Assembly (NCBI RefSeq): GCF_007859765.1
Contig: NZ_SIHJ01000001.1
Span: forward strand, 1,446,067-1,510,066
Reading direction: 5' to 3'
DNA from: Posidoniimonas corsicana
Lineage (GTDB): Bacteria; Planctomycetota; Planctomycetia; Pirellulales; Lacipirellulaceae
Length of the DNA stretch: 64,000 bases
Numbering within the stretch: the stretch's first letter is position 1; the number at the start of each line of letters is the position of its first letter. The position numbers and the translations under genes were made by a program. Below are positions 1 to 64,000 of this stretch, piece by piece. The notes below the pieces were generated by a model. That model had not been told where the DNA came from and did no database searches. It saw only the letters and a list, made by a program, of their open reading frames with translations.

Positions 1-1
1 A

Positions 2-70
2 TTGGTCACCGCCGTCTTGATGGAACAAAGCGAACAGTGGGAGACCGGAAAGCGGTACGTCACGTTCTAA
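2..70 (+). pseudogene. IS256-type transposase, C-terminal remnant
   Basis: The frame opens at the window edge and reads LVTAVLMEQSEQWETGKRY followed by VTF and a TAA stop at 68-70. The pattern LVxAxLxExxEEWxxGRRYxxx is the typical last helix of IS256-family (mutator type) DDE transposases. Only the tail is visible, so I cannot tell whether the upstream part is intact outside the window. No terminal inverted repeat is recognisable just downstream. Family assignment rests on about 22 residues and is an inference. Confidence 0.5.
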
Positions 71-366
71 CCAAGCCTGCCCGCCAAACTCGATCTGTGG
101 CTTTTACAGAAAGGCTGGGGCGGTATCAAGCTCTTGGAGGCGATCAATCAGGTCCATTGTCTAGAGTGGGAGTTTGAGAGCGTGGAGGAGAACGGCGATT
201 AGCCCCTTATAGCCAAAATCGTCGCGGGTTTCAGCAACATTCCGGCCGGGTTCTAACTCTGTCACGGGAGGGGTGGGCTGGCGGTGGTCGGTGCGATCGA
301 TTGCGCAGAAACTGGGGGCGCCGGCGAGGGCCCTCTGCCAGGGGGCCTGGCTTTAGGATTGTTCGC
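71..366. other. Non-coding stretch with a decayed reading frame
   Basis: No intact gene. The transposase frame continues after its stop with coding-like text (for example LDLWLLQKGWGG, then IAKIVAGFSNIPAGF) but is broken by stops at 200-202 and 254-256. It looks like a second decayed gene fragment. I do not recognise the family. Confidence 0.4.
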
Positions 367-603
367 CTAACTTTTCCGCTGAGTCAGCGACAGCTTGTCT
401 AGGTCGAACTCTATCTGGTGAAGGCGGCTCTTCAACTCGACCTGGTCGGCTAGGCGGTCGGCCCGTGTGCCTGCGTCGGCCAGCAGTGTCCGCAGTCGCC
501 GCGCGTCGTCGAGAAGTGCCTGGCGGGCGTCCACGGACACGAGGGTAAGCAGCGGCGGGGCGCAATGCCACAAGATAGGCTGCCGATTTATGCGTGCCGG
601 CAT
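367..603 (-). CDS. Small hypothetical protein (repeat family in the island)
   Basis: A 78-residue ORF rich in Asp, Arg and Leu that looks helical after residue 24, with the core ALLDDARRLRTLLADAG and a charged C-terminus ending TQRKS. A GTG at about residue 22 (VSVDARQ) is an equally good start. A related copy of the core lies at 6934-6996, where it is broken, so this belongs to a small local family. It is divergent from the next ORF with only 23 bases between the two starts. Function unknown; the evidence is coding-like composition plus the second copy. Confidence 0.45.
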   Translation of the reverse strand: MPARINRQPILWHCAPPLLTLVSVDARQALLDDARRLRTLLADAGTRADRLADQVELKSRLHQIEFDLDKLSLTQRKS

Positions 604-626
604 GAGCGGTTACGATACCGCCCGCC

Positions 627-932
627 ATGGAAACGCCGTTCCACTCAACGCCCGTCGTCAGAACCCCACCTGCGCCGCTGCCCGAGGGCGTGACGCGATG
701 TCCTCACGCGAGCCCTGACTCCACGCTCGCCAACTGTTGGGCGGTCCGTCTGGAGCTGCACCACCCGAGCGGCGCCGGCTCCATCGGCTGGATCGTCTGG
801 CGGGACCCCACCCCCAAGGCCGTGCGGATCAAGCCGCTCACGAAAGAGCGGATCACCGATCTACGGCCGGGCGATCGGGTCGAGGTCCGCGGAGCGGAGT
901 TGGTGGTCCGGAGGATTGAGGTTTTGCGGTAG
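627..932 (+). CDS. Hypothetical protein, 101 aa
   Basis: The ORF starts with METPFHSTPV. Its first part is Pro/Cys-rich, and its C-terminal half (IGWIVWRDPTPKAVRIKPL, then DLRPGDRVEVRGAELVVRR) looks like a small beta-rich fold with alternating hydrophobic residues. It is divergent from the ORF at 367-603 and shares its 23-base start region. I do not recognise a family. The regular C-terminal pattern makes a chance ORF less likely, but no upstream Shine-Dalgarno sequence is evident. Confidence 0.5.
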   Translation: METPFHSTPVVRTPPAPLPEGVTRCPHASPDSTLANCWAVRLELHHPSGAGSIGWIVWRDPTPKAVRIKPLTKERITDLRPGDRVEVRGAELVVRRIEVLR

Positions 933-1506
933 GAAGGTGTGCAGGAGTTTCACGCCGACGCTTGGGTTGGCTGGGCTCAAAGTCGCTGAGGTTGGGCACA
1001 CCTCAGCACATTTGCGACGGGCGTAACTCCGGGCGGTTGGTCCAGCCGTTGCGTTCTAGCAAACCGGGAAACTCGAATCGGTTTCATCACCGATGTAGAT
1101 CGGCGAGACGCCGTTACTGCCCCAGGAGCGTCACCCATGACGCACGCCTGGACAGCCAATATGCAATCCCCGGGAACATTCGGTTTGCCCTGAAAGCACC
1201 GCAGCAAGGTGTCCGGCCGTACAGCAGCCGGGTGACCGGACCCAAGGGAATTCGCGGCGTCAGTTATTTCCTTCAAAGGAAGATGTGACGCCAATCCGTC
1301 GCACGTAGACTGGTACTAGATTGGGGTGAGGGTCAGCGGCTGCTACTATACTCTAGGGCTGATTCCACTACTGGGGGCAGGTCAAGCTCGGCGGCTCTTG
1401 AAGTAGCAGACATCCATTCGACTTTTGCTTTCGCGACAGTAGTTCGCCATCATTGGCCGCCACACCTGTGTTTCATTTCTTAGAAATAGATCCAAGCGAT
1501 TCGAGA
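933..1506. other. Intergenic region, no supportable gene
   Basis: Overlapping ORFs exist on both strands at about 962-1294, but neither has a convincing start, a ribosome binding site or recognisable motifs. G+C falls towards the fucosidase gene. The region probably contains that gene's promoter, but I could not identify boxes with confidence. Confidence 0.4.
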
Positions 1507-3273
1507 ATGCTGATTAAGAAACCGCAACTGACCGCCTCGCTACTATTCTTGATAGGGATAGCCTACAGCCTGCAGGCGATCGGTCAAACATACCCTCAAA
1601 CATTGGACTACGAACTTGCACCCGTTCCGAATGTACCAGCTATTCGTCCCGAGGGCTCCGTCGAGATGGGGGATGCTGAATCTTTCGAGGAGGCAAAGCT
1701 CGACCTTCCCATAACCCCCGGGCCAATCTTGCCGACATGGAAATCGATAGAAGCCAACTATCCTGGCACACCAGATTGGCTAAGAGAAGCAAATTTCGGA
1801 CTTTGGGTCCACTTCGGGCCGCAGTCCGCTGGAAAGAGCGGGGACTGGTATGCTCGCAGACTCTACATACCCGAAACATCGGCATTCAAGAATCACCATC
1901 GCAACTACGGAGATCCGACAAAGATCGGTTACAAGGAGGTTTTGCGTGACTGGAACCCTGAGAAACTCGATCCGGCCAAACTTGTGGAGATCTATCGGGA
2001 TGCCGGGGTCAGATATCTAATTATACAAGGAGTTCACCACGATCAGTTCGATATGTGGGATTCGAAATACCAACCATGGAACTCCACCCGCATTGGTCCC
2101 AAACGCGACCTGCTGGGGGAATGGTCTAACGCGGCGCGCGAAGCGGGGATTCGTTTTGGCGTGACGTTCCATCACGAATACTCCTGGTGGTGGTGGCAAT
2201 CCGCTTTCGGGCGTGATGAGCAGGGTCGACCTTACGACGGCCATCTGACCCTGGCAGATGGCAACGGAACTTGGTGGGAAGGATGCGACCCGCGTCTGCT
2301 GTACGGCATCAACTTGCGTGAATACAAGGGCGTTGTAGACGCAGCCTACTCGCGATGGTCTCCCCCTCCAGCGGGTATCTTTCGCCACCATCTGGAGTTC
2401 GATGAGTGGTACGCCAAGTGGTGGGCGTTGCGAATGATGGATGTAGTCGACAGGTATCAGCCCGACTTCATCTATACGGACGGAACGGACCAACAGCCCT
2501 TCAGTGGTTCTGGCACCGGAACCGGATTCAAGTGCGACGCCATGCAGCGTGTAATCGCTGATTATTACAATAAGACACTTCAGCGACGAGGGCTAATCGA
2601 TGTGTTCAGCATTGTCAAGTTTCGCCGCAAGACCAATGGTACTGTAAATACGGCAGAAGGCTGGATTCCGGGCGAGATAAAGAGAGATCAGGACTGGATT
2701 GCCGAAACGCCCGTTGGCGACTGGTTCTATGGTCCCAATTTCCACTACAGTTCTGCTGCTGTCGTGCGCTACCTGCTAGAGCAGGTTTCACGCGACGGAA
2801 ACGTCGGTCTGTGTGTTTCGATGCTTCCTGATGGGTCGCTTGATGAAGGGAGCACTCGGATGCTGAAGGAGATCGGCGCTTGGATGCGAACGAACGGACA
2901 AGGCATCTATGGCAGCCACGCCTGGACTGTGCTCGGCGAAGGATCTGGCGGCAAACTCAATGTCCTACCTGGCGGCAAGATTGGTAAGCAGCAAGCCATG
3001 CACTCGTTCTCCACGTCTGATTTCCGATTTACCGTCGGCAAATCCGGCGACCTCTACGCTTGGTGTATGACGATCCCTGAAGAGGACGAGGTGCTGCGTA
3101 TTGCCACGCTTGCCAAAAAGGCTGGCCTGCATGGCCGTGCAATTCATAACGTCGAACTGCTCGGACACGAAGGCCCATTGGCATGGCTCCATAAGGACGA
3201 CGCCCTCTACATCACCTATCCAGCCGGCACTTCTCTGAAGATTGCGACGGGCTTCCGAATTTCGTGGGAATAG
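1507..3273 (+). CDS. Secreted alpha-L-fucosidase, GH29 family
   Basis: Predicted retaining exo-fucosidase removing alpha-L-fucose from glycans. I start at ATG 1507 because the N-terminus then forms a signal peptide (MLIKKPQLTASLLFLIG, cleavage near AIGQ). A longer TTG-started version adds 18 residues that look non-coding. The GH29 barrel begins near residue 95 with GLWVHFGPQSAGKSGDWY, followed by GVRYLIIQGVHHDQFDMWDS and FIYTDGTD. Asp325 of YTDG fits the catalytic nucleophile position. The block NVGLCVSMLPDGSLDEGS matches the family's NLLLNxPPxxDG region. At 588 aa it has typical GH29 length plus an N-terminal linker. Base composition is clearly lower in G+C than downstream core genes, consistent with the island. 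The neighbouring secreted glycan proteins suggest a shared polysaccharide target. Confidence 0.85.
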   Translation: MLIKKPQLTASLLFLIGIAYSLQAIGQTYPQTLDYELAPVPNVPAIRPEGSVEMGDAESFEEAKLDLPITPGPILPTWKSIEANYPGTPDWLREANFGLWVHFGPQSAGKSGDWYARRLYIPETSAFKNHHRNYGDPTKIGYKEVLRDWNPEKLDPAKLVEIYRDAGVRYLIIQGVHHDQFDMWDSKYQPWNSTRIGPKRDLLGEWSNAAREAGIRFGVTFHHEYSWWWWQSAFGRDEQGRPYDGHLTLADGNGTWWEGCDPRLLYGINLREYKGVVDAAYSRWSPPPAGIFRHHLEFDEWYAKWWALRMMDVVDRYQPDFIYTDGTDQQPFSGSGTGTGFKCDAMQRVIADYYNKTLQRRGLIDVFSIVKFRRKTNGTVNTAEGWIPGEIKRDQDWIAETPVGDWFYGPNFHYSSAAVVRYLLEQVSRDGNVGLCVSMLPDGSLDEGSTRMLKEIGAWMRTNGQGIYGSHAWTVLGEGSGGKLNVLPGGKIGKQQAMHSFSTSDFRFTVGKSGDLYAWCMTIPEEDEVLRIATLAKKAGLHGRAIHNVELLGHEGPLAWLHKDDALYITYPAGTSLKIATGFRISWE

Positions 3274-3438
3274 CACGTCAAGTAGCCAAGGTCGGGCAAG
3301 AGGCTGCGGCTTATCGCGGAATCGATTAGATCCCCATAGGCGTCTACATGGTGGGATTACTACTTCATGATCCAACTGACTCTTCGCCTGCTTGGGTTGG
3401 TTTAGCTCCAGGCTACTGAGGATCACGCGAGCCACCGT

Positions 3439-4878
3439 CTATTCGATGTTGCACACGACCCGCTGATATCGAACAAGCGGCGGCGTCCCAGCGTCAGTAG
3501 CTTCGAGAATGATGTGAATCTGTTTGCCGGGCTCGTTGGGGACGACAAAGCTGGCCTCTTGCTGGCCCGCGTTGTCGATCTCTACCCGGGATTCCGCCGA
3601 GTCGGCTTCCTCGTATTGCCACCAGCGATACGTTAAAGCGTCACCGTCGGGGTCGCTGGTTCCAGCAGCGCTCAGCGAAACCGTCTCGCCCGGTTTGACC
3701 TCCAAGTCGGCGTCGTGGGCCAATTTGACATCGGGCGGATGGTTTGCTTCGTCATAAGATTTCACGCACCAGTCGGCTCGTGCCGCAAAATCTTGCTGAA
3801 TCGCATCGATCCAGCGCCATTGAGGTTTGAGGTAGGCAGTCAATTCCGGATCTTTGGTAGTCTCCCGTTTTGCACGTCTGCGACCCCATGCCGAACTGCC
3901 ATACCAACGACCCTTGGGATACTCGTAGCCACGCTCCGCTACATGATCGAGCCACGTGTTCTCGCGGACTTTGGTAAACCGACCGCCCCAACCGCCCCAG
4001 TCGGGTGATTCTTCGCTGCGCAGACCGGTCGGAATAACGTGCAGGAACGCCGGCGAGTCGCCCTCGGACCTGAAACGTCCATCATCGTGCGCTTTGTACA
4101 TCTCGAGCAGCGGCCCATGGCTGCGCAGGGCATTCTCGTTCATCCATTCTGCGGAAAAATATCGCTGCACTTCCTGAGGTACGGCCCTGCGTTGACGTTC
4201 ATAGGCGAAGGCGATGAACTGGTCGGAGACGATCGTCGGAATGTTGAACTCGCCCCAGCGCGGCCGAATGTATTTCTGGTAGGTGTCATCCTGCTCCCAG
4301 ATAAAATAGAAGCGGATCTTCTTTGCCACTTCGGCCATCTTATCCGGATGCTTCTCCTCAATCGTCTTCAACGCCCGCGCGATAGTGTTGGGTCCTCCCC
4401 ACGCCTGCAACCAGATCGGTCGGTCGTCGGAATCGTCCAGCAGGGCCTTGACGATCAGATTTGAGCCCACCGTTTCTTCATCCATGTCGCCTTCCGATCT
4501 GACGTTGCCGAGCACGGTGATGGATCTGAGATAGTCCGGTGTGGGGAAGTCGGGGTCGTGCTGGCTGAGGTTGGGATAGACTCTCTCATAAGCCTCCAGA
4601 AGCGGCTGAATCCAGTCATCGCCCGCCCACCTGTGGCCCTGCCAGTGATACTGCGAGCTCGATGTCACGATGCCCTCGACGTCGAACTCATTCGCGTACA
4701 ACAGGAACCGCACCATCGAGCATTCGTCGTCGATTTCCCCATCGGTCGTGACGATGACCCGGGGGTTGTCCGAGACGGCGTCAGCCTGCTGCGCGCACGC
4801 GAAGGTGGTCAGGCAGGCGAGGATTATCGTGGGAATCAGGAGTGTAGGATGTAAAGTGTTCAATTTCCGTGTATCCAA
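3439..4878 (-). CDS. Secreted Sde182/DUF1593 nucleoside-hydrolase-like protein
   Basis: A 479-aa exported protein. The N-terminus (TLLIPTIILACLTTFACAQ) is a signal peptide and the start appears to be TTG at 4878. Residues about 38-330 form the nucleoside-hydrolase-like domain, beginning PRVIVTTDGEIDDECSMVR, where the DGExDDxxS cluster is the metal-binding signature of this fold. The C-terminal about 100 residues (NHPPDVKLAHDADLEVKPG, then SDPDGDALTYRWWQYEEA) form the Ig-like Sde182 C-terminal domain. Proteins of this type are described as cellulose-binding in Saccharophagus; the enzymatic reaction is not established. It sits between the fucosidase and the pectate lyase, so a role in cell-wall glycan use is an inference. 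Confidence 0.8.
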   Translation of the reverse strand: MDTRKLNTLHPTLLIPTIILACLTTFACAQQADAVSDNPRVIVTTDGEIDDECSMVRFLLYANEFDVEGIVTSSSQYHWQGHRWAGDDWIQPLLEAYERVYPNLSQHDPDFPTPDYLRSITVLGNVRSEGDMDEETVGSNLIVKALLDDSDDRPIWLQAWGGPNTIARALKTIEEKHPDKMAEVAKKIRFYFIWEQDDTYQKYIRPRWGEFNIPTIVSDQFIAFAYERQRRAVPQEVQRYFSAEWMNENALRSHGPLLEMYKAHDDGRFRSEGDSPAFLHVIPTGLRSEESPDWGGWGGRFTKVRENTWLDHVAERGYEYPKGRWYGSSAWGRRRAKRETTKDPELTAYLKPQWRWIDAIQQDFAARADWCVKSYDEANHPPDVKLAHDADLEVKPGETVSLSAAGTSDPDGDALTYRWWQYEEADSAESRVEIDNAGQQEASFVVPNEPGKQIHIILEATDAGTPPLVRYQRVVCNIE

Positions 4879-4987
4879 AGTGTGTAGACGTGGGATGAGC
4901 CTCTAGCGGGTCGCTTGGCAATCACAGGTTCACAGACTGGTAGCCAGTGACACCCGATGGTTTCACCGGCTAAGAACTGATGCCGCG

Positions 4988-6394
4988 TCATCTTGCCAAC
5001 CCGTTGACGTACTCCTCGATGTTGGAATAGCCGTCATCGTCGCGGTCTCTTGCCGCGTCCGAAGCGTCGTCGGGGTTCAGGTCGTGTGCTTTCTCCCATT
5101 CGTCGGGCATGCCGTCTTCATCCGCGTCGGCCGGCGGTTCTGCTGACTTCAGCTTCGGCCAACCGCCGACATCTTTCGGAGTTGTGATGATGCCGTTCGC
5201 GCCGAACTGCGCCGTGCCGGTGCGAACTTCTTCGACGATGCGAACGTCAATCGAATCGCGATTGGGAAACGAGCAACCCGCGTGGGTGAGGACTGCTTCG
5301 TAAGCCTCCTCCGCTGACTGCTGCTCGATCGGCATTGCGCCCCACGGCTCAGTCAGTCTCTTGAACCGATTGCCCTTCACACCCAGCCAGTTGTCCGTGG
5401 TTATTTTGGGAAAGCCATGAAAATGGTTGCCTGCCACGTGCCAACTGCCTGAATCCCCCTCGCCCCTCGACGAAGGCTTCGCGATGTGATCCTTGACGTC
5501 ACTACGCGTGGCCGGGCCAGGTCTGTAGTAGTTGGCAAGCATGTTGATCGTCGAATGTTCGATGGGTGGATTTCTCCGGTCGCCCTTCTGGCGGGCTTCG
5601 CCGCCGTAGCAGCTTTCGTAGCCCCAGTTGTAAATCACGTTGTTGCGGTAGTCGTTGTAGCCGCAGCCCGACGCCCAGCGCGGATTGCGACTGTCGTTGT
5701 GGGCAATCAAGTTGTGATGGTAAGTGCCGAAGTTGTTGCCCCAAATGCCGCCAAAACGGTGTCCGGAACTGCCTTTTGCACACGCTTCGGAAATCAAACA
5801 CCACTGGATCGTGACGTGTTCGTTGTGGTACACCGACAACACTTCGTCACTGCTCCAGCTTGTGGAGACGTGATCGAGGATGATGTTCTCTTTGTAACGA
5901 CCAAAAACCGCGTCGACTTCGCGGGATACCGGATCGGGCCGCACGCGGATGTAACGAATGACCACATCGTTGGCGTTGAGCGACAGGTCGCCTTTGATGC
6001 AAATGCCGTCACCGGGAGCCGTCTGGCCAGCGATCGTGATGTTGTCGTTCTTGATGCTGAACCGTTTGCCCTCGCTGTCGATCGTTCCGGCGACACGGAA
6101 CACGACGATTCGCGGCCCTTTGGCTTCGATTGCGGCGCGGAAACTTCCCGGACCGGACTCATGCAAGTTGGTTACCGCAATCACCCGTCCGCCGCGACCG
6201 CCTATGGTTCGAGCGCCATACCCTTCCGCACCGGGGAAGGCCGGCAACTCTCCGGACAACGCCGAATCGGTTGCCGCGATGGCTAGGACAACGGTGAAGA
6301 AGCTGAAGCAGATCGCGGGCACCGGTGTTCGTCCCGATATCGAAGGGGACTCGCTCATAGCATCGGCCGACAGCGCATAGTTCGTTGCTCTCAT
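4988..6394 (-). CDS. Secreted pectate lyase-like protein, PL1 type
   Basis: Predicted parallel beta-helix polysaccharide lyase of 468 aa. A signal peptide covers about residues 25-48 and the mature protein opens with LPAFPGAEGYGARTIGGRGG, the classic start of secreted PL1-like pectate lyases. Helix rungs follow: RIVVFRVAGTID, ITIAGQTAPGDGICIKGD, IILDHVSTSWSSDEVLSVY and NLIAHNDSRNPRWASG. The C-terminus (DADEDGMPDEWEKAHDLNPD, then DRDDDGYSNIEEYVN) is an Asp-rich calcium-binding thrombospondin type 3-like tail common in planctomycete secreted proteins. ATG 6358 is an alternative start. It probably acts on pectic or related uronate polymers outside the cell; the exact substrate cannot be read from sequence. 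Confidence 0.85.
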   Translation of the reverse strand: MRATNYALSADAMSESPSISGRTPVPAICFSFFTVVLAIAATDSALSGELPAFPGAEGYGARTIGGRGGRVIAVTNLHESGPGSFRAAIEAKGPRIVVFRVAGTIDSEGKRFSIKNDNITIAGQTAPGDGICIKGDLSLNANDVVIRYIRVRPDPVSREVDAVFGRYKENIILDHVSTSWSSDEVLSVYHNEHVTIQWCLISEACAKGSSGHRFGGIWGNNFGTYHHNLIAHNDSRNPRWASGCGYNDYRNNVIYNWGYESCYGGEARQKGDRRNPPIEHSTINMLANYYRPGPATRSDVKDHIAKPSSRGEGDSGSWHVAGNHFHGFPKITTDNWLGVKGNRFKRLTEPWGAMPIEQQSAEEAYEAVLTHAGCSFPNRDSIDVRIVEEVRTGTAQFGANGIITTPKDVGGWPKLKSAEPPADADEDGMPDEWEKAHDLNPDDASDAARDRDDDGYSNIEEYVNGLAR

Positions 6395-6998
6395 TGCGTC
6401 ATATGCTCAACAGGACAGCAGGTTCGTGAGATCGGCAGTTATTGCAACTCGTTCCAAGCCGTGATTCTCTCTGCCTGCGATACGGTCTTCAACGTAAATC
6501 GATGTCTAATGAGGTTGGTTTTGAGACTCGCCCTCCATTGTCGCGACGCCCGTTGCCACCGCGGGATCGCCTCGCATTGTGCCGCTGAAACCCGGCCCAG
6601 CACTGTCGGACAAGTCGGAGATTGGCGCCAGAGTGAGCCAGTCCATCTGCTAGGGGTGGAACTCTCCGACCGCAATCTGCCAGGTATCATATGCGCGTCG
6701 GTTGTCACATCCTCCGTTCGATTCGGGACACATGAACCTGCACCGGGTTGATCGCCCTTCGCACTTTGGCTCGTGCACACCTGCGTTACTTTCTGTGCCA
6801 GAACCGCCCCGCGTCCGCCTGACCTGCCTCGGCGTTGTTTCCGGGTTGAATCCCGAATGGACTATTCTTCGGGCGGCCGGCAAACCTTGCACGGCTCCAT
6901 CCCCGCCGCTCTCACCGCGGCGAGATCAGTCGGCCAGCAGCGCCCGCAGGCGGTGCGCGTCGTCGAGAAGTGCCAGGCGGTAGTCCATGGGGACCACT
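6395..6998. other. Gene-poor gap with relic sequence
   Basis: No convincing gene in 600 bases. Several short overlapping ORFs lack recognisable motifs. The only interpretable item is the decayed copy of the 367-603 ORF at 6934-6996. The gap separates the lyase promoter side from the tail of the PEP-CTERM gene. Confidence 0.5.
6934..6996 (-). repeat. Decayed second copy of the 367-603 small ORF core
   Basis: On the minus strand this reads MDYRLALLDDAHRLRALLAD and then a stop, matching ALLDDARRLRTLLAD in the 367-603 ORF at protein level. The DNA is also similar (shared GTCGTCGAGAAGTGCC core and flanks). The copy is truncated right after the conserved block. Confidence 0.6.
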
Positions 6999-8582
6999 CT
7001 ACCGACGCCGCCAGCCGATTCCGAGCGAGCCGGTGAGCAGCAGGGCGCAAGCGGACGGTTCGGGAACGGCGAGAAGAGTCACTTTGAGAGTAGCGTTAAC
7101 ATCGAAGTAGTCGTCGCGAGATGTAACGGCGCCTAGGTAGAACTCGAAAGGCGTGCCGTCCGCAAGTATTCCGGCTAGGGTCGCTCGGCGGTCTCTCAGC
7201 TCTTGGGTTTCACCAGGGTCTAGACGCCGGATCGGCCTTCCATCCAGGGTGAACTGGGTGCCGACCAAGTGGACCTCGCTCCCGGGAAGTGCACGGAATC
7301 CCGATCCCCTCGGCTCTTCGACTGTGCCGCCGCTAATCGTGAGGCTTGCCCCCGCCTCTACCGTCACCGCTGGTCCGATCACGCCGCCACTAATGACGCC
7401 GAAGCTGTCCGGCGCAAAATCGATGTTCTCAAGCCGGCCCCCGGTCACATGCACCTCGCTTCCAGGATGCGCGTAGACGTAGCTGTCGGCGAAACCCCCG
7501 CTAACCCTAAACACGCTCCCCGCGAACAGGTCGATCCGACCGCCAACCGTGCCCGAACTCAGGTTGACTTCCGTTTCTACGACCTCAAGGCCCGCGCCAA
7601 TCGATCCGCCGTCAACGTTGAGTACTCCCCCGACCGCAGAGAACGGCCCGTCAAGCGCCCCCCCCGGCAATAGATTCAAGGTCTCTCCTGGCCTGAGACC
7701 ATCGGGACCGACGCCGTCGACGACTATAGGAGAGACCGCGGCAGCCGCCAGATCAGTCGCTACGAGCTGAACATCGGCCAGATTGTCACCCCTGGTCGGC
7801 GTGAAGATGAATACCGCGCCACTCGCCAAGGTGCCCGTGAAGATATCACCCGCTTGAAGTGTTATCGCAGACTCGGTGTACTCCACGCCGTTCAGGCTAA
7901 ATTCGTTCCCGTGCAATGTGACGGAACCGTCCGCCGCATTGAAACCCCACCCGAACCGCCCCCCGGATATTTGCACCGAAGCCCCCGAACCAGCAATGAG
8001 TCTCCCTGCGACCGCCCCCCCGCTTATCGACGCAGAAAAACCACTCCCGCCTACGTCGTCTGTGATCCTACCACCCGAGAGATTCAGATGACTTCCGGGC
8101 TCCAAATCAACGACTCTACCCGAGCCGCCACTACCAACCTCGCCGCCACTGATGTTTAGTTCTCCGCCGATACCCACGCCGCGCCCAACTACCCCGCCCC
8201 GCACGTTAACGACACTGCCCAGCTCAGACTTCAGGAAAATCGCCACCGTGCCCTGGTTGATGTTCACCGTGCTGCCGGGGTTGGCATGGAATCCGTTGCC
8301 AACCGAACCGCCGTTGATGTTGACTTCGACATTGGTGCTCGATCCGTCCGCCAGGCCAGCGTCAAAGGAGAACGGGACCTCTCCACCGTCGGCAAGATTC
8401 AGCTGCGTCGAGGACCCGATGGAGCGAGGGACTGGTTGTGGGGGCGAGTTAATTACCGTGTCGAACTCCAGAGGGTTGGACTGGGCGTTGGCGGCGGGCA
8501 GGGGTTCGAACCAGAGCGACGCCAGCGCCAATGTTGCTAGCAGAGTAGCAGTGCGCAGCTGCATCTTAACGTCGTGAGGCAT
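6999..8582 (-). CDS. Secreted beta-helix-like repeat protein with PEP-CTERM anchor
   Basis: 527 aa from ATG 8582; ATG 8564 is a close alternative. Starts further upstream would overlap the neighbouring gene. An N-terminal signal peptide ends near PAANAQ. The body is about 25 short rungs of the form LxxxSGGxVGxGxxxxxGSxVNI (for example ELNISGGEVGSGG, VQISGGRFGWGF, VTLHGNEFSLNG), as expected for a right-handed beta-helix or adhesin-like surface protein. The tail AVPEPSACALLLTGSLGIG followed by WRRR is a PEP-CTERM sorting signal (PEP motif, hydrophobic segment, Arg cluster), processed by an exosortase. It is likely exported and released at the surface or in the matrix. Role unknown. Confidence 0.8.
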   Translation of the reverse strand: MPHDVKMQLRTATLLATLALASLWFEPLPAANAQSNPLEFDTVINSPPQPVPRSIGSSTQLNLADGGEVPFSFDAGLADGSSTNVEVNINGGSVGNGFHANPGSTVNINQGTVAIFLKSELGSVVNVRGGVVGRGVGIGGELNISGGEVGSGGSGRVVDLEPGSHLNLSGGRITDDVGGSGFSASISGGAVAGRLIAGSGASVQISGGRFGWGFNAADGSVTLHGNEFSLNGVEYTESAITLQAGDIFTGTLASGAVFIFTPTRGDNLADVQLVATDLAAAAVSPIVVDGVGPDGLRPGETLNLLPGGALDGPFSAVGGVLNVDGGSIGAGLEVVETEVNLSSGTVGGRIDLFAGSVFRVSGGFADSYVYAHPGSEVHVTGGRLENIDFAPDSFGVISGGVIGPAVTVEAGASLTISGGTVEEPRGSGFRALPGSEVHLVGTQFTLDGRPIRRLDPGETQELRDRRATLAGILADGTPFEFYLGAVTSRDDYFDVNATLKVTLLAVPEPSACALLLTGSLGIGWRRR

Positions 8583-8626
8583 TTGGCGTTTAGCGTTTGT
8601 TCGTAGAGTGGAGGGCGAATAGAGGG

Positions 8627-10330
8627 TCAGCCGAGCCCGCGTGAGAGTTTGCTGGCTCTCCCTCGGGGCGAGCTGCATGCCCACACGCACGCCAAGGCGG
8701 CTAGGGCTGAGGCGGTGGGGGTGGGGACAGCGCTGAAGCCGTAGTGGAACATCCCCGAGGTGCCGTCGGTGAACCGAGCATGGAATGCCAGGTTGCCGTA
8801 CCGCTCGAAACTGCTGACCCGGCCATCTGCGTTGCCAGAGCCCCCATCGAAATCGATGGAACTGATGGTGCGTAGGTCACCCTTCAACACTTCAAGCTCA
8901 TCATTGGTTCGGACAACTAGCTCCAGCTCTCCAGAAGAGGTTTCAAGCCAGATCCCCGACTGGACCGCTGGATAGCTTGGGTCTAAAAAGGTTGCCGCAA
9001 ACGCCACCGTGCCGTCAGAGCCGAGACCGACGTCACCTAGGTGCCGAAACGTCACGCCGTCGGGCGTGTCGGGCGCCTGGTCACCTATCCTCGCAACGAC
9101 CTGTGTTCGGCCTCCGGGCGCCAGGCGGAAAATGGCGTCGTCGTTCTCGTCTGTGATGTCGTCCCCGAATAGCCTGGCTTTGTAGACAATCACGCCATCA
9201 TCATTCATCAATGCCGCTTCCTGTCCTAAATCTGTCTCAGGCGCGACGATGGAAACGCCACGGCTGACGAGGGTGTCGCCACTGATGAGCTTCGCCTCGA
9301 CGCCAGACTCAGCGGCCGTCCAGATTCCAGACTGACCGGACGGGGGTGGAGCAAGGACTGAACTGAAGAAGGCGATCTCTCGGCTTGAGTTGAGGACGGG
9401 AGAGAACCGAAACGGGATTGAGATCGAGACGTTTCGAAACTCTGCACCCGTGGGAGTTCCCGGTGGGTGTAAGCCTTCTCGGACTAGCAGCGAGGTTGCG
9501 CCGCTAGAGGCCAACCATATCCCAGAGTCTTCCCGTTGCTCGAGTCCGCTTGCTTCGGTTAACCCAACAAATGCGACGTCTCCGTTGCTGTTGATCGATA
9601 CGGAGTCATCCGAGAAGTTGGTGAATGGCCTTCCAATTCCAGGCGCGATGTCCCCGCTTTTTACGACTTCGGAAGTAGTCTCGCCGTCGAAGCGGTACAC
9701 ACCGGTCACCAAGTTGGGCGGCCGGCGTTCCTGCGCGATCATGTAGTAGACGATCTCGCCGTCAGTGCCGACCCTGTACGAACGTAGCACGGCGTCGGCA
9801 ATCACGTTCGGGAGGCCCGGCAGTACGGCGCCTTCTAACACGACAAGATCAAGGTCACCGTCCTTCGCGCGCCAGAGGCCGTCCCGTTCGACACCTCCGT
9901 CCGATTGGATGGAAGCATGGAATACAATCGTGCCGTCATCGGCGAGGTTCGGGAATCCTGCGTAGATTCTACTGAAGACCTCCCCGTCCAACGCGCCGGG
10001 CGCCGTCATCCCTTCCTGGGCGATTATGTGGAGACGGTCCCCGTCGTCGAACCACAATGCCCCGTCGTTGGCGCTGTCGATCCCAGGACCACGCATCTGC
10101 GAGAAAAAGGCCGATTGCCCACTCGCGTTGAGCTCTGGGCGATTGCCATCGCCGTTGATGGTGACGTAGCTAAACTCTCCCAGCGCAACACCCGTGGGCA
10201 TCGCCGGCGCCTGTTGGTCGGACAAACCGAGCGTTCGGATACGCAGATCGCTCGACGGTTCGACCGCAATGCCCACGACGGGACAGCAGAGCGTGAGAGT
10301 TAAGAGGGCAGCTGCAGTCGGGTTGCGCAT
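8627..10330 (-). CDS. Secreted protein with NxxGxxAF tandem repeats and anchor tail
   Basis: 567 aa from ATG 10330, chosen because MRNPTAAALLTLTLC then forms a signal peptide; the longer ORF adds 54 non-coding-like residues. Repeats spaced about 55-70 residues apart carry the choice-of-anchor NxxGxxAF motif: LNASGQSAFF, LADDGTIVFHA, NSNGDVAFVG, LNSSREIAFFS, MNDDGVIVYKA, LGSDGTVAFAA. Each is followed by an IWxxxxG...VxxGD strand pair, giving a propeller-like repeat. The C-terminus (VPTPTASALAALACVWACS, then Arg/Lys) looks like a divergent PEP-CTERM signal with PTP replacing PEP. It lies 44 bases upstream of the other repeat protein on the same strand and is probably co-transcribed with it. Confidence 0.75.
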   Translation of the reverse strand: MRNPTAAALLTLTLCCPVVGIAVEPSSDLRIRTLGLSDQQAPAMPTGVALGEFSYVTINGDGNRPELNASGQSAFFSQMRGPGIDSANDGALWFDDGDRLHIIAQEGMTAPGALDGEVFSRIYAGFPNLADDGTIVFHASIQSDGGVERDGLWRAKDGDLDLVVLEGAVLPGLPNVIADAVLRSYRVGTDGEIVYYMIAQERRPPNLVTGVYRFDGETTSEVVKSGDIAPGIGRPFTNFSDDSVSINSNGDVAFVGLTEASGLEQREDSGIWLASSGATSLLVREGLHPPGTPTGAEFRNVSISIPFRFSPVLNSSREIAFFSSVLAPPPSGQSGIWTAAESGVEAKLISGDTLVSRGVSIVAPETDLGQEAALMNDDGVIVYKARLFGDDITDENDDAIFRLAPGGRTQVVARIGDQAPDTPDGVTFRHLGDVGLGSDGTVAFAATFLDPSYPAVQSGIWLETSSGELELVVRTNDELEVLKGDLRTISSIDFDGGSGNADGRVSSFERYGNLAFHARFTDGTSGMFHYGFSAVPTPTASALAALACVWACSSPRGRASKLSRGLG

Positions 10331-11415
10331 TGCAGACAGTCTAGTTGATGGCGTGGTGAGACCCGACGGTCCTGCCGTCGATTTTCGAGGCGGTGCTCCA
10401 AACTGGCTCAGTATCGGCTGCGGAGGCGCACGGTTCAAGCTATTTGGCCAATCGGACCGGCCTCGGAGAGCTCTCAAATAAAAGACTTTCATAGGCTAGG
10501 CGGGGTGGCTCTCCCACGCGAAGTGAGGGCACCCGGTCTAGTGCCCCTCGTTGACATTGCGAAGCCAGATCTGGCAGACTCGTAGGCAATAGAAGCGTTT
10601 CCGGTGGAGCCACTTCGTCTGCAGAAGCACCAGCACGGTTCTCATTGAAGCTAAACACTATTCAGCAGTCCCAGCCTTCACGAAGGTGATCGTGCGCACA
10701 GGGAAACTTGTGTGCGAATGGGTGACCGTGGCTGGGCCGGTAGTGCCGCCTTATCGACGCTCGTGAGGGCTGGGGCTTCTTGGTGAGTCTAGCGTTGTCT
10801 AGGCGGCAATCAGAAATGCGCATAGAGGTAGTCGATTTCAAGAGCTACAGACGCGTCTTCGCTTAACCTCGTCTGGATGCTTGATAATCTACGCTTGAGA
10901 GTCATACGTGGCGTCGGGCAGTAAATGGGCCGAGCTGGCGAGGGTGCCGCACGCAGGTTTCGCTAGTCCCTGTGCAAGCAAAGTGGTATCCCACTTTATC
11001 ACCTCAACAGCCTTCCGTGTCCCCGCTGCCAGTTGAGAGACACGGTTTCTGGGGAGATCTTAAGTTGAGAGAACTGCCTCAAGCTGCTGTAGAAAGCGAG
11101 CAGTGCAGTGGCTGCGGAGACGCGGTTGAGGTGGTGAGGGGAGAGCACTATGCACTTGAAGCCGCATAGACCTCTCCTTGCAGACCGCGCCGTTGTGAGC
11201 GGCGCGGACCGTTTCGGCGTGTTCAATCGCCAAAACGGCGTGGCGATCGAGGGCTTGGATAGTGTCGGAGAGCGAGACTATCTCCTGAGCAAAGGCCGCG
11301 GCCGTGTTAGAGCCGTCTCGTACCGCGATGTACAGAGGCTTATTGACTAACCATCACAGAGTTCGCGCCTCCGGCTTGTCCGGCGGCGCGGGCAGTACCT
11401 ACGCTGAGCAATGAA
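10331..11415. other. 1.1 kb gap without a supportable gene
   Basis: Short ORFs on both strands overlap each other and lack motifs or starts. A minus-strand frame at about 11060-11345 (containing LDRHAVLAIEHAETVRAAH) reads like old coding sequence but has no start codon after its upstream stop. This is typical decay inside an integrative element next to its recombinase. Confidence 0.45.
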
Positions 11416-12675
11416 ATGGCGAGCCTTTCCCGCCGGTCGAGCACCGGCAGCTACAGCATCCAATTTGAAGACCGTGACCGCATAAGGCAGACGATCACAT
11501 TGGGGAAAATCCCCAAGCGGGCGGCCCAGCAGACCTTGATTCACGTCGAGAAGCTGGCGGCCGCTCAGATCACTGGCACGGCGCCTGACGCCGACACGAG
11601 CCGTTGGCTATCCGGCGCGAGCGAAAAGCTAATCGCCAAGCTGGCGAAGGTTGGGCTAGTGCAGGACCGACAGAACGCCCTGCTGGGGGCCTGGATCGAC
11701 TTCTACGATGCGAGTAGGAAGGCGGACCCCAAGATCAAGCAGAGCACGATTAACGCGTCCGCGGCGACCTTCAAGAGCCTCAAGAAGTACTTCGGCGCCG
11801 GGCGTCCGTTACGGTCGATTGCGAAGGGGGAGGCCAAGGCGTGGCGGGTCAAGGTCGCGGAGGGCAGGGCGGAGAACACCGTCCGCAAGTGGACTGCAGC
11901 GGCGAAGAAGCTGTTTAACGCAGCCATTGAGTTTGGCGTGGTCGACGCGAACCCTTTCGATGGGCTTCAGGTGACAACGCTGGAGGTACGCGAACGTGAG
12001 TTCTTCATCACTCAAGACGCCGCTGACAAGGTGCTCAAGGCGTGCCCCACGCTGGAATGGCGGTTGATCTTCGCATTGGCACGTTACGGCGGCCTACGCT
12101 GCCCGTCTGAAGTGCTTGCACTGCGTTGGGGCGACATCCTATGGGACCAGCAGCGGTTCATAGTGCGGAGCCCGAAGACAGAACACCACGACGGTCTAGG
12201 CTCACGAGTCGTGCCGCTGTTCCCAGAACTGACGCCGTTGCTCTCCGAAGGCTTCGACCAGGCGGAGCCCGGCGCCGAGTTTGTCATAACCCGAACCCGC
12301 GACTCTGCCACCAACCTGCGCACGCAGATGGCCCGGATTGTCGAGCTGGCGGGGCTGCAGCCGTGGCCGAAGCTGTTCCAAAACCTACGCGCGACAAGAG
12401 CAACTGAGCTGGCCGACAGCTTCCCGGGGCACGTCGCCGCGGCATGGCTGGGGCACAGCGTGAAGGTCGCGAAGAACTACTACTGGCAGGTCACCGACGA
12501 CCACTTCGAGGCCGCCGGACAAAGCGCTGCAAATGCGCTGCAGAAGCTGCCGCAAGGCAGTGTAAATAAGTGCAGCAAGGGGGGCGAAAACCTCGCTAAA
12601 TCACACTCTTCTGCACTCAGTGCAGAAGCATCAGTGGGCGATACAAGACTCGAACTTGTGACCTCTGCGGTGTGA
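11416..12675 (+). CDS. Tyrosine recombinase/integrase
   Basis: 419 aa, the integrase of the element occupying the left of the window. Residues about 75-180 are the SAM-like core-binding domain (DRQNALLGAWIDFYDASRK through NTVRKWTAAAKKLFNAAIE). The catalytic domain shows Arg228 in YGGLRCPSEVLALRW, a beta-hairpin Lys in RSPKTEHH, QNLRAT with Arg325 (the usual first His of HxxR is Gln322), His347 in AWLGHSVKVA and the nucleophile Tyr356 in KNYYWQVTDDHF. All but that one position are intact, so it is likely active. The last residues (GDTRLELVTSAV) are encoded by the antisense of the tRNA-Val gene, and the stop lies within it. The natural end of the family is therefore replaced by the insertion site, placing att inside the tRNA. 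Confidence 0.9.
   Translation: MASLSRRSSTGSYSIQFEDRDRIRQTITLGKIPKRAAQQTLIHVEKLAAAQITGTAPDADTSRWLSGASEKLIAKLAKVGLVQDRQNALLGAWIDFYDASRKADPKIKQSTINASAATFKSLKKYFGAGRPLRSIAKGEAKAWRVKVAEGRAENTVRKWTAAAKKLFNAAIEFGVVDANPFDGLQVTTLEVREREFFITQDAADKVLKACPTLEWRLIFALARYGGLRCPSEVLALRWGDILWDQQRFIVRSPKTEHHDGLGSRVVPLFPELTPLLSEGFDQAEPGAEFVITRTRDSATNLRTQMARIVELAGLQPWPKLFQNLRATRATELADSFPGHVAAAWLGHSVKVAKNYYWQVTDDHFEAAGQSAANALQKLPQGSVNKCSKGGENLAKSHSSALSAEASVGDTRLELVTSAV
12635..12675. other. Putative attachment site: tRNA-Val 3' part shared with integrase end
   Basis: The tRNA T-arm and acceptor 3' strand overlap the final codons of the recombinase. Insertion into the 3' half of a tRNA normally restores the gene and leaves a direct repeat of this segment at the far end of the element. 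I did not find a second copy in the window, so the other end probably lies to the left of position 1. Confidence 0.5.
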
Positions 12676-12708
12676 ACACAGCGCTCTAACCAACTGAGCT
12701 AATCGCCC
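12635..12708 (-). tRNA. tRNA-Val (anticodon CAC)
   Basis: On the minus strand: acceptor GGGCGAT pairing with ATCGCCC, D-arm GCTCAGTTGGTTAGAGC, anticodon stem CTGTG/CGCAG around loop TTCACAC (anticodon CAC), T-arm ACAAG TTCGAGT CTTGT and discriminator A at 12635. 74 bases; the CCA is not encoded. All stems pair (one G-T in the anticodon stem). Confidence 0.92.
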
Positions 12709-12813
12709 TTTCGGGAACGGGATTGTAGCAACGCCCGGGTTGCTTGGCCAGACGGGGTGGCCGGATGAACGCCGCCGCTGCTGCGGTTGGCCCGGCGGCC
12801 TTACACGGTGGCC

Positions 12814-13125
12814 CTACACGGTGGTGTGGCGGGCGTCCTCGGAGTCCGACTCGGTCTCGGGCTCGGGGGGGCTGAAGGCGTTGGAGTCGGGCGTCTCGCG
12901 GTCGTCGTGCACGAGCGAGTCGGTGGGGTCGCTGTTGACCGCGGCGTTCCACTCGTCGGTGACGCCGTTCATGCCCTTCTTGAACTCGGTCAGGCTACGT
13001 CCCATCGATCGGGCGACCGAGGGCAGCCGGTTGCCGAACAGCAGCACCGCGATGGCGCCGATGATCAGCATCTCCATGTGGCCCATGCCGCCGATGAACG
13101 CCAGGGCGAGTTGAATCTGTTCCAT
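12814..13125 (-). CDS. tatA: Sec-independent protein translocase TatA/E-type protein
   Basis: 103 aa from ATG 13125 (MEQIQLALAFIGG). TatA proteins form the pore-like component that exports folded proteins carrying twin-arginine signals. One membrane helix (MEMLIIGAIAVLLFG) is followed by the hinge and amphipathic helix NRLPSVARSMGRSLTEFKKG, the family hallmark, and an acidic Pro/Glu/Asp-rich tail. The tail is longer than in the paralogue upstream. A 45-base spacer separates the two genes, so they are probably co-transcribed. No tatC is present in the window. Confidence 0.88.
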   Translation of the reverse strand: MEQIQLALAFIGGMGHMEMLIIGAIAVLLFGNRLPSVARSMGRSLTEFKKGMNGVTDEWNAAVNSDPTDSLVHDDRETPDSNAFSPPEPETESDSEDARHTTV

Positions 13126-13170
13126 ACCGCTAAGCCCACCAACCAAATGCGGCAACCACGCGGGGCGTGG

Positions 13171-13332
13171 CTACTCTTTGTCCGCCGACTTGTCTTCGAT
13201 CCCTTTGACGCCCTTCTTGAACTCGGTCAGGCTCTGGCCGAGCGACCGCGCAACGCTGGGCAGCCGGCTGCCAAACAGCAGCAGCACGATGGCCAGCACG
13301 ATGATTAACTGAAGGGGGCCTGGCGTAAACAT
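13171..13332 (-). CDS. tatA: Short TatA/E-type translocase protein
   Basis: 53 aa, starting at ATG 13332. The sequence MFTPGPLQLIIVLAIVLLLF is the membrane helix, followed by GSRLPSVARSLGQSLTEFKK, nearly identical to the amphipathic helix of the second TatA protein downstream, and a short charged end GIEDKSADKE. Two adjacent TatA-like genes of different tail length point to a duplication with diverged C-termini, perhaps TatA and TatB-like or TatE-like roles. Which paralogue has which role cannot be read from sequence. Confidence 0.88.
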   Translation of the reverse strand: MFTPGPLQLIIVLAIVLLLFGSRLPSVARSLGQSLTEFKKGVKGIEDKSADKE

Positions 13333-13446
13333 TGCAGCCTCACACGCGGGTACGGCAGAAAACCCCGGCGATTGCCGTAAACCTTACGGGCCGCCGGAGT
13401 TAGTCCATTCTACTGCCCCGCCCACCCGAGTCAAACGGCCACCGGG

Positions 13447-15291
13447 CTAGCGCAGGGCGCCGGGGAACTGGCGGGCGGCGATCCACGGGTCCCGCACAAG
13501 CTCGTCCGGGTCGTAGCGGTAGTACACTTCCAGGCACATCGTGGCCAGGGCCGTGGTGTAGACCCTGCCGCCGCAGCCCCCCCAGACGGAGTTCGGGCTC
13601 CAGCTCCCCTTGTTGACCCCGTCGGACACCTGAGAGTTGACCAGGGCGCGTTTGAGTGCGTCGTTCCAGTCCCGCCAGGCGTTCTCCGCTGAAGCGGAGG
13701 TCCGGCGGTGGTGGTGCAGGGCCAGCGTCGCGTAGTACCAGGCGTAGTAGTTGGCCTTGCCGCCGCTGGGAGGCTGTCGGGCGATGAAATCGACCGCTTG
13801 CATGGAGGCCTGACCCGGGATGGGCCTCCCCAGTATCTGCCGGCAGTAGAGCGACTCGGCCGTCATGCTGTGGCTCGGCGGGCTGTTGGGGCGGTAGCCG
13901 GCCAGGGCGAGGTGCGGCCCGCACTGCGTCGACCGGACGAACCGCTCCATGCCGTCCCACACCTCGGGCTTGATGGGAATGTCGGCCAGCTCGGCGCTGC
14001 GCATCGCCATCAGGATCCAGCCGAGCTGGCTCATGTCGCCCTGGTCGCCGCCGCGGTACCGCCAGCCGCCGCTGGTGAGGTCCTGCCGTTGTTCCAAGAA
14101 CGTGACGGCCCGCTGCACCGCGGGGCGGAGGCGGTCGTCGCGGGTGCTCGCCAGCGCCTCCGCGAGTGCGAAGGTCGCCATCGAGTGGCTATAAGTCTGC
14201 GCGTAGAAGGTGGCTTCGCCGAACAGATTCCCGTCGGCGCCCTGGGTGCGGATCAGAAAGGCGAGCCCGTCGCGGATGACGTTGGCGAAGGGGCCCTCTT
14301 CATGGGTGTGCCCGGCGCCCATCAACGCCAGCAGCGAGAGCCCGGTCATGGCGGTGTCGGCTTGCGAGCCAACCCCGGTGCGGGGGTGACCAAGCACGGC
14401 GCCGCGTTCGCGTCCCGCCGACCAGCGGTCGGCGTCCCAGCGGCCGTCAGCCGACTGTGCGGTGGCGAGCCACGCCAGCGCCGCGGCGACGGCGTCCTCG
14501 GTGTAGCTGTCGCCACCCTCCTCGATGATGCGGCGCACTCGCTCTTCTCCCTCGCGCGAGACGAAAGCGGTCGGTTCTGGCGGCAGCGAAACCGGCAGCG
14601 TAGCGTCTGTCGCCGGCGCCGGAACTGCCGGCGGTGGGGCGATGGGCGCCATGGGGGTTGTTGGCGTTGCCGTGACCGCCTGCTCGCTCGGCGGCTCAGG
14701 CGTCGGCGCGACCGGCGGTGGTTCGGACGCGGGGGTGGGCGCCACCGTGTCGGTGGCGGCGACGGCTTCACTAGGCTGTGCTTGTGCTGCCGGCTGCTGC
14801 GGCGCTACGTCCTGTTCAACCGGTGGCGGCTCGGGACGCTTCGGCGGCAACCGCTCGGGGGTCCACTCGAAAGCGGGCGGTTCGGGCGCCGGCTCCTCGG
14901 TTACCGGCTCCTTGGGCGGCTCGGGGTCCAGCGGCGAAGGCTTTGGCGCCTCGACCTCGGCGTCGTCGACCGGTTGGACCGGCAGTGGTTCTTTCTCGAG
15001 CGGTTCGGTCTCGGCTTCGGGCGCCGGCGCGCGCATGACGATCCGCACCTTGACCGGCCCCGGGCCGTCGCCCTTGGGAGTTGACGTGAACCGGATGGTG
15101 GTCGCGACGCAGATCAGCAGCAGGTGCGCGATGACCGACAGCAGCACGTACCGCTGGGTCGGGCGGTCCTGGCCCCAGCGGGTGCGCATCATCACCAGCA
15201 GGACGCCGGTGCTTATCGCCAGCGATCCCCAGAGTAGCGCCGGCAGCAGCGCAACGCCGCCGAGCCAGGCGAGTGGGAATTGGGGAGGCAT
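13447..15291 (-). CDS. Membrane-anchored, Pro-rich protein with squalene-cyclase-like repeats
   Basis: 614 aa from ATG 15291, which has a strong ribosome binding site (GAGGGAGGAG) and clears the exbD stop by 20 bases. Two membrane helices (about residues 6-32 and 46-64) come first, then about 170 residues of Pro/Glu/Ala-rich linker (EPLEKEPLPVQPVDD, PEPPPVEQDVAPQQPAA), then an alpha/alpha barrel with prenyltransferase/squalene-oxidase repeats (ALAWLATAQSADGRWDAD, ALAFLIRTQGADGNLFG, AVTFLEQRQDLTSGGWRY). The cyclase DXDD acid motif is not visible, so cyclase chemistry is doubtful. It occupies the TonB position after exbB and exbD, and the TM plus Pro-rich stalk resembles TonB. A proton-motive-force-driven periplasmic function is an inference. 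Confidence 0.75.
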   Translation of the reverse strand: MPPQFPLAWLGGVALLPALLWGSLAISTGVLLVMMRTRWGQDRPTQRYVLLSVIAHLLLICVATTIRFTSTPKGDGPGPVKVRIVMRAPAPEAETEPLEKEPLPVQPVDDAEVEAPKPSPLDPEPPKEPVTEEPAPEPPAFEWTPERLPPKRPEPPPVEQDVAPQQPAAQAQPSEAVAATDTVAPTPASEPPPVAPTPEPPSEQAVTATPTTPMAPIAPPPAVPAPATDATLPVSLPPEPTAFVSREGEERVRRIIEEGGDSYTEDAVAAALAWLATAQSADGRWDADRWSAGRERGAVLGHPRTGVGSQADTAMTGLSLLALMGAGHTHEEGPFANVIRDGLAFLIRTQGADGNLFGEATFYAQTYSHSMATFALAEALASTRDDRLRPAVQRAVTFLEQRQDLTSGGWRYRGGDQGDMSQLGWILMAMRSAELADIPIKPEVWDGMERFVRSTQCGPHLALAGYRPNSPPSHSMTAESLYCRQILGRPIPGQASMQAVDFIARQPPSGGKANYYAWYYATLALHHHRRTSASAENAWRDWNDALKRALVNSQVSDGVNKGSWSPNSVWGGCGGRVYTTALATMCLEVYYRYDPDELVRDPWIAARQFPGALR

Positions 15292-15311
15292 GCCGCAGAC
15301 TCCTCCCTCGC

Positions 15312-15743
15312 TTAGCGGATAGTCGAGCCCGCCTTGGCGGCGAGCTCGACCGTGATCCCCAGGTCCTCGACCCGCGCCTCGCGGCACGCCGCCAGCGCGG
15401 CGGCCACCGCCTGGAACGGGGTTCGCGCGTCGCCGTTGATGACGACCTGCACGTCCGGCGAGCGGCGCACCTCGTCCGCGAGCCGGGTGGTGAGTTCTTC
15501 GATTGCGACCGGCTCGCCGTCCAGCAGCGTCTGGCCCTCGTTGGTGACCGTGATCACGCGTGGCTTGATGGGCGCGGCGGCCTCGCCGGCGGCGGGAACC
15601 TGCGGCAGCTCCAGCTCGATGTTCCGCTCGGCCTCGGTGAACCGGGTGGCCACCATGAAAAAGATCACCAGCAGGAACACCACGTCGATCATCGGCGTGA
15701 GGTTCAGGTTCAGGTTCTCGTCTTGGGCGACCTTGAGCGGCAT
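15312..15743 (-). CDS. exbD: ExbD/TolR-type biopolymer transport protein
   Basis: 143 aa. One N-terminal membrane helix contains the essential proton-path Asp in NLTPMIDVVFLLVIFFMV, followed by a periplasmic domain (KPRVITVTNEGQTLLDG, DVQVVINGDARTPF) of ExbD/TolR type. Works with ExbB to turn proton motive force into movement of a partner protein. The partner here is probably the cyclase-like protein encoded 20 bases downstream. The gene lies 43 bases after exbB. Confidence 0.88.
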   Translation of the reverse strand: MPLKVAQDENLNLNLTPMIDVVFLLVIFFMVATRFTEAERNIELELPQVPAAGEAAAPIKPRVITVTNEGQTLLDGEPVAIEELTTRLADEVRRSPDVQVVINGDARTPFQAVAAALAACREARVEDLGITVELAAKAGSTIR

Positions 15744-15786
15744 CGGACTCGCGGCTCGACTTCTGAGGGCTGCACGTGTGTTCTTG

Positions 15787-16566
15787 CTACGCGGCCTTGC
15801 GCTTGCCGCGGCGGTCGGCGAGCGCCTCGGCGGAGATCAGGTTCACCAGCTCCTGCCCGCGGCGGTCGATCTCCATGACCAGCGAGTCGACGCGGCCGAC
15901 GAAGTGCAGGTACAGGATCAGCGCCGGGATCGCCACGCCCAGGCCCGCAGCGGTCGACAGCAGCGCCTCGCTGATGCCGCCGGCCAGCGCCTCGGGGCGG
16001 CCCATCGCGGCGGCGCCGGCGATCTGGTCGAAGGCCTTCATCATGCCGACCACCGTGCCCAGCAGGCCCAGCAGCGGGCAGACCTGCGCGACGCCGTTGA
16101 TCACGCGGAGGTTGCGACGCAGCCGGTTGGCCGACCGCTCGCCCTCGTCGAGGATCGCCTGCTCCACCTCAACGGCCGGCTTCCCCCACCGGCGGACGCC
16201 GGCCTCGAACACGCGGCCGATGTGGCTGTTGTCTGCCTCGCAGAGCACCAGCGCGCCGTCTTGCGACTCGCCCTCGCGGACCTGAGTCAGGAAGCACTTG
16301 ATGAACGGGCCGGGCACCACGTTCCCGCGCCGCAGCGACACCAGCCGCTCGATCGCCACGACCAGCATCACCATCGACGCGATCAGGATCGGCCACAGCA
16401 GCAGCCCGCCGTCGACGAACAGGTCGAACAGGCTCTTGGTCGGCTCGGCCGCGGCGCTGGTCGCCTCGGCCGCGGCGCCCGCCGGCTGTTGCGCGGCGGC
16501 CACGGCGGCGGTCACCCAGCACGCCAGGCCGGCGAGGCATCGGAGGCTTCGTTTCGGGCGTGGCAT
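15787..16566 (-). CDS. exbB: ExbB/MotA/TolQ-type proton channel protein
   Basis: 259 aa from ATG 16566 (MPRPKRSL). Signal-like N-terminus and Ala-rich linker, then a first helix LLLWPILIASMVMLVVAIER, a long cytoplasmic segment and two more helices. The conserved block CPLLGLLGTVVGMMKAFDQI and the end ALLSTAAGLGVAIPALILYL match ExbB/TolQ. Forms the pentameric channel with ExbD. First gene of the operon exbB-exbD-cyclase-like; the lipoprotein gene upstream may belong to the same unit (114-base gap). Confidence 0.9.
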   Translation of the reverse strand: MPRPKRSLRCLAGLACWVTAAVAAAQQPAGAAAEATSAAAEPTKSLFDLFVDGGLLLWPILIASMVMLVVAIERLVSLRRGNVVPGPFIKCFLTQVREGESQDGALVLCEADNSHIGRVFEAGVRRWGKPAVEVEQAILDEGERSANRLRRNLRVINGVAQVCPLLGLLGTVVGMMKAFDQIAGAAAMGRPEALAGGISEALLSTAAGLGVAIPALILYLHFVGRVDSLVMEIDRRGQELVNLISAEALADRRGKRKAA

Positions 16567-16680
16567 GGCGGACCTCAACAACAAGCAAACGGACCGGACG
16601 CAACGCCCAGCAGCGGATGCGTCCGGCCCGTCGGGCGTGGATTACTCTCTGTCACCGGGCTTTGGCGCCCGGCGACCGGA

Positions 16681-17274
16681 TCAGTAGTTCGAGCACTCGC
16701 CGGTGTCGCCGGCCACCATGTGCAGGTGGTTGTGGTCGATGTACAGGACCTCCTGCGCGTCCTCGTCCCGCAGGGTGTGCGGCACGGGCCAGCCGATCCG
16801 CTTCACGTCCTCGTAGTACACGGTGCACTTGTAGTGGGCGTGGTGCTGCTGCGCGGGGCCGATCATCGGGTACACCCGCACCGGATCCACGTAGTCGGCG
16901 ATCTTGCACTTCACGATGTGCACGTTGTTGCGGTTCCGCTCGTACATCAGCGGCCAGCCGCCCTGCACGGGCTGGGCCTTCTCGAGGGCCCGCATTACCT
17001 CGTCGTCGCTCGGCGCGTCGAGCGCCACCGGCGGTCCGCCGGAGGTCACCGGGCCGAGGATGGGCACGCGTTCGTACCGCTCTTTGTTCCAGAATTTGTC
17101 CTCGGCCGTCTTCTGGTAGAAGGGGCTGACCGGGGTCGGAATCGCTAGGACGCCCAGGCTCGGACCCATGGTGGGCAAGCCCCAGAAGCAGCCGGTGGAG
17201 CCCATCGACAGCGTGGCGAGCAGTAGTCCCATCGCCAACCGCTGCGGCCCCGAAAATGAAAAGGTGCTGGTCAT
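16681..17274 (-). CDS. Conserved hypothetical lipoprotein
   Basis: 197 aa from ATG 17274, which is preceded by AACGAGG at suitable distance. The signal ends in a lipobox STGC, predicting acylation at about residue 29. The mature part is rich in His, Tyr and Pro (GPAQQHHAHYKCTVYYEDV, YIDHNHLHMVAG) and contains three Cys beyond the lipobox. I do not recognise a family. It precedes the exbB operon and could be an outer-membrane partner of it, but that is only positional inference. Confidence 0.7.
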   Translation of the reverse strand: MTSTFSFSGPQRLAMGLLLATLSMGSTGCFWGLPTMGPSLGVLAIPTPVSPFYQKTAEDKFWNKERYERVPILGPVTSGGPPVALDAPSDDEVMRALEKAQPVQGGWPLMYERNRNNVHIVKCKIADYVDPVRVYPMIGPAQQHHAHYKCTVYYEDVKRIGWPVPHTLRDEDAQEVLYIDHNHLHMVAGDTGECSNY

Positions 17275-17766
17275 CGGAAAACCTCGTTCCTTCAATCCAC
17301 GCCCAACCGCCCGGAGGCGGCGTGCTCGGCAACGCACCCTGCGCTGCCGTTTTGTTCGCTGGTTTCTTGTATCGAGTCAGGCTGGGTAAAACTTGCGGGT
17401 AAATTCGATTGTGCCGGAAAAAAGGTCCGTGCGTGCTAGCTGGCAGTGCGTTGGCGGGCACGGTTTTGACTGATTCGTTTTGTCCAAAAACACGCGCGGA
17501 GGGGACAAAACTCGGGGCGCATTGCGGTCCAAATCATCCGTAAGTCCTTTCGCACCAGTGCTATTCGTTGACCTCCCTGGTTGGGTGTGCCGGGGTTTTG
17601 TCCGATTTGGGGGCGCCGAGTGGACAATACCCTCGGCAGACTTAGGCAGCGCATTGCCACGCGGCAGCGTCCACGCGGGCCCCGAGTCGCGGAGCGGGCG
17701 TGTCGGAACGCGGAGCGGGCATGCGCGCCACCCCGCATTAGACCGCGCGGCGCGGCCGGTTTCTAC
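17275..17766. other. Intergenic region with GGACAAAA motif copies
   Basis: About 500 bases without a plausible gene. It contains three copies of the octamer GGACAAAA or its complement (17478-17485 and 17596-17603 as TTTTGTCC, 17503-17510 as GGACAAAA). The same motif forms inverted pairs at 57.7-57.9 kb. The region presumably holds the promoter of the lipoprotein/exbB unit. Confidence 0.5.
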
Positions 17767-17767
17767 G

Positions 17768-17797
17768 AAAAAACGCGGGCAGCAAAGCAATGCCCGC
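17768..17797 (-). terminator. Rho-independent terminator (distal of two)
   Basis: On the minus strand, GCGGGCA and TGCCCGC pair (7 bp) around a 9-base loop and are followed by TTTTTT. It lies downstream of a stronger terminator, forming a tandem pair after the BON-domain gene. Confidence 0.7.
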
Positions 17798-17814
17798 ATT
17801 GGCGAGCAGGCACG

Positions 17815-17849
17815 AAAAAAGCCGCCGGCGCTCGAGGCGCCGGCGGCTT
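17815..17849 (-). terminator. Rho-independent terminator of the BON-domain gene
   Basis: A perfect 13-bp stem AAGCCGCCGGCGC/GCGCCGGCGGCTT with a 5-base loop, followed on the minus strand by a run of T. It lies 33 bases beyond the stop of the BON gene. Confidence 0.9.
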
Positions 17850-17881
17850 GGTCGATTCCCGTTGCTAGCAACGCTCAGGCG

Positions 17882-18652
17882 TTACTGGCACTGGTGGTGG
17901 CTGAAGTCCAGGAACCACCAGCCGTCGTCCCATTCGAGGGTCACCTTCCGCCAGCCCAGCGGGACCTGCGGGTAGGGGTAGAACGGGCCGATGTAGGGCC
18001 AAGCGGTGGGCGAGTACTGCTTGGGGTACGTCAGGGCCGCGTAGTTGGGGCTGGCGGCGTAGCTGGGCCACGCGTAGCCGGGCAGGTTGGCGTTGTCGTA
18101 GCCGCCGGCGCCGGAGCCGCCACCGGCCGCGTAGCCCGAGGCGTAACCGCCCGAGCACTGAGCCTGCTGCACCTGCTGCTGGTAGGCGGCCGGCTGCAGA
18201 CGGGCCTGGCCCATCGGCATCGGGGTGTTGTTGGTCGGACGCAGCTGCGGCTGCTGGGCCGCCGGCATCGGCAGCGCCTGGCCCTGCGGCTTGGCGGCTT
18301 CACGCAGCGACATCAGCAAACCGCCCGACTTCTCCTCCTTGGGAGACTCGAACGCGGCCGGCTGGGCCTGCTGCTGCACCTGCAGCTTGTTCACCACCTT
18401 GTCGACGCCCGCCACGCCCTTGGCGATGCGGACCGCCTGCTTGGCCTGCGAGGCGTCGGTCACGGTGCCGGACAGCGTCGCGACGCCGTCGTTGTACGAG
18501 ACGCCCAGGCGGTAGTTCGAGAGCTGACCGCTCTGCTTAACGGACTGGGCGATGTTTTGGGCCATCGCCTTTTCTTGCGGGCCAGCCGCGGCGAGCGACG
18601 GCCACAACAAGGCAGCCGCGGCTGCCATTGCTACCCAGTTACGACTGGTCAT
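17882..18652 (-). CDS. Secreted BON-domain protein with Gln/Gly/Tyr-rich tail
   Basis: 256 aa from ATG 18652, preceded by the Shine-Dalgarno GGGGGAAGA. A signal peptide (MTSRNWVAMAAAAALLWPS, cleavage after AAA) is followed by one BON domain at about residues 26-95 (QSVKQSGQLSNYRLGVSYND, VATLSGTVTDASQAKQAVRI, GVAGVDKVVNKLQV). The remainder is low-complexity (QQQVQQAQCSGGYASGYAAG) and ends with a Trp/Tyr/Pro-rich segment. BON domains bind phospholipid or envelope partners; the specific role is unknown. It is a single-gene unit with two tandem terminators, suggesting strong expression. Confidence 0.8.
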   Translation of the reverse strand: MTSRNWVAMAAAAALLWPSLAAAGPQEKAMAQNIAQSVKQSGQLSNYRLGVSYNDGVATLSGTVTDASQAKQAVRIAKGVAGVDKVVNKLQVQQQAQPAAFESPKEEKSGGLLMSLREAAKPQGQALPMPAAQQPQLRPTNNTPMPMGQARLQPAAYQQQVQQAQCSGGYASGYAAGGGSGAGGYDNANLPGYAWPSYAASPNYAALTYPKQYSPTAWPYIGPFYPYPQVPLGWRKVTLEWDDGWWFLDFSHHQCQ

Positions 18653-18944
18653 TGTCTTCCCCCTTACCAATGCGTTCACTGCGGACGTCGCAGTAGTGAA
18701 GCTGCTGTTGAATGGGCTGCTGGCGCCGCTATTGGCGTGCGTCCAACCCTGCAGCGTGCATGCAGTGAGGGAGAAGAGACCCGCCGGGTCTGAATGCCCC
18801 CCCAAGGCACTCCCGCTAGGGAAGATGTTTCGGCTATCGATGGCGCCGGAGGGGAGCTTTTTTCCGGTTTTGTCGGTGACGCCGCGCGCACCGCTTACCC
18901 AGGCGGCGTTACCGGAACCGCCAAAGCCCGCAGGAGCGCAGGCC

Positions 18945-19250
18945 CTAGGCCTGCTGCCGGGCGGAAACCACGCGGGAGAGCACCGGGTCGTGCTCGGACT
19001 GGCTGCTGTGGATCACGGCCACGATGACCATGGTCCCCAGCGTCAGCGCGGAGAACGCCCAGCTAGAAAACCCGTAGTGGGCGCTCTGCATCGCCAGCCC
19101 GCCGATCAGCACGGCCAGCGCGAGCAGCACAACGCGGAAGAAAAGGGTGGTCCTGGAACCCAGCGACAGCCGGCTCAGGCAGGCAACCAGCACGCCCGCG
19201 GCGTGCACAGAAAGGCCCGCCGCCAGCGGGAGCGTCTCGAACGAGTCCAT
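18945..19250 (-). CDS. Small integral membrane protein, 101 aa
   Basis: Three hydrophobic segments: LAAGLSVHAAGVLVACL, FFRVVLLALAVLIGGLA and FSALTLGTMVIVAVI, then a short polar tail ending ARQQA. This regular three-helix pattern supports a real gene. No family recognised. A stretch of 290 bases separates it from the BON gene, so it is probably transcribed on its own. Confidence 0.65.
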   Translation of the reverse strand: MDSFETLPLAAGLSVHAAGVLVACLSRLSLGSRTTLFFRVVLLALAVLIGGLAMQSAHYGFSSWAFSALTLGTMVIVAVIHSSQSEHDPVLSRVVSARQQA

Positions 19251-20117
19251 GCGTTACTCCGAAGGAATCCATTCCCCTTCGGCCTGCCGCCAGCACAGCG
19301 TCTTGCCGTGGTCGTGGTGATTGGCAGGCGGGTCGGTCGACGCGCGGTGCGGGGGGGCGGTTGCGCGTCGCCGAGGAGTGTAGCGTGCCCCGCGGAACGA
19401 CGCTATGCGAGCTTTGTGCTGGTTGTGCCGCCAGGGTTCACCGGCCGCCGCCGGACGGCACGCCCTTTGCCTTTGCAGTCCGTTGGAAACCCTGCGCCGC
19501 AATCCATGCGGCGTTCACATGCCTACCGCAGCGGCCACGAATGGGCAGTCCGTGTCGCCGTAATTCCCTGCCTGAACCTGGGTGCGCCCGGTCGCGCGGT
19601 GGGCCGCTGCCGTCGGCCACCGGCGGACGAGGCGACGCTGATACCGCGAATCTGCGGGCAGGGGCCCCCGTGCCGTTTCACCAAAATGGTGAAACGCCCT
19701 CACTGCTATGGTGTGTCAGCGGAAGTGGTTGGCTGACTTCACGTTAAGACGCCTGCCGATTAGCTGACGGCTGATTCCGCGCTGTCGACTCGTCATCGAA
19801 CCCATGCGGAAGCCGAGAATCCCGCCTGGTTTCGGCCGTTGGTCGACCGTTCACCAACACAGGGAGCGCAGGCTGATTCGCCGGGCGGGGACGGAGGCGC
19901 TAGGCGCCATTCTGGCGAGAGTTTTTGCCGGTCGACGGCCGCAATCTTCGGCGCCCGTGGGCTGCCGGCCGGTCGTGTGCGAGATTCTTTGCCCGAGCCC
20001 TGATGGACGGCACGCTAGCTGCACTTAAGGAAGTCGAGTGATCGGGGCGGCAGCCCCCGACGCCTCCCCATCCGCACGAGCCCGCTACTGACAGCAGCCG
20101 CCGCAAGGAATCGCACG
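19251..20117. other. Long gap without a supportable gene
   Basis: About 870 bases. ORFs on both strands have Cys/Pro/Arg-rich translations typical of shadow frames in GC-rich DNA. The only structured item is the perfect hairpin at 19675-19695. It may carry promoters for both flanking genes or an unrecognised RNA. Confidence 0.4.
19675..19695. repeat. Perfect 9-bp inverted repeat
   Basis: GTTTCACCA, a 3-base AAA loop, then TGGTGAAAC. There is no T-run on either side, so it is not a typical terminator. The symmetry would fit a dimeric regulator site or a hairpin in an untranslated RNA. Confidence 0.6.
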
Positions 20118-20303
20118 ATGTTGACCTACGCCAATATTGAGTTCGCCTACGAGCAGCACCGAGACACCTTCGACGCCGAGCCCGACGGGCATCCCCGGCG
20201 CAAGGACTACTCTCGAAACCGGGCGAACCGCCCGCGCCGCCGCGCCAACCGCCGGGCGCCGCTGGGGATCGCGGGCCGGCGGCTGCGTCGTGTTGCTTCC
20301 TGA
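20118..20303 (+). CDS. Small basic hypothetical protein, 61 aa
   Basis: Starts MLTYANIEFAYEQHRDTFDA after a plausible Shine-Dalgarno (GCAAGGAAT). The N-terminal third is acidic/aromatic and the C-terminal half is very Arg-rich (NRPRRRANRRAPLG). The ribosome binding site and the ordered start speak for a real gene. The Arg-rich tail could also arise from GC-rich shadow sequence. Nucleic-acid binding is possible but unproven. Confidence 0.5.
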   Translation: MLTYANIEFAYEQHRDTFDAEPDGHPRRKDYSRNRANRPRRRANRRAPLGIAGRRLRRVAS

Positions 20304-20317
20304 TCGGGGGCCGCTGT

Positions 20318-22207
20318 CTACTTCAGCACCCGCTTGAGCTCCGCGTCGAGCTCGGTGGCGTGGACGTTGCGGTTCACGACCTTGCCGTCCTCGTCGACGA
20401 GGATCATCAGCGGCAGGGTCATCACGCCCATCTCGTTCGCCAGGCGTCCCTCCAGGCCGTCCTGGTCATAGACGTGACGCCAGGGGTAGCGGTTCTCTGC
20501 CAGGTAGGCCTTGGCGGCCGCCGGCGAGTTGTCGAGGTTCACGCCCAGCACCTCGAACCCCGCCTTGCGGTACTTGCTGAGGGCCTGATTGAGCACGGCC
20601 ATCTCGGTCTTGCTCGGCTCGTACCACGTGGCCCAGTACTGGATCAGCACGTGCTTGCCGCGGTACTTGGCGAGGTCGACCGAGCCGCCGTCGAGCCCCG
20701 GGCCGCTGAGCGACATCACCTTGCCTACCGAGTCGATCCGGCGGGCGGCGCCCAGGCCTTTCTCGCCGCGGGGCGTGCCGGCGAAGTCCTTGCCGAGCTT
20801 CTGGTACCACTCGAGCGCCTCGTCGGTCTCGCCGGCGAACTCGAGCGTCATGCCGAGCTGCAGGCAGGCCTCGGCGGTGTCCGGGGTGTCGGGGAACTGC
20901 TTCACGAAACCGCGGAGCTGCTTAACCCACTCGTCCTGCACCTTGGCGAAATCGAGCTTGGGGTCTTGGTTCTTCAGCACCCAATCGCTCCACAGCCGCA
21001 GGTAGGTCACGTGCGCCACCAGTTCGCGGCTGGCCTTCATCTTGACCAACGCGTTCTCGAGTTCCTGGAGCCGCGCGACGCCCTTCGGGTAGACGCCCTC
21101 CATCGCCGCCGAGCTGTACATGTCGGCGAGCTGCGAGTACCAGGTCTCCTTGAACTGCGGGTCCTCAGTGGCCTGCACCAGGGCCAGGAGCCGCTGCTCG
21201 CGTTCGTCGATCAGCTTGGCCTGCTGCGCCGGCGGGAGCGTCGCGCGGCGGGCGTCGAGCTTCTCCAACTCCTCCATGAGCTGCTGCATCTTGTCCGAGG
21301 GGGGCGCCGCGGCGGCCCCGCCCGACGAGGAGAACCGGCTCAGCGCGAACACGCTCGACACCTCGACGTTCTCGCCGCCGATCTGCGGCGCGTCCACCAG
21401 GCGCCAGGCGTCGCCGGCCTGGATCAGCACGCCGAGTTGGAGCTGCTCGGTCTTGCTGTTGGTTTCCACCAGGGCCGACGCGCTCTCGTACACGATCGGC
21501 TCGGGGCCGTTGGTCCCGGGCGGGGAGGGCAGGGCGCCCGGCTTGGCGGCGCCGAAGTCGACGTAGCGGCTGCTCGCCGACAGCAGTCGCTGCCGGGAGG
21601 CCAGGTCCTGGAAGGTGCTGGCGGCCTGCCCGATCCGGCTGGCGAACTGGTTGTGCAGCGTGGGCGACAGCTTCATCGCGTCCAGCTCCTGCTTGCTCAG
21701 CAGCAGGCGTTCGAAGGCCGCGGCGTCCTTCTTGACGATGGCGTCCACCAGCTCCTCGCCCACCTCCTGCGGCGAGATCTGCTTCCAGTAGTCGATCTTC
21801 TCGTCCTGGTCGCGGTCGACGCCCCACTTGGAGCCGCCCGTATTGAACCAGCGGTGCTGGTCGACCTTGCGGTCGAAGTCGGAGTCGATGTCGCGGTACA
21901 CCTCGAGGCCGTCCTTGAAGTAGCACCACGCGTCCAGCTGGTTGTCGCCGTTGGTGTCCGAGTAGCGGCGGAGCACCTGCCCGTCGGCGGTGCGGACCAC
22001 CCACGCGCTGCCCTTGTCGCCCTTCTCGAGTTCGACCTTGCAGGTGCGGGCCTCGGCCTCGCTCGGGCGGTCGTACTCGACGCTGTGGAGCGGCGAGATG
22101 CTGAGCGCGGCCTCGGCCTTGGGCGGCGGCGCGGCGGCCGCGGGCGAGCCCACGGCGAGCAGCAGCAAGGAGGTGGCGATGGAGTACCGGCGGGGGAACT
22201 GGGGCAT
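20318..22207 (-). CDS. Secreted TlpA/thioredoxin-like protein lacking the CxxC motif
   Basis: 629 aa with a signal peptide (SIATSLLLLAVGSPAAA). About 420 residues of unassigned N-terminal sequence include an Asp-rich segment (DTNGDNQLDAWCYFKDGL, DSDFDRKVDQHRWF) and helical repeats of TPR type (TAEACLQLGMTLEFAGETD). The last 150 residues are a TlpA/AhpC-TSA thioredoxin fold: GKHVLIQYWATWYEPSKTEM, FEVLGVNLDNSPAAAKAYL, GVMTLPLMILVDEDGKVV with the cis-Pro. The normal WCxxC is replaced by WYEPS, so disulfide exchange is not possible at that site. A structural or binding role is likelier. Confidence 0.82.
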   Translation of the reverse strand: MPQFPRRYSIATSLLLLAVGSPAAAAPPPKAEAALSISPLHSVEYDRPSEAEARTCKVELEKGDKGSAWVVRTADGQVLRRYSDTNGDNQLDAWCYFKDGLEVYRDIDSDFDRKVDQHRWFNTGGSKWGVDRDQDEKIDYWKQISPQEVGEELVDAIVKKDAAAFERLLLSKQELDAMKLSPTLHNQFASRIGQAASTFQDLASRQRLLSASSRYVDFGAAKPGALPSPPGTNGPEPIVYESASALVETNSKTEQLQLGVLIQAGDAWRLVDAPQIGGENVEVSSVFALSRFSSSGGAAAAPPSDKMQQLMEELEKLDARRATLPPAQQAKLIDEREQRLLALVQATEDPQFKETWYSQLADMYSSAAMEGVYPKGVARLQELENALVKMKASRELVAHVTYLRLWSDWVLKNQDPKLDFAKVQDEWVKQLRGFVKQFPDTPDTAEACLQLGMTLEFAGETDEALEWYQKLGKDFAGTPRGEKGLGAARRIDSVGKVMSLSGPGLDGGSVDLAKYRGKHVLIQYWATWYEPSKTEMAVLNQALSKYRKAGFEVLGVNLDNSPAAAKAYLAENRYPWRHVYDQDGLEGRLANEMGVMTLPLMILVDEDGKVVNRNVHATELDAELKRVLK

Positions 22208-22410
22208 CCGTGCGTCCCTGAAGATTCGGGGGTAATGGGAACCGCTGCGGCGGCGGGCCGCTCAGCGGGGGGCGATTATTCTGATATTCGCCGCCCGCGT
22301 ACAGGCCGATTACCCGCCAGAATCCGCAGCCCCGTGCCGCTGATTTGCGTTTGACAGCTTGGGCAGAGCTCTTAGAATAGCGAGTCTCGTTCGGGCCGAC
22401 GCCCGACCGG

Positions 22411-22484
22411 GGGCGTGTAGCTCAGTTGGTTAGAGCGCAGCCCTGATAAGGCTGAGGTCCCAGGTTCGAATCCTGGCACGCCCA
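22411..22484 (+). tRNA. tRNA-Ile (anticodon GAT)
   Basis: Acceptor GGGCGTG/CACGCCC, D-arm GCTCAGTTGGTTAGAGC, anticodon stem CAGCC/GGCTG around CTGATAA (anticodon GAT), T-arm CCAGG TTCGAAT CCTGG, discriminator A. 74 bases, all stems perfect. It stands alone rather than inside an rRNA spacer. Confidence 0.95.
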
Positions 22485-22507
22485 CTCAAGTTAGCTGTGC
22501 AAGGCAG

Positions 22508-22544
22508 AAGCCGTGGCGCCCATCGGGCCAGCCGCGGCTTTTTT
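22508..22544 (+). terminator. Terminator after tRNA-Ile
   Basis: AAGCCGTGGC pairs with GCCGCGGCTT (10 bp, one G-T) and is followed by a run of T. It lies 23 bases after the tRNA. Confidence 0.8.
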
Positions 22545-22607
22545 CGTGCGCCGGCGCTATTTCGTGGTTGCCGCCGGCGCTATCTCGCGCCCAAATCCCA
22601 CGTCCAC

Positions 22608-22648
22608 AAAAAAAGCCCTCCGGACGCGGGTGGGCGTGGCGGAGGGCT
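22608..22648 (-). terminator. Terminator after tRNA-Ser
   Basis: On the minus strand AGCCCTCCG/CGGAGGGCT (9 bp perfect) is followed by seven T. It faces the tRNA-Ile terminator, insulating the two convergent tRNA genes. Confidence 0.85.
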
Positions 22649-22674
22649 CGAAGATGGTCTGGAAAATTCCAGAG

Positions 22675-22763
22675 CGGAGAGGACAGGATTCGAACCTGCG
22701 GAAGGGAATGACCCCTTCACCGATTTAGCAAACCGGCGCATTCGACCACTCTGCCACCTCTCC
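22675..22763 (-). tRNA. tRNA-Ser (anticodon GCT)
   Basis: Class II tRNA of 89 bases. Acceptor GGAGAGG/CCTCTCC, anticodon loop TTGCTAA (anticodon GCT), a long variable arm (GAAGGGGTCATTCCCTTC), T-arm GCAGG TTCGAAT CCTGT and discriminator G, as expected for serine tRNAs. Confidence 0.95.
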
Positions 22764-22864
22764 TGAGTGAACGGGCGATTGTAGGGGATCCAGGCGGCTT
22801 TGCAAAGACCTGATCGCCGTCCATAGGACCGTGCTGTGGCCCACGGGGTTCGGTCGGTCGGTAT

Positions 22865-24115
22865 CTACGGTTTGATCACGCTGAGCAGGAAGCTCGGCTT
22901 GAGCGATTCAAACGACAGCCGGCCCAGCTGATCGGCGCCCTCGGCGATGTTGACCATCATCACGCGGCAGTCGTGGCTGGCGGCGCCCATCTGCTCGTAC
23001 AACTCGGCCAGGTTGTTGATCGCGATCAGGTTCACCACCAGCCGGCCGCCGGGCCGCAGACGCTCGTAGGCGGCGGAGCAGATGCGGGCCACCTCGCGTC
23101 CGCCGCCGGCGACGAACACCGCGTCGGGGTCGGGCAGGTCGGCCAGCGCCTCGGGCGCCTTGCCGAGGATCGCCATCAGGTTCGTCACGCCAAACCGGTC
23201 GGCGTTCTGCTTGATCAGGCCGTGGTCCTCGGGGTCCATCTCGACCGCGTAGGCGGCGCCGTCGCGGGCGAGCTGCGCGGCCTCGACGCTCACCGACCCG
23301 CTGCCGGCGCCGATGTCCCACACGATGCTGCCGGGCGCGATGTCCATCTGCGCGAGCGCCAGCGCGCGGACCTCCGCCGACGTGGCCAGCCCCTGCTTCG
23401 GCTTGGACTGCAGGAACGCCTCGTCCGGGTTGCCGAACAGCCGGCGGCCGATCGCGTCGCGCGGGCGGTCGGGCGCGTCGGCCTGTCGCACCAGGATCAT
23501 CACGTTGAGCGGCGCGAAGGACTGCGCGGCGATCTCCTCCAGCGAGCCGCGGGTGACGCGCTCGTCGCGGGCGCCCAGGTTCTCGCACACGTAGGCGTGG
23601 AAGTAGTCGATGCCCTTGTCGAGCAGCGCTTGGGCGACCGCGTTGGGCGGCTGCTCGGGCGAGGTGAAAAGGCCCGCCTTCTGAGCGGTGCGGATCCGCT
23701 CCACGACCTTGTCGAGCGGGTGGTTGGCCAGGTTGGTCAGGTAGGCCTCGTCCCAGCTCTCCATGACGCGGGCGAACGCCAGCTGCATGCTGCTGACGTG
23801 CGGCGCGACCTCGAAGCGGTCCTTGCCGATCTTCTCCGTGACGTACCGCGCGAGCCCGTAGAACATCGGGTCGCCGAAGATCAGCACCACGGCGCGGCGG
23901 CCGCCGACGGACTCCAGCTGGGACGCCAGCTCGTCGAGGTCGCCGGAGAGCACCTGCTGCTCGGCCTGGCGGCCCTCGGGGAGGAGCTTCAGCGCGCGGT
24001 CGGAGCCGAGCACGAGCTCGGCCTCAAGGATCCGCTGACGCACGGACGGCGAGACGGCGTCCAGGCCGTCGTCGCCGATGCCGATCACGGCGATTTTCTG
24101 AGGGGTCTGCGACAC
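22865..24115 (-). CDS. cobL: Precorrin-6Y C5,15-methyltransferase (decarboxylating), CbiE-CbiT fusion
   Basis: 416 aa; methylates C5 and C15 of the corrin ring and decarboxylates the C12 acetate in cobalamin synthesis. The N-terminal half is the tetrapyrrole-methylase CbiE domain (KIAVIGIGDDGLDAVSPSV, LVLGSDRALKLLP, VVLIFGDPMFYGLARYV). The C-terminal half is the CbiT Rossmann methyltransferase with the SAM loop SIVWDIGAGSGSVSVEAAQL and the acidic AVEMDPEDH. The two-domain length matches CobL. No other cobalamin gene is in the window, so it is an orphan here. Confidence 0.93.
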   Translation of the reverse strand: MSQTPQKIAVIGIGDDGLDAVSPSVRQRILEAELVLGSDRALKLLPEGRQAEQQVLSGDLDELASQLESVGGRRAVVLIFGDPMFYGLARYVTEKIGKDRFEVAPHVSSMQLAFARVMESWDEAYLTNLANHPLDKVVERIRTAQKAGLFTSPEQPPNAVAQALLDKGIDYFHAYVCENLGARDERVTRGSLEEIAAQSFAPLNVMILVRQADAPDRPRDAIGRRLFGNPDEAFLQSKPKQGLATSAEVRALALAQMDIAPGSIVWDIGAGSGSVSVEAAQLARDGAAYAVEMDPEDHGLIKQNADRFGVTNLMAILGKAPEALADLPDPDAVFVAGGGREVARICSAAYERLRPGGRLVVNLIAINNLAELYEQMGAASHDCRVMMVNIAEGADQLGRLSFESLKPSFLLSVIKP

Positions 24116-24276
24116 GTCTGTCCCTGGAGTTGCTGGGCCTGCCCTGGAGTGCGAGCGCCGGCGGTCGACTGGGCGACCGCCGCGCTACGGGCAAAGTAGC
24201 ACCGCGGCGGCCCGGCGGCCAGTGCCCGGCAGTCGTCGTTTGGCGGCCCGTCCCGACCCCGGGCGGGGCGGGGGGC

Positions 24277-26394
<2,118 letters not shown>

Positions 26395-26701
26395 AGGTGT
26401 GGTCTCTGGGAGGTGTAGGCCTGCATCAACATACCACCAGCAGCCGCCTGACTGCTGGAGTCAGTGTCTTCTGACCTTCGTCAAATGCAATAGGGGGCCT
26501 CCAGCCCGCATCGACTTCATGGCCGGATCCTCCCCAGGGCAACATCGTCCTAACCCCACTCTTTTCTTCAGGATGCGCCGATTGCCAAGCGTCGGCAGCG
26601 CAGTTGGCAGAACCACTACCGGTTGACCCCGGTGGTTTGACAGTCCGGCGGCGCCGCCTCTAGAATCCCGTTTCCCGTCCGTTATAGGAACGCTAAGGCG
26701 A
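26395..26701. other. Divergent promoter region between glgX and purM
   Basis: About 300 bases with no gene. It must contain the promoters of both flanking genes. No clear -35/-10 pair or operator is recognisable. Confidence 0.5.
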
Positions 26702-27742
26702 ATGCAGAAAGCAACTTACAAAGATTCCGGCGTCGACCTCGAGCTGTACCAGCAGTCGATGGCCCGCCTGCCGGCCCTGATGAACCGGACCCGCAGCCCC
26801 CGCGTGCTGCCGGCCGAGGGCGGGTTTGCCGGCCTTTTTCAGCTCGATTTCGCCGGCAAGCTGTTCGCCCGGAACTACCAGGACCCCGTCCTTGTGGCCT
26901 GCACCGATGGCGTGGGCACCAAGCTCAAGGCGGCCCAGCTAGCGGGCGTGCACAACACGGTGGGCATCGACCTGGTGGCGATGTGCGTGAACGACGCGCT
27001 CTGCACCGGCGCCGAGCCGCTGTTCTTCCTCGACTACATCGCTATGAGCCACGACGACCCGACGCGGCTAGCCGAAGTGGTTGAAGGGATCAGCGCCGGC
27101 TGCCAGGAGAGCGACTGCTCGCTGATCGGCGGCGAGACCGCCATCATGCCCGACCTGTATGCCCACGGCGACTACGACCTCGCCGGCTTCTGTGTCGGCG
27201 TGGTGGACCGCGCGAAGATGATCGACGGCAAGGCGATCGCCCCCGGCGACGTGGTCCTCGGCGTGGCGTCCAGCGGCATCCACTCCAACGGCTACAGCCT
27301 GGTGCGGAAGATCGTGTTCGAGATCGCCGGGCTGACGGTCGACTCGCATGTCGACGAGCTCGGCTGCACGGTCGGCGAGGAGCTGCTCCGCCCAACCCGC
27401 CTGTACGTACGCCCGGTCCGCAGCGTGCTCAGCCACTACCGCAAGAAGCAGGTGGTGCACGGCATCGCCCACATCACCGGCGGCGGGCTGCACGAGAACA
27501 TCGAACGGATCCTGCCCGCCGGCGTGAAGCTGCAGATCAATGAGGGCAGCTGGCCGGTCCCCCCGGTCTTCCAGTGGCTGCAGCGGCTCGGCTCGGTCGA
27601 CGCCGACGAGATGGCCCGCGTGTTCAACATGGGCGTGGGCCTGGCGGTAATTGTCAGCGAGTACTATGCCGACAGCGTGCAGAGCCAACTGGCCGAGCAG
27701 GGGCTGGAGAGCTGGCCGATTGGCAAGATCGACGCTGCCTAG
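26702..27742 (+). CDS. purM: Phosphoribosylformylglycinamidine cyclo-ligase (AIR synthetase)
   Basis: 346 aa; ATP-dependent ring closure of FGAM to AIR in purine synthesis. Family blocks are in order: the glycine-rich start [87 protein letters not shown] and [20 protein letters not shown]. Full length. The stop overlaps by two bases the stop of the convergent membrane-protein gene. Confidence 0.96.
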
Positions 27743-28068
27743 TCGGCGTCCCCGCCATCCCGGCCGCGACGCAGCCGGGCTCTCGCGCTCTTGAGCATCT
27801 GCCAGCCCAGGAACGAAACCATCGCCGCCCCGATCCCGCCGGCAACGATTCCGCCGATGGGGACGTACTGCATATCGCCGTTGATGACGGCTGCTAACGC
27901 GATTGACGCGAGCGTGACCAGCACCAGCAGCATCGACAGCGCCAGGCACCCAAAGAACCCCGCCTTGAGCACGTTCACCAGGCTGGGCGATTTCAGCGGT
28001 GCGTAGGCGTCGGCATCCGCCCGCGGCGAAGCGTAGGGGTTCTCACCGCCTGGTTGCTGCTCGGCCAC
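27739..28068 (-). CDS. Small two-helix membrane protein with NPYASP motif
   Basis: 109 aa if started at GTG 28068, which avoids overlap with dsbD and has GAGG upstream. The N-terminus [20 protein letters not shown] carries the ENPYxSP motif common at the start of small planctomycete membrane proteins. Two hydrophobic segments follow ([19 protein letters not shown] and [19 protein letters not shown]), then a basic tail. It lies 34 bases after dsbD and is probably co-transcribed with it. Function unknown. Confidence 0.65.
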
Positions 28069-28102
28069 TCGGCAGGCCTCGTCTTCAGAAGACTCGGCGG
28101 CG

Positions 28103-30121
28103 TCACCGCGCCGCTTGCGGGCCGTCGGGGGCCGAGTTGGCCACGGTGGTTGGCTTGGCGGCACTGGCCGCCGCGATGGCGTCGGTGAGCTGACCCTGCG
28201 TGTACACGCCGCGGAACACGATCGGCTCGTACGGCGCGCCGCCCGGGAAGATGGCGATCACCGGCACGCCGTTGCTGCGGAGCGCCTTGAGGGTGTTCTC
28301 GATCTCCGGCGGGTAGTCGGTGTTGTCGGCGAACATCGTGACCACGCGGTTGGCCTTGATCGCTTCCTCCACCGGCGCGGTGTGCAGCACGGTCTTCTCG
28401 AGCACCTGGCAGTTGGCGCACCAGTCGGCGCCGAAGTCCACCAGCACCGTCTTGCCCTCCTCCACCGCCACCTCGTTGAGCTTGGCCAGCGAAAACGGCT
28501 GCCAGGCCTCGTTCTCGTTTGACAGCACCGGCGCGAGCCAGGCGAACGAGAACACCGCGCCCGCGGCAATGATGGCGCTGCACAGCACGTAGGTCTGGGT
28601 CTGCTCGCCGAACGGGGCGCCGATCGGCATCTTGGAATATACCCAGCACGCCAGCCCAAGCGTGGTCAGCAGGCAGAGCGACGGTAGCAGGTAGGTGGTG
28701 GGGATCAGCGACAGCAAGAAGATCACGGTACCCAGGAGCACAAAGCCCATCAGCTGCTTGAACGTCACCATCCACTCGCCCGGCCGCGGGAGGAAGTTCA
28801 CCAGCTTCGGGAACGCGCCGATCAGCAGGTAGGGGAACGCCATCCCGATGCCCATCACGGTGAACACCAGCATGGTCGTCCCGCCTGTCTGGCGGACCGC
28901 CCACCCGAGCGCTACGGCCATGCCGGGCCCGGTGCACGGGGTGGCGAGCAGCGTCGTGAGCACGCCCTTGAAGAACGCCGCCAGGCGGCCCTCGCCGGCG
29001 ACCGACTTGTGGGTCGAGCTCCGGCCGACCGCGTCGGGCACGTGGATCTCCCACACCCCCAGCAGGCTCAGCGCCATGACGAACACGATCGACGCCATCG
29101 TCAGGTTGAAGCCAACGCTGCTGAACTGCTTGCCCCAAGACAGGCCGGCGAAGATCGCCAGCCCCGCCAGCACCCAGAACACCGCCACGATGCCGAGCGA
29201 GTACCAGAGGTTGAGCTCAAACGCCTTGGCGCGGCTGTAGCCCGCCTGCTGCACAAAGCTCATGACCTTCAGTCCGATCACCGGCAGCACGCACGGCATC
29301 AGGTTTAGGATCAGCCCGCCGCCGAACGCCAGCAGCAGGTTCCAGCCGAGCGAGTTCTCGCCCGCCCGTTCGGTGAAGCGGATGGCGTTCAGGTCGTACG
29401 CCTGCCCTGGCTCGGCGGTCGGGGTCAGCGGCGCGACCGGGGCGGCAACGCTCGGACTGGCCCCCTCGCCCGGCGTAGCCGCGGCCCGCTCAGCGGAGGT
29501 CGACGGCGGCGCGGAGAGATCGAGCGGGCCGATCGGGACTCCCCCGCCTACGCGGGCGTTGATTGGGTAGCTCTTGGGCGGGATGCACGACCCGCGTTCC
29601 TCACAAGCCTGCAGCGACACCTTGCCGGTGACGGTGACCGCGGCGGGATCGACCCCTTCGGCAAGCTCGATCGGCGCGTACCAGGTGACCTGGTTGGAGT
29701 GCTCTTCGAGCGTGAGGCCGACAAAGGCCTCCGCGTCAACGCGGTCGTGCGCCTCTGGGAACGCCCGCACCTCGCCCAGCAGCTTGTACTGCGGCGACTC
29801 GTCGATGGTGATCTTGGTCTGGTTGGGGCCCAGGCCGCTCGGCAGCTTCCCCTGGGTCAGCGAGTAGACGTGCCACCCCGGTTCGATCTTGGCCGTGATC
29901 ATCAGCACAGCCGGCTGGTCGGCCGTGGCCGCGGTGAACTGTGAGCTGACAGAAACCGGGTCGCCGGTGGCGCCGCCCATCGGGCTGCCGAACCCTCCTC
30001 CTTGGAAGCCATCCAGGAAACCGCCCTGCGCCAGTCCGATTGCGGGCGACAGGCAGAGCAGCACCGCGGCGGCGCGCCGCAGGGTGGTGGTGAGCAGGTT
30101 GGTCAACGCGGTGCGTGCCAC
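28103..30121 (-). CDS. dsbD: Thiol:disulfide interchange protein DsbD
   Basis: 672 aa from GTG 30121, chosen because AAGGAA lies at the right distance and a signal peptide (RAAAVLLCLSPAIGLAQ) follows. Domain order: periplasmic DsbD-alpha-like domain (ITAKIEPGWHVYSLTQGKL, with Cys in LQACEERGSCIPP), a DsbD membrane domain with both buried Cys (NLMPCVLPVIGLKVM and LLATPCTGPGMAVALG), and a C-terminal thioredoxin domain with active CxxC in FGADWCANCQVLEK. Transfers electrons from cytoplasmic thioredoxin to the periplasm. The downstream small membrane protein is probably in the same unit. Confidence 0.92.
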   Translation of the reverse strand: MARTALTNLLTTTLRRAAAVLLCLSPAIGLAQGGFLDGFQGGGFGSPMGGATGDPVSVSSQFTAATADQPAVLMITAKIEPGWHVYSLTQGKLPSGLGPNQTKITIDESPQYKLLGEVRAFPEAHDRVDAEAFVGLTLEEHSNQVTWYAPIELAEGVDPAAVTVTGKVSLQACEERGSCIPPKSYPINARVGGGVPIGPLDLSAPPSTSAERAAATPGEGASPSVAAPVAPLTPTAEPGQAYDLNAIRFTERAGENSLGWNLLLAFGGGLILNLMPCVLPVIGLKVMSFVQQAGYSRAKAFELNLWYSLGIVAVFWVLAGLAIFAGLSWGKQFSSVGFNLTMASIVFVMALSLLGVWEIHVPDAVGRSSTHKSVAGEGRLAAFFKGVLTTLLATPCTGPGMAVALGWAVRQTGGTTMLVFTVMGIGMAFPYLLIGAFPKLVNFLPRPGEWMVTFKQLMGFVLLGTVIFLLSLIPTTYLLPSLCLLTTLGLACWVYSKMPIGAPFGEQTQTYVLCSAIIAAGAVFSFAWLAPVLSNENEAWQPFSLAKLNEVAVEEGKTVLVDFGADWCANCQVLEKTVLHTAPVEEAIKANRVVTMFADNTDYPPEIENTLKALRSNGVPVIAIFPGGAPYEPIVFRGVYTQGQLTDAIAAASAAKPTTVANSAPDGPQAAR

Positions 30122-30292
30122 GTGGTGGTTCCTTGTGTGCTTCCGAACGGCTAGCGGGGCTTCATCCTGGGGGCGCCTTCGCGAACGAACCATTTTATCG
30201 GACCCGGCCGCCCCCTCAAACATGGTTCTATACGGTTGGCGGGGGCCAAAAGCCGGCGCCGCCAGCGGAATACGCCCCAACGGTATGCTGTT

Positions 30293-31342
30293 TCACCCCC
30301 CGCCGGCAGCAGTCACCTGAGCGGCGTGCCGCTGCTCAGCGAACAGCCCGACCCACTCCGCAATCTGCCGGATGCGGGCCGTGGCGCCCTGCTGGTTGGC
30401 CGCGCCGAGGTCGCCATTCTGCGCCCAGCGGACCCAATTGAAGCCCGACGCGACGACGCCCGACAGAGTGAGCGTCGACACCAACCGCCGCTCATTGTTG
30501 CTCAACGGTCGGACGGAGTGGTACGCATCGACCCCACTCTGCCAAGCCGCGGCGTCGGCGGAAGTGGTTTCGCACAGCCACCGCGCCAGGTCGACCATCG
30601 GCGTGTCGTGTGTCACGGCGCCAAAGTCGACCAGGCCTGAAACGCGGCCTTCCGAAAACAGCAGGTGCTCGCGCCGCGGGTCGCCGTGGATCATCTGCAC
30701 GTGGGTAGCTTGCGCTGCGGCCTCTCTCGCCAGTTCGGCGGCCTGCGGCGCGAGCGCAGCGAGCCGCCTTACCAGCGTTAGGGCTTCGGACGTCGAGATA
30801 CTTAGCCTGGCGAGGGCCCCTCCGCAGTCCAGCGGCGCGCCGGCCGCGTGTTGATCCAGGACCCGCACCCGCTTGCCTGCAGACCCTGGCGGGGCTGTAG
30901 ATGCGGGTCGGCCGGCGAAGTCGTGAAAAGCGCAGTGCAGCTCTGCCAACGCGGCGGCGCCAGCGGGGGCCAGTTCGCGCTCTGATTCATTCGGCTGGCC
31001 AGGCATTGGTTGTCCTGGCATCCAGGGGTGCAGCTCCCAGCAATGTCCGGCTAGCTGAACCACCGAGTCGCCGCCAGCGGCGGGCAGCGGCAGTGGAAGG
31101 ATGGTCAGGCTGCGATCGGCGCCGTGCCGCAGGAGCGCGTGGAGGCCGCGGAGGTCGGTCGGCGTCATGCTCGGCGGCCACCGCCTGAGCACGAGCGATC
31201 GCCCACCGCCCCCGACGCGCCAGAACCTGGCGCCGCTCAGGCCGCCCAGCGTTCCGGCGGGCGTCGCGTTCGCTGGCGCCCCGCCGAACGAGAAGCGGCG
31301 GAGCGCGTCGTGAGCCTGCCGGTCTTCGCTGCTGATGGCCAT
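30293..31342 (-). CDS. Aminoglycoside phosphotransferase-fold kinase
   Basis: 349 aa from ATG 31342 (MAISSEDRQAHD). The protein-kinase-like APH fold is shown by the ATP-site strand SLVLRRWPP, the catalytic loop MIHGDPRREHLLF (HGDxxxxH, with His where Asn is usual) and the metal-binding loop SGLVDFGAVTHDTPMVDLAR. The substrate could be a sugar, homoserine-like amino alcohol or antibiotic. Nothing in the context (upstream of the metalloprotease, opposite strand) decides it. A resistance role should not be assumed. Confidence 0.75.
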   Translation of the reverse strand: MAISSEDRQAHDALRRFSFGGAPANATPAGTLGGLSGARFWRVGGGGRSLVLRRWPPSMTPTDLRGLHALLRHGADRSLTILPLPLPAAGGDSVVQLAGHCWELHPWMPGQPMPGQPNESERELAPAGAAALAELHCAFHDFAGRPASTAPPGSAGKRVRVLDQHAAGAPLDCGGALARLSISTSEALTLVRRLAALAPQAAELAREAAAQATHVQMIHGDPRREHLLFSEGRVSGLVDFGAVTHDTPMVDLARWLCETTSADAAAWQSGVDAYHSVRPLSNNERRLVSTLTLSGVVASGFNWVRWAQNGDLGAANQQGATARIRQIAEWVGLFAEQRHAAQVTAAGGG

Positions 31343-31543
31343 GGGGACGGGGTCTTGCCGTGATTGCGACGGGCGGGGCGCGCATAGCACGCAGCTGGCA
31401 ATTTGCCACCTTGCAGCGCCAAACGGGCGAGATGGGGTATATTTACGGACCAAGCCGCCTGGGCAGAATGCTCGCCTCCCGCCAGAGCCCTGGCCCACCC
31501 ACCGCACGACGCGACCTAACTCTCTACCTGCAAGGAATTTACC

Positions 31544-34303
31544 ATGGCGTTGAAGCCTTGGGGATATCGCCTCCCGGTCTGCCTGCTCTGCGTCGCGTGC
31601 CTGTCATGGGGCGGGGCGGCGGTGGCCGCCGACTCCGACCAGGCGGAAAAAACGTCGCAGGCCGACGAGAAGCAGGCGGACGCCGACGAAAAAATCTCGG
31701 CTACCTCCAACGGGTCGAGCAACGGTGGATCGTCCGACGGCGACGCCGACGATGACAAGAAGCCCAAGTACCCGCCGCTGTCGAAGGTCACCAAGGACCT
31801 GGACGAGATCGACGGGGGCCTCATCAAGCTCTACCAGGGCGACGACAAGCTGCTGGCCGAGCTGAAGCCGTCGGACCTCGACAAGGACCACATCCTGCTG
31901 ATCACGATCGCCAAGGGGATCGGCCAGCGGCCGCTGCTGGGCGGCTACAGCTGGGGCTTCGGCGACGACTGGGTCTGGCAGTTCCGCAAGGTGGGCGAGC
32001 GGATCCACGTGGTGCGCCGCAACGTGCGTTTCAAGGCGGACGCCGGCAGCCCCAGTGAGAAGGCGGTGAAGCTGGCGTTCACCGACAGCGTGCTCTACAG
32101 CCTGCCGATCATGGCCCGCGGTTCCGGCGGCTCGTACGTGGTGGACCTGGGCCAGGTTTTCCTGAGCGACCTGCCGCAGATCTCGATGGTGCTGCCCGGC
32201 TTCACGTTCTCCAAGGCCCGCTCGACGTGGGCCAACGTCGAGGCGTACGACAAGAACCTGGAGGTGCAGGTCGCCGCGACCTACGCGTCGAGCGGCCGAG
32301 AGGAGTTTGACACCGTGGCCGACTCGCGGGCGGTGACCGTGGGCGTGCACTACTCGCTCAGCCGGCTGCCGAAGTCGGACTACCAGCCCCGCCTGGCGGA
32401 CGACCGCGTCGGCTACTTCCTGACCGTGCTGAAGGACTACTCGCAGGCCGAGGACGACGACCGGTTTGTGCGGTACATCAACCGCTGGAACCTGAAGAAG
32501 GCGGACCCGAACGCCGAGAAGTCGCCGCCGAAGGAGCCGATCGTCTTCTGGCTCGAGAAGACCATCCCCTACAAGTACCGCAAGCCGATCCGCGACGGCA
32601 TCGCCGAGTGGAACAAGGCGTTCGAGAAGGCCGGCTTCTACGACGCGATCGACGTGCGTCAGCAGCCCGACGACGCCGACTGGGAGCCGGGCGACATCCG
32701 CTACAACACCTTCCGCTGGATCACGTCCAGCGCCGGGTTCGCGATGGGCCCCTCGCGCGTGAACCCGATGACCGGCGAGATCCTCGACGCGGACATCATC
32801 TTCGACGCGGACTTCCTGCAGACCTGGAAAGTCCGCTACGAGACCTTCACGCCCGAGGGCATCGCCGCGATGACCGGCGGCCCGATGGACCTGGAGAGCT
32901 ACCGCAGGCAGCTGAGCCGCACCCCGGTCGCGCTCCGCTGCCGCCACGGCGAGCGTTGCTCGTGCAATCTGATGCACGGGATGTCGCACCAGTTTGCGCT
33001 GGGCGCCTCGGTCGGAGCGGTCCGCAAGCGGAGCCCGGAGGACCTGGAGAAGCTGATCATGCAGGGCCTCAAGGAGGTCACCATGCACGAGGTGGGCCAC
33101 ACGCTCGGCCTGCGGCACAACTTCAAGGCCAGCGCGCTCTACTCGCCGGCTGAGCTGCACGACGTGTCGAAGACCAGCCAGACGGGCCTGACCGCGTCGG
33201 TGATGGACTACGCCCCGGTTAACCTGGCGCCGCCCGGCGTCGAGCAGGGCGACTACTACTCCACCACGATCGGGCCCTACGACTACTGGGCCATCGAGTA
33301 CGGCTACACCCCGCTCAAGGGATCGACCGAGTCCGAACTGCCAGAGCTGAAGAAGATCGCTGCCCGCTCCGGCGAGCCCGGGCTGGCGTACCTGACCGAC
33401 GAAGACACCCGCGGCATCGACCCGGACCCGCACAGCATCCGCTTCGACATGTCCAACGACCTGGTCGAGTGGGCCAAGGGCCAAGCGGCCATTGTGGCCG
33501 ACGCGCTCCCCGAGGTCGTCGAGAGCGTCACCGAAGAGGGCGATGGGTACGAGAAGGCCCGCCGCGCGTTCGGCGTTCTGCTGTCGACCCACGGGCAGTC
33601 GATGTTCATGATGTCCCGCTACGTGGGCGGCGTGTACGTCAGCCGCAGCCACGTCGGCGACGAAAACGCCCCCGAGCCGTTCGAGGTGGTCGACGCCAAG
33701 CGGCAGCGCGAGGCGCTCGCGTTGCTTGAGGACCAGGTGTTCAGCGACAAGCCGTTTAGCATCCCGCCCGCGATGTACAACCAGCTGGCGCCGTCGCGGT
33801 GGAGCCACTGGGGGCAGGACGTGGTGGACCGCCCGGACTACCCGGCCCACGAGGTCATCCTGATGTGGCAGGAGCGGATCCTGGGCCGGCTGCTCTCGCC
33901 GCTGACCCTCGCCCGCGTGCACGACAGCGAGCTCAAGACCCCCGCCGACCAGGACGCGTTTACTACCGCCGAGCTGATCGACCGGCTGACCGACGCGATC
34001 TTCGCCGAGCTCGACTCCCAGGACGCCGACGCGGAGTACACGGTCCGTTCGCCGGCGATCAGCAGCCTGCGCCGCAACCTGCAGCGGGCGTACCTGGAGA
34101 GCCTCGCGCAACTGGCGATCGGCCAGACCTCGGCCCCGCAGGACTGCCAGACGCTGGCCTACGCCAAGCTGAAGAAGCTGGGCGACAAGATGGCCAAGGC
34201 CGCCGAGTCCGAAAACCTCGACGCCTACACCCAGGCCCACCTGATGGAGTCGCAGGCCCGGATCGAGAAAACCCTGGACGCGGTGATGCTGACCTCGCCG
34301 TAG
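31544..34303 (+). CDS. Secreted zinc-dependent metalloprotease (DUF5117/DUF4953 type)
   Basis: 919 aa with signal peptide (LPVCLLCVACLSWGGAAVAA) and a good Shine-Dalgarno (CAAGGAAT) before ATG 31544. After an acidic Ser/Asp/Lys-rich linker, the DUF5117-like region (LIKLYQGDDKLLAELKPSD, YSWGFGDDWVWQFRKVGE) precedes the catalytic domain. The zinc site is HEVGHTLGLRH with His515, Glu516, His519 and His525, followed by a Met-turn-like SVMDYAPVNL. The C-terminal DUF4953-like part ends near SQARIEKTLD. Probable periplasmic or surface protease; substrates unknown. Monocistronic or leading into glnB 71 bases downstream. Confidence 0.88.
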   Translation: MALKPWGYRLPVCLLCVACLSWGGAAVAADSDQAEKTSQADEKQADADEKISATSNGSSNGGSSDGDADDDKKPKYPPLSKVTKDLDEIDGGLIKLYQGDDKLLAELKPSDLDKDHILLITIAKGIGQRPLLGGYSWGFGDDWVWQFRKVGERIHVVRRNVRFKADAGSPSEKAVKLAFTDSVLYSLPIMARGSGGSYVVDLGQVFLSDLPQISMVLPGFTFSKARSTWANVEAYDKNLEVQVAATYASSGREEFDTVADSRAVTVGVHYSLSRLPKSDYQPRLADDRVGYFLTVLKDYSQAEDDDRFVRYINRWNLKKADPNAEKSPPKEPIVFWLEKTIPYKYRKPIRDGIAEWNKAFEKAGFYDAIDVRQQPDDADWEPGDIRYNTFRWITSSAGFAMGPSRVNPMTGEILDADIIFDADFLQTWKVRYETFTPEGIAAMTGGPMDLESYRRQLSRTPVALRCRHGERCSCNLMHGMSHQFALGASVGAVRKRSPEDLEKLIMQGLKEVTMHEVGHTLGLRHNFKASALYSPAELHDVSKTSQTGLTASVMDYAPVNLAPPGVEQGDYYSTTIGPYDYWAIEYGYTPLKGSTESELPELKKIAARSGEPGLAYLTDEDTRGIDPDPHSIRFDMSNDLVEWAKGQAAIVADALPEVVESVTEEGDGYEKARRAFGVLLSTHGQSMFMMSRYVGGVYVSRSHVGDENAPEPFEVVDAKRQREALALLEDQVFSDKPFSIPPAMYNQLAPSRWSHWGQDVVDRPDYPAHEVILMWQERILGRLLSPLTLARVHDSELKTPADQDAFTTAELIDRLTDAIFAELDSQDADAEYTVRSPAISSLRRNLQRAYLESLAQLAIGQTSAPQDCQTLAYAKLKKLGDKMAKAAESENLDAYTQAHLMESQARIEKTLDAVMLTSP

Positions 34304-34374
34304 CCGCGGTTTGCCGAGCGGACCGGTTGGCTGTATCCTAGCCGGCTGGTTCCTCGATTCCCCGCCGGGCGGCT

Positions 34375-34722
34375 ATGAAGCTCATCGTTACGGTAATCCA
34401 GCCGACGCGTCTGAACGCCGTGCGCGAGGCGCTGCACCACATCGGCGTCACGCGGATGACCGCCTGCGACGCCATGGGCTACGCGCGGCAGCGCGGCCAC
34501 CTCGAGACCTTCCGCGGGCACGAGTACCAGACCCAGCTGCTGCGGAAGCTGGAGCTGCAGATCGCCGTCAATGACGACTTCGTCGAACGCACCATCGCGT
34601 GCCTGGAAGAGTTCGCCCGCACCAGCACCGAGGGGCACATCGGCGACGGCAAGATCTTCGTGCTGCCGATGCACGAGGCGATCCAGATCAGCGACGGCCT
34701 AACGGGGCAGGGCGCCATCTAG
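34375..34722 (+). CDS. glnB: Nitrogen regulatory protein P-II family
   Basis: 115 aa. PII trimers sense 2-oxoglutarate, ATP and ADP and control nitrogen enzymes or transporters. Alignment to E. coli GlnB is clear at the start (MKLIVTVIQPTRLNAVREAL), in the T-loop (ARQRGHLETFRGHEYQTQ) and in the ATP block (GHIGDGKIFVLPMHEA). The T-loop keeps the modified Tyr51 (HEY) but Tyr46 is Phe, and there is one extra residue before GDGKIF. No amt, glnD or glnA gene is near, so the target is not indicated. It is convergent with the histidine kinase gene. Confidence 0.9.
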   Translation: MKLIVTVIQPTRLNAVREALHHIGVTRMTACDAMGYARQRGHLETFRGHEYQTQLLRKLELQIAVNDDFVERTIACLEEFARTSTEGHIGDGKIFVLPMHEAIQISDGLTGQGAI

Positions 34723-34745
34723 GAGCGGCTGACAGGTTAAGCGGG

Positions 34746-36614
34746 TCAGCCGTGGCTGCTGTCGTCGAGGATGTTGACCAGCGTCTGCGGGTCGTCGTCA
34801 TCGTCGTCGGCCTGCTGGCGGGCGGCCTCGTCGTCGGGGCCGGACATCTCCTCGTCCTCGGCGGCGTCGCTCTTCTGGATCTTCGACTCCAGCGGCAGCT
34901 CCAGGCGGAAGATGGTGCCCTTGCCCGGCTCGCTGGTGAGGCTGACGGCGCCGCCGTGCTCGTTGAAGATCTTCTGGGTGACCGAGAGCCCCAGGCCGGT
35001 GCCGCGGCTGCCCTTCTTCGACACGAACACGGTGAACACCGACTCGACATCCTCTGGCGCGATGCCCACGCCGGTGTCCTCCACCAGTATCACCGCCCGC
35101 TTGGCGGCGGCGTCCAGCTCGGTGCTGACCGTCACGACCGCCGGGTCACGCCCCTCGCAGGCGTCGATCGCGTTGGTCACGACGTTCAGCACCGCGCGGT
35201 GGATGGCGTCGGGGTCGAACTCGATGACCGGGATATCGGCGGCCGGCCGCCACTGCAGCTCGACGCTGACGTCCTTCGCGCGGGACTGGACCAGCTCCAC
35301 CACGTCGGCGGTCACTTCGTTGAGGTCGCTGGGGACCGGCTCGGGCACACGTTCCTTACTGAACGTGAGCATGTCCATCACCAGGCCGGAGATCCGCTCC
35401 TGGTTCTTGTCGACGATCTTCCAGCCCTTGCGCATCGTGGCGACCGCGTTGATGGCCGCCTCGGCGTCGATCTCCACGCCGTCCTCACCCTCGTGCGTGG
35501 CCTTCTCGTGGTCGGTCATGCCGAGCTCGATCAGGTAGCTGCCGCCGCGGACGCCCTGCAGGATGTTCTTGATGTGGTGCGACAGCGTGGCGATCGTCTG
35601 GCCGATCGCCGCCAGCCGCTCGGCCTGCACCATCGCCTGGTAGTACGAGGTGTCCTCGATGGCCAGGGCCGCCTGGTGGGCGATGGCCACCATTAGTTTG
35701 AGGTGCTCCTGGCCGAACTGGTTGGTCGACTTCTGCTGCGCGATCCGCTGCGGCGTGAGCGACGTGTCGATGTAGATCACGCCGACCACGTCGTACCGGC
35801 CCTGCATGGGCACGCAGATCGCCTCGCGCACGCCCATCTTGACGATGCTCTGCGCCGGGTCCCAGCGGTTGTCGTCGCGGGCGTTGCTGGTCAGCACGCC
35901 CTCGCCGTTCTCCACCACGTAGTCCAGGATGGTCTGGCTGATGCTGATCCGCTCTTCGGTCTGGATGCCGCGGCGGTGCCGGCGGACGCGGGGCTCCAGC
36001 TTGCCGGTCTTCTGGTCCTTGAGCATGATGCAGCCGCGGTCGGCCTCAACCCACTCGAAGATCATGTCCATGATGCGCGAGAGCAGCTGGTCGATGTCCA
36101 GCGTGTGGCTCACCGCCAACGACGTGCGGTACATGATCTGCAGATTGCTGCGGGCGCGGGCCAGCCAGGGGCTCTGCGTCTGGTCGGCCGGGGTGGCCAG
36201 CAGCTCGCTCCCCTCGGCGTGGCTGATCGAGTGCAGGATGCGCGACTCGTCGCCGTCGAGCACGGAAGAAACGATGTCGATGCGGCTGTCGCCGGAGTCG
36301 ATCGACTCTTCCTTCGGGCCGGTGAACAGCAGCAGCGAGCGGCCGAGCTGCAGCTGGTCGCCGCTGCGGAGCAGCGCCTGACGCACAGCCTTGCCGTTAA
36401 CGTAGGTGCCGTTGGAGCTGTTGAGGTCCCGCAGCAGGACGCGGCTGCCGTCGAGCGTGATCTCGGCGTGCTTACGCGAGACCTCGGTGTCATGCAGCTG
36501 GAAGGAGTTGTCGCTGTCCCGGCCGAGTGAGGTCGGGTTCTCGCGCAGCTCGAACCGGGTCCCCTGGTCACGGCCTTGGATTACGAACAACGACGGCACG
36601 CCATTTGGCCCCAA
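34746..36614 (-). CDS. FHA-GAF sensor histidine kinase
   Basis: About 622 aa; start uncertain (TTG 36614 or GTG 36599). An FHA domain at about 8-95 (NPTSLGRDSDNSFQLHDTEV, SRKHAEI, NSSNGTYVNG) binds phosphothreonine. A GAF domain covers about 155-320 (RGCIMLKDQKTGKLEPRV, AICVPMQGRYDVVGVIYID). A HisKA-like helix with the phospho-acceptor candidate is in IATLSHHIKNILQGV. The HATPase domain shows NVVTNAIDACEG (N box), VEDTGVGIAP (G1) and GTGLGLSVTQKIFNEHGG (G2). No membrane segment, so it is cytoplasmic. The FHA domain suggests input from a Ser/Thr kinase. The response regulator lies 77 bases upstream. The acidic tail ends in DDDDDDP. Confidence 0.9.
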   Translation of the reverse strand: MGPNGVPSLFVIQGRDQGTRFELRENPTSLGRDSDNSFQLHDTEVSRKHAEITLDGSRVLLRDLNSSNGTYVNGKAVRQALLRSGDQLQLGRSLLLFTGPKEESIDSGDSRIDIVSSVLDGDESRILHSISHAEGSELLATPADQTQSPWLARARSNLQIMYRTSLAVSHTLDIDQLLSRIMDMIFEWVEADRGCIMLKDQKTGKLEPRVRRHRRGIQTEERISISQTILDYVVENGEGVLTSNARDDNRWDPAQSIVKMGVREAICVPMQGRYDVVGVIYIDTSLTPQRIAQQKSTNQFGQEHLKLMVAIAHQAALAIEDTSYYQAMVQAERLAAIGQTIATLSHHIKNILQGVRGGSYLIELGMTDHEKATHEGEDGVEIDAEAAINAVATMRKGWKIVDKNQERISGLVMDMLTFSKERVPEPVPSDLNEVTADVVELVQSRAKDVSVELQWRPAADIPVIEFDPDAIHRAVLNVVTNAIDACEGRDPAVVTVSTELDAAAKRAVILVEDTGVGIAPEDVESVFTVFVSKKGSRGTGLGLSVTQKIFNEHGGAVSLTSEPGKGTIFRLELPLESKIQKSDAAEDEEMSGPDDEAARQQADDDDDDPQTLVNILDDSSHG

Positions 36615-36691
36615 GCGGCTCTCGGGCGTCCCTGGCGGGCGCCCGGCGGAAGCGGGAGCGGCGGGTCGATCGCCCGGCCCCGGTTCCCCGA

Positions 36692-37078
36692 CTAGGCCGC
36701 GCGGCGACTCGCCAACAGCGCCTCGATTCTACGAATCAAAGGGCCGTAGTGGTAGGGTTTAGCGACGAACTCTCCGCCGGAAGTCCATGCGGATTGCTGT
36801 TTTAGGGCGCCGAGAAGAACGATTGGGGTGTCCGTGCGGTTGGCCTCGGCCGCCAGGCGGCGCGCCGCCTCCCGGTCCCGGGACCGGTCGCTGTCCACGT
36901 CGCACACAATCAGGTCGGGCTTGGATTGGGCGCACAGCGGCTGCGCCCCGTCCGGGCGCTCGGCCTCGAGGGTCTGCGAGCCGACCCTCTCCAGCGCGGT
37001 GCGCAGCACCTCCCGCGATTCGGCGGACTCGTCGACAATCAGGACTCGGAGGGGGGCGCTCAACCGTTCTTCCTCCAT
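36692..37078 (-). CDS. Single-domain response regulator
   Basis: 128 aa, receiver domain only. The acidic pair is in VLIVDESAES, the phospho-acceptor Asp in DLIVCDVDSD and the conserved Lys in EFVAKPYHY. The usual Ser/Thr of the fourth strand is Gly (IVLLGALK), so switching may be altered. No output domain. It precedes the FHA-GAF kinase in the same direction and is its likely partner. Confidence 0.85.
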   Translation of the reverse strand: MEEERLSAPLRVLIVDESAESREVLRTALERVGSQTLEAERPDGAQPLCAQSKPDLIVCDVDSDRSRDREAARRLAAEANRTDTPIVLLGALKQQSAWTSGGEFVAKPYHYGPLIRRIEALLASRRAA

Positions 37079-37345
37079 GAAGGCGGCTGGGGAGGGCGGG
37101 CCTTTCGGCAGGGCGGGCGAGGTTAGCGGCCGCGCAGGGCCGCGGCAAGGGGTCTTGCCGCCGCCCCAGCCCGCTAGCGGATCCGCGTGCAGTTATTTCA
37201 AAACTGCCCTTTACGCGTCCCGGGCATGTCGGCAGAATACCGCCCGCCTTCAAGAACAGGGGCCTCGCACGCAGATAACTCTGCGTACCCTGTCGTGTAT
37301 CGTCGAACCGGTCATGGATGACCCTACTCAGCAAGGAGTGCTGAC

Positions 37346-37981
37346 GTGAAGACACTTCCCGTCGCCGCGATCGCGGCTCTTCTGTTTGCCGCCCCGGCCT
37401 TCGCCCAGAACCAGGCCGGCATCAACGCCCCCAAGTACGGCTTCGCCGTGGTGGACGTTAACTACGTATTCAAGAACCACCCGCAGTTCCGCGAGAAGCT
37501 GGAGGGCATGCAGGGCGAGGTTCAGCAGATCGAGCAGCAGCTCAAGGGCAAGGCCCAGGGCCTGATGACGCTGGAGCAGAAGCGCAACAGCTTCAAGCCC
37601 GGCTCCGATGAGTTCAAGAAGGCCGACGAGGAGCTCGCGACCGGCAAGGCCAGCTTCGAGCTGGAGAAGAACCGGCTGCAGAAGGGCTTCCTCGAGAAGG
37701 AGGCCAAGGCGTACTACGAGGCCTACGGTCAGGTGCAGGCGGAGATCAACCGCTACGCCAAGCACTACAAGATCGGCATCGTCTTCCGCTTCAACGGCGA
37801 GGAGCCGGACCCGGCGATCCGTCAGCAGATCCTGGCCGGCATCAACAAGCCGGTCCAGTACCAGGACTCGGTTGACATCACGCCGGACATCATCGCGATG
37901 GTCAAGGCCAGCTACCCGGCCAAGAACCCTTCGAAGACGTCTGTCGCGAACCCCACCGCTGGCAATAGCGGCCAGTATTGA
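37346..37981 (+). CDS. OmpH/Skp-family periplasmic chaperone
   Basis: 211 aa from GTG 37346 with Shine-Dalgarno AAGGAG seven bases upstream. The signal peptide (VAAIAALLFAAPAFAQ) is followed by FAVVDVNYVFKNHPQF, typical of the OmpH start, then a long coiled coil (about residues 50-145: EKLEGMQGEVQQIEQQLKGK, KKADEELATGKASFELEKN) and a C-terminal segment YAKHYKIGIVFRFNGEEPD. Skp-like trimers hold unfolded outer-membrane proteins. Located first in an envelope operon ahead of lpxC, matching the ompH-lpx grouping of many diderms. Confidence 0.88.
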   Translation: MKTLPVAAIAALLFAAPAFAQNQAGINAPKYGFAVVDVNYVFKNHPQFREKLEGMQGEVQQIEQQLKGKAQGLMTLEQKRNSFKPGSDEFKKADEELATGKASFELEKNRLQKGFLEKEAKAYYEAYGQVQAEINRYAKHYKIGIVFRFNGEEPDPAIRQQILAGINKPVQYQDSVDITPDIIAMVKASYPAKNPSKTSVANPTAGNSGQY

Positions 37982-38096
37982 TTCAGCGGCCAGCGCGGCG
38001 GCCCCGGACCGGGGCCGCCGCTGCGGGCCCGCTGTCGCATGCCGCTTGCTTGAATCTAGTCCGCCTCGGACGCAGCCAGCCAGGGAGTTCTACGCG

Positions 38097-38972
38097 ATGC
38101 CCCAGTCGCGCACACAGCACACGCTTGCCCGACCCGTATCCGTGCGTGGGGTCGGCTATTGGTCCGGCCAGGAGGTCAGGGTGGAATTCCGCCCGGCCCC
38201 GGTGGGCGCCGGCCGCTTCTTCGTCCGGGACGATCTGCCCGGTTCGCCACGCATCCCCGCCGAGTCCGCCAGCCGCACCGACGCCCAGCGTCGCACCGTG
38301 CTGGCGACCGACGAAGCGGACGTCGAGATGGTGGAGCACGTCCTGGCGGCCCTCGCCGGGCTTGAGGTCGATAACTGCGAGATCGGCGTCACGTCCGCTG
38401 AGATGCCGGGCCTGGACGGCTCGGCCGCCGCGTTCGTCGAGGCGATCGCCCAGGCCGGCCTGACTTCTCAGGCGGCGCTCGTGCGGCCGATCATGGTCGA
38501 GCGCCCCCTCCGCTGCGGCGACGCCGACAAGTGGATCGAGGTCCGCCCGCCGATGGGCGACCGGCTCTCTATCGAGTACCGCCTGGACTACGGCGCCGAC
38601 AGCCCGATCGGCTCGCAGTGGCTCGTTACCGACGTCGACCCCATGGCGTTCATCGCCGAGCTGGCCCCGGCCCGCACCTTCCTGCTGAAGCAGGAGGCCG
38701 ACGCGCTGATCGAGCGGGGCCTGGGGGCGCACGTCTCGCCCGACGAGCTGCTGATCTTCGGGCCGGACGGCCCGATTGGAAACCAGCTGCGTTTCGACGA
38801 CGAGTGCGTCCGGCACAAGGTGCTGGACGTCGTGGGCGACCTGGCCCTGGCGGGCCGCCCGATCGTGGGGCACGTGGTGGCCTACCGCAGCGGCCACCAG
38901 CTCAACGGTCAACTGGTTGCGGAGCTGCTCAAGGACGAGCGGCTGCACTCCCAGTCCAAGCGGTCGGCGTAA
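38097..38972 (+). CDS. lpxC: UDP-3-O-acyl-N-acetylglucosamine deacetylase
   Basis: 291 aa from ATG 38097 (MPQSRTQHTLARPVS) with AGGGAG upstream. First committed step of lipid A synthesis, a zinc deacetylase. Ligands are visible: His81 in VEHVLAALAGLEVDNCEI, and His240 and Asp244 in RHKVLDVVGDLALAG. PGLDGSAAAFVEAI and LAPARTFLL are other family blocks, and the second catalytic His near the end is in AYRSGHQLNG. Shorter than E. coli LpxC by about 14 residues. Upstream of lpxA in the same unit. Confidence 0.93.
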   Translation: MPQSRTQHTLARPVSVRGVGYWSGQEVRVEFRPAPVGAGRFFVRDDLPGSPRIPAESASRTDAQRRTVLATDEADVEMVEHVLAALAGLEVDNCEIGVTSAEMPGLDGSAAAFVEAIAQAGLTSQAALVRPIMVERPLRCGDADKWIEVRPPMGDRLSIEYRLDYGADSPIGSQWLVTDVDPMAFIAELAPARTFLLKQEADALIERGLGAHVSPDELLIFGPDGPIGNQLRFDDECVRHKVLDVVGDLALAGRPIVGHVVAYRSGHQLNGQLVAELLKDERLHSQSKRSA

Positions 38973-39028
38973 CGGATTCACTTAATCGAGCGGGCGAAGG
39001 AACGCCCGCCTACCCGAGGAGACTCCCC

Positions 39029-39835
39029 ATGGCCACAAGCATTGCAGCAAACGCCTGGGTGGACCCGCGTGCGGAGCTCGACGAAGAGGTCGAGATCGGT
39101 CCGTTCTGCACGGTCGGCGCCAACGTCCGGATCGAGCGTGGCACCCGCCTGCTCAACAACGTGACCCTGATGGGCCACGTCGACATCGGCCGCGACAACA
39201 CCTTCTACCCGAACGTGGTGATCGGGGGCGAGCCGCAGGACATCAGCTACACCGGCTCTGCGACCAAGGTCGTGATCGGCAATGGCAACATGTTCCGCGA
39301 GGGCGTGACGGTCAACCGCGCCACCGAGAAGGAAGACGGCGTCACCGCCATCGGCGACGAAAACTTCCTGATGGCCAACTCGCACGTCGCGCACGACTGC
39401 AAGCTCGGCAGCCGCATCATCATCGCCAACGGCACGCTGCTGGGCGGGCACGTCCACGTGAACGACTTTGCGTCGCTCTCCGGCGGCGTGGCGGTGCACC
39501 ACTACACCACCATCGGCAGCTACAGCTTCATCGGCGGGCTCAGCCGTGTGCTGCACGACGTGCCGCCGTTCATGCTCTGCGAGGGCACCCCCGCCCGGCC
39601 GCGTTGCATCAACATCGTGGCGCTGCGGCGGAACAACTTCGACCCGGCGGAGATCGACTGCCTGGCCGAGGCGCACCGCCTGCTCTACCGGTCGAAGGTC
39701 GGCCTGGAAGCCGCCCGCGAGGTCCTCCGCGGCGCCGACCGCATCACCGCCGGCGTGCAGGACCTGCTGTCGTTTATCGAGGGTCAACAAGAGGGCCGCC
39801 ACGGACGTGGCCGAGAAGGAAAGAGGGCCGCATGA
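39029..39835 (+). CDS. lpxA: Acyl-ACP--UDP-N-acetylglucosamine O-acyltransferase-like protein
   Basis: 268 aa from ATG 39029 (MATSIAANAWVDPRAELDEE). A left-handed beta-helix of hexapeptide repeats is clear (VEIGPFCTVGANVRIERGTR, VTLMGHVDIGRDN, IIIANGTLLGGHVHVND). The catalytic His lies in MANSHVAHDCKLGS. The C-terminal helical domain follows (NFDPAEIDCLAEAHRLLYRS). Transfers a 3-hydroxyacyl chain from ACP to the UDP sugar. The last four bases overlap the next gene (ATGA), so translation is coupled to the oxidoreductase, which may alter the sugar substrate (amide instead of ester at C3). Confidence 0.93.
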   Translation: MATSIAANAWVDPRAELDEEVEIGPFCTVGANVRIERGTRLLNNVTLMGHVDIGRDNTFYPNVVIGGEPQDISYTGSATKVVIGNGNMFREGVTVNRATEKEDGVTAIGDENFLMANSHVAHDCKLGSRIIIANGTLLGGHVHVNDFASLSGGVAVHHYTTIGSYSFIGGLSRVLHDVPPFMLCEGTPARPRCINIVALRRNNFDPAEIDCLAEAHRLLYRSKVGLEAAREVLRGADRITAGVQDLLSFIEGQQEGRHGRGREGKRAA

Positions 39836-40920
39836 CACTCCCAAGAATCGCAGTCGTCGGCGCCGGTCACCTGGGCCGGTTCCACGCCAAGCTGTCCGCC
39901 GGGATTGATCAGCTGGACCTGGTCGCCGTGGCCGACCCGAGCGAGTCGCACCGCACCGCGGTCGCCGCCGAGGCGTCTACCCGGCCGGTCGCCGACTACC
40001 GGGAGCTGATCGGCCAGATCGACGCCGCCGTGGTCGCGACGCCCACCGTCCTGCACTTCGAGATCGTCAAGCAGCTGCTCGACGCCGGCGTGCACGTGCT
40101 CTGCGAGAAGCCTTTGACGCCCACGCTGGGTGAGGCCAACGAGCTGGTCGCCGCGGCCGACGCCAGCGGCGCGGTGCTGCAGGTCGGCCATGTGGAGCGG
40201 TTCAACCCGGCGGTCGGGCTCGCCGCGCCGCGGCTCCGCGACCCGCGGCTGATCCGCACCACCCGCACCAGCGGGTACACATTCCGCTCGACCGACATCG
40301 GCGCGGTGCTGGACCTGATGATCCACGACATCGACTTGGTGCTCAGCCTGGTCCATTCGCCGGTGGTCTCGGTGCAGGCGATGGGCCTGTCCGTGCTGGG
40401 CGACAACGAGGACATGGTCACCGCCCAGCTGACGTTCGAGAACGGCTGCGTGGCGCAGCTCAACGCGTCGCGGGTCAGCTTCCAGCTCGAACGCACCATG
40501 CAGGCCTACACCAGCCACGGCTACGTGGGGGTCGACTTCAACACCCGGCAGGCGACCTTCGTCGAGCCGCGCGAGGACGTGCTGCGGCGCGGGTTCCACG
40601 TTGGCTCGCTGACCGGCGACGAAAAGGACCACCTCAAGGCGAACCTGTTCGACGAACTCCTGGTGAAGACCACCGAGGAGGCGCCGCCGATCAACGCCAT
40701 CGAAGAAGAGCTCAAGGACTTCGCCCACGCCATCACCACGGGCAGCGCCCCGCGCGTCACCGGCGCTGATGGACGCGACGCGGTGGGGGTGGCGGAGCAG
40801 ATCCTGCAGAAGGTGGAAGAGCACCGCTGGGACGGCAACGCCGAAGGCCGGCACGGCGCCTTCGCGACCCCCGCGATGCCGGTCCTGCCGATCGAGACGC
40901 CAATCCGGCGGGCGGCCTAA
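39832..40920 (+). CDS. Gfo/Idh/MocA oxidoreductase, possibly GnnA-like
   Basis: 362 aa. NAD-binding Rossmann start IAVVGAGHLGRFHAK, the conserved sugar-binding Lys in VHVLCEKPLTPTLGEAN and the C-terminal alpha/beta domain with DIGAVLDLMIHDIDLVLSLV (HDIDL). Start overlaps the lpxA stop. In Acidithiobacillus and Leptospira, GnnA of this family oxidises UDP-GlcNAc at C3 beside lpxA, and GnnB then aminates it, giving amide-linked lipid A. The same position suggests that role here, but no GnnB-type aminotransferase lies in the window. A general sugar dehydrogenase is the alternative. Confidence 0.82.
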   Translation: MTLPRIAVVGAGHLGRFHAKLSAGIDQLDLVAVADPSESHRTAVAAEASTRPVADYRELIGQIDAAVVATPTVLHFEIVKQLLDAGVHVLCEKPLTPTLGEANELVAAADASGAVLQVGHVERFNPAVGLAAPRLRDPRLIRTTRTSGYTFRSTDIGAVLDLMIHDIDLVLSLVHSPVVSVQAMGLSVLGDNEDMVTAQLTFENGCVAQLNASRVSFQLERTMQAYTSHGYVGVDFNTRQATFVEPREDVLRRGFHVGSLTGDEKDHLKANLFDELLVKTTEEAPPINAIEEELKDFAHAITTGSAPRVTGADGRDAVGVAEQILQKVEEHRWDGNAEGRHGAFATPAMPVLPIETPIRRAA

Positions 40921-40934
40921 GAGAGTTCGCGCAG

Positions 40935-41024
40935 CCGACGGATTACATCCGTCGGAGAATCACCAGCCGAAGTCTGCTGGCCAAGAGCTGTCAGCGGGGC
41001 TGTCCGACGGATGTAATCCGTCGG
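40935..41024. repeat. Inverted pair of 21-bp palindromes
   Basis: CCGACGGATTACATCCGTCGG at 40935-40955 and its exact reverse complement CCGACGGATGTAATCCGTCGG at 41004-41024. Each is itself a 9-bp palindrome around 3 bases. They lie between two convergent stops and could act as a bidirectional terminator or be a REP-like element. Confidence 0.85.
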
Positions 41025-41044
41025 CTTGGCGCCGCACCTCGGGG

Positions 41045-42529
41045 CTACGCGACGTCGCGGTCTTCGAACAGCAGCAGCGCTAGCAGCATGGCCGCGGTGC
41101 AGTACAGCACCGTGTAGCCGGCCGCCATCCAGAGGTAGACCGGCGGCACCGGCACGCCGGCGGCGATCGCGGCCTGGATGTTCAGGTTGTCCAGGTTCGG
41201 TATCACCACCGAGATCAGCCGCCCGAAGAACGCGACGAACTCTATCTGCCCGATCGAGGACTGCACGATTAGCGGCCCCAGGTGCCCCAGCACGTAGATG
41301 GAGCCGCAGATAATCAGGTTGGGCATCATCGGCAGCCGCGTGGAAATCGCCACGCTGATGGCGGCCAGGATGGCGGTCTCCATGAACGCCAGAGTCAGGC
41401 CGGTCGGCACCTGGCTCATCTCGTAGTAGCACTCCTCCCACTTGGGCTGGGGGTTGGAGGTCTCGCGGGCGTCGTAGACCACCTTGTACGAGACGCACGC
41501 CATCAGGATCGGCCCCAGCACCACAAACATCACGAGCACCGGCCACAGGATGCCCAGGTACTTGCCGATGATGAACTGGCGGCGGCTGATCGGCTTGGAG
41601 AGGAGCGTCAGGGCGGTCTTGCCCTCGATCTCCTCGGCCACCGTCGCGCTGGCGGTCCACATGGCGAAGATCATCGCCAGCACCATGATGGTGGTCAGGC
41701 CCGAGTCCTTCAGCATCTTTACGTCTTCGCCGAAGGTGTTGTACGGGATCACGATGTAGATCAGCAGCGCCGCGGCGCCGATCATCAAGAACAGCAGGAA
41801 CAGCGGCTGCCCGACCGCCTCCTTGGCCGTGGCGACCGAGATGTTCGACACCGCCGGCAGCAGCCACTGCAGGGCGAAGTAGATGGCGAATACGCTCAGC
41901 ACCGCGATCACCGTGGTCCAGACGTGGTGCACCTCGGGGATGCGGACGTCGGTGGCGAAGTCCATCGTGAGTTCGGCCGGCGCGTCGCCCTCGTTCGTGA
42001 CGTACAGCTTGTCGACCCGCCCGACAAAGCCCCGCATGTTCTTGCTGCCGGGCGCCCACTCGTAGCCTTCTTCCTCGCCGCCCAGCACCACCATCGCCTG
42101 CTTGTACGCCTGGCCCGGCTCGATGCCGACCCGCACGTCCTGGTCGCTGGTGAACTTGTAGCCGGTGAGCTCCTCGGCCTGGAACGAGACATCCGTGACC
42201 TCAAAGTCCTCGGTGTTGGCCGGGATCTCGACGGTCACCGACTCTTCGCCGACGTAGGGCAGGCGGCGGAACGAGTCGAGCACCAGCTCGCGCGGCGCCG
42301 TGGCGGCGCCGAGCACGAAGATGACCAGGAACGCCCCCAGCACGTAGCCAATGAGCTGCAGCATGCCCTCGTTGAACGACACCGCCATCCGCTCGGCGGT
42401 CGGCCTGGCGAACAGCCAGATCAGAGCGTAGACGGCCAGCAGCAGCGCCACGGCGATCGTCACGCCCAGCGAGACCATCCACAGCGGCGTGAGCCACAAC
42501 TGCAGGTTAGCAAGCGGTAGCAGGTGCAT
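41045..42529 (-). CDS. ABC-2 type transporter permease
   Basis: 494 aa with about eight membrane helices. Helices near residues 18-40 and 60-80 come first, then an extracytoplasmic beta-rich segment (about 90-200, ESVTVEIPANTEDFEVTDV), then helices (TTVIAVLSVFAIYFALQW, PLFLLFLMIGAAALLIYI, TTIMVLAMIFAMWTASATV). The cytoplasmic motif EEIEGKTALTLLSKPISRRQFIIGK is the hallmark of ABC-2 permeases, lying between helices. The ATPase partner is not in the window. Substrate unknown. Confidence 0.85.
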   Translation of the reverse strand: MHLLPLANLQLWLTPLWMVSLGVTIAVALLLAVYALIWLFARPTAERMAVSFNEGMLQLIGYVLGAFLVIFVLGAATAPRELVLDSFRRLPYVGEESVTVEIPANTEDFEVTDVSFQAEELTGYKFTSDQDVRVGIEPGQAYKQAMVVLGGEEEGYEWAPGSKNMRGFVGRVDKLYVTNEGDAPAELTMDFATDVRIPEVHHVWTTVIAVLSVFAIYFALQWLLPAVSNISVATAKEAVGQPLFLLFLMIGAAALLIYIVIPYNTFGEDVKMLKDSGLTTIMVLAMIFAMWTASATVAEEIEGKTALTLLSKPISRRQFIIGKYLGILWPVLVMFVVLGPILMACVSYKVVYDARETSNPQPKWEECYYEMSQVPTGLTLAFMETAILAAISVAISTRLPMMPNLIICGSIYVLGHLGPLIVQSSIGQIEFVAFFGRLISVVIPNLDNLNIQAAIAAGVPVPPVYLWMAAGYTVLYCTAAMLLALLLFEDRDVA

Positions 42530-42577
42530 CGTCAGGGATCGTGAATGGTGACGGGATGAAAGGCGGGCGCCGCCGAC

Positions 42578-42847
42578 CTAGTAGGCCACTCGGAAGTCGC
42601 TGTACTGGCCCGTTGCCGGGCGGGTGTCGGTTTGCTCGCTACGGATGTGACTGCCGAGCTGTTCGCGGACGTCCGCTAGCAGCCGGTCGATCTCGCTTGT
42701 CTGGCCCTCGGCGACCAGCTCCACGCGGCCGTCGGGCAGATTCCGCACGTAGCCGGTCACCGCCAGCGGCCGGGCCGCTTGGGCGGTCGTGTAGCGGAAG
42801 CCTACCCCTTGGACGTGCCCCTCGAAGTAGACGACCCTCTGCTCCAC
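42578..42847 (-). CDS. acyP: Acylphosphatase
   Basis: 89 aa; hydrolyses acyl phosphates. Both catalytic residues are visible: Arg in GHVQGVGFRYTT (residue 18) and Asn in GYVRNLPDGRVEL (residue 36), with typical length. It lies 48 bases upstream of the ABC permease on the same strand. The link may be only positional. Confidence 0.93.
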   Translation of the reverse strand: MEQRVVYFEGHVQGVGFRYTTAQAARPLAVTGYVRNLPDGRVELVAEGQTSEIDRLLADVREQLGSHIRSEQTDTRPATGQYSDFRVAY

Positions 42848-42988
42848 AACCTGCGTCCTCCGCCACGGCCAGAACCGGGGCGCCGCGGCCCTGATGGCCG
42901 CCCGCGCCGAGACCCCCGAGTATAAATGCCGGCGCCAGCACAGGCTAGGGTTGACCCCGCGGGGCGGTGGACGTAACCTCCGCCCGCC

Positions 42989-44059
42989 ATGAATCTTAAC
43001 GCCCGCAGGTCCGTCCTAACCGTCACGCTCTGCCTGTGCGCCGCGGGCGGCGCCGCCCGCGTGGCCCGGGCGCAGGCCGCGCCGGATACGCCGTCGTGCG
43101 TGCTGCTCACCAACGGCAACGTCATGACTGGGCGGGTGTCCCGCTCGGGCGGGCGGCTGCTGATCCAGGGCGAAGGCTCCCAGGTCTGGCTCGAGGAGTC
43201 CGCCGTCGTCCACGTGGCGGCCGACCTCGAGGAGGTCTACCGCTGGAAGCGTTCGCAGCAGACGCGGCCCGATATCGATCACCACCTGCGTCTGGCGACC
43301 TGGTGCATGAAGCAGCGGCTCTTCCCCCAGGCTTCGCGCGAGCTGCTCGAGGCCCGCGTGATGGACCCGGCCGACCGCCGAGTGGCCGCGCTGCAGCGGC
43401 AGCTCTTCGAGCAGTCCCGCCCCCGCCGCAAAGACTACGCGGTGCAGCAGGCCGCGTACGAGGCGCCGGCGGGCGTTGTTTCGGCGACCGTCGAGCCGCC
43501 GGCCCCCGCCATGACGCCCGACGAGCTGGAGCAGCTGCCCGCTGGCGTCCTGGAACAGTTCACACGCCGCATCCAGCCGATCCTGGTCAACAACTGCACC
43601 GCCGGCGGCTGCCACCAGGGCCTGGGCCCTGAGCAGTTCCACCTCGACCGGTCGATCCTGCACGGCGCCGGCGACTACCGCACAACGCAGGCCAACCTGG
43701 CGGCCACGCTCCGCTACGTGGACCGGGTGGACCCCGCCAAGAGCGAGCTCCTGCTCGCCGCACAGCAGCCCCACGCGGGCCGCAGCACGGCCGCGTTCAC
43801 CGGGCGGCACGCCGCGCTTGAAGCGCACCTGGTCGCCTGGGTAAACGCCGCCTGCCGGCCCCCTGAGGAGGCCAGTCAGCCCGCGAGCCCTCAGGCCGCG
43901 TCGGGGGGCGTGTTTGATCTGGTGAAGGCGCAGCACGAACGCGACCGGTTCGTCCAATCGGTCGAAGAGCGGGTCGCGAAGCAGGGCCAGCGCGACGAGT
44001 TCGACCCGGCGGTGTTCAACCGCCGCTACGGCCCCCAGCGTGAGGCCGACGGCCAATAG
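42989..44059 (+). CDS. Secreted hypothetical protein with possible CX4CH heme site
   Basis: 356 aa with signal peptide (VLTVTLCLCAAGGAARVARA). Residues about 35-75 form a small beta domain (CVLLTNGNVMTGRVSRSGG) seen at the start of other exported proteins. A helical segment follows with ASRELLEARVMDPADRRVAA. From about residue 185 a planctomycete cytochrome-like region appears: FTRRIQPILVNNCTAGGCHQ, where CTAGGCH is CX4CH rather than the usual CxxCH. Then HLDRSILHGAGD and a C-terminal charged tail. Heme binding is possible but unproven. Convergent with the Cys-rich lipoprotein (3-base gap). Confidence 0.7.
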   Translation: MNLNARRSVLTVTLCLCAAGGAARVARAQAAPDTPSCVLLTNGNVMTGRVSRSGGRLLIQGEGSQVWLEESAVVHVAADLEEVYRWKRSQQTRPDIDHHLRLATWCMKQRLFPQASRELLEARVMDPADRRVAALQRQLFEQSRPRRKDYAVQQAAYEAPAGVVSATVEPPAPAMTPDELEQLPAGVLEQFTRRIQPILVNNCTAGGCHQGLGPEQFHLDRSILHGAGDYRTTQANLAATLRYVDRVDPAKSELLLAAQQPHAGRSTAAFTGRHAALEAHLVAWVNAACRPPEEASQPASPQAASGGVFDLVKAQHERDRFVQSVEERVAKQGQRDEFDPAVFNRRYGPQREADGQ

Positions 44060-44062
44060 CCG

Positions 44063-44341
44063 CTACCGGCGGAGTGGCGCCTCGTCCATCATCGGCTGCT
44101 GGGCGATCTCCACCGCCTGGTCGAGGGTGTCGCCCGGCTGCTGCAGCTCGTTCTCGGCGTAGTAGCGGGCCGAGGCGGAGCCCGCTCGGCCGCTCCCGCA
44201 GTCGGTGCAGCCGTTGCACTGGCAGTTGGCCACCGGCCGCGAGTAGTCGTGGCACGATCCGCACGCGTTGCAGCCGATCTGAGCGGCGGCGCCGCACGAG
44301 AGCAGCAGGGCGGCGAACAGTCGGGTGGCGAGCTTGGGCAT
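44063..44341 (-). CDS. Small Cys-rich lipoprotein
   Basis: 92 aa. The signal sequence ends in lipobox AQIGC (Cys24), followed by a cluster of Cys (NACGSCHDYSRP, NCQCNGCTDCGSG) that could bind metal or form disulfides. One CxxCH (CGSCH) is present and could bind heme, but the short context argues for metal or disulfides. The C-terminus is polar (AENELQQPGDTLDQAVE). Starts with ATG 44341. Function unknown. Confidence 0.7.
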   Translation of the reverse strand: MPKLATRLFAALLLSCGAAAQIGCNACGSCHDYSRPVANCQCNGCTDCGSGRAGSASARYYAENELQQPGDTLDQAVEIAQQPMMDEAPLRR

Positions 44342-44472
44342 CTTGGGTTCCTTCCCGTAACGCGAGCGGTGGCGAGTCGGCGCAGCGGCGCCCGTTGCTG
44401 TGAGATCGGCGCGCGACGGCTGGCGCGATTAGGCGAAGTTGAGGGATTCGCCCGGAAGGGGCCGACCCGCTG

Positions 44473-45129
44473 CTAGGCGATGCCCAGCAGGTTGCGGATG
44501 CCGGGGTCTGCTAGCGTGTCGGCCACCAGCGCCGCGCCGGTGAAGTCGTGACCGGCCGTGTGGTGGTTGGGCAGGGCCACGGTCACCGCGCCGGCGGCCA
44601 CGCCCGCCTTGCACCCGTTGGCGCTGTCCTCCAGCACCAGCAGCTCGGCGGGCTCAACGCCAAACCGCTCGGCCGCCTGCAGGTACGGCTCCGGGTGGGG
44701 CTTGCCGTGTTTCACGTCGTCGGCGGTGATGTAGAACTGGAAGCCGGTCAGGCCGACCTCGCCAAGAATCCGCTCCGCGTAGCGGCGCGAGCCGCTTGTC
44801 ACCACGCACCGCGGCAGGCCTGCCCGGTCGACCTCGGCGATGATCTGCTCCACCCCGGGCATCGGCTTGAGGATCGTGTGCGCGATCTCCCAGAACAGCT
44901 CTTCGCCTTCCGCCTCGAGCGCCTCGACGGTGTCGGACAGCCCGTGGTGCGCGATCATCACCGCCAGCGCCTGAGCGGCCGGCTGGCCCATCATGCGGTG
45001 CCGCAGCTCGTCGGTGAACTCGTGGCCGCGGCGGCGGAGGGTTTCCGTGCCGACGTGCTCGTAGACATCCTCGCTGTTGGCCATGGTGCCGTCCATGTCG
45101 AACGCCACTGCGCGGATCGGTTGGGGCAC
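44473..45129 (-). CDS. HAD-superfamily hydrolase, beta-phosphoglucomutase-like subfamily
   Basis: 218 aa. Motif I is FDMDGTMANSEDVY, motif II VVTSGSRRYAE, motif III the Lys in VKHGKPHPEPYL and motif IV VLEDSANGCKAG. A helical cap lies between motifs I and II. Acts as a phosphatase or phosphomutase on a small sugar phosphate; substrate not deducible. Its start is one base after the stop of the upstream membrane protein, so translation is coupled. Confidence 0.9.
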   Translation of the reverse strand: MPQPIRAVAFDMDGTMANSEDVYEHVGTETLRRRGHEFTDELRHRMMGQPAAQALAVMIAHHGLSDTVEALEAEGEELFWEIAHTILKPMPGVEQIIAEVDRAGLPRCVVTSGSRRYAERILGEVGLTGFQFYITADDVKHGKPHPEPYLQAAERFGVEPAELLVLEDSANGCKAGVAAGAVTVALPNHHTAGHDFTGAALVADTLADPGIRNLLGIA

Positions 45130-45130
45130 G

Positions 45131-46726
45131 TCAGTCTCGCAGGTCGTAGATGGTGTAGTGGGCGTTCTGGTAGGCGACCGGCAGGCTTACCGGTCGGTAG
45201 TTGACGGTCAGCGCAAAGTCGGCCCCGTACTTCTGGCCGAGTTCCCGCAGCCGCGTGGCGCCCAGGTGGGAGAGTGACCGGATCGAGCGGCGGTGGCCGT
45301 CCGGCGTGGTGTCGTAGTAGATATCCTCGACGCTCTGGCGCCACTCGACAAGGTGCGGGGCGTCCTGCGGTACATCTTTGTAGGTGACGACTTCCGCACG
45401 CCCGGTCCGCCACTTGAAGCTGGACGAGTGCAGCGGCACCAGGAACTTCGACCCCTCCGGAGAATTATCGCGGGCCCATTCGCAGGCGGCCAGCCAGCTA
45501 CCGAAGTCACGCACCTTGCGGTCGGCCGGCGGCAGCGGCGATTGCGCGCGGCTGGTGATCGTGCCGTAGAAGTGCCAAACCGGCAGGGCGATTAAGAGCA
45601 GGAGCAGCGCCGCTGACCACTTCTGCTCCCGCCTGAGGGCGGCCGCCAGCGTGGCGCCGAGTCCAATCGCAACCGCGAGCGGCGCCGCGATGTCGGAGAG
45701 CCGGAACCAGTAGTACTTGAGCAGCTTGGCGGCGGTTTCAGGGTGGTCCCTTAGGCCGTGCTCGATTGCAAATCCGATCAGCATCAGCGTCGCGGCGCCC
45801 CAGGCGAAGCGGACCAGTCGGATGACCGCGTCGTCGCGGCCGCCGGGATCGTCGTGGCGGCGCTGGCGACTGACGAGCCAGCTGAACAGGGCCAGCAGCA
45901 CCAGCATGCCGGCGTGACGCGCGGCTCGGTTGTAAAGCCAGTCGTCGCGCATCGACAGCAGCGCCAGGTGGTGCGGCAGCCGGAAGAAGACGTAGATCTG
46001 ATTGGCCTCGGCGACGACCGCAGGATCGGCGCCGCTGTTCATCGCGATCGGCGGCACAACGCCCAAGAGCGCAATCGCCCCGCCCGCGACCAAACCGGGC
46101 AGCATCTTGCCGAGCGGGGTCTGCTGTCGGTGGTAAGCCGCCCACAGGACCAGCAGCACCAGCACCGACCAGCCGCCCACCAGCGCGTGCAGCGCGCTGG
46201 CGATACCCAGCAGCACCCACGCGCGGCCCCAGCGGTCGTCCAGGTAGTCGCGCAGGGCCAGCAGCACGAAGCCGTAGGCAAACGCCTTGGCCTCGACGCC
46301 GCCCACCACCCACTCGCCGGCCAGGTGCAGCTCTTCCATGCCGGTCACCCACAACGCGGCGGTGAGCACCGAGCACCACGCGCCCGGCGCCGCCCGCCAG
46401 CTGAGCCGCTGCCACGCGAACGCGAGCAGCGTCCAGGCAGTCAGCCGCCCCAGCCAGGCCAACATCGGCAGGCTGATGAAGTAGGTCACCCAGCCCGCCA
46501 GCATCACGATCGTCAGGTGCGCGTCCGGGGACTCCAGGAACAAGTCCCCCTGGCACCACGAAGGGTCCCAGTAGTGCTTGAACCGGGTGAGGTAGTGGGG
46601 CTCGTTGACCGCCGGGACCGGGTCGCCCGCGGCCACGAAGAAGACCGCCAGGATCGCTAGGGTCTCGACAACCGTGCGGGCGGCCGACGCGGGTTTGTGA
46701 TCTTCCCGTGAAAAAGTCAGTTCCAC
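45131..46726 (-). CDS. Multi-pass membrane protein, GT-C-like (DUF6798-type)
   Basis: 531 aa from GTG 46726 (VELTFSREDHKPAS); longer readings run through sequence that looks non-coding. About ten to eleven membrane helices. The first extracytoplasmic loop has NEPHYLTRFKHYWDPSWCQG with the acidic/His pattern of GT-C glycosyltransferases, and a soluble C-terminal domain follows the last helix (CEWARDNSPEGSKFLVPLH, VVTYKDVPQDAPHLVEWRQ). The planctomycete DUF6798 label is from memory and tentative. It may transfer sugar from a lipid donor. Coupled to the HAD gene. Confidence 0.65.
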   Translation of the reverse strand: MELTFSREDHKPASAARTVVETLAILAVFFVAAGDPVPAVNEPHYLTRFKHYWDPSWCQGDLFLESPDAHLTIVMLAGWVTYFISLPMLAWLGRLTAWTLLAFAWQRLSWRAAPGAWCSVLTAALWVTGMEELHLAGEWVVGGVEAKAFAYGFVLLALRDYLDDRWGRAWVLLGIASALHALVGGWSVLVLLVLWAAYHRQQTPLGKMLPGLVAGGAIALLGVVPPIAMNSGADPAVVAEANQIYVFFRLPHHLALLSMRDDWLYNRAARHAGMLVLLALFSWLVSRQRRHDDPGGRDDAVIRLVRFAWGAATLMLIGFAIEHGLRDHPETAAKLLKYYWFRLSDIAAPLAVAIGLGATLAAALRREQKWSAALLLLLIALPVWHFYGTITSRAQSPLPPADRKVRDFGSWLAACEWARDNSPEGSKFLVPLHSSSFKWRTGRAEVVTYKDVPQDAPHLVEWRQSVEDIYYDTTPDGHRRSIRSLSHLGATRLRELGQKYGADFALTVNYRPVSLPVAYQNAHYTIYDLRD

Positions 46727-47069
46727 GCTAGCTTTGGCGGGGGGGCAGGGTAGGATTTCAATCGACCAACCTACCGGACACCGTCGGTGTGACGCCACCC
46801 GCGTTGCACCGCCCCCAGCCCGGCCGCTAGCAACCCACGCCAGCCCGCCGGTCCCCCCACCCCGCGGTGTCACCAACCAACCCGCCCGAAACCCTGCTGC
46901 ATTCGTCAGATCGCCCAATTGTCTTGTGGCGATTTGACGAAACTGGTAGTAGACGCGTGCGCTTGCCGGATCGTCTTGGCGTTGAGCCGAGAGGAAAACC
47001 GCTGGCGCCCCGCTTGCGTACCAATGCAGGCAGGCCCCCCTACCCGCAAGCCCCATTCCAGGAAGCGTC
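46727..47069. other. Divergent intergenic region
   Basis: About 340 bases between the GT-C-like protein and the anti-sigma-like ORF. G+C drops around 46905-46950, where promoters may lie. A weak AGGAAG precedes the ATG at 47070. No repeat or operator stands out. Confidence 0.45.
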
Positions 47070-47420
47070 ATGAGCGATTCCGACCGCCCCACCCCCGCCG
47101 GCGATTCCCCCCTCCGTGACGCGGCCAAAGCCGCGGTGCAGGCCGAGCGGCTCGACCGCATCGACGAGCTGACGTCGCTGCTGGTCGACGAAGTCATCGA
47201 GGAGGCCCAGATCGCCGAGCTCGAGGGCCTGCTTCGCGACAGCGACGAGGGGCGACGCCGCTACATCGACGGCGTGCAGCTGCACTGCGACCTGATGGAC
47301 TACTACGCCGACGGCCGCCGCGCCGAGGGCGGCCAGCGGACCGCCGTGCTCGGCTTTCTGGGCGACATCGACGAGAGCGGCTCGCACGTGCCCCTGCCGC
47401 CGACCAAGCCCGGCGCCTAG
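47070..47420 (+). CDS. Orphan FecR/anti-sigma-like N-terminal domain
   Basis: 116 aa. The segment LTSLLVDEVIEEAQIAELEG, then LLRDSDEGRRRYIDGVQLHC and DLMDYY, matches the N-terminal helices of planctomycete FecR/LamG proteins (pattern LLxxxxEARRxYxDxxxLHxDL), which normally bind an ECF sigma factor. Those proteins then continue into a TM helix and a large periplasmic domain, both absent here. It may be a soluble anti-sigma-like remnant or a stand-alone regulator. No sigma factor gene is adjacent. Confidence 0.65.
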   Translation: MSDSDRPTPAGDSPLRDAAKAAVQAERLDRIDELTSLLVDEVIEEAQIAELEGLLRDSDEGRRRYIDGVQLHCDLMDYYADGRRAEGGQRTAVLGFLGDIDESGSHVPLPPTKPGA

Positions 47421-47449
47421 CGGGCCGTCGCAGACACGGTCGCGCTTCG

Positions 47450-48967
47450 CTAGGCGTTGAGGTCGGCGATGGCGCGGTAGTCGTCCTTCAGCGACCGGTA
47501 AAGCGAGCGGTACACCTCGACGCCCCGGTCGTAGAACCGCCGCTGCTTGAGCGCCGGCTTGCAGGTCGAGGTAGTCGCGACCGTCGCGGAGCACGCCTCG
47601 GCGATCGAGCTGTACTCGCCGGCGCCGACCGCGGCCAACAGCGCCACGCCGAACGCGGGGCCTTCGTCGGCGGCCATGGCGGCCACCCGCGCGCCGAACA
47701 TGTCCGCTTGCAGCTGCCGCCAGAATTCGCTCTTGGCGCCGCCGCCGGTCGCGCGGACTTCTTTTGCCGACACTCCCAGGCCGGTCATGATGTCCAGGCA
47801 GTCGCGGAGCGAGTAGGTGACCCCCTCAAGCACGGCCCGCACCAGGTGCCCGCGATTGTGTGACTGGGTGAGCCCCACGAAGGCGCCGCGGGCCAGCGGG
47901 TCGGCGTGCGGGGTGCGCTCGCCGGCCAGGTAGGGCAGGAAGAACAGCCCATCGGCGCCGGCCGGAGTCGCGGCCGCTTCTTCGACAAGCTTGTCGAACG
48001 GGACCGGCTTGCCGCCGGGGCCGTGGCACAGCTCGTCGGCGAACCACTGCAGCGAACCGGCGGCCGAGAGCGTGACGCCCATCATGTGCCACTTGCCGTG
48101 CACCGCGTGGCAGAAGGTGTGCAGGCGGCCGTCGGGGTCGTACTCGGGCGTGTCGCTGTGGCAGAACACCACGCCGGACGTGCCCAGCGAGCTGTTCACC
48201 ACCCCCCGCTGCACCACGCCATTGCCGACCGCGCCCGCCGCGCAGTCGCCGGCGCCCCCCACCACAATGCAGTCGGTCGACAGGCCGAGCTTCTTGGCGA
48301 CCGCGGGCAGGAGCGTGCCGGTGGCCTCCTCCGACTCGTAGCACTTAGGGAGCAGCGCCGGATCGAGATCGAGTTTGGTCAAGAGCGGCTTGGACCACTT
48401 CCGCTTCACCACGTCCAGTAGCAGCGTGCCGCTGGCGTCGGACACCTCGGTGGCCGATTCGCCGGTGAGCTGCAGCCGCACGTAGTCCTTCGGCAGCAGC
48501 ACCTGCTTCAGCCGAGCGAAGTTGCGGGGCTCGTTGTTCCGGAGCCACAGGATCTTGGGCGCCTGGAACCCGGTGAGCGCCGGGTTGGCGACCATCTTGA
48601 TCAGCTTCTTGCGGCCGCCGGCGCGGCTCTCGATCTCGTCGCACTCGGCGGCGGTGCGCTGATCGTTCCACAGCAGCGCGGGGCGGATCACCTCGTCCGA
48701 CTTGTCGAGGAACACCGACCCGTGCATCTGCCCCGACAGGCCGATCGCCCGCACGTCGGCCGGCTTGAGCTTGGCCTTCTTCACTACCGCGCGGATGGTC
48801 TTGAACGTGGCGTCGCGCCAGTCGGCCGGGTCTTGCTCGCTCCACAGCGGTTTGGGATGGTGGCACGGGTAGGAAGCGGACGCCTGCCCCAGCAACTTTC
48901 CAGTGGGATCGATCGCGATAGTCTTTGTGCCGGACGTGCCGATGTCGACGCCAAGTAGAACGCTCAT
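47450..48967 (-). CDS. xylB: Xylulokinase (FGGY family)
   Basis: 505 aa from ATG 48967 with GAAGG upstream. Phosphorylates D-xylulose in the cytoplasm. The FGGY fold starts MSVLLGVDIGTSGTKTIAID (ATP site), with the xylulokinase block IGLSGQMHGSVFLD, PALLWNDQRTAAECDEI, the C-terminal signature GLFFLPYLAGERTPHADP and the second ATP block VRATGGGAKSEFWRQLQAD. Full length. Divergent from a solute-binding-like lipoprotein. Xylose isomerase is not in the window. Confidence 0.94.
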   Translation of the reverse strand: MSVLLGVDIGTSGTKTIAIDPTGKLLGQASASYPCHHPKPLWSEQDPADWRDATFKTIRAVVKKAKLKPADVRAIGLSGQMHGSVFLDKSDEVIRPALLWNDQRTAAECDEIESRAGGRKKLIKMVANPALTGFQAPKILWLRNNEPRNFARLKQVLLPKDYVRLQLTGESATEVSDASGTLLLDVVKRKWSKPLLTKLDLDPALLPKCYESEEATGTLLPAVAKKLGLSTDCIVVGGAGDCAAGAVGNGVVQRGVVNSSLGTSGVVFCHSDTPEYDPDGRLHTFCHAVHGKWHMMGVTLSAAGSLQWFADELCHGPGGKPVPFDKLVEEAAATPAGADGLFFLPYLAGERTPHADPLARGAFVGLTQSHNRGHLVRAVLEGVTYSLRDCLDIMTGLGVSAKEVRATGGGAKSEFWRQLQADMFGARVAAMAADEGPAFGVALLAAVGAGEYSSIAEACSATVATTSTCKPALKQRRFYDRGVEVYRSLYRSLKDDYRAIADLNA

Positions 48968-48998
48968 TCGCAGTGTAGCCTTCGGGAGGAGGAGTTGG

Positions 48999-50345
48999 TT
49001 GCGCGGGACGGCCGCCTGCCGCTGGTGGTTGGCGTGCGCCGCGCTGGCCTGCTTGGCGACCGGCTGCTGGCGGCAGCCCGAGCAGCAGGGGTCCAAGAAC
49101 CAGGAGTCAGGGACGCCGGCTGCGTCACGGACGCCCGCGACCAGTGTAACGCTCACGGTCGGTCTTGGGGATGACCCGCAACTCAGGTCTGCCATCGAGG
49201 TGCTCGCCGGCGAATGGCGCGAGCTGAGCGGCGGCGGATTCGAGATCGTCGAACCCGCCGCCGACGGCGCAGCTGCCGAGACCGACCTGCTCATCTTCTC
49301 TCCGGTTCAACTCGGCGAGCTGTGCGAGGAGGGCGCCCTGCGCCCGGTGCGGGACAGCACTCTCGCTTCGGACGCCCTGGCCTTCGACGACTTCTACCCG
49401 GCGGTCCGCGACCAACTGCTCCGCTACGGCGGCCGCACCATGGCGCTGCCGATCGGCTGCGTGACGCCGGTCGTCGCGACCACGTCGGAGGAGCCGGTCC
49501 AGTGGGACGCGGTCGGGTACTTCCCGTTCGTGACTAGAGAGTCGCCGTCGGGCATGCCCCGGCCCGCCTGGCAGTTGTTGGCCCGTGCAGCGCCGTTGGC
49601 GGTGGATGACCTGCGTGAGTCGGTGTTGTTCAATCCAGAAACCATGGCGCCGGCCATCGAGTCTCCCCCATTCGTGGCGGCCTTGGCCCAGTTGGTCGAC
49701 GCCGCCCAACTGAAAGCAGGCCCGACCACCGCGGCACTCAGGACGCCGTTCCGCGACGGAGTGCTCAGCGACGAACCGGCCGTCTGGACGCACGCCCAGA
49801 CGCCCCCCGGCGCCCCTCGGAGGTACGACGCGGTGCGCAGCGACTGGGTTAGCGTCAGCGGCCCGCCCCGACGCGTCAGCCTGGTCGGCGTCGACGGGCG
49901 GCTGATCGGCGTAACGGCCGGTTCCCGCAACGCGGCGGCCGCATTCCGGCTGGCGGCCTGGCTCGCCGGCAAGAGCAACGCGAGGCAGCTCAGCGTCGCT
50001 GGCCCGCACGTGGCCAACGTGCGGCGGAGCCTGTCCCGGTCGTCGGACAATTGGCTGGGGATCGGCGGCGCCGGCCTGGGTCGGGAGGTCGCGTTGGCGG
50101 CCGACCAATCCTGGCAGTCCGAACACCAGCTGCCCGTCCCCCGGCTGATCGAGGCCGAGCGGTACCTGGCGGTCCTGGACGAGGCCGTGAAGCAGGCGGC
50201 AGGCGGGTCCGCTTCCCCCGAGGACGCGTTGCGGCGGGCGTCCGAGCGGTGGGACGAGCTGACCGACGAGGTCGGCCGCGAACGCCAGCGGCGGTGCTAT
50301 CTGCGGCACCTGGGCCTGGACCAGTACGCGCCGCCGAAGCGGTAG
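48999..50345 (+). CDS. Extracellular solute-binding-like lipoprotein
   Basis: 448 aa from TTG 48999. This start is chosen because GGGAGGAGGAG lies just upstream and a lipoprotein signal follows at once (WWLACAALACLATGC, Cys23). Longer ORFs would overlap xylB. The body resembles family 1 ABC sugar-binding proteins (TLTVGLGDDPQLRSAIEVL, EWRELSGGGFEIVEPAADG, GRTMALPIGCVTPV, AAAAFRLAAWLAGKSNARQL) but similarity is weak. No permease or ATPase genes adjoin. It shares a 31-base start region with xylB, so co-regulation in pentose use is an inference. Confidence 0.7.
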   Translation: MRGTAACRWWLACAALACLATGCWRQPEQQGSKNQESGTPAASRTPATSVTLTVGLGDDPQLRSAIEVLAGEWRELSGGGFEIVEPAADGAAAETDLLIFSPVQLGELCEEGALRPVRDSTLASDALAFDDFYPAVRDQLLRYGGRTMALPIGCVTPVVATTSEEPVQWDAVGYFPFVTRESPSGMPRPAWQLLARAAPLAVDDLRESVLFNPETMAPAIESPPFVAALAQLVDAAQLKAGPTTAALRTPFRDGVLSDEPAVWTHAQTPPGAPRRYDAVRSDWVSVSGPPRRVSLVGVDGRLIGVTAGSRNAAAAFRLAAWLAGKSNARQLSVAGPHVANVRRSLSRSSDNWLGIGGAGLGREVALAADQSWQSEHQLPVPRLIEAERYLAVLDEAVKQAAGGSASPEDALRRASERWDELTDEVGRERQRRCYLRHLGLDQYAPPKR

Positions 50346-50446
50346 CCCGGCCCGGCGAGCCGCTTGTCAATCTGCGGGCGAGCGGATACGTTGAATCGCT
50401 TGTTCACAGCCGCCCGCCGCCGGCCCTCTGGGCCTGTTTCCCCCGT

Positions 50447-51691
50447 ATGATCAGCACCGCCTCGCCCCACGACCGGATCGTCATCACCGGCATCGGCCTC
50501 ACGGCGCCCAACGGCAACTCGCTGGCCGAGTACCGCGCCGCGCTGCTGGAGGGCCGCAGCGGCGTCCGCGACTACGAGATCCGCTACGTCGGCAAGACCC
50601 TAGCCGGCGTGTGCGATTTCGACGAGTGCAAGTACCAGAAACGCCGCAACGTCCGCCGCGGCACCCGCGCGGGCAGCATCGGCATCTTCTGCGCCCACGA
50701 GGCGGTGAACGACTCGGGCCTGGACTGGCCGAATGTCGACCCAGAGCGGGTGGGCGTGTACATCGGCGTGACCGAGCACGGCAACGTCGAGACCGAGAAC
50801 GAGATCAACGAGATCAAGGGCTACGACTACGACACCAGCGTCTGGTCGCACCACCACAACCCGCGCACGGTGGCCAACAACCCGGCGGGCGAGATCACGC
50901 TCAATATGGGCATCACCGGCCCGCACTACACGATCGGCGCCGCCTGCGCCGCGGGCAACGCCGGCCTGATCCAGGCGGCCCAGATGCTGCGGCTGGGCGA
51001 GTGCGACGTGGCGATCTGCGGCGGCGTGTCCGAGAGCATCCACACGTTTGGCATCTTCGCCGGCTTCGCCAGCCAGGGCGCCCTGGCAGTGAACGACGAC
51101 CCCGCCCGCGCGTCGCGCCCGTTCGACAAGAGCCGCAACGGCATTGTCGTATCCGAGGGGGGCTGCCTGTACATTCTCGAACGCTACGAGGACGCGGCCC
51201 AACGCGGCGCCCGGATCTACGGCGAGGTGGCGGGCTACGCGATGAACTCCGACGCCAGCGACTTCGTGCTGCCCAACCCGAAGCAGCAGGCCCGCTGCGT
51301 CGAGATGGCCTTGGGCCGCGCCCGGATGAGCGCCGACCAAATCGGGATTGTCAGCACGCACGCGACCGCTACAGAGAGTGGTGACATCCAAGAGTGCACC
51401 GCGCTGCGGGCCGTGTTCGGCGATTGCGAGTCGACCCGCATCAACAATACCAAGAGTTACATCGGCCACGCGATGGGCGCCGCCGGCGCCCTGGAACTGG
51501 CCGGCAACCTGCCGTCGTTCACCGACGGGGTCGTGCACCCGACGATCAACGTCGAGGACCTCGACCCGCAGTGCGACGTGCCCGGCCTGACCATCAACGA
51601 GCCGTACGAAACCAACGGGGTCACCAGCGTGCTGAACAACTCGTTCGGCATGCTCGGCATCAACTCCGTGGTGATCATCAATAAAGTGTGA
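50447..51691 (+). CDS. Beta-ketoacyl-ACP synthase II-like (FabF family)
   Basis: 414 aa from ATG 50447. Thiolase-fold condensing enzyme with the full set of catalytic residues: Cys167 in IGAACAAGNAG, His305 in STHATATESGD (family consensus HGTGT here HATAT), and Lys336 and His341 in NTKSYIGHAMGAAGALE. N-terminus RIVITGIGLTAPNGNSLAE. The replacement of GTGT by ATAT and a long segment EHGNVETENEINEIKGYDYD set it apart from housekeeping FabF. Followed by its own ACP gene, so it probably elongates a special acyl chain. Confidence 0.9.
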   Translation: MISTASPHDRIVITGIGLTAPNGNSLAEYRAALLEGRSGVRDYEIRYVGKTLAGVCDFDECKYQKRRNVRRGTRAGSIGIFCAHEAVNDSGLDWPNVDPERVGVYIGVTEHGNVETENEINEIKGYDYDTSVWSHHHNPRTVANNPAGEITLNMGITGPHYTIGAACAAGNAGLIQAAQMLRLGECDVAICGGVSESIHTFGIFAGFASQGALAVNDDPARASRPFDKSRNGIVVSEGGCLYILERYEDAAQRGARIYGEVAGYAMNSDASDFVLPNPKQQARCVEMALGRARMSADQIGIVSTHATATESGDIQECTALRAVFGDCESTRINNTKSYIGHAMGAAGALELAGNLPSFTDGVVHPTINVEDLDPQCDVPGLTINEPYETNGVTSVLNNSFGMLGINSVVIINKV

Positions 51692-51697
51692 CTAGGG

Positions 51698-51771
51698 GCT
51701 GTTGGCTGCTAGCTATCGGCTGTTGGCCCGCTGGGCCACGGCCTGGTGGCGGGGGGCCAGCAGCCAACAGC
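51698..51771. repeat. 13-bp inverted repeat between ketosynthase and ACP genes
   Basis: GCTGTTGGCTGCT (51698-51710) and AGCAGCCAACAGC (51759-51771) are perfect complements 48 bases apart. A related half-motif CGGCTGTTGG lies between them. It may form a processing or attenuation hairpin, or be a REP-like element. Confidence 0.7.
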
Positions 51772-51791
51772 TAACCGCCAAGAGCCATTCA

Positions 51792-52043
<252 letters not shown>

Positions 52044-52063
52044 GGAGAGGCGAGAGGTCGGAA

Positions 52064-52120
52064 GTGTGAGGTCAGGAATCTTTCGGACCAGTGGCTTCAA
52101 GGCGCTCCCTGACCTCTCAC
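52064..52120. repeat. Imperfect 13-bp inverted repeat before the CrtI-like gene
   Basis: GTGTGAGGTCAGG (52064-52076) and CCTGACCTCTCAC (52108-52120) pair at 12 of 13 positions. Related TCTGACCCCTGACCCC lies between it and the start codon at 52140. Confidence 0.6.
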
Positions 52121-52139
52121 GTCTGACCCCTGACCCCCC

Positions 52140-53519
52140 ATGTACGACACCCTCATCATCGGCGCCGGGATGAGCGGGCTGGCGGCCGGCATCCGGCTGG
52201 CGATGTACGACCAGCGGGTGCTGATCGTCGAGAAGCACTGGACGATCGGCGGGCTGAACAGCTTCTACCGGCTCCGCGGCCGCGACTACGACGTCGGCCT
52301 CCACGCGCTGACCAACATCACGCCCAAGGGCGCCCGCAAGGGGCCGCTGGCGCGGTTGCTGCGGCAGTTGCGGTTCTCCTGGGACGACTTCCAGATCTCG
52401 CCGCAGATCGGCTCGCAGGTGGTGTTCCCCGGCGCGCGGCTCGCGTTCGACAACGACCCCGAGTTGCTCGCGGCCGAGGTCGCCCGTGAGTTCCCCGGCC
52501 AGGCTGACAACTGGCGCCGCTTTGTCGAGGCGATTGTCGACTACGACGACCTCTCCGACGAACACCAGCAGCTCTCGGCCCGCGAGGTGGTGTCGAGCTA
52601 CCTCACGGAGCCCCTGCTCGTCGAGATGCTCTTCTGCCCGCTGATGTTCTACGGCTCGGCCCGCGAGCACGACATGGACTGGGGCCAGTTCTGCATCATG
52701 TTCCGCAGCATCTTCCTGGAGGGCCTGGGCCGCCCCCACGCCGGCGTGCGGCTGATCCTCAAGAACCTGGTCAAGAAGTACAAGGCGCTGGGCGGTGAGC
52801 TGAAGCTGCGGTCGGGCGTCAAGCGGATCGCCACGGAGAACGGCCGCGTGATCGGCGTCGAGCTCGAGGACGGCACGCACCTGCAGGCCAACCGCGTGCT
52901 CTCGTCGGCCGGCTGGTTCGAGACCATGCGCCTGTGCGACGACGGCGCCCCCGTGGTCGACTCCCGCTCCCCCGGCAGGCTCAGCTTCTGCGAGACGATC
53001 TCCACCCTCGACATCGACCCCAAGCAGCTCGGCTACGACCGCACCATCACCTTCTTCAACGACCACCCCCAGTTCGACTGGACCCCGCCCGCCGAGCCGT
53101 GCGACCTGCGGAGCGGCGTGATCTGCAGCCCCAACAACTTCGAGTACGACAAGTCGCTCGGCGAGGGCGTGATGCGGATCACGGTGCTCGCCAACTTCGA
53201 CTGGTGGAACAACCTGAGCGATGAGGAGTACCAGCTCGCCAAGCTACGCTGGTACGACCGCATCGTCGACTCGGCCGTGCGGTTCGTGCCCGACTACCGC
53301 GGCCGCGTGGTGGACACCGACATGTTCAGCCCGACCACCATCGTCCGCTTCACGGGCCACGACAACGGCGCCGTGTACGGCGCCCCGGACAAGCAGCTCG
53401 ACGGCGCGACGCACCTCGAGAACCTCTTCATCTGCGGCACCGACCAGGGCTTCGTCGGCATCATCGGCAGCATCGTCAGCGGCATCGGCATGGCGAACAT
53501 GCACTGCCTGCGGGAGTGA
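52140..53519 (+). CDS. CrtI/phytoene-desaturase-like FAD oxidoreductase 1
   Basis: 459 aa. FAD-binding Rossmann start YDTLIIGAGMSGLAAGIRLA with the acidic ribose-binding residue in VLIVEKHWTIGGLNSFYR. A second conserved block DYDVGLHALTNI resembles the CrtI DxGxH region. The C-terminal FAD block is LENLFICGTDQGFVGIIGSI. Catalyses desaturation or isomerisation of a lipid, probably an acyl chain or polyene, given the ACP and ketosynthase just upstream. Carotenoid desaturation is an alternative, but no phytoene synthase is nearby. Confidence 0.85.
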   Translation: MYDTLIIGAGMSGLAAGIRLAMYDQRVLIVEKHWTIGGLNSFYRLRGRDYDVGLHALTNITPKGARKGPLARLLRQLRFSWDDFQISPQIGSQVVFPGARLAFDNDPELLAAEVAREFPGQADNWRRFVEAIVDYDDLSDEHQQLSAREVVSSYLTEPLLVEMLFCPLMFYGSAREHDMDWGQFCIMFRSIFLEGLGRPHAGVRLILKNLVKKYKALGGELKLRSGVKRIATENGRVIGVELEDGTHLQANRVLSSAGWFETMRLCDDGAPVVDSRSPGRLSFCETISTLDIDPKQLGYDRTITFFNDHPQFDWTPPAEPCDLRSGVICSPNNFEYDKSLGEGVMRITVLANFDWWNNLSDEEYQLAKLRWYDRIVDSAVRFVPDYRGRVVDTDMFSPTTIVRFTGHDNGAVYGAPDKQLDGATHLENLFICGTDQGFVGIIGSIVSGIGMANMHCLRE

Positions 53520-53815
53520 GTGGTGGTTGGTGGTGGCCGGCGAGCGACGCCTCGCTGTCGGCCAAGTCTTCCCGCTGGCAACGCCGGACCCGCGGCGGCC
53601 CGACAGGACCGCCCATCCCGCTTGGCGTGCTGGCTATGCCGCTGTGCGGTTGCAGTGACCCGCCCCCAGCGACCTGATAGAATAGGCGGGCGCCCGGCGC
53701 CGGAGCGTAGGGCACAGCGTCCCCGCCACGTCTTCGCTGCATGGCGGGTGAGTCACGAACTCGCGTTCAATTCGAATTCGGTTCTTCCGGATGGTTGGCG
53801 ATTCTCGGCGCGATC

Positions 53816-56800
53816 ATGGACCGGACGCGCGGCACTCTTCTCACGGGGCGGGCGATGCAAGTGACCCTCTCACGTCTTGCGCCGATGGCGGTTGTTCTCG
53901 CCGCGTGCGCGATCGGCTGCCCCGAGTCGGCGGCGATCGACATCGGCACGGCCGCGTCGCACCGGAACCAGCGGTTCGAAGCCTGGGGCAGTTCGCTGGC
54001 GTGGATGGGCAACGAGCTCGGTCGGCCGACCACCAACCCAATGCGGCGCACGCAGATCGTCGACATGCTGTTCGACCAGGACAACGGGCTCGGCCTCAAC
54101 TTCCTGCGTTACAACATCGGGGCCGGCCAGAACCCCGCCGGCCCCGCCATCACCCGGCCCGGGGCGGCCATGGACGGCTGGGCGCCATCCGCGCCGACCG
54201 ACATCTCCGATCCCAGCACCTGGGGGTGGGACTGGGACGCCGACCAGACGCAGCGGCTGGTGCTCGGCATGGCGATCGAACGCGGCCTCACCCAGATCGA
54301 GGCGTTCGCCAATTCGGCGCCCTGGTGGATGACCGTGTCGCAAAGCTCACGGGGGAACCCAAGCACCGGCGCAACCAACCTCGACCCCGACAACTACGGC
54401 ATCTTCGGACACTACCTGCTGGAGGTCGCCGAGCACTTCGAGTCGAACCTCGGCGTCCACTTCCACACGCTCGCGCCGATGAACGAGCCCGGCGCCACCT
54501 GGTGGGACGGCAGCAACAACCAGGAGGGGATGCACATCCCGGTGGGCGGCGCGCAGTCGGCGCTGGTGCGTGAGGTCGGGCAGCAGATCATCGACCGCGG
54601 GCTGGAGATGGGCCTGGGCGGGCCCGAGGAGACCGCCATCCGCTGGTCGGTCAACTCCTACGACAACTGGGACGCGACCACCCGCGGGTTCGTCTCTCAG
54701 ATCAACACCCACTCGTACCCCTGGGGGGGCGGGAGCGACGCGGCCGACGCCGCCGCCCTGGTCGCCTACAACCAGTCGCGTCCGGAGGGCCCCAAGAAGA
54801 TCTACGCCACCGAGTTCGGGACCGGCGGCGACTCCACGCCCCTGAGCGGCGGCGTCACGCTGGCGAACCAGATCACCAGCGACCTCAACAACCTCGGCGC
54901 GGCCGGGTGGACCTACTGGCAGGCGGTGGAGGACAACAACGGTAGCAACTGGGGGCTGATCATCGCCCCCTTCGACGGCGCGAACAACTCTTTCGACACG
55001 CGGCGGCAGTTCTACGTGATGAAGCAGTTCTCGCAGCACATTCGCCCCGGCTCGCACATCCTCGACCAGGCCGACGACGAGGTGGTCGCCTCGTACGACC
55101 CGCGGCTCGGAGCCACCACGCTCGTCATAACGAATGACGAAACCGCCTCAGTGGACACGAGGACCTTCAACCTGCTCGACCAGACCGTGAGCCACTCACG
55201 CGTGATCCGCACGTCCGACTCGGAGTACTACCAGGCGCTGGGCGGCGCCACGGTGAGCCCCCGCGGGAACCAGGTGACCGTGTCGAGCCCGGCCTCGACC
55301 GTGACCACGGTGCAGCTCCACCACCGGCCCAACCTGATCCAGAACCCCGGCTTCGACCTCGACGGAGCGGCGAACGGCGCATCGGCGATCCCCGGTTGGC
55401 AGTCCGTTGGGAACGTCGCGTTCGACACCGGCAGCGACCTCACCGGCGACGGCAGCGGGACGGGCCGCCTGGAGACCAATTCCGCCGAAAACACGGGCCG
55501 CCTGTTCCAGACCAGCATCGGCGACGCCGGCGCCGACCTGACCGGCGTGGCGTTCCAGCTCTCGGTCGATCTGTTGCTGCAGAGCGCCGGCTCAGCCAAC
55601 TACGACGCGGACGCCTACCTGGCGCTCGAGTTCTACGGCGCCGATGACCAGACGCTGGCGCACGCCTCGGCCGACGACTTCCAGACGCTACTCGAACCCG
55701 CCTACGGCATCAACAACGACTCGCACACCGACAGCGCGTACCGCACCTACCAGTCGGGACGGTTCGTGGCGCCGCCCGGCGCCCGCTACGTCCGCCCGGT
55801 GATCCGATTCGACAACGTTGGCGCCCGCAGCTCCGACTGGAGCTTTGTCGACAACGCCTACCTGCAGCAGGTGCACCCCGAAGCGGACGCCAAGGAGTGG
55901 GCCAGCACCGGCGGCGGCGACCTGACCGACCACAGCAAATGGCTGACGCACGCCTCGGTTGAGAAGAACAGCCGGCTCTACTTCGGGACGGCGATCACGC
56001 AGGACGCCGCCGTTACACTCGATGCCGCCGAAGCCGTGACCGGGATGACGTTCTTCAGCGACCACCAGTACGAAATCGCGGGCGCCGGCGCCCTGCAGGT
56101 CGGCGCCATCGACGCCACAGCGCTGATCGACGTCCGGTTGGGGGGCCACGGCGTTTCCGTCCCCACGGAGTTAATTGGCGCCACCGAGCTGCAGGTCCTG
56201 ACGGACGCGCAGATCGAGTTCAGCGGCGGCTTCCACGTGAGCGGCCAGCGGCTGACCAAGCTCGGCGCCGGCCTGGTCGACTGGTCCACCGGCTTCAAAC
56301 TCAACGGGGGAGTGCTCGTGACCTACGCGGCGGACGAGGCCACCCTCCACTTTGGATCGGATGCGGTCCTCGACGGCGGCCTGGAGCTGCTGCTGGCGCC
56401 CGGGCAGGTCCTCGGCGTCGGCGAGCAGTTCGAGCTCGCTACCTACAGCAGCCTTAGCGACACGTTCGACACCATCATTCTGCCGTCCATCCCGGGCGGG
56501 TACGCGTGGCGGGTCGACTACGGCGCCACCGCGCTGACAGCAACGGTGATCAATTCTGTCCTGGGCGGCGACTTCAATGGCGACGGCCACGTCGACGCGG
56601 CCGACTACACCGTCTGGCGCGACAACCGTGGCGCCGCCGACGAGTCCGCGCTGGCGGGCGCCGGCGACGGCGTCAACGGCGTCGACGGCGGCGACTACCT
56701 CCTCTGGCGCGAGAACTTCGGCGCAACAACCACCGCGCAGTCACTCCCCGCTTCCGTACCGGAGCCGACCAGCCTGATGCTCGCCGGTACGTTGGGCATT

Positions 56801-56863
56801 GGTCTGCTAGAACTCCGGCGTCGCCAACCGCGCAAACGTACTCGTGCTACAATCGCCGCATGA
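53816..56863 (+). CDS. Secreted GH30-family glycoside hydrolase with dockerin-like and PEP-CTERM end
   Basis: About 1015 aa from ATG 53816; ATG 53855 is an alternative closer to the signal peptide core (RLAPMAVVLAACAIGC). The GH30 barrel starts HRNQRFEAWGSSLAWMGNEL and shows the acid/base Glu224 in LAPMNEPGATWW and the nucleophile Glu333 in KKIYATEFGTGGDS. A beta domain closes the catalytic unit. Then come a carbohydrate-binding-like segment (NLIQNPGFDLDGAANG), a beta-rich unit, a dockerin-type EF motif (DFNGDGHVDAADYTVWRDN and DGVNGVDGGDYLLWRENFGA) and the PEP-CTERM tail SVPEPTSLMLAGTLGIG. Substrate may be beta-1,6-galactan or a related glycan. It splits the lipid cluster. Confidence 0.85.
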   Translation: MDRTRGTLLTGRAMQVTLSRLAPMAVVLAACAIGCPESAAIDIGTAASHRNQRFEAWGSSLAWMGNELGRPTTNPMRRTQIVDMLFDQDNGLGLNFLRYNIGAGQNPAGPAITRPGAAMDGWAPSAPTDISDPSTWGWDWDADQTQRLVLGMAIERGLTQIEAFANSAPWWMTVSQSSRGNPSTGATNLDPDNYGIFGHYLLEVAEHFESNLGVHFHTLAPMNEPGATWWDGSNNQEGMHIPVGGAQSALVREVGQQIIDRGLEMGLGGPEETAIRWSVNSYDNWDATTRGFVSQINTHSYPWGGGSDAADAAALVAYNQSRPEGPKKIYATEFGTGGDSTPLSGGVTLANQITSDLNNLGAAGWTYWQAVEDNNGSNWGLIIAPFDGANNSFDTRRQFYVMKQFSQHIRPGSHILDQADDEVVASYDPRLGATTLVITNDETASVDTRTFNLLDQTVSHSRVIRTSDSEYYQALGGATVSPRGNQVTVSSPASTVTTVQLHHRPNLIQNPGFDLDGAANGASAIPGWQSVGNVAFDTGSDLTGDGSGTGRLETNSAENTGRLFQTSIGDAGADLTGVAFQLSVDLLLQSAGSANYDADAYLALEFYGADDQTLAHASADDFQTLLEPAYGINNDSHTDSAYRTYQSGRFVAPPGARYVRPVIRFDNVGARSSDWSFVDNAYLQQVHPEADAKEWASTGGGDLTDHSKWLTHASVEKNSRLYFGTAITQDAAVTLDAAEAVTGMTFFSDHQYEIAGAGALQVGAIDATALIDVRLGGHGVSVPTELIGATELQVLTDAQIEFSGGFHVSGQRLTKLGAGLVDWSTGFKLNGGVLVTYAADEATLHFGSDAVLDGGLELLLAPGQVLGVGEQFELATYSSLSDTFDTIILPSIPGGYAWRVDYGATALTATVINSVLGGDFNGDGHVDAADYTVWRDNRGAADESALAGAGDGVNGVDGGDYLLWRENFGATTTAQSLPASVPEPTSLMLAGTLGIGLLELRRRQPRKRTRATIAA

Positions 56864-57513
56864 GCGATGAGTCAACGCCCCGCCGGTTCCGCTTCTCGCT
56901 GCTGAACTTGCTGCTGCTGACGGCCATCCTCGTGCTGTCGCTGACCGTCGGCCGGTTGTGGAACAAGCTCCGGCCGCTCCGCGAGGATGTCAAACGCCTG
57001 CGGGCCGAGGTGGGTGAGCTCGATATCGAAGACCCGAAGCTGGTCCACGCGATCGCCGCTCGCACCTACCAGCAGCGTGTCTGGCGGTGGAAGATCTGGT
57101 GCCCGGCCGGCAAGAGCGTGGTGGTGCGGATGGCCAGCCACGACATCCCCGCCGATCCGACCGTGCTCCCGAAGCCAGACGGGCGGCTGCACCTGAACCG
57201 CAACAACCCGGACGCGGCCGAGGTGGAGGTCACCCTCTCGTCCGAGCAGCTGACCGACGGCGCCGTCCGCTGGAACCTCCACGCCGATGGCATCACCACG
57301 CACCCCCGCGTGCCAGAGGACGCGACCCAGTGGCTGCTGGAGGGCTCCAGCGGCTGGTCGGGCGGCCCACGGCACGAGACCCTCGTCCAGCGCCCGGGCG
57401 AGCCGCTCGAACTGCTCCGGATCCGCGCCTTCTACAACACCAACCAGGTCCCGCCGCCGAGCCCGCCGAAGGAGGGCGACGGCGTGCTGGTTTGGGTGGA
57501 GGTAGAGGAGTAG
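56860..57513 (+). CDS. Membrane-anchored hypothetical protein with coiled coil
   Basis: 217 aa; ATG overlaps the stop of the GH30 gene (ATGA), so translation is coupled. N-terminus PRRFRFSLLNLLLLTAILVL is a basic patch plus single helix common in planctomycete proteins. A short coiled coil follows (VKRLRAEVGELDIEDPKLVH), then a beta-rich domain (DAAEVEVTLSSEQLTDGAVR) with Trp-rich RVWRWKIWCPAG. Function unknown. Confidence 0.75.
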   Translation: MSDESTPRRFRFSLLNLLLLTAILVLSLTVGRLWNKLRPLREDVKRLRAEVGELDIEDPKLVHAIAARTYQQRVWRWKIWCPAGKSVVVRMASHDIPADPTVLPKPDGRLHLNRNNPDAAEVEVTLSSEQLTDGAVRWNLHADGITTHPRVPEDATQWLLEGSSGWSGGPRHETLVQRPGEPLELLRIRAFYNTNQVPPPSPPKEGDGVLVWVEVEE

Positions 57514-57702
57514 TTTCCTTATGTGCATGCCGAGGCGCGCGAGACGACCGGGACCCTCGGCGACGCCCTGGGGTAGGGAGGCCTCCACCGGGACGCACTT
57601 CGACGCACCTCGAGGACATGCCCGGATTCCTGTAGAAAACGGCCACCTGCGCCGGTATACCTAAACTGCTTGCGGCTATCACGGGCCGCACCTTCCCCAA
57701 CC

Positions 57703-57746
57703 GCGACGTTTGTCCCGGCTTGCGCGCCGCATGGGACAAAAGTCGC
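57703..57746. repeat. Inverted pair of GGGACAAA(A/C)GTCGC
   Basis: GCGACGTTTGTCCC (57703-57716) and GGGACAAAAGTCGC (57733-57746) pair at 13 of 14 positions around 16 bases. Confidence 0.8.
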
Positions 57747-57822
57747 CGCGATCAAGTGGCCTCGCGTGATGCAGACGCTGTTATACAAGCGTGAAACGCA
57801 CCTCGGGGCCGCGGCAGGGCCC

Positions 57823-57868
57823 GACTTTTGTCCCTAAGAATCGATTTCCTGACATCAGGGACAAAAGT
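57823..57868. repeat. Perfect inverted pair of AGGGACAAAAGT
   Basis: ACTTTTGTCCCT (57824-57835) and AGGGACAAAAGT (57857-57868) are exact complements. Same core as the pair 80 bases upstream and as the copies at 17.5 kb. Confidence 0.85.
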
Positions 57869-57965
57869 GACAGAACCCTGTGGCCCGCCGCCCATCGGCC
57901 GCGGCGGCCCAAATTGCTAGACTACAGGATTGCCATCCCCCGACCCTCGACCGCCTACCGTTCCC

Positions 57966-59456
<1,491 letters not shown>

Positions 59457-59480
59457 GAGCGGACAGAGGGAAGCTAAGCT

Positions 59481-59777
59481 ATGGGTGAAGGTGTAAAGAA
59501 GTCGGTGACTCTTCCTGCTCACGTCGTGGAGTTGCTGCAGCATGCCAACGATTTGATTGGCTCCGAAGACGATCTCGCAACGATCCCATCGGACGACCTG
59601 ATCCAAACCGAAGCTGGTTACGGCGGACTAGACCGTGGGGGTGGCAACCAGTACTCATTCGTGCTATTTCCTGAACAAGGCACTAAGCCGCGTTGGGAGG
59701 TGACACTCCTAGCAGACGAGATTGATGAAATCGCCAGCGGATTTCGAGATTCGATCGTCGTCAGAGAGTTTAGTTGA
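59481..59777 (+). CDS. Hypothetical protein, 98 aa
   Basis: Starts MGEGVKKSVTLPAHVVELL, then LQHANDLIGSEDDLATIPSD and a beta-rich segment (NQYSFVLFPEQGTKPRWEVT, DEIASGFRDSIVVREF). G+C is clearly below that of the flanking genes, suggesting transfer. No family recognised; the orderly helix-strand pattern favours a real gene. Confidence 0.6.
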   Translation: MGEGVKKSVTLPAHVVELLQHANDLIGSEDDLATIPSDDLIQTEAGYGGLDRGGGNQYSFVLFPEQGTKPRWEVTLLADEIDEIASGFRDSIVVREFS

Positions 59778-59816
59778 GCCCGGCGACCGAACGCGATTAG
59801 CTCTTCAAACGAGTCT

Positions 59817-59879
59817 GTAGGGTGGACGCAATGCACCATGTTTCATGTGCAGCTAGTTCGTGCATAGAATACACCCTAC
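59817..59879. repeat. Small inverted-repeat (MITE-like) element
   Basis: Arms GTAGGGTG-6-ATGCAC (59817 to about 59836) and GTGCAT-6-CACCCTAC (about 59860 to 59879) match as GTAGGGTGnnnnnnATGCAC on both sides, with a mismatched six-base centre and a 23-base loop. Located in the low-G+C orphan stretch. Confidence 0.65.
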
Positions 59880-59933
59880 GTCTGGGGCTTTTGCCTGTCT
59901 CCTGAGTGATCAGCGCGATGCAGGAGTGATGGA

Positions 59934-60350
59934 TTGTTTCGACGCACCCTATCAAGCGTTGACCTGCCATTCGACGCCGATGGCGATCTGGAGCTTGAGA
60001 ATACTGTGGCCGGCGCCCGACAGTTTTGGGCGAGCCTCATTGGGTTCACTGCGGACGAGGGCGCCCCGGAAGGTGTTGCGGAACTGTCGGACGGCGCTGT
60101 CCGTGTGCGGCTTTGCCGTGGAAACGACGCCGTGGAGTTGGTGCCACCGCCCGCAGAGGTGGGGCCTTACTTGATAGAGGCGGCGCCCCTCGCGATTGGG
60201 GGAGGGTCGTTTGATGGCTGGGTAAGGTTGTCACGGATTCTCAGGCTGACCCCACCCACATTTTCTCTTACGATGTGCACCTTGAAAAGTCGTTCCCGGT
60301 GGAACATTGAAATGAGTCCGAATCATGTCAGGTGGGTGCGTTGTCAGTAA
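59934..60350 (+). CDS. Doubtful hypothetical ORF, 138 aa
   Basis: TTG start with AGGAG at 59922-59926. The first 90 residues look protein-like (DLPFDADGDLELENTVAGAR, AELSDGAVRVRLCRGNDAVE), but the end (FSLTMCTLKSRSRWNIE) does not. It may be a frameshifted or truncated gene. No family recognised. Confidence 0.35.
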   Translation: MFRRTLSSVDLPFDADGDLELENTVAGARQFWASLIGFTADEGAPEGVAELSDGAVRVRLCRGNDAVELVPPPAEVGPYLIEAAPLAIGGGSFDGWVRLSRILRLTPPTFSLTMCTLKSRSRWNIEMSPNHVRWVRCQ

Positions 60351-60400
60351 TGTGTGTTTGGGTGGATAGGATCCACCGAGGCTCTAGGAAAGCTCCGCCT

Positions 60401-60880
60401 ATGAAACCAGACCCGGTAAACCCTTTCGAGTCACCGCAGACGGAATCGCGGCCTGATGGCGAGGCGGAGCTGGCGGGAGCAGCGTCGGAGACGGACGGGC
60501 TTCCGATTCCACGCGGCGTGCACGGCGACGGCATCGTCACGGTAGCCTCCTTCGGATATATCAACGAGGCGAGCGTCGCGGTGTCGCTGCTCCAACAGGA
60601 GGGCATTAATTGCTGCCTCGACAACGAGGGGATCGTCAGCGTCAACGCGTTCCTCTCCAACGCCGTAGGCGGGGTGAAGGTGCTGGTGCATGAGAAGGAC
60701 GCGGAACGCGCCGCCTGCTTCCTTCACGAGCACCGGCGGTCCCTGCAGGCGAAGCAAAGCCAAGAAGACATCGAGTTTGACTGCGAAGAGTGCGGCGCTC
60801 CGCTCAAGATGCCGGGCAACCGCCGCGGCCGCGTCGAGACCTGCCCCAAGTGCCGGGAGTTTATCGACGTGCCGGAGTAG
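60401..60880 (+). CDS. DUF2007-like protein with zinc ribbon
   Basis: 159 aa from ATG 60401 (MKPDPVNPFESPQTES), using the NPFESP start motif typical of planctomycete small proteins. A DUF2007-like (putative signal transducing) domain at about 45-115: IVTVASFGYINEASVAVSLL, then GINCCLDNEGIVSVNAFLSN and GGVKVLVHEKDAERA. A four-Cys zinc ribbon ends the protein (CEECGAPLKMPGNRRGRVE, then CPKC). Cytoplasmic; role unknown. Confidence 0.8.
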   Translation: MKPDPVNPFESPQTESRPDGEAELAGAASETDGLPIPRGVHGDGIVTVASFGYINEASVAVSLLQQEGINCCLDNEGIVSVNAFLSNAVGGVKVLVHEKDAERAACFLHEHRRSLQAKQSQEDIEFDCEECGAPLKMPGNRRGRVETCPKCREFIDVPE

Positions 60881-60973
60881 ACGCTGCTTGTCGATTAGCT
60901 GAGGCGACGCCCGCAGCGCGAAAGGCTGCTCAGAGTACGACGCGTGCCACACACGGGCGGAGCCCGCGCCGCG

Positions 60974-61705
60974 TTAGGATCCTGCTTGCGATCCTGACGG
61001 ATACTCGTGAATCTTCAAGGATTCGGATATCGAATGAAGCGACGACTCTTTCACATTGTCTGCTTCGCGAATTTGGAAGATAAACGTCCGCTCTCCGCTA
61101 AAGACAGTAACTCCGCGGATTAGGGTTGGGTTCTTGTCTGGGTCGAGCGTGGTTAATTCATACTCGACACGATCTGGTATCACGCCGTCGAGCGGAGGTT
61201 TCGTCGTGACAACAACTTGCCAACCCTTGGAATGAATTGTCTCAACTATTCCATTCCAGTGCCCCTTGAGATGAGCGACTCGAGTTCGGTTGCCTATGGC
61301 TACCTGAGGGGAGACCGTCATCACCATGGCGCCATTCTCTGGGCCATGTGCTGTGCACGCAAAAACCTTTAGGGCGCCTAGGTCGGTGGTGAGCTCTCGT
61401 TCAAGCGTCCAGTGGTAGCCTGGCGGCGATGCGATCTGAGCAATGCCGGCGATGGTAAACGAGTTCTCGGCAGACTTCGCAGCATATTCGCGATCGTCTT
61501 CGGAGAGCATCGGGATTGGAATTCGGAGCAGGGTCCCATCTGTTCGACGAAGCTCCAACACATCGTCATACTTTGCGTAGAACGAAGCTTCGAAGGAGAA
61601 CCGTCCTGACTCACTGCGCCAGACACGGGGTTCATCAGCCGTGCAAGTGCTCAGCAATGATGAGACTAGTACAATCGCGAGTGGGAGGTAGCAGAGAGTT
61701 GGCAT
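60974..61705 (-). CDS. Secreted SHD1-domain protein
   Basis: 243 aa from ATG 61705 (MPTLCYLPLAIVLVSSLLST, signal peptide, possible lipobox near LSTC). After it, PRVWRSESGRFSFEASFYAK, then VLELRRTDGTLLRIPIPMLS and EDDREYAAK match the SHD1 (SLA1 homology 1) domain that planctomycetes use in many exported proteins. The remainder is beta-rich (VFACTAHGPENGAMVMTVSP). Lower G+C than neighbours. Function unknown. Confidence 0.78.
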   Translation of the reverse strand: MPTLCYLPLAIVLVSSLLSTCTADEPRVWRSESGRFSFEASFYAKYDDVLELRRTDGTLLRIPIPMLSEDDREYAAKSAENSFTIAGIAQIASPPGYHWTLERELTTDLGALKVFACTAHGPENGAMVMTVSPQVAIGNRTRVAHLKGHWNGIVETIHSKGWQVVVTTKPPLDGVIPDRVEYELTTLDPDKNPTLIRGVTVFSGERTFIFQIREADNVKESSLHSISESLKIHEYPSGSQAGS

Positions 61706-61874
61706 GGTAGACTGATCTCGCGTTTCAGCACCAGACACGGTCCACGAGCGAATGGCCGTAGAAGCCGTCGCTGAAGTGCTTAATTCCTTGATCCGCGTGG
61801 AGTGCGTGTATCGCCCTCCTAATGTTAATTTACCGGTGCATTGCATGCACCCTGCAACAGACCCTATTGTTCCA

Positions 61875-62306
61875 ATGCCCACCGAAGAAATCCTTTCCGC
61901 CATCCCCCACCGCCCGCCGTTTTTGCTGATCGACGAGGTCACCGAGCGGGGCGAGAACACGATCACCTGCACCAAGACCTTCAGCGGTGACGAGTTCTGG
62001 TTCGCGGGCCATTACCCGGACTACCCGATCACGCCGGGCGTGCTGCTGTGCGAGGCGGCCATGCAGGCGGGCGCCGTGATGCTCAGCGGCATGCTGGGGA
62101 GCGAGACCGACGGCAAGGTGCCGGTGGCCACGCGGGCGAACAACGTGCAGTTCCGCCAGATGGTGCGGCCGGGTGACACGGTCGAGATCTCGGTCGAGCT
62201 GACCGAACGGCTGGCCGACGCGTTCTTCATGAAGGCCCGGGTGACCAACGCCGGCAAGCTGGCGTGCCGGTTCGAATTCGCGTGCACGCTGGCCGAGCCG
62301 CGGTAG
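61875..62306 (+). CDS. 3-hydroxyacyl-ACP dehydratase, FabZ/FabA-like
   Basis: 143 aa from ATG 61875 (MPTEEILSAIPHRPPFLLID). Hot-dog fold dehydratase with the catalytic pair His46 in FWFAGHYPDYPITPG and Glu60 in LLCEAAMQAGAV, spaced as in FabZ. Removes water from 3-hydroxyacyl-ACP. Longer upstream readings are non-coding-like. It could serve the ketosynthase/ACP/CrtI set 8-10 kb upstream, although orphan genes intervene; it could equally be the housekeeping copy. Confidence 0.9.
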   Translation: MPTEEILSAIPHRPPFLLIDEVTERGENTITCTKTFSGDEFWFAGHYPDYPITPGVLLCEAAMQAGAVMLSGMLGSETDGKVPVATRANNVQFRQMVRPGDTVEISVELTERLADAFFMKARVTNAGKLACRFEFACTLAEPR

Positions 62307-62313
62307 CGCCGCC

Positions 62314-63771
62314 CTACTTGCCCGCCCGCTCGACGCGGCCGGGTGGGCGGACTTCGGACCCCTGGGTCTTGGTGAGAGTGTCGCCCAGGGCTTCGCGGGC
62401 CTGCTGCGCCGCCGCCTGCAGCCGCTCTACCACGTCGGGGTGCTCGCCAGCGACGTTGGTCGTCTCGCCGGGGTCCGACTTCAGGTCGAACAGCTCGAGC
62501 CCGATCGTGGTGTGGTCGTAGCCAACGGGCGTGCCGCCGGTCCCGCCGGGCCGGCCGCTGAGTGTGCGGTAGCGGTGCCGCAGGTGCAGCTTCCAGCGGC
62601 GGTCACGCACCGCGCGGAGCTCGCGGCCGTAGTAGCAGTAGAACTCCTGGTGCGGGCTCAGGGCGCCGGACTCGCCGGAGAGCAGCGGCCAGATGTCGCG
62701 TCCGTCGATCGTGCGGTCGGCGGGCGGCTCAGCGCCGATCAGCGCGGCGATGGTGGGCAGCAGGTCCATGGTGCTGGCGAGCTCGTCGCACGAGCTGCCG
62801 GCGGGGATCCGGCCGGGCCAACGCACCACGCAGGGCACACGGTAGCCGCCCTCGAACATGGTGCCCTTGCCCTCACGCAGCGGGCCGGCGCTGCCGGCGT
62901 GGTCGCCGTAGCTGAGCCAGGGGCCGTTGTCGGAGGTGAACACCACGAGCGTATTCTGGTCGACGCCGTTGCGCTGCAACGCGTCGAGCACTTGGCCGAC
63001 TGACCAATCGAGCTCCATTGCCACGTCGCCGAACAGCCCGGCGCCGCTCTTGCCGTGAAACTTGTCCGACACGAACAGCGGCACATGCACCATGGTGTGC
63101 GGCAGGTACAGGAAGAACGGCCGGTCGGCGTGCTGGTCGATGAACTCGACCGCCCGCTCGGTGTATTGCGTGGTGAGCTGGGCCTGGTCCTCGGCGGTCA
63201 CCTCGTCGTCGATGATCTGCTCGCCCTCGTAGAGCGGCAGGTTCGGGTAACGGCTCTTCCGCTTCGCAGCGTCGGCTGGCAGCCGCGCCAGGTCCGGGTG
63301 CTGCGGCCACATATCGTTGGAGTAGGGGAGCCCGAACCACGCGTCAAACCCTTGGCGGGTCGGCAGGAACTCGGGCTGGTCGCCCAGGTGCCACTTGCCG
63401 AAGCAGGCGGTGGCGAAGCCCTGCGCCCGGCAGAGCTCGGCAATCGTGACCTCGTCCGGGTGGAGGCCGATGCGGGCCCTGGGGCCGAGTGCCCCGGCGA
63501 TGCCGACCCGCTCCGGGTAGCAGCCGGTCAGCAGCGCCGCGCGGGACGCGCTGCACACTGCCGTGGCGGCGTGGAAGTCGGTCATCACCCGCCCCTCAGC
63601 CGCCATGCGGTCAAGATGCGGGGTCGGGTAGTCCTCCGCACCGAACGGGCCGATGTCGGCGTAGCCCATGTCGTCGATGAAGATCACCACGACGTTGGGC
63701 GGCCGCTCAGCCCCCGGGCAGGGCGCCGCGGCGAGCAGCATCAGCAGCGAAGCGACGCACAGGCGATGCAT
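62314..63771 (-). CDS. Secreted arylsulfatase-type sulfatase
   Basis: 485 aa from ATG 63771 with signal peptide (LCVASLLMLLAAAPCPG). Sulfatase type I: metal site VVVIFIDDMGYADIGPFG, formylglycine motif with Cys73 in VCSASRAALLTGCYPERVG, GKWHLGDQPEFLPTRQGFD, and the second metal block VVFTSDNGPWLSYGDHAGS. Needs modification by a formylglycine-generating enzyme not seen here. Probably desulfates marine-type glycans. Lies 38 bases after the MFS gene on the same strand, so likely one operon. Confidence 0.92.
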   Translation of the reverse strand: MHRLCVASLLMLLAAAPCPGAERPPNVVVIFIDDMGYADIGPFGAEDYPTPHLDRMAAEGRVMTDFHAATAVCSASRAALLTGCYPERVGIAGALGPRARIGLHPDEVTIAELCRAQGFATACFGKWHLGDQPEFLPTRQGFDAWFGLPYSNDMWPQHPDLARLPADAAKRKSRYPNLPLYEGEQIIDDEVTAEDQAQLTTQYTERAVEFIDQHADRPFFLYLPHTMVHVPLFVSDKFHGKSGAGLFGDVAMELDWSVGQVLDALQRNGVDQNTLVVFTSDNGPWLSYGDHAGSAGPLREGKGTMFEGGYRVPCVVRWPGRIPAGSSCDELASTMDLLPTIAALIGAEPPADRTIDGRDIWPLLSGESGALSPHQEFYCYYGRELRAVRDRRWKLHLRHRYRTLSGRPGGTGGTPVGYDHTTIGLELFDLKSDPGETTNVAGEHPDVVERLQAAAQQAREALGDTLTKTQGSEVRPPGRVERAGK

Positions 63772-63809
63772 AGCGTTTCCCAACGGTGCAGCGTGACGGA
63801 ACCGGATCG

Positions 63810-64000
63810 CTAGGCGGGCGTTTCTGCCGGCGGCTCGGCGAGCTGCTCGGCGGCGGCCTGTTCGACCTCCGGCTTCTCGTGGAACGCGGCCAGGAAGAGT
63901 ACGAAGATCACGGCCGCCATGCCGGCGGGCAGCAGCCAGAATTCCTTCCACTGGGCCATGGTCTCTGAGAGCAGTGCGGGGTCGACGCCCTCGGGGATGT
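63810..64000 (-). CDS. MFS transporter, C-terminal part (partial at window edge)
   Basis: Reads LLSETMAQWKEFWLLPAGMA, then AVIFVLFLAAFHEKP and a Glu/Ala-rich tail ending PAETPA. The last helix with the WxxxWLxPAxxAxxxxxxF pattern resembles the nucleoside-permease (NupG) group of MFS carriers. The 5' part lies beyond the window. Upstream of, and probably co-transcribed with, the sulfatase, so it may import a product of sulfated glycan or nucleoside use. Confidence 0.6.
   Translation of the reverse strand, partial: IPEGVDPALLSETMAQWKEFWLLPAGMAAVIFVLFLAAFHEKPEVEQAAAEQLAEPPAETPA

Follow-up and report, generated by a model that had tools for sequence, protein, structure and literature searches.

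A GnnA-like oxidoreductase gene overlapping lpxA in Posidoniimonas corsicana: gene evidence bearing on amide-linked lipid A in planctomycetes

In a 64,000-nucleotide stretch of the Posidoniimonas corsicana genome (the window), lpxC, lpxA and a gene for a GnnA-like Gfo/Idh oxidoreductase are consecutive, and the best reading of the gene evidence is that the organism makes an amide-linked or hybrid lipid A. We give a probability of about 0.7 to the proposal that GnnA, an unlinked 3-aminotransferase and amide acylation by LpxA together place GlcN3N in at least one lipid A backbone position. In the proposed pathway, GnnA would oxidize the 3-OH of UDP-GlcNAc to a 3-keto sugar in an NAD-dependent reaction, as judged from its relatives, an aminotransferase encoded at G000:C3:420660-421808 would add the C3 amino group to give UDP-GlcNAc3N and an LpxA would attach the 3-hydroxyacyl chain by an amide rather than an ester. 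At least one backbone position of the lipid A would then be occupied by 2,3-diamino-2,3-dideoxyglucose, and the gnnA/lpxA overlap may keep the supply and use of UDP-GlcNAc3N together. We infer this chemistry, namely the catalysis, the pairing of GnnA with the aminotransferase and the amide linkage, from the genes described below.

All features of the locus lie on the forward strand. The lpxC gene (38097–38972; ATG at 38097, stop at 38970–38972) encodes a UDP-3-acyl-GlcNAc deacetylase of 291 residues that scores 225 bits against TIGR00325 (cut-off 187) and also matches PF03331. It is followed by lpxA (39029–39835; ATG at 39029, stop at 39833–39835), whose 268-residue product, LpxA1, is an acyl-ACP:UDP-GlcNAc or UDP-GlcNAc3N acyltransferase that exceeds the LpxA equivalog cut-offs of NF003657 (308.6 bits, cut-off 226) and TIGR01852 (286.5 bits, cut-off 231). 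The gnnA-like gene (39832–40920; ATG at 39832, stop at 40918–40920) encodes a predicted UDP-GlcNAc 3-dehydrogenase of the Gfo/Idh/MocA type, 362 residues in length. Its start codon, with GGAAAGAGGG immediately 5′, forms an ATGA stop-start overlap with lpxA at 39832–39835, so that the gene order and four-base overlap given in the earlier note are both confirmed. An OmpH/Skp-like gene 5′ of lpxC (37346–37981; PF03938, 48.4 bits, cut-off 32.4) is regarded simply as a neighbor. The genome encodes complete LpxA and LpxC, and it also encodes an LpxD-like protein.

The same note had called the oxidoreductase GnnA-like, and both sequence and structure comparisons bear this out. The protein has the two-domain Gfo/Idh architecture (PF01408, 104.7 bits; PF22725, 53.6 bits; both above cut-off), and in a phmmer search of solved structures its best match is 7bvj (E 5e-45, next 8e-18), titled GnnA from Acidithiobacillus ferrooxidans, with 39% identity over 233 residues. 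Comparison of the structural model (pLDDT 89, with the final 24 residues at low confidence) with A. ferrooxidans GnnA gives Z 40.7, 35% identity and an rmsd of 1.7 over 301 residues, versus Z 36.6 and 26% identity for the runner-up protein. Residues E92, K93, P94, D161 and H165 are invariant across 25 aligned rows; these correspond to the EKP lysine motif and D-x3-H of the Gfo/Idh active site. The best NCBIfam match is the archaeal UDP-GlcNAc 3-dehydrogenase model NF040723, but its 165.8 bits fall below the curated 450 and we do not assign the protein to that model. Sequence and rank among structures therefore support a GnnA-like identity beyond the superfamily level.

Across the phylum, where searches scored the best 6 to 8 candidates per genome, a GnnA gene is present in 224 of 294 sampled genomes (E≤1e-30). 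Upstream of GnnA in the 29 best-scoring other loci, we find lpxA in 20 and lpxC in 5, and because 25 of 29 have one or the other, the adjacency is more than chance; three of the 29 have ∼1.5 kb upstream of GnnA without either gene. A start codon that would allow the same 4-base overlap is found in 8 of the 20 lpxA-linked relatives, all from the class of P. corsicana (families f2 and f4) and five of them from one genus. No Gfo gene lies beside lpxA in 30 loci from 30 of the 70 GnnA-minus genomes, picked mostly from genomes that also lack the aminotransferase. This GnnA-minus set is impure, since the GnnA of G244 was missed although it lies beside lpxA, and it also contains a half gene (G143); other profile matches in these genomes (≤156 bits) were provisionally counted as paralogues.

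The earlier note considered GnnB to be missing. This is true of the locus but not of the genome, where the search for a GnnB-type aminotransferase returned a solitary candidate on a different contig from gnnA. Seven proteins match PF01041, two of them strongly and at full length: (i) the WbpE/GnnB-like protein at G000:C3:420660-421808 (L020:7658-8809) and (ii) an ArnB-like protein within a polysaccharide cluster. The former scores 1e-92 for WbpE and 1.3e-49 for ArnB, marking it as a WbpE/GnnB-type DegT aminotransferase, and reaches the cut-off of none of the NCBIfam equivalogs listed. It is adjacent to neither gnnA nor lpxA, and in view of the separate contig we call it a GnnB candidate only. 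The Wbp markers sought are absent from 19 of 21 aminotransferase neighborhoods of GnnA-plus genomes phylum-wide, and no conserved neighbor of the solitary aminotransferase was found in 15-kb stretches in the phylum. Such dispersal has a parallel in Mesorhizobium loti, where gnnA and gnnB are separate from each other and from lpxA (PMC5644692). In one genome of the phylum (G156), a single sighting, the aminotransferase is head-to-head with lpxA.

In a tree of the phylum's 30 best aminotransferase loci (31 rows, since the P. corsicana sequence was entered twice), the candidate falls in its own clade, whose possible sister relation to GnnA-adjacent GnnBs has support of 84/20. A quick tree that took 15 of those 31 phylum rows likewise places it outside a clade of 22 GnnA-adjacent aminotransferases and groups it (SH-aLRT 91) with 19 of the 30 rows that represent genomes lacking a GnnA-adjacent aminotransferase, the other 11 lying outside its clade. 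The clade also has members in GnnA-bearing Nitrospirota, Thermodesulfobacteriota, Ignavibacteriota and Cloacimonadota genomes, and some are located in Wbp-type polysaccharide clusters.

The aminotransferase occurs in 215 of 224 GnnA-plus and 38 of 70 GnnA-minus genomes, counts of genomes rather than evolutionary events and uncorrected for kinship. By family the split is 77/1 versus 10/5 (p 3e-4), and the association is weaker at the stricter aminotransferase cut-off of 1e-95 (family p 0.017). Some lineages break the pairing: four f35 genomes have an aminotransferase (E≤1e-113), in one case in a Wbp-like cluster, and no GnnA profile match above 96 bits, and four of six f6 genomes have a weak GnnA match (E between about 1e-48 and 1e-46) but lack an aminotransferase at 1e-60. 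An aminotransferase of this type lies ≤400 bases after GnnA in 23 of 80 named GnnA loci; for the remaining 57, all 29 genomes searched, which belong to other phyla, carry one outside the GnnA stretch. We do not count these 29 as unlinked GnnBs, and the result is weaker than it appears, because among 20 of their neighborhoods, seven contain a hexapeptide acetyltransferase, a nucleotide-sugar dehydrogenase or both beside the aminotransferase (L268, L270, L271, L273, L274, L276 and L278).

Inspection of LpxA selectivity residues, proposed in the earlier note, proved uninformative. LpxA1 aligned to E. coli LpxA retains the His of HVAHDC (E. coli H125) and has N (in VNRAT) at the position of H99. 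The full alignment comprised 80 rows: E. coli, 21 GnnA-linked LpxAs, 30 from GnnA-less genomes, 10 whose loci carry gnnA-gnnB and 18 whose loci, in other phyla, carry GnnA but no adjacent gnnB. Of the 28 columns with the sharpest separation between GnnA-linked and GnnA-less LpxAs, none likewise sets the 10 gnnA-gnnB-locus LpxAs apart from E. coli, and N in place of H99 is present in each of the four LpxA classes. We therefore discard these residues as evidence for either selectivity.

A hybrid GlcN3N-GlcN backbone, in which one LpxA acylates UDP-GlcNAc3N (amide) and the other UDP-GlcNAc (ester), is a special case of the amide-linked reading that we regard as possible, though on balance doubtful. 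A second LpxA (LpxA2, G000:C1:3896497-3897363; NF003657, 300 bits, cut-off 226) is encoded away from gnnA-lpxA1 and is deeply diverged, at 37% identity to LpxA1. In a quick tree of 88 of 110 rows (16 GnnA-less rows and 6 near-copies left out), LpxA2 and two Rhodocyclales sequences form a deep group of their own (SH-aLRT 97), though on a long branch and with thinned rows; both Rhodocyclales loci have the order gnnA-gnnB-lpxA′. At least two LpxA matches are found in 82 of 219 GnnA-plus and 3 of 63 GnnA-minus genomes having LpxA, uncorrected for kinship, but the other 137 GnnA-plus genomes show a single match. G121 and G167 combine GnnA with only an LpxA2-type match, so LpxA1 and LpxA2 are not always partners. 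Capnocytophaga canimorsus (lpxA, lpxA′, gnnA, gnnB) also has two LpxAs in a genome with GnnA and makes a hybrid backbone (PMC3342949). There, lpxA and lpxA′ share one operon, with gnnA and gnnB outside it, whereas in P. corsicana gnnA overlaps lpxA and the second lpxA is unlinked.

Two explanations would remove GnnA from lipid A altogether. Its 3-keto sugar could serve a surface polysaccharide or other glycan, with adjacency to lpxA reflecting shared regulation of UDP-GlcNAc use. The Wbp/Wlb route to UDP-GlcNAc3NAcA (WbpB/WlbA, WbpE, WbpD) carries out the same chemistry at C3 as GnnA and GnnB, WlbA and other Gfo/Idh sugar dehydrogenases share the fold, and the candidate aminotransferase resembles WbpE and has clade members in Wbp-type clusters, as noted above. 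However, GnnA ranks first among the structures, ahead of WlbA (3q2k, Z 34.7), no nucleotide-sugar 6-dehydrogenase or WbpD-like neighbor was found at the candidate, no WbpD-like acetyltransferase was detected in the genome (E≤1e-10; nearly the same query does match G126 of the phylum) and GnnA follows lpxA or lpxC in most of the best phylum loci and adjoins lpxA in other phyla too. We consider a polysaccharide role unlikely. Less likely still is that an unrelated Gfo/Idh oxidoreductase sits by chance in the lpx cluster of an organism with the usual ester-type lipid A. Gfo/Idh genes are indeed abundant, with 20 further matches in this genome, and the existence of lpxA-bearing genomes without GnnA means that GnnA is dispensable for lipid A as such; yet those 20 reach at most 57 bits, the GnnA match stands far above other Gfo/Idh structures and the lpx linkage is conserved phylum-wide.

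The amide-linked reading, if true, means that much of the phylum may make an unusual lipid A. Among the matches listed in the open-licence literature, we found no paper on GnnA or GlcN3N in planctomycetes. In Planctopirus limnophila, nearly all of lpxABCDKL are essential (PMC10632474), and in Campylobacter jejuni loss of gnnA and gnnB raises TLR4 activation and antimicrobial-peptide sensitivity, so the backbone sugar matters (PMC8036547).

The closest known relative by structure is the GnnA-type Gfo/Idh dehydrogenase of the A. ferrooxidans GnnA/GnnB pair (7bvj, 7bvk). In that organism, too, gnnA lies near lpxA; here the order is lpxC-lpxA-gnnA, with the aminotransferase on another contig rather than adjacent. 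More speculatively, most of the phylum might make GlcN3N or hybrid GlcN3N-GlcN lipid A, often with two anciently separated LpxAs and with the unlinked third-clade aminotransferase as GnnB; through the same clade in other GnnA-bearing phyla, the amide-linked trait could be widespread and perhaps old, and GnnA-less lineages would be ester-only natural controls. Since the phylum has lineages with and without GnnA, and genomes with one LpxA and with two, the question is testable in a few cultured strains. The GnnA-less members, of order lpxC(-fabZ)-lpxA, resemble P. corsicana in having lpxC close to lpxA (visible in 15 of the 30 loci) and differ in the missing Gfo gene. In L221, the one GnnA-less locus examined for fusion, lpxC carries a fused FabA-like domain.

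A pathway to UDP-GlcNAc3N, the precursor of amide-linked (GlcN3N) lipid A, is likely in Posidoniimonas corsicana, and the best reading of the sequences is a lipid A predicted to be amide-linked or hybrid. In the window, lpxC (38097–38972) and lpxA (39029–39835) lie on the plus strand, separated by 56 bases, and both products score above their NCBIfam cut-offs. A Gfo/Idh gene (39832–40920, plus strand) follows lpxA directly, and the sequence bears out the four-base overlap claimed in the earlier note, ATGA being common to both ends. An OmpH/Skp-like gene is located 5′ of lpxC, and an ABC-2-type membrane protein is encoded 3′ of the cluster on the opposite strand. Neither gnnB, lpxB nor lpxD is among the eight neighboring proteins scanned (31.5–45.1 kb). 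A protein combining FHA, GAF and histidine kinase ATPase regions (34749–36614, minus strand), encoded between P-II-like and response regulator genes, is unrelated to the finding.

The case that the Gfo/Idh protein is GnnA-like, and is the UDP-GlcNAc 3-dehydrogenase GnnA, is strong as judged by sequence comparison and a predicted structure. Among solved sequences, 7bvj ranks first (5e-45; runner-up 8e-18). The structures closest to an AlphaFold model of the protein (pLDDT 89.2, pTM 0.85) are 7bvj and 7bvk (Z 40.7 and 40.3, 35% identity), both titled UDP-N-acetylglucosamine 3-dehydrogenase GnnA from Acidithiobacillus ferrooxidans; the next protein has a Z of 36.6. It is this ranking, not the fold, that counts as evidence, because all of the compared structures have a common fold. 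An NCBIfam archaeal model for the same activity is the best family match, yet at 165.8 of 450 bits it falls far below the cut-off. The 20 other Gfo/Idh matches in the genome reach at most 57 bits.

GnnA is encoded in 224 of 294 sampled genomes of the phylum (E ≤ 1e-30) and LpxA in 282 (E ≤ 1e-25). For the best 29 other GnnA loci, lpxA lies upstream on the same strand in 20 and lpxC in 5; the available upstream sequence of 4 contains neither gene, and spans 739 bases only in one of these. A start codon giving the four-base overlap is possible in 8 of the 20 lpxA-linked loci, all from the window's class and 5 from one genus. The GnnA–lpx linkage is old. At L022, L023, L032, L043 and L046, lpxC is found 5′ of gnnA with no lpxA in the available stretch.

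A profile search of the 70 genomes counted as GnnA-minus yielded matches in 61 (maximum 158 bits), which we read as Gfo paralogs except in G244, where GnnA adjoins lpxA, and G143, which has half a GnnA gene. The GnnA-minus set is impure, the profile scores having been read without those of true GnnAs for comparison. The lpxA loci were sought in 36 of these genomes (of which 30 lack the aminotransferase as well), and no Gfo gene is near lpxA in any of the 30 loci obtained. At L221:174–2349, from a GnnA-less member of the phylum and the only locus examined for fusion, lpxC and a FabA-like domain form one fused gene, and lpxA comes next.

The earlier note's statement that GnnB, the partner 3-aminotransferase, is missing holds for the eight neighbors scanned but probably not for the genome. 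Seven PF01041 matches are present, two of them strong and full-length: one is ArnB-like and clustered with epimerase and glycan genes (named from their translations), and the other, at L020:7658–8809 on another contig, is WbpE-like (1e-92), solitary and the candidate GnnB. Such dispersal has precedents: gnnA and gnnB are separate from one another and from lpxA in Mesorhizobium loti (PMC5644692) and dispersed away from the lpx operon in Capnocytophaga canimorsus (PMC3342949). Granulibacter bethesdensis, which has GlcN3N lipid A, carries one putative gnnA (44% identity to A. ferrooxidans) and two possible gnnB genes (PMC8036547).

The candidate falls within a clade of the phylum's 30 best aminotransferases (support 100/98); the branch placing this clade relative to GnnA-adjacent aminotransferases and WbpE is weak (84/20). 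A wider quick tree groups it with 19 of 30 sequences from GnnA genomes outside the phylum with no aminotransferase beside GnnA (SH-aLRT 91), together with four sequences of family f35, and apart from 22 of 24 aminotransferases encoded at a GnnA locus; one of the 24 (L103) is 4 kb away from GnnA. Polysaccharide markers (nucleotide-sugar 6-dehydrogenase, hexapeptide acetyltransferase or epimerase) are absent from 19 of 21 aminotransferase neighborhoods in GnnA-plus genomes of the phylum and present in 2. A WbpD-like query has no match in the P. corsicana genome (E ≤ 1e-10); a nearly identical query does match G126, a phylum genome whose aminotransferase sits in a Wbp-like cluster.

At E ≤ 1e-60, the aminotransferase occurs in 215 of 224 GnnA-plus versus 38 of 70 GnnA-minus genomes (odds ratio 20), and at 1e-95 in 150 versus 17. 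Family majority, the only treatment of kinship in these statistics, gives 77 to 1 versus 10 to 5 (p 3e-4) and, at the strict cut-off, 57 to 21 versus 6 to 9 (p 0.017). Counter to the pairing, no convincing GnnA accompanies the aminotransferase in the f35 genomes G032, G094, G126 and G156, and 4 of 6 f6 genomes have a weak GnnA match without the aminotransferase. In G156, where no GnnA was found, a GnnB-type aminotransferase gene and lpxA are arranged head to head (L229:7829–10165).

A scan of named genomes gave 588 loci with GnnA-like genes; in 23 of the best 80, a GnnB-type aminotransferase lies within 400 bases 3′ of GnnA (Pseudomonadota 18, Thermodesulfobacteriota 4, Nitrospirota 1). Twelve named phyla, along with a few unnamed groups, account for the remaining 57. 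One is a Bdellovibrionaceae locus in which gnnA adjoins lpxA and 16.7 kb contain no aminotransferase (L084). Bdellovibrio lipid A contains diaminoglucose. It has been termed unusual and neutral (PMC12228718). Thirty genomes were chosen from the 57, and all 29 that were searchable encode an aminotransferase outside the GnnA stretch, with a nucleotide-sugar dehydrogenase or hexapeptide acetyltransferase nearby in 7 of 20 neighborhoods. Where the aminotransferase shares the GnnA locus (24 genomes, the 23 and L103), 18 genomes have exactly one match at E ≤ 1e-60.

The GnnA-type cassette itself is known, but we found no description of it within this group: among the matches listed from open-licence literature, none reports GnnA or GlcN3N in planctomycetes. 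The word GnnA is absent from a survey of the enzymes of Kdo2-lipid A, published in 2010, that covers planctomycetes (PMC3087551), and the lipid A genes lpxABCDKL are almost all essential in Planctopirus limnophila (PMC10632474).

The earlier note had also proposed a check of LpxA selectivity residues; the sugar selectivity of the window protein (LpxA1) is not readable from them. The genome encodes a second, full-length LpxA outside the window (LpxA2; G000:C1:3896497–3897363, L312:1477–2346), with 37% identity to LpxA1 and 300 bits on the LpxA model (cut-off 226), which forms a separate deep group in the LpxA tree. A third match, scored on a partial piece, fits LpxD models (NF002060, 234 bits, above 207; TIGR01853, 231.9 bits, below 242.5). 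Among genomes with LpxA, at least two LpxA matches occur in 82 of the 219 that are GnnA-plus versus 3 of the 63 that are GnnA-minus (odds ratio 12, p 5e-8, uncorrected for kinship), so that 82 of the 85 are GnnA-plus. Caution comes from G121 and G167, which have lpxC–gnnA and only a second-type LpxA match. In C. canimorsus, lpxA and lpxA′ accompany a hybrid GlcN3N–GlcN backbone (PMC3342949). The LpxA2 gene adjoins one that reads like prs (ribose-phosphate pyrophosphokinase). Two Rhodocyclales MAG loci (L085:8001–10895 and L095:8001–10815) contain consecutive gnnA–gnnB–lpxA′, and their lpxA′ sequences lie beside LpxA2 sequences in the tree, on a long branch.
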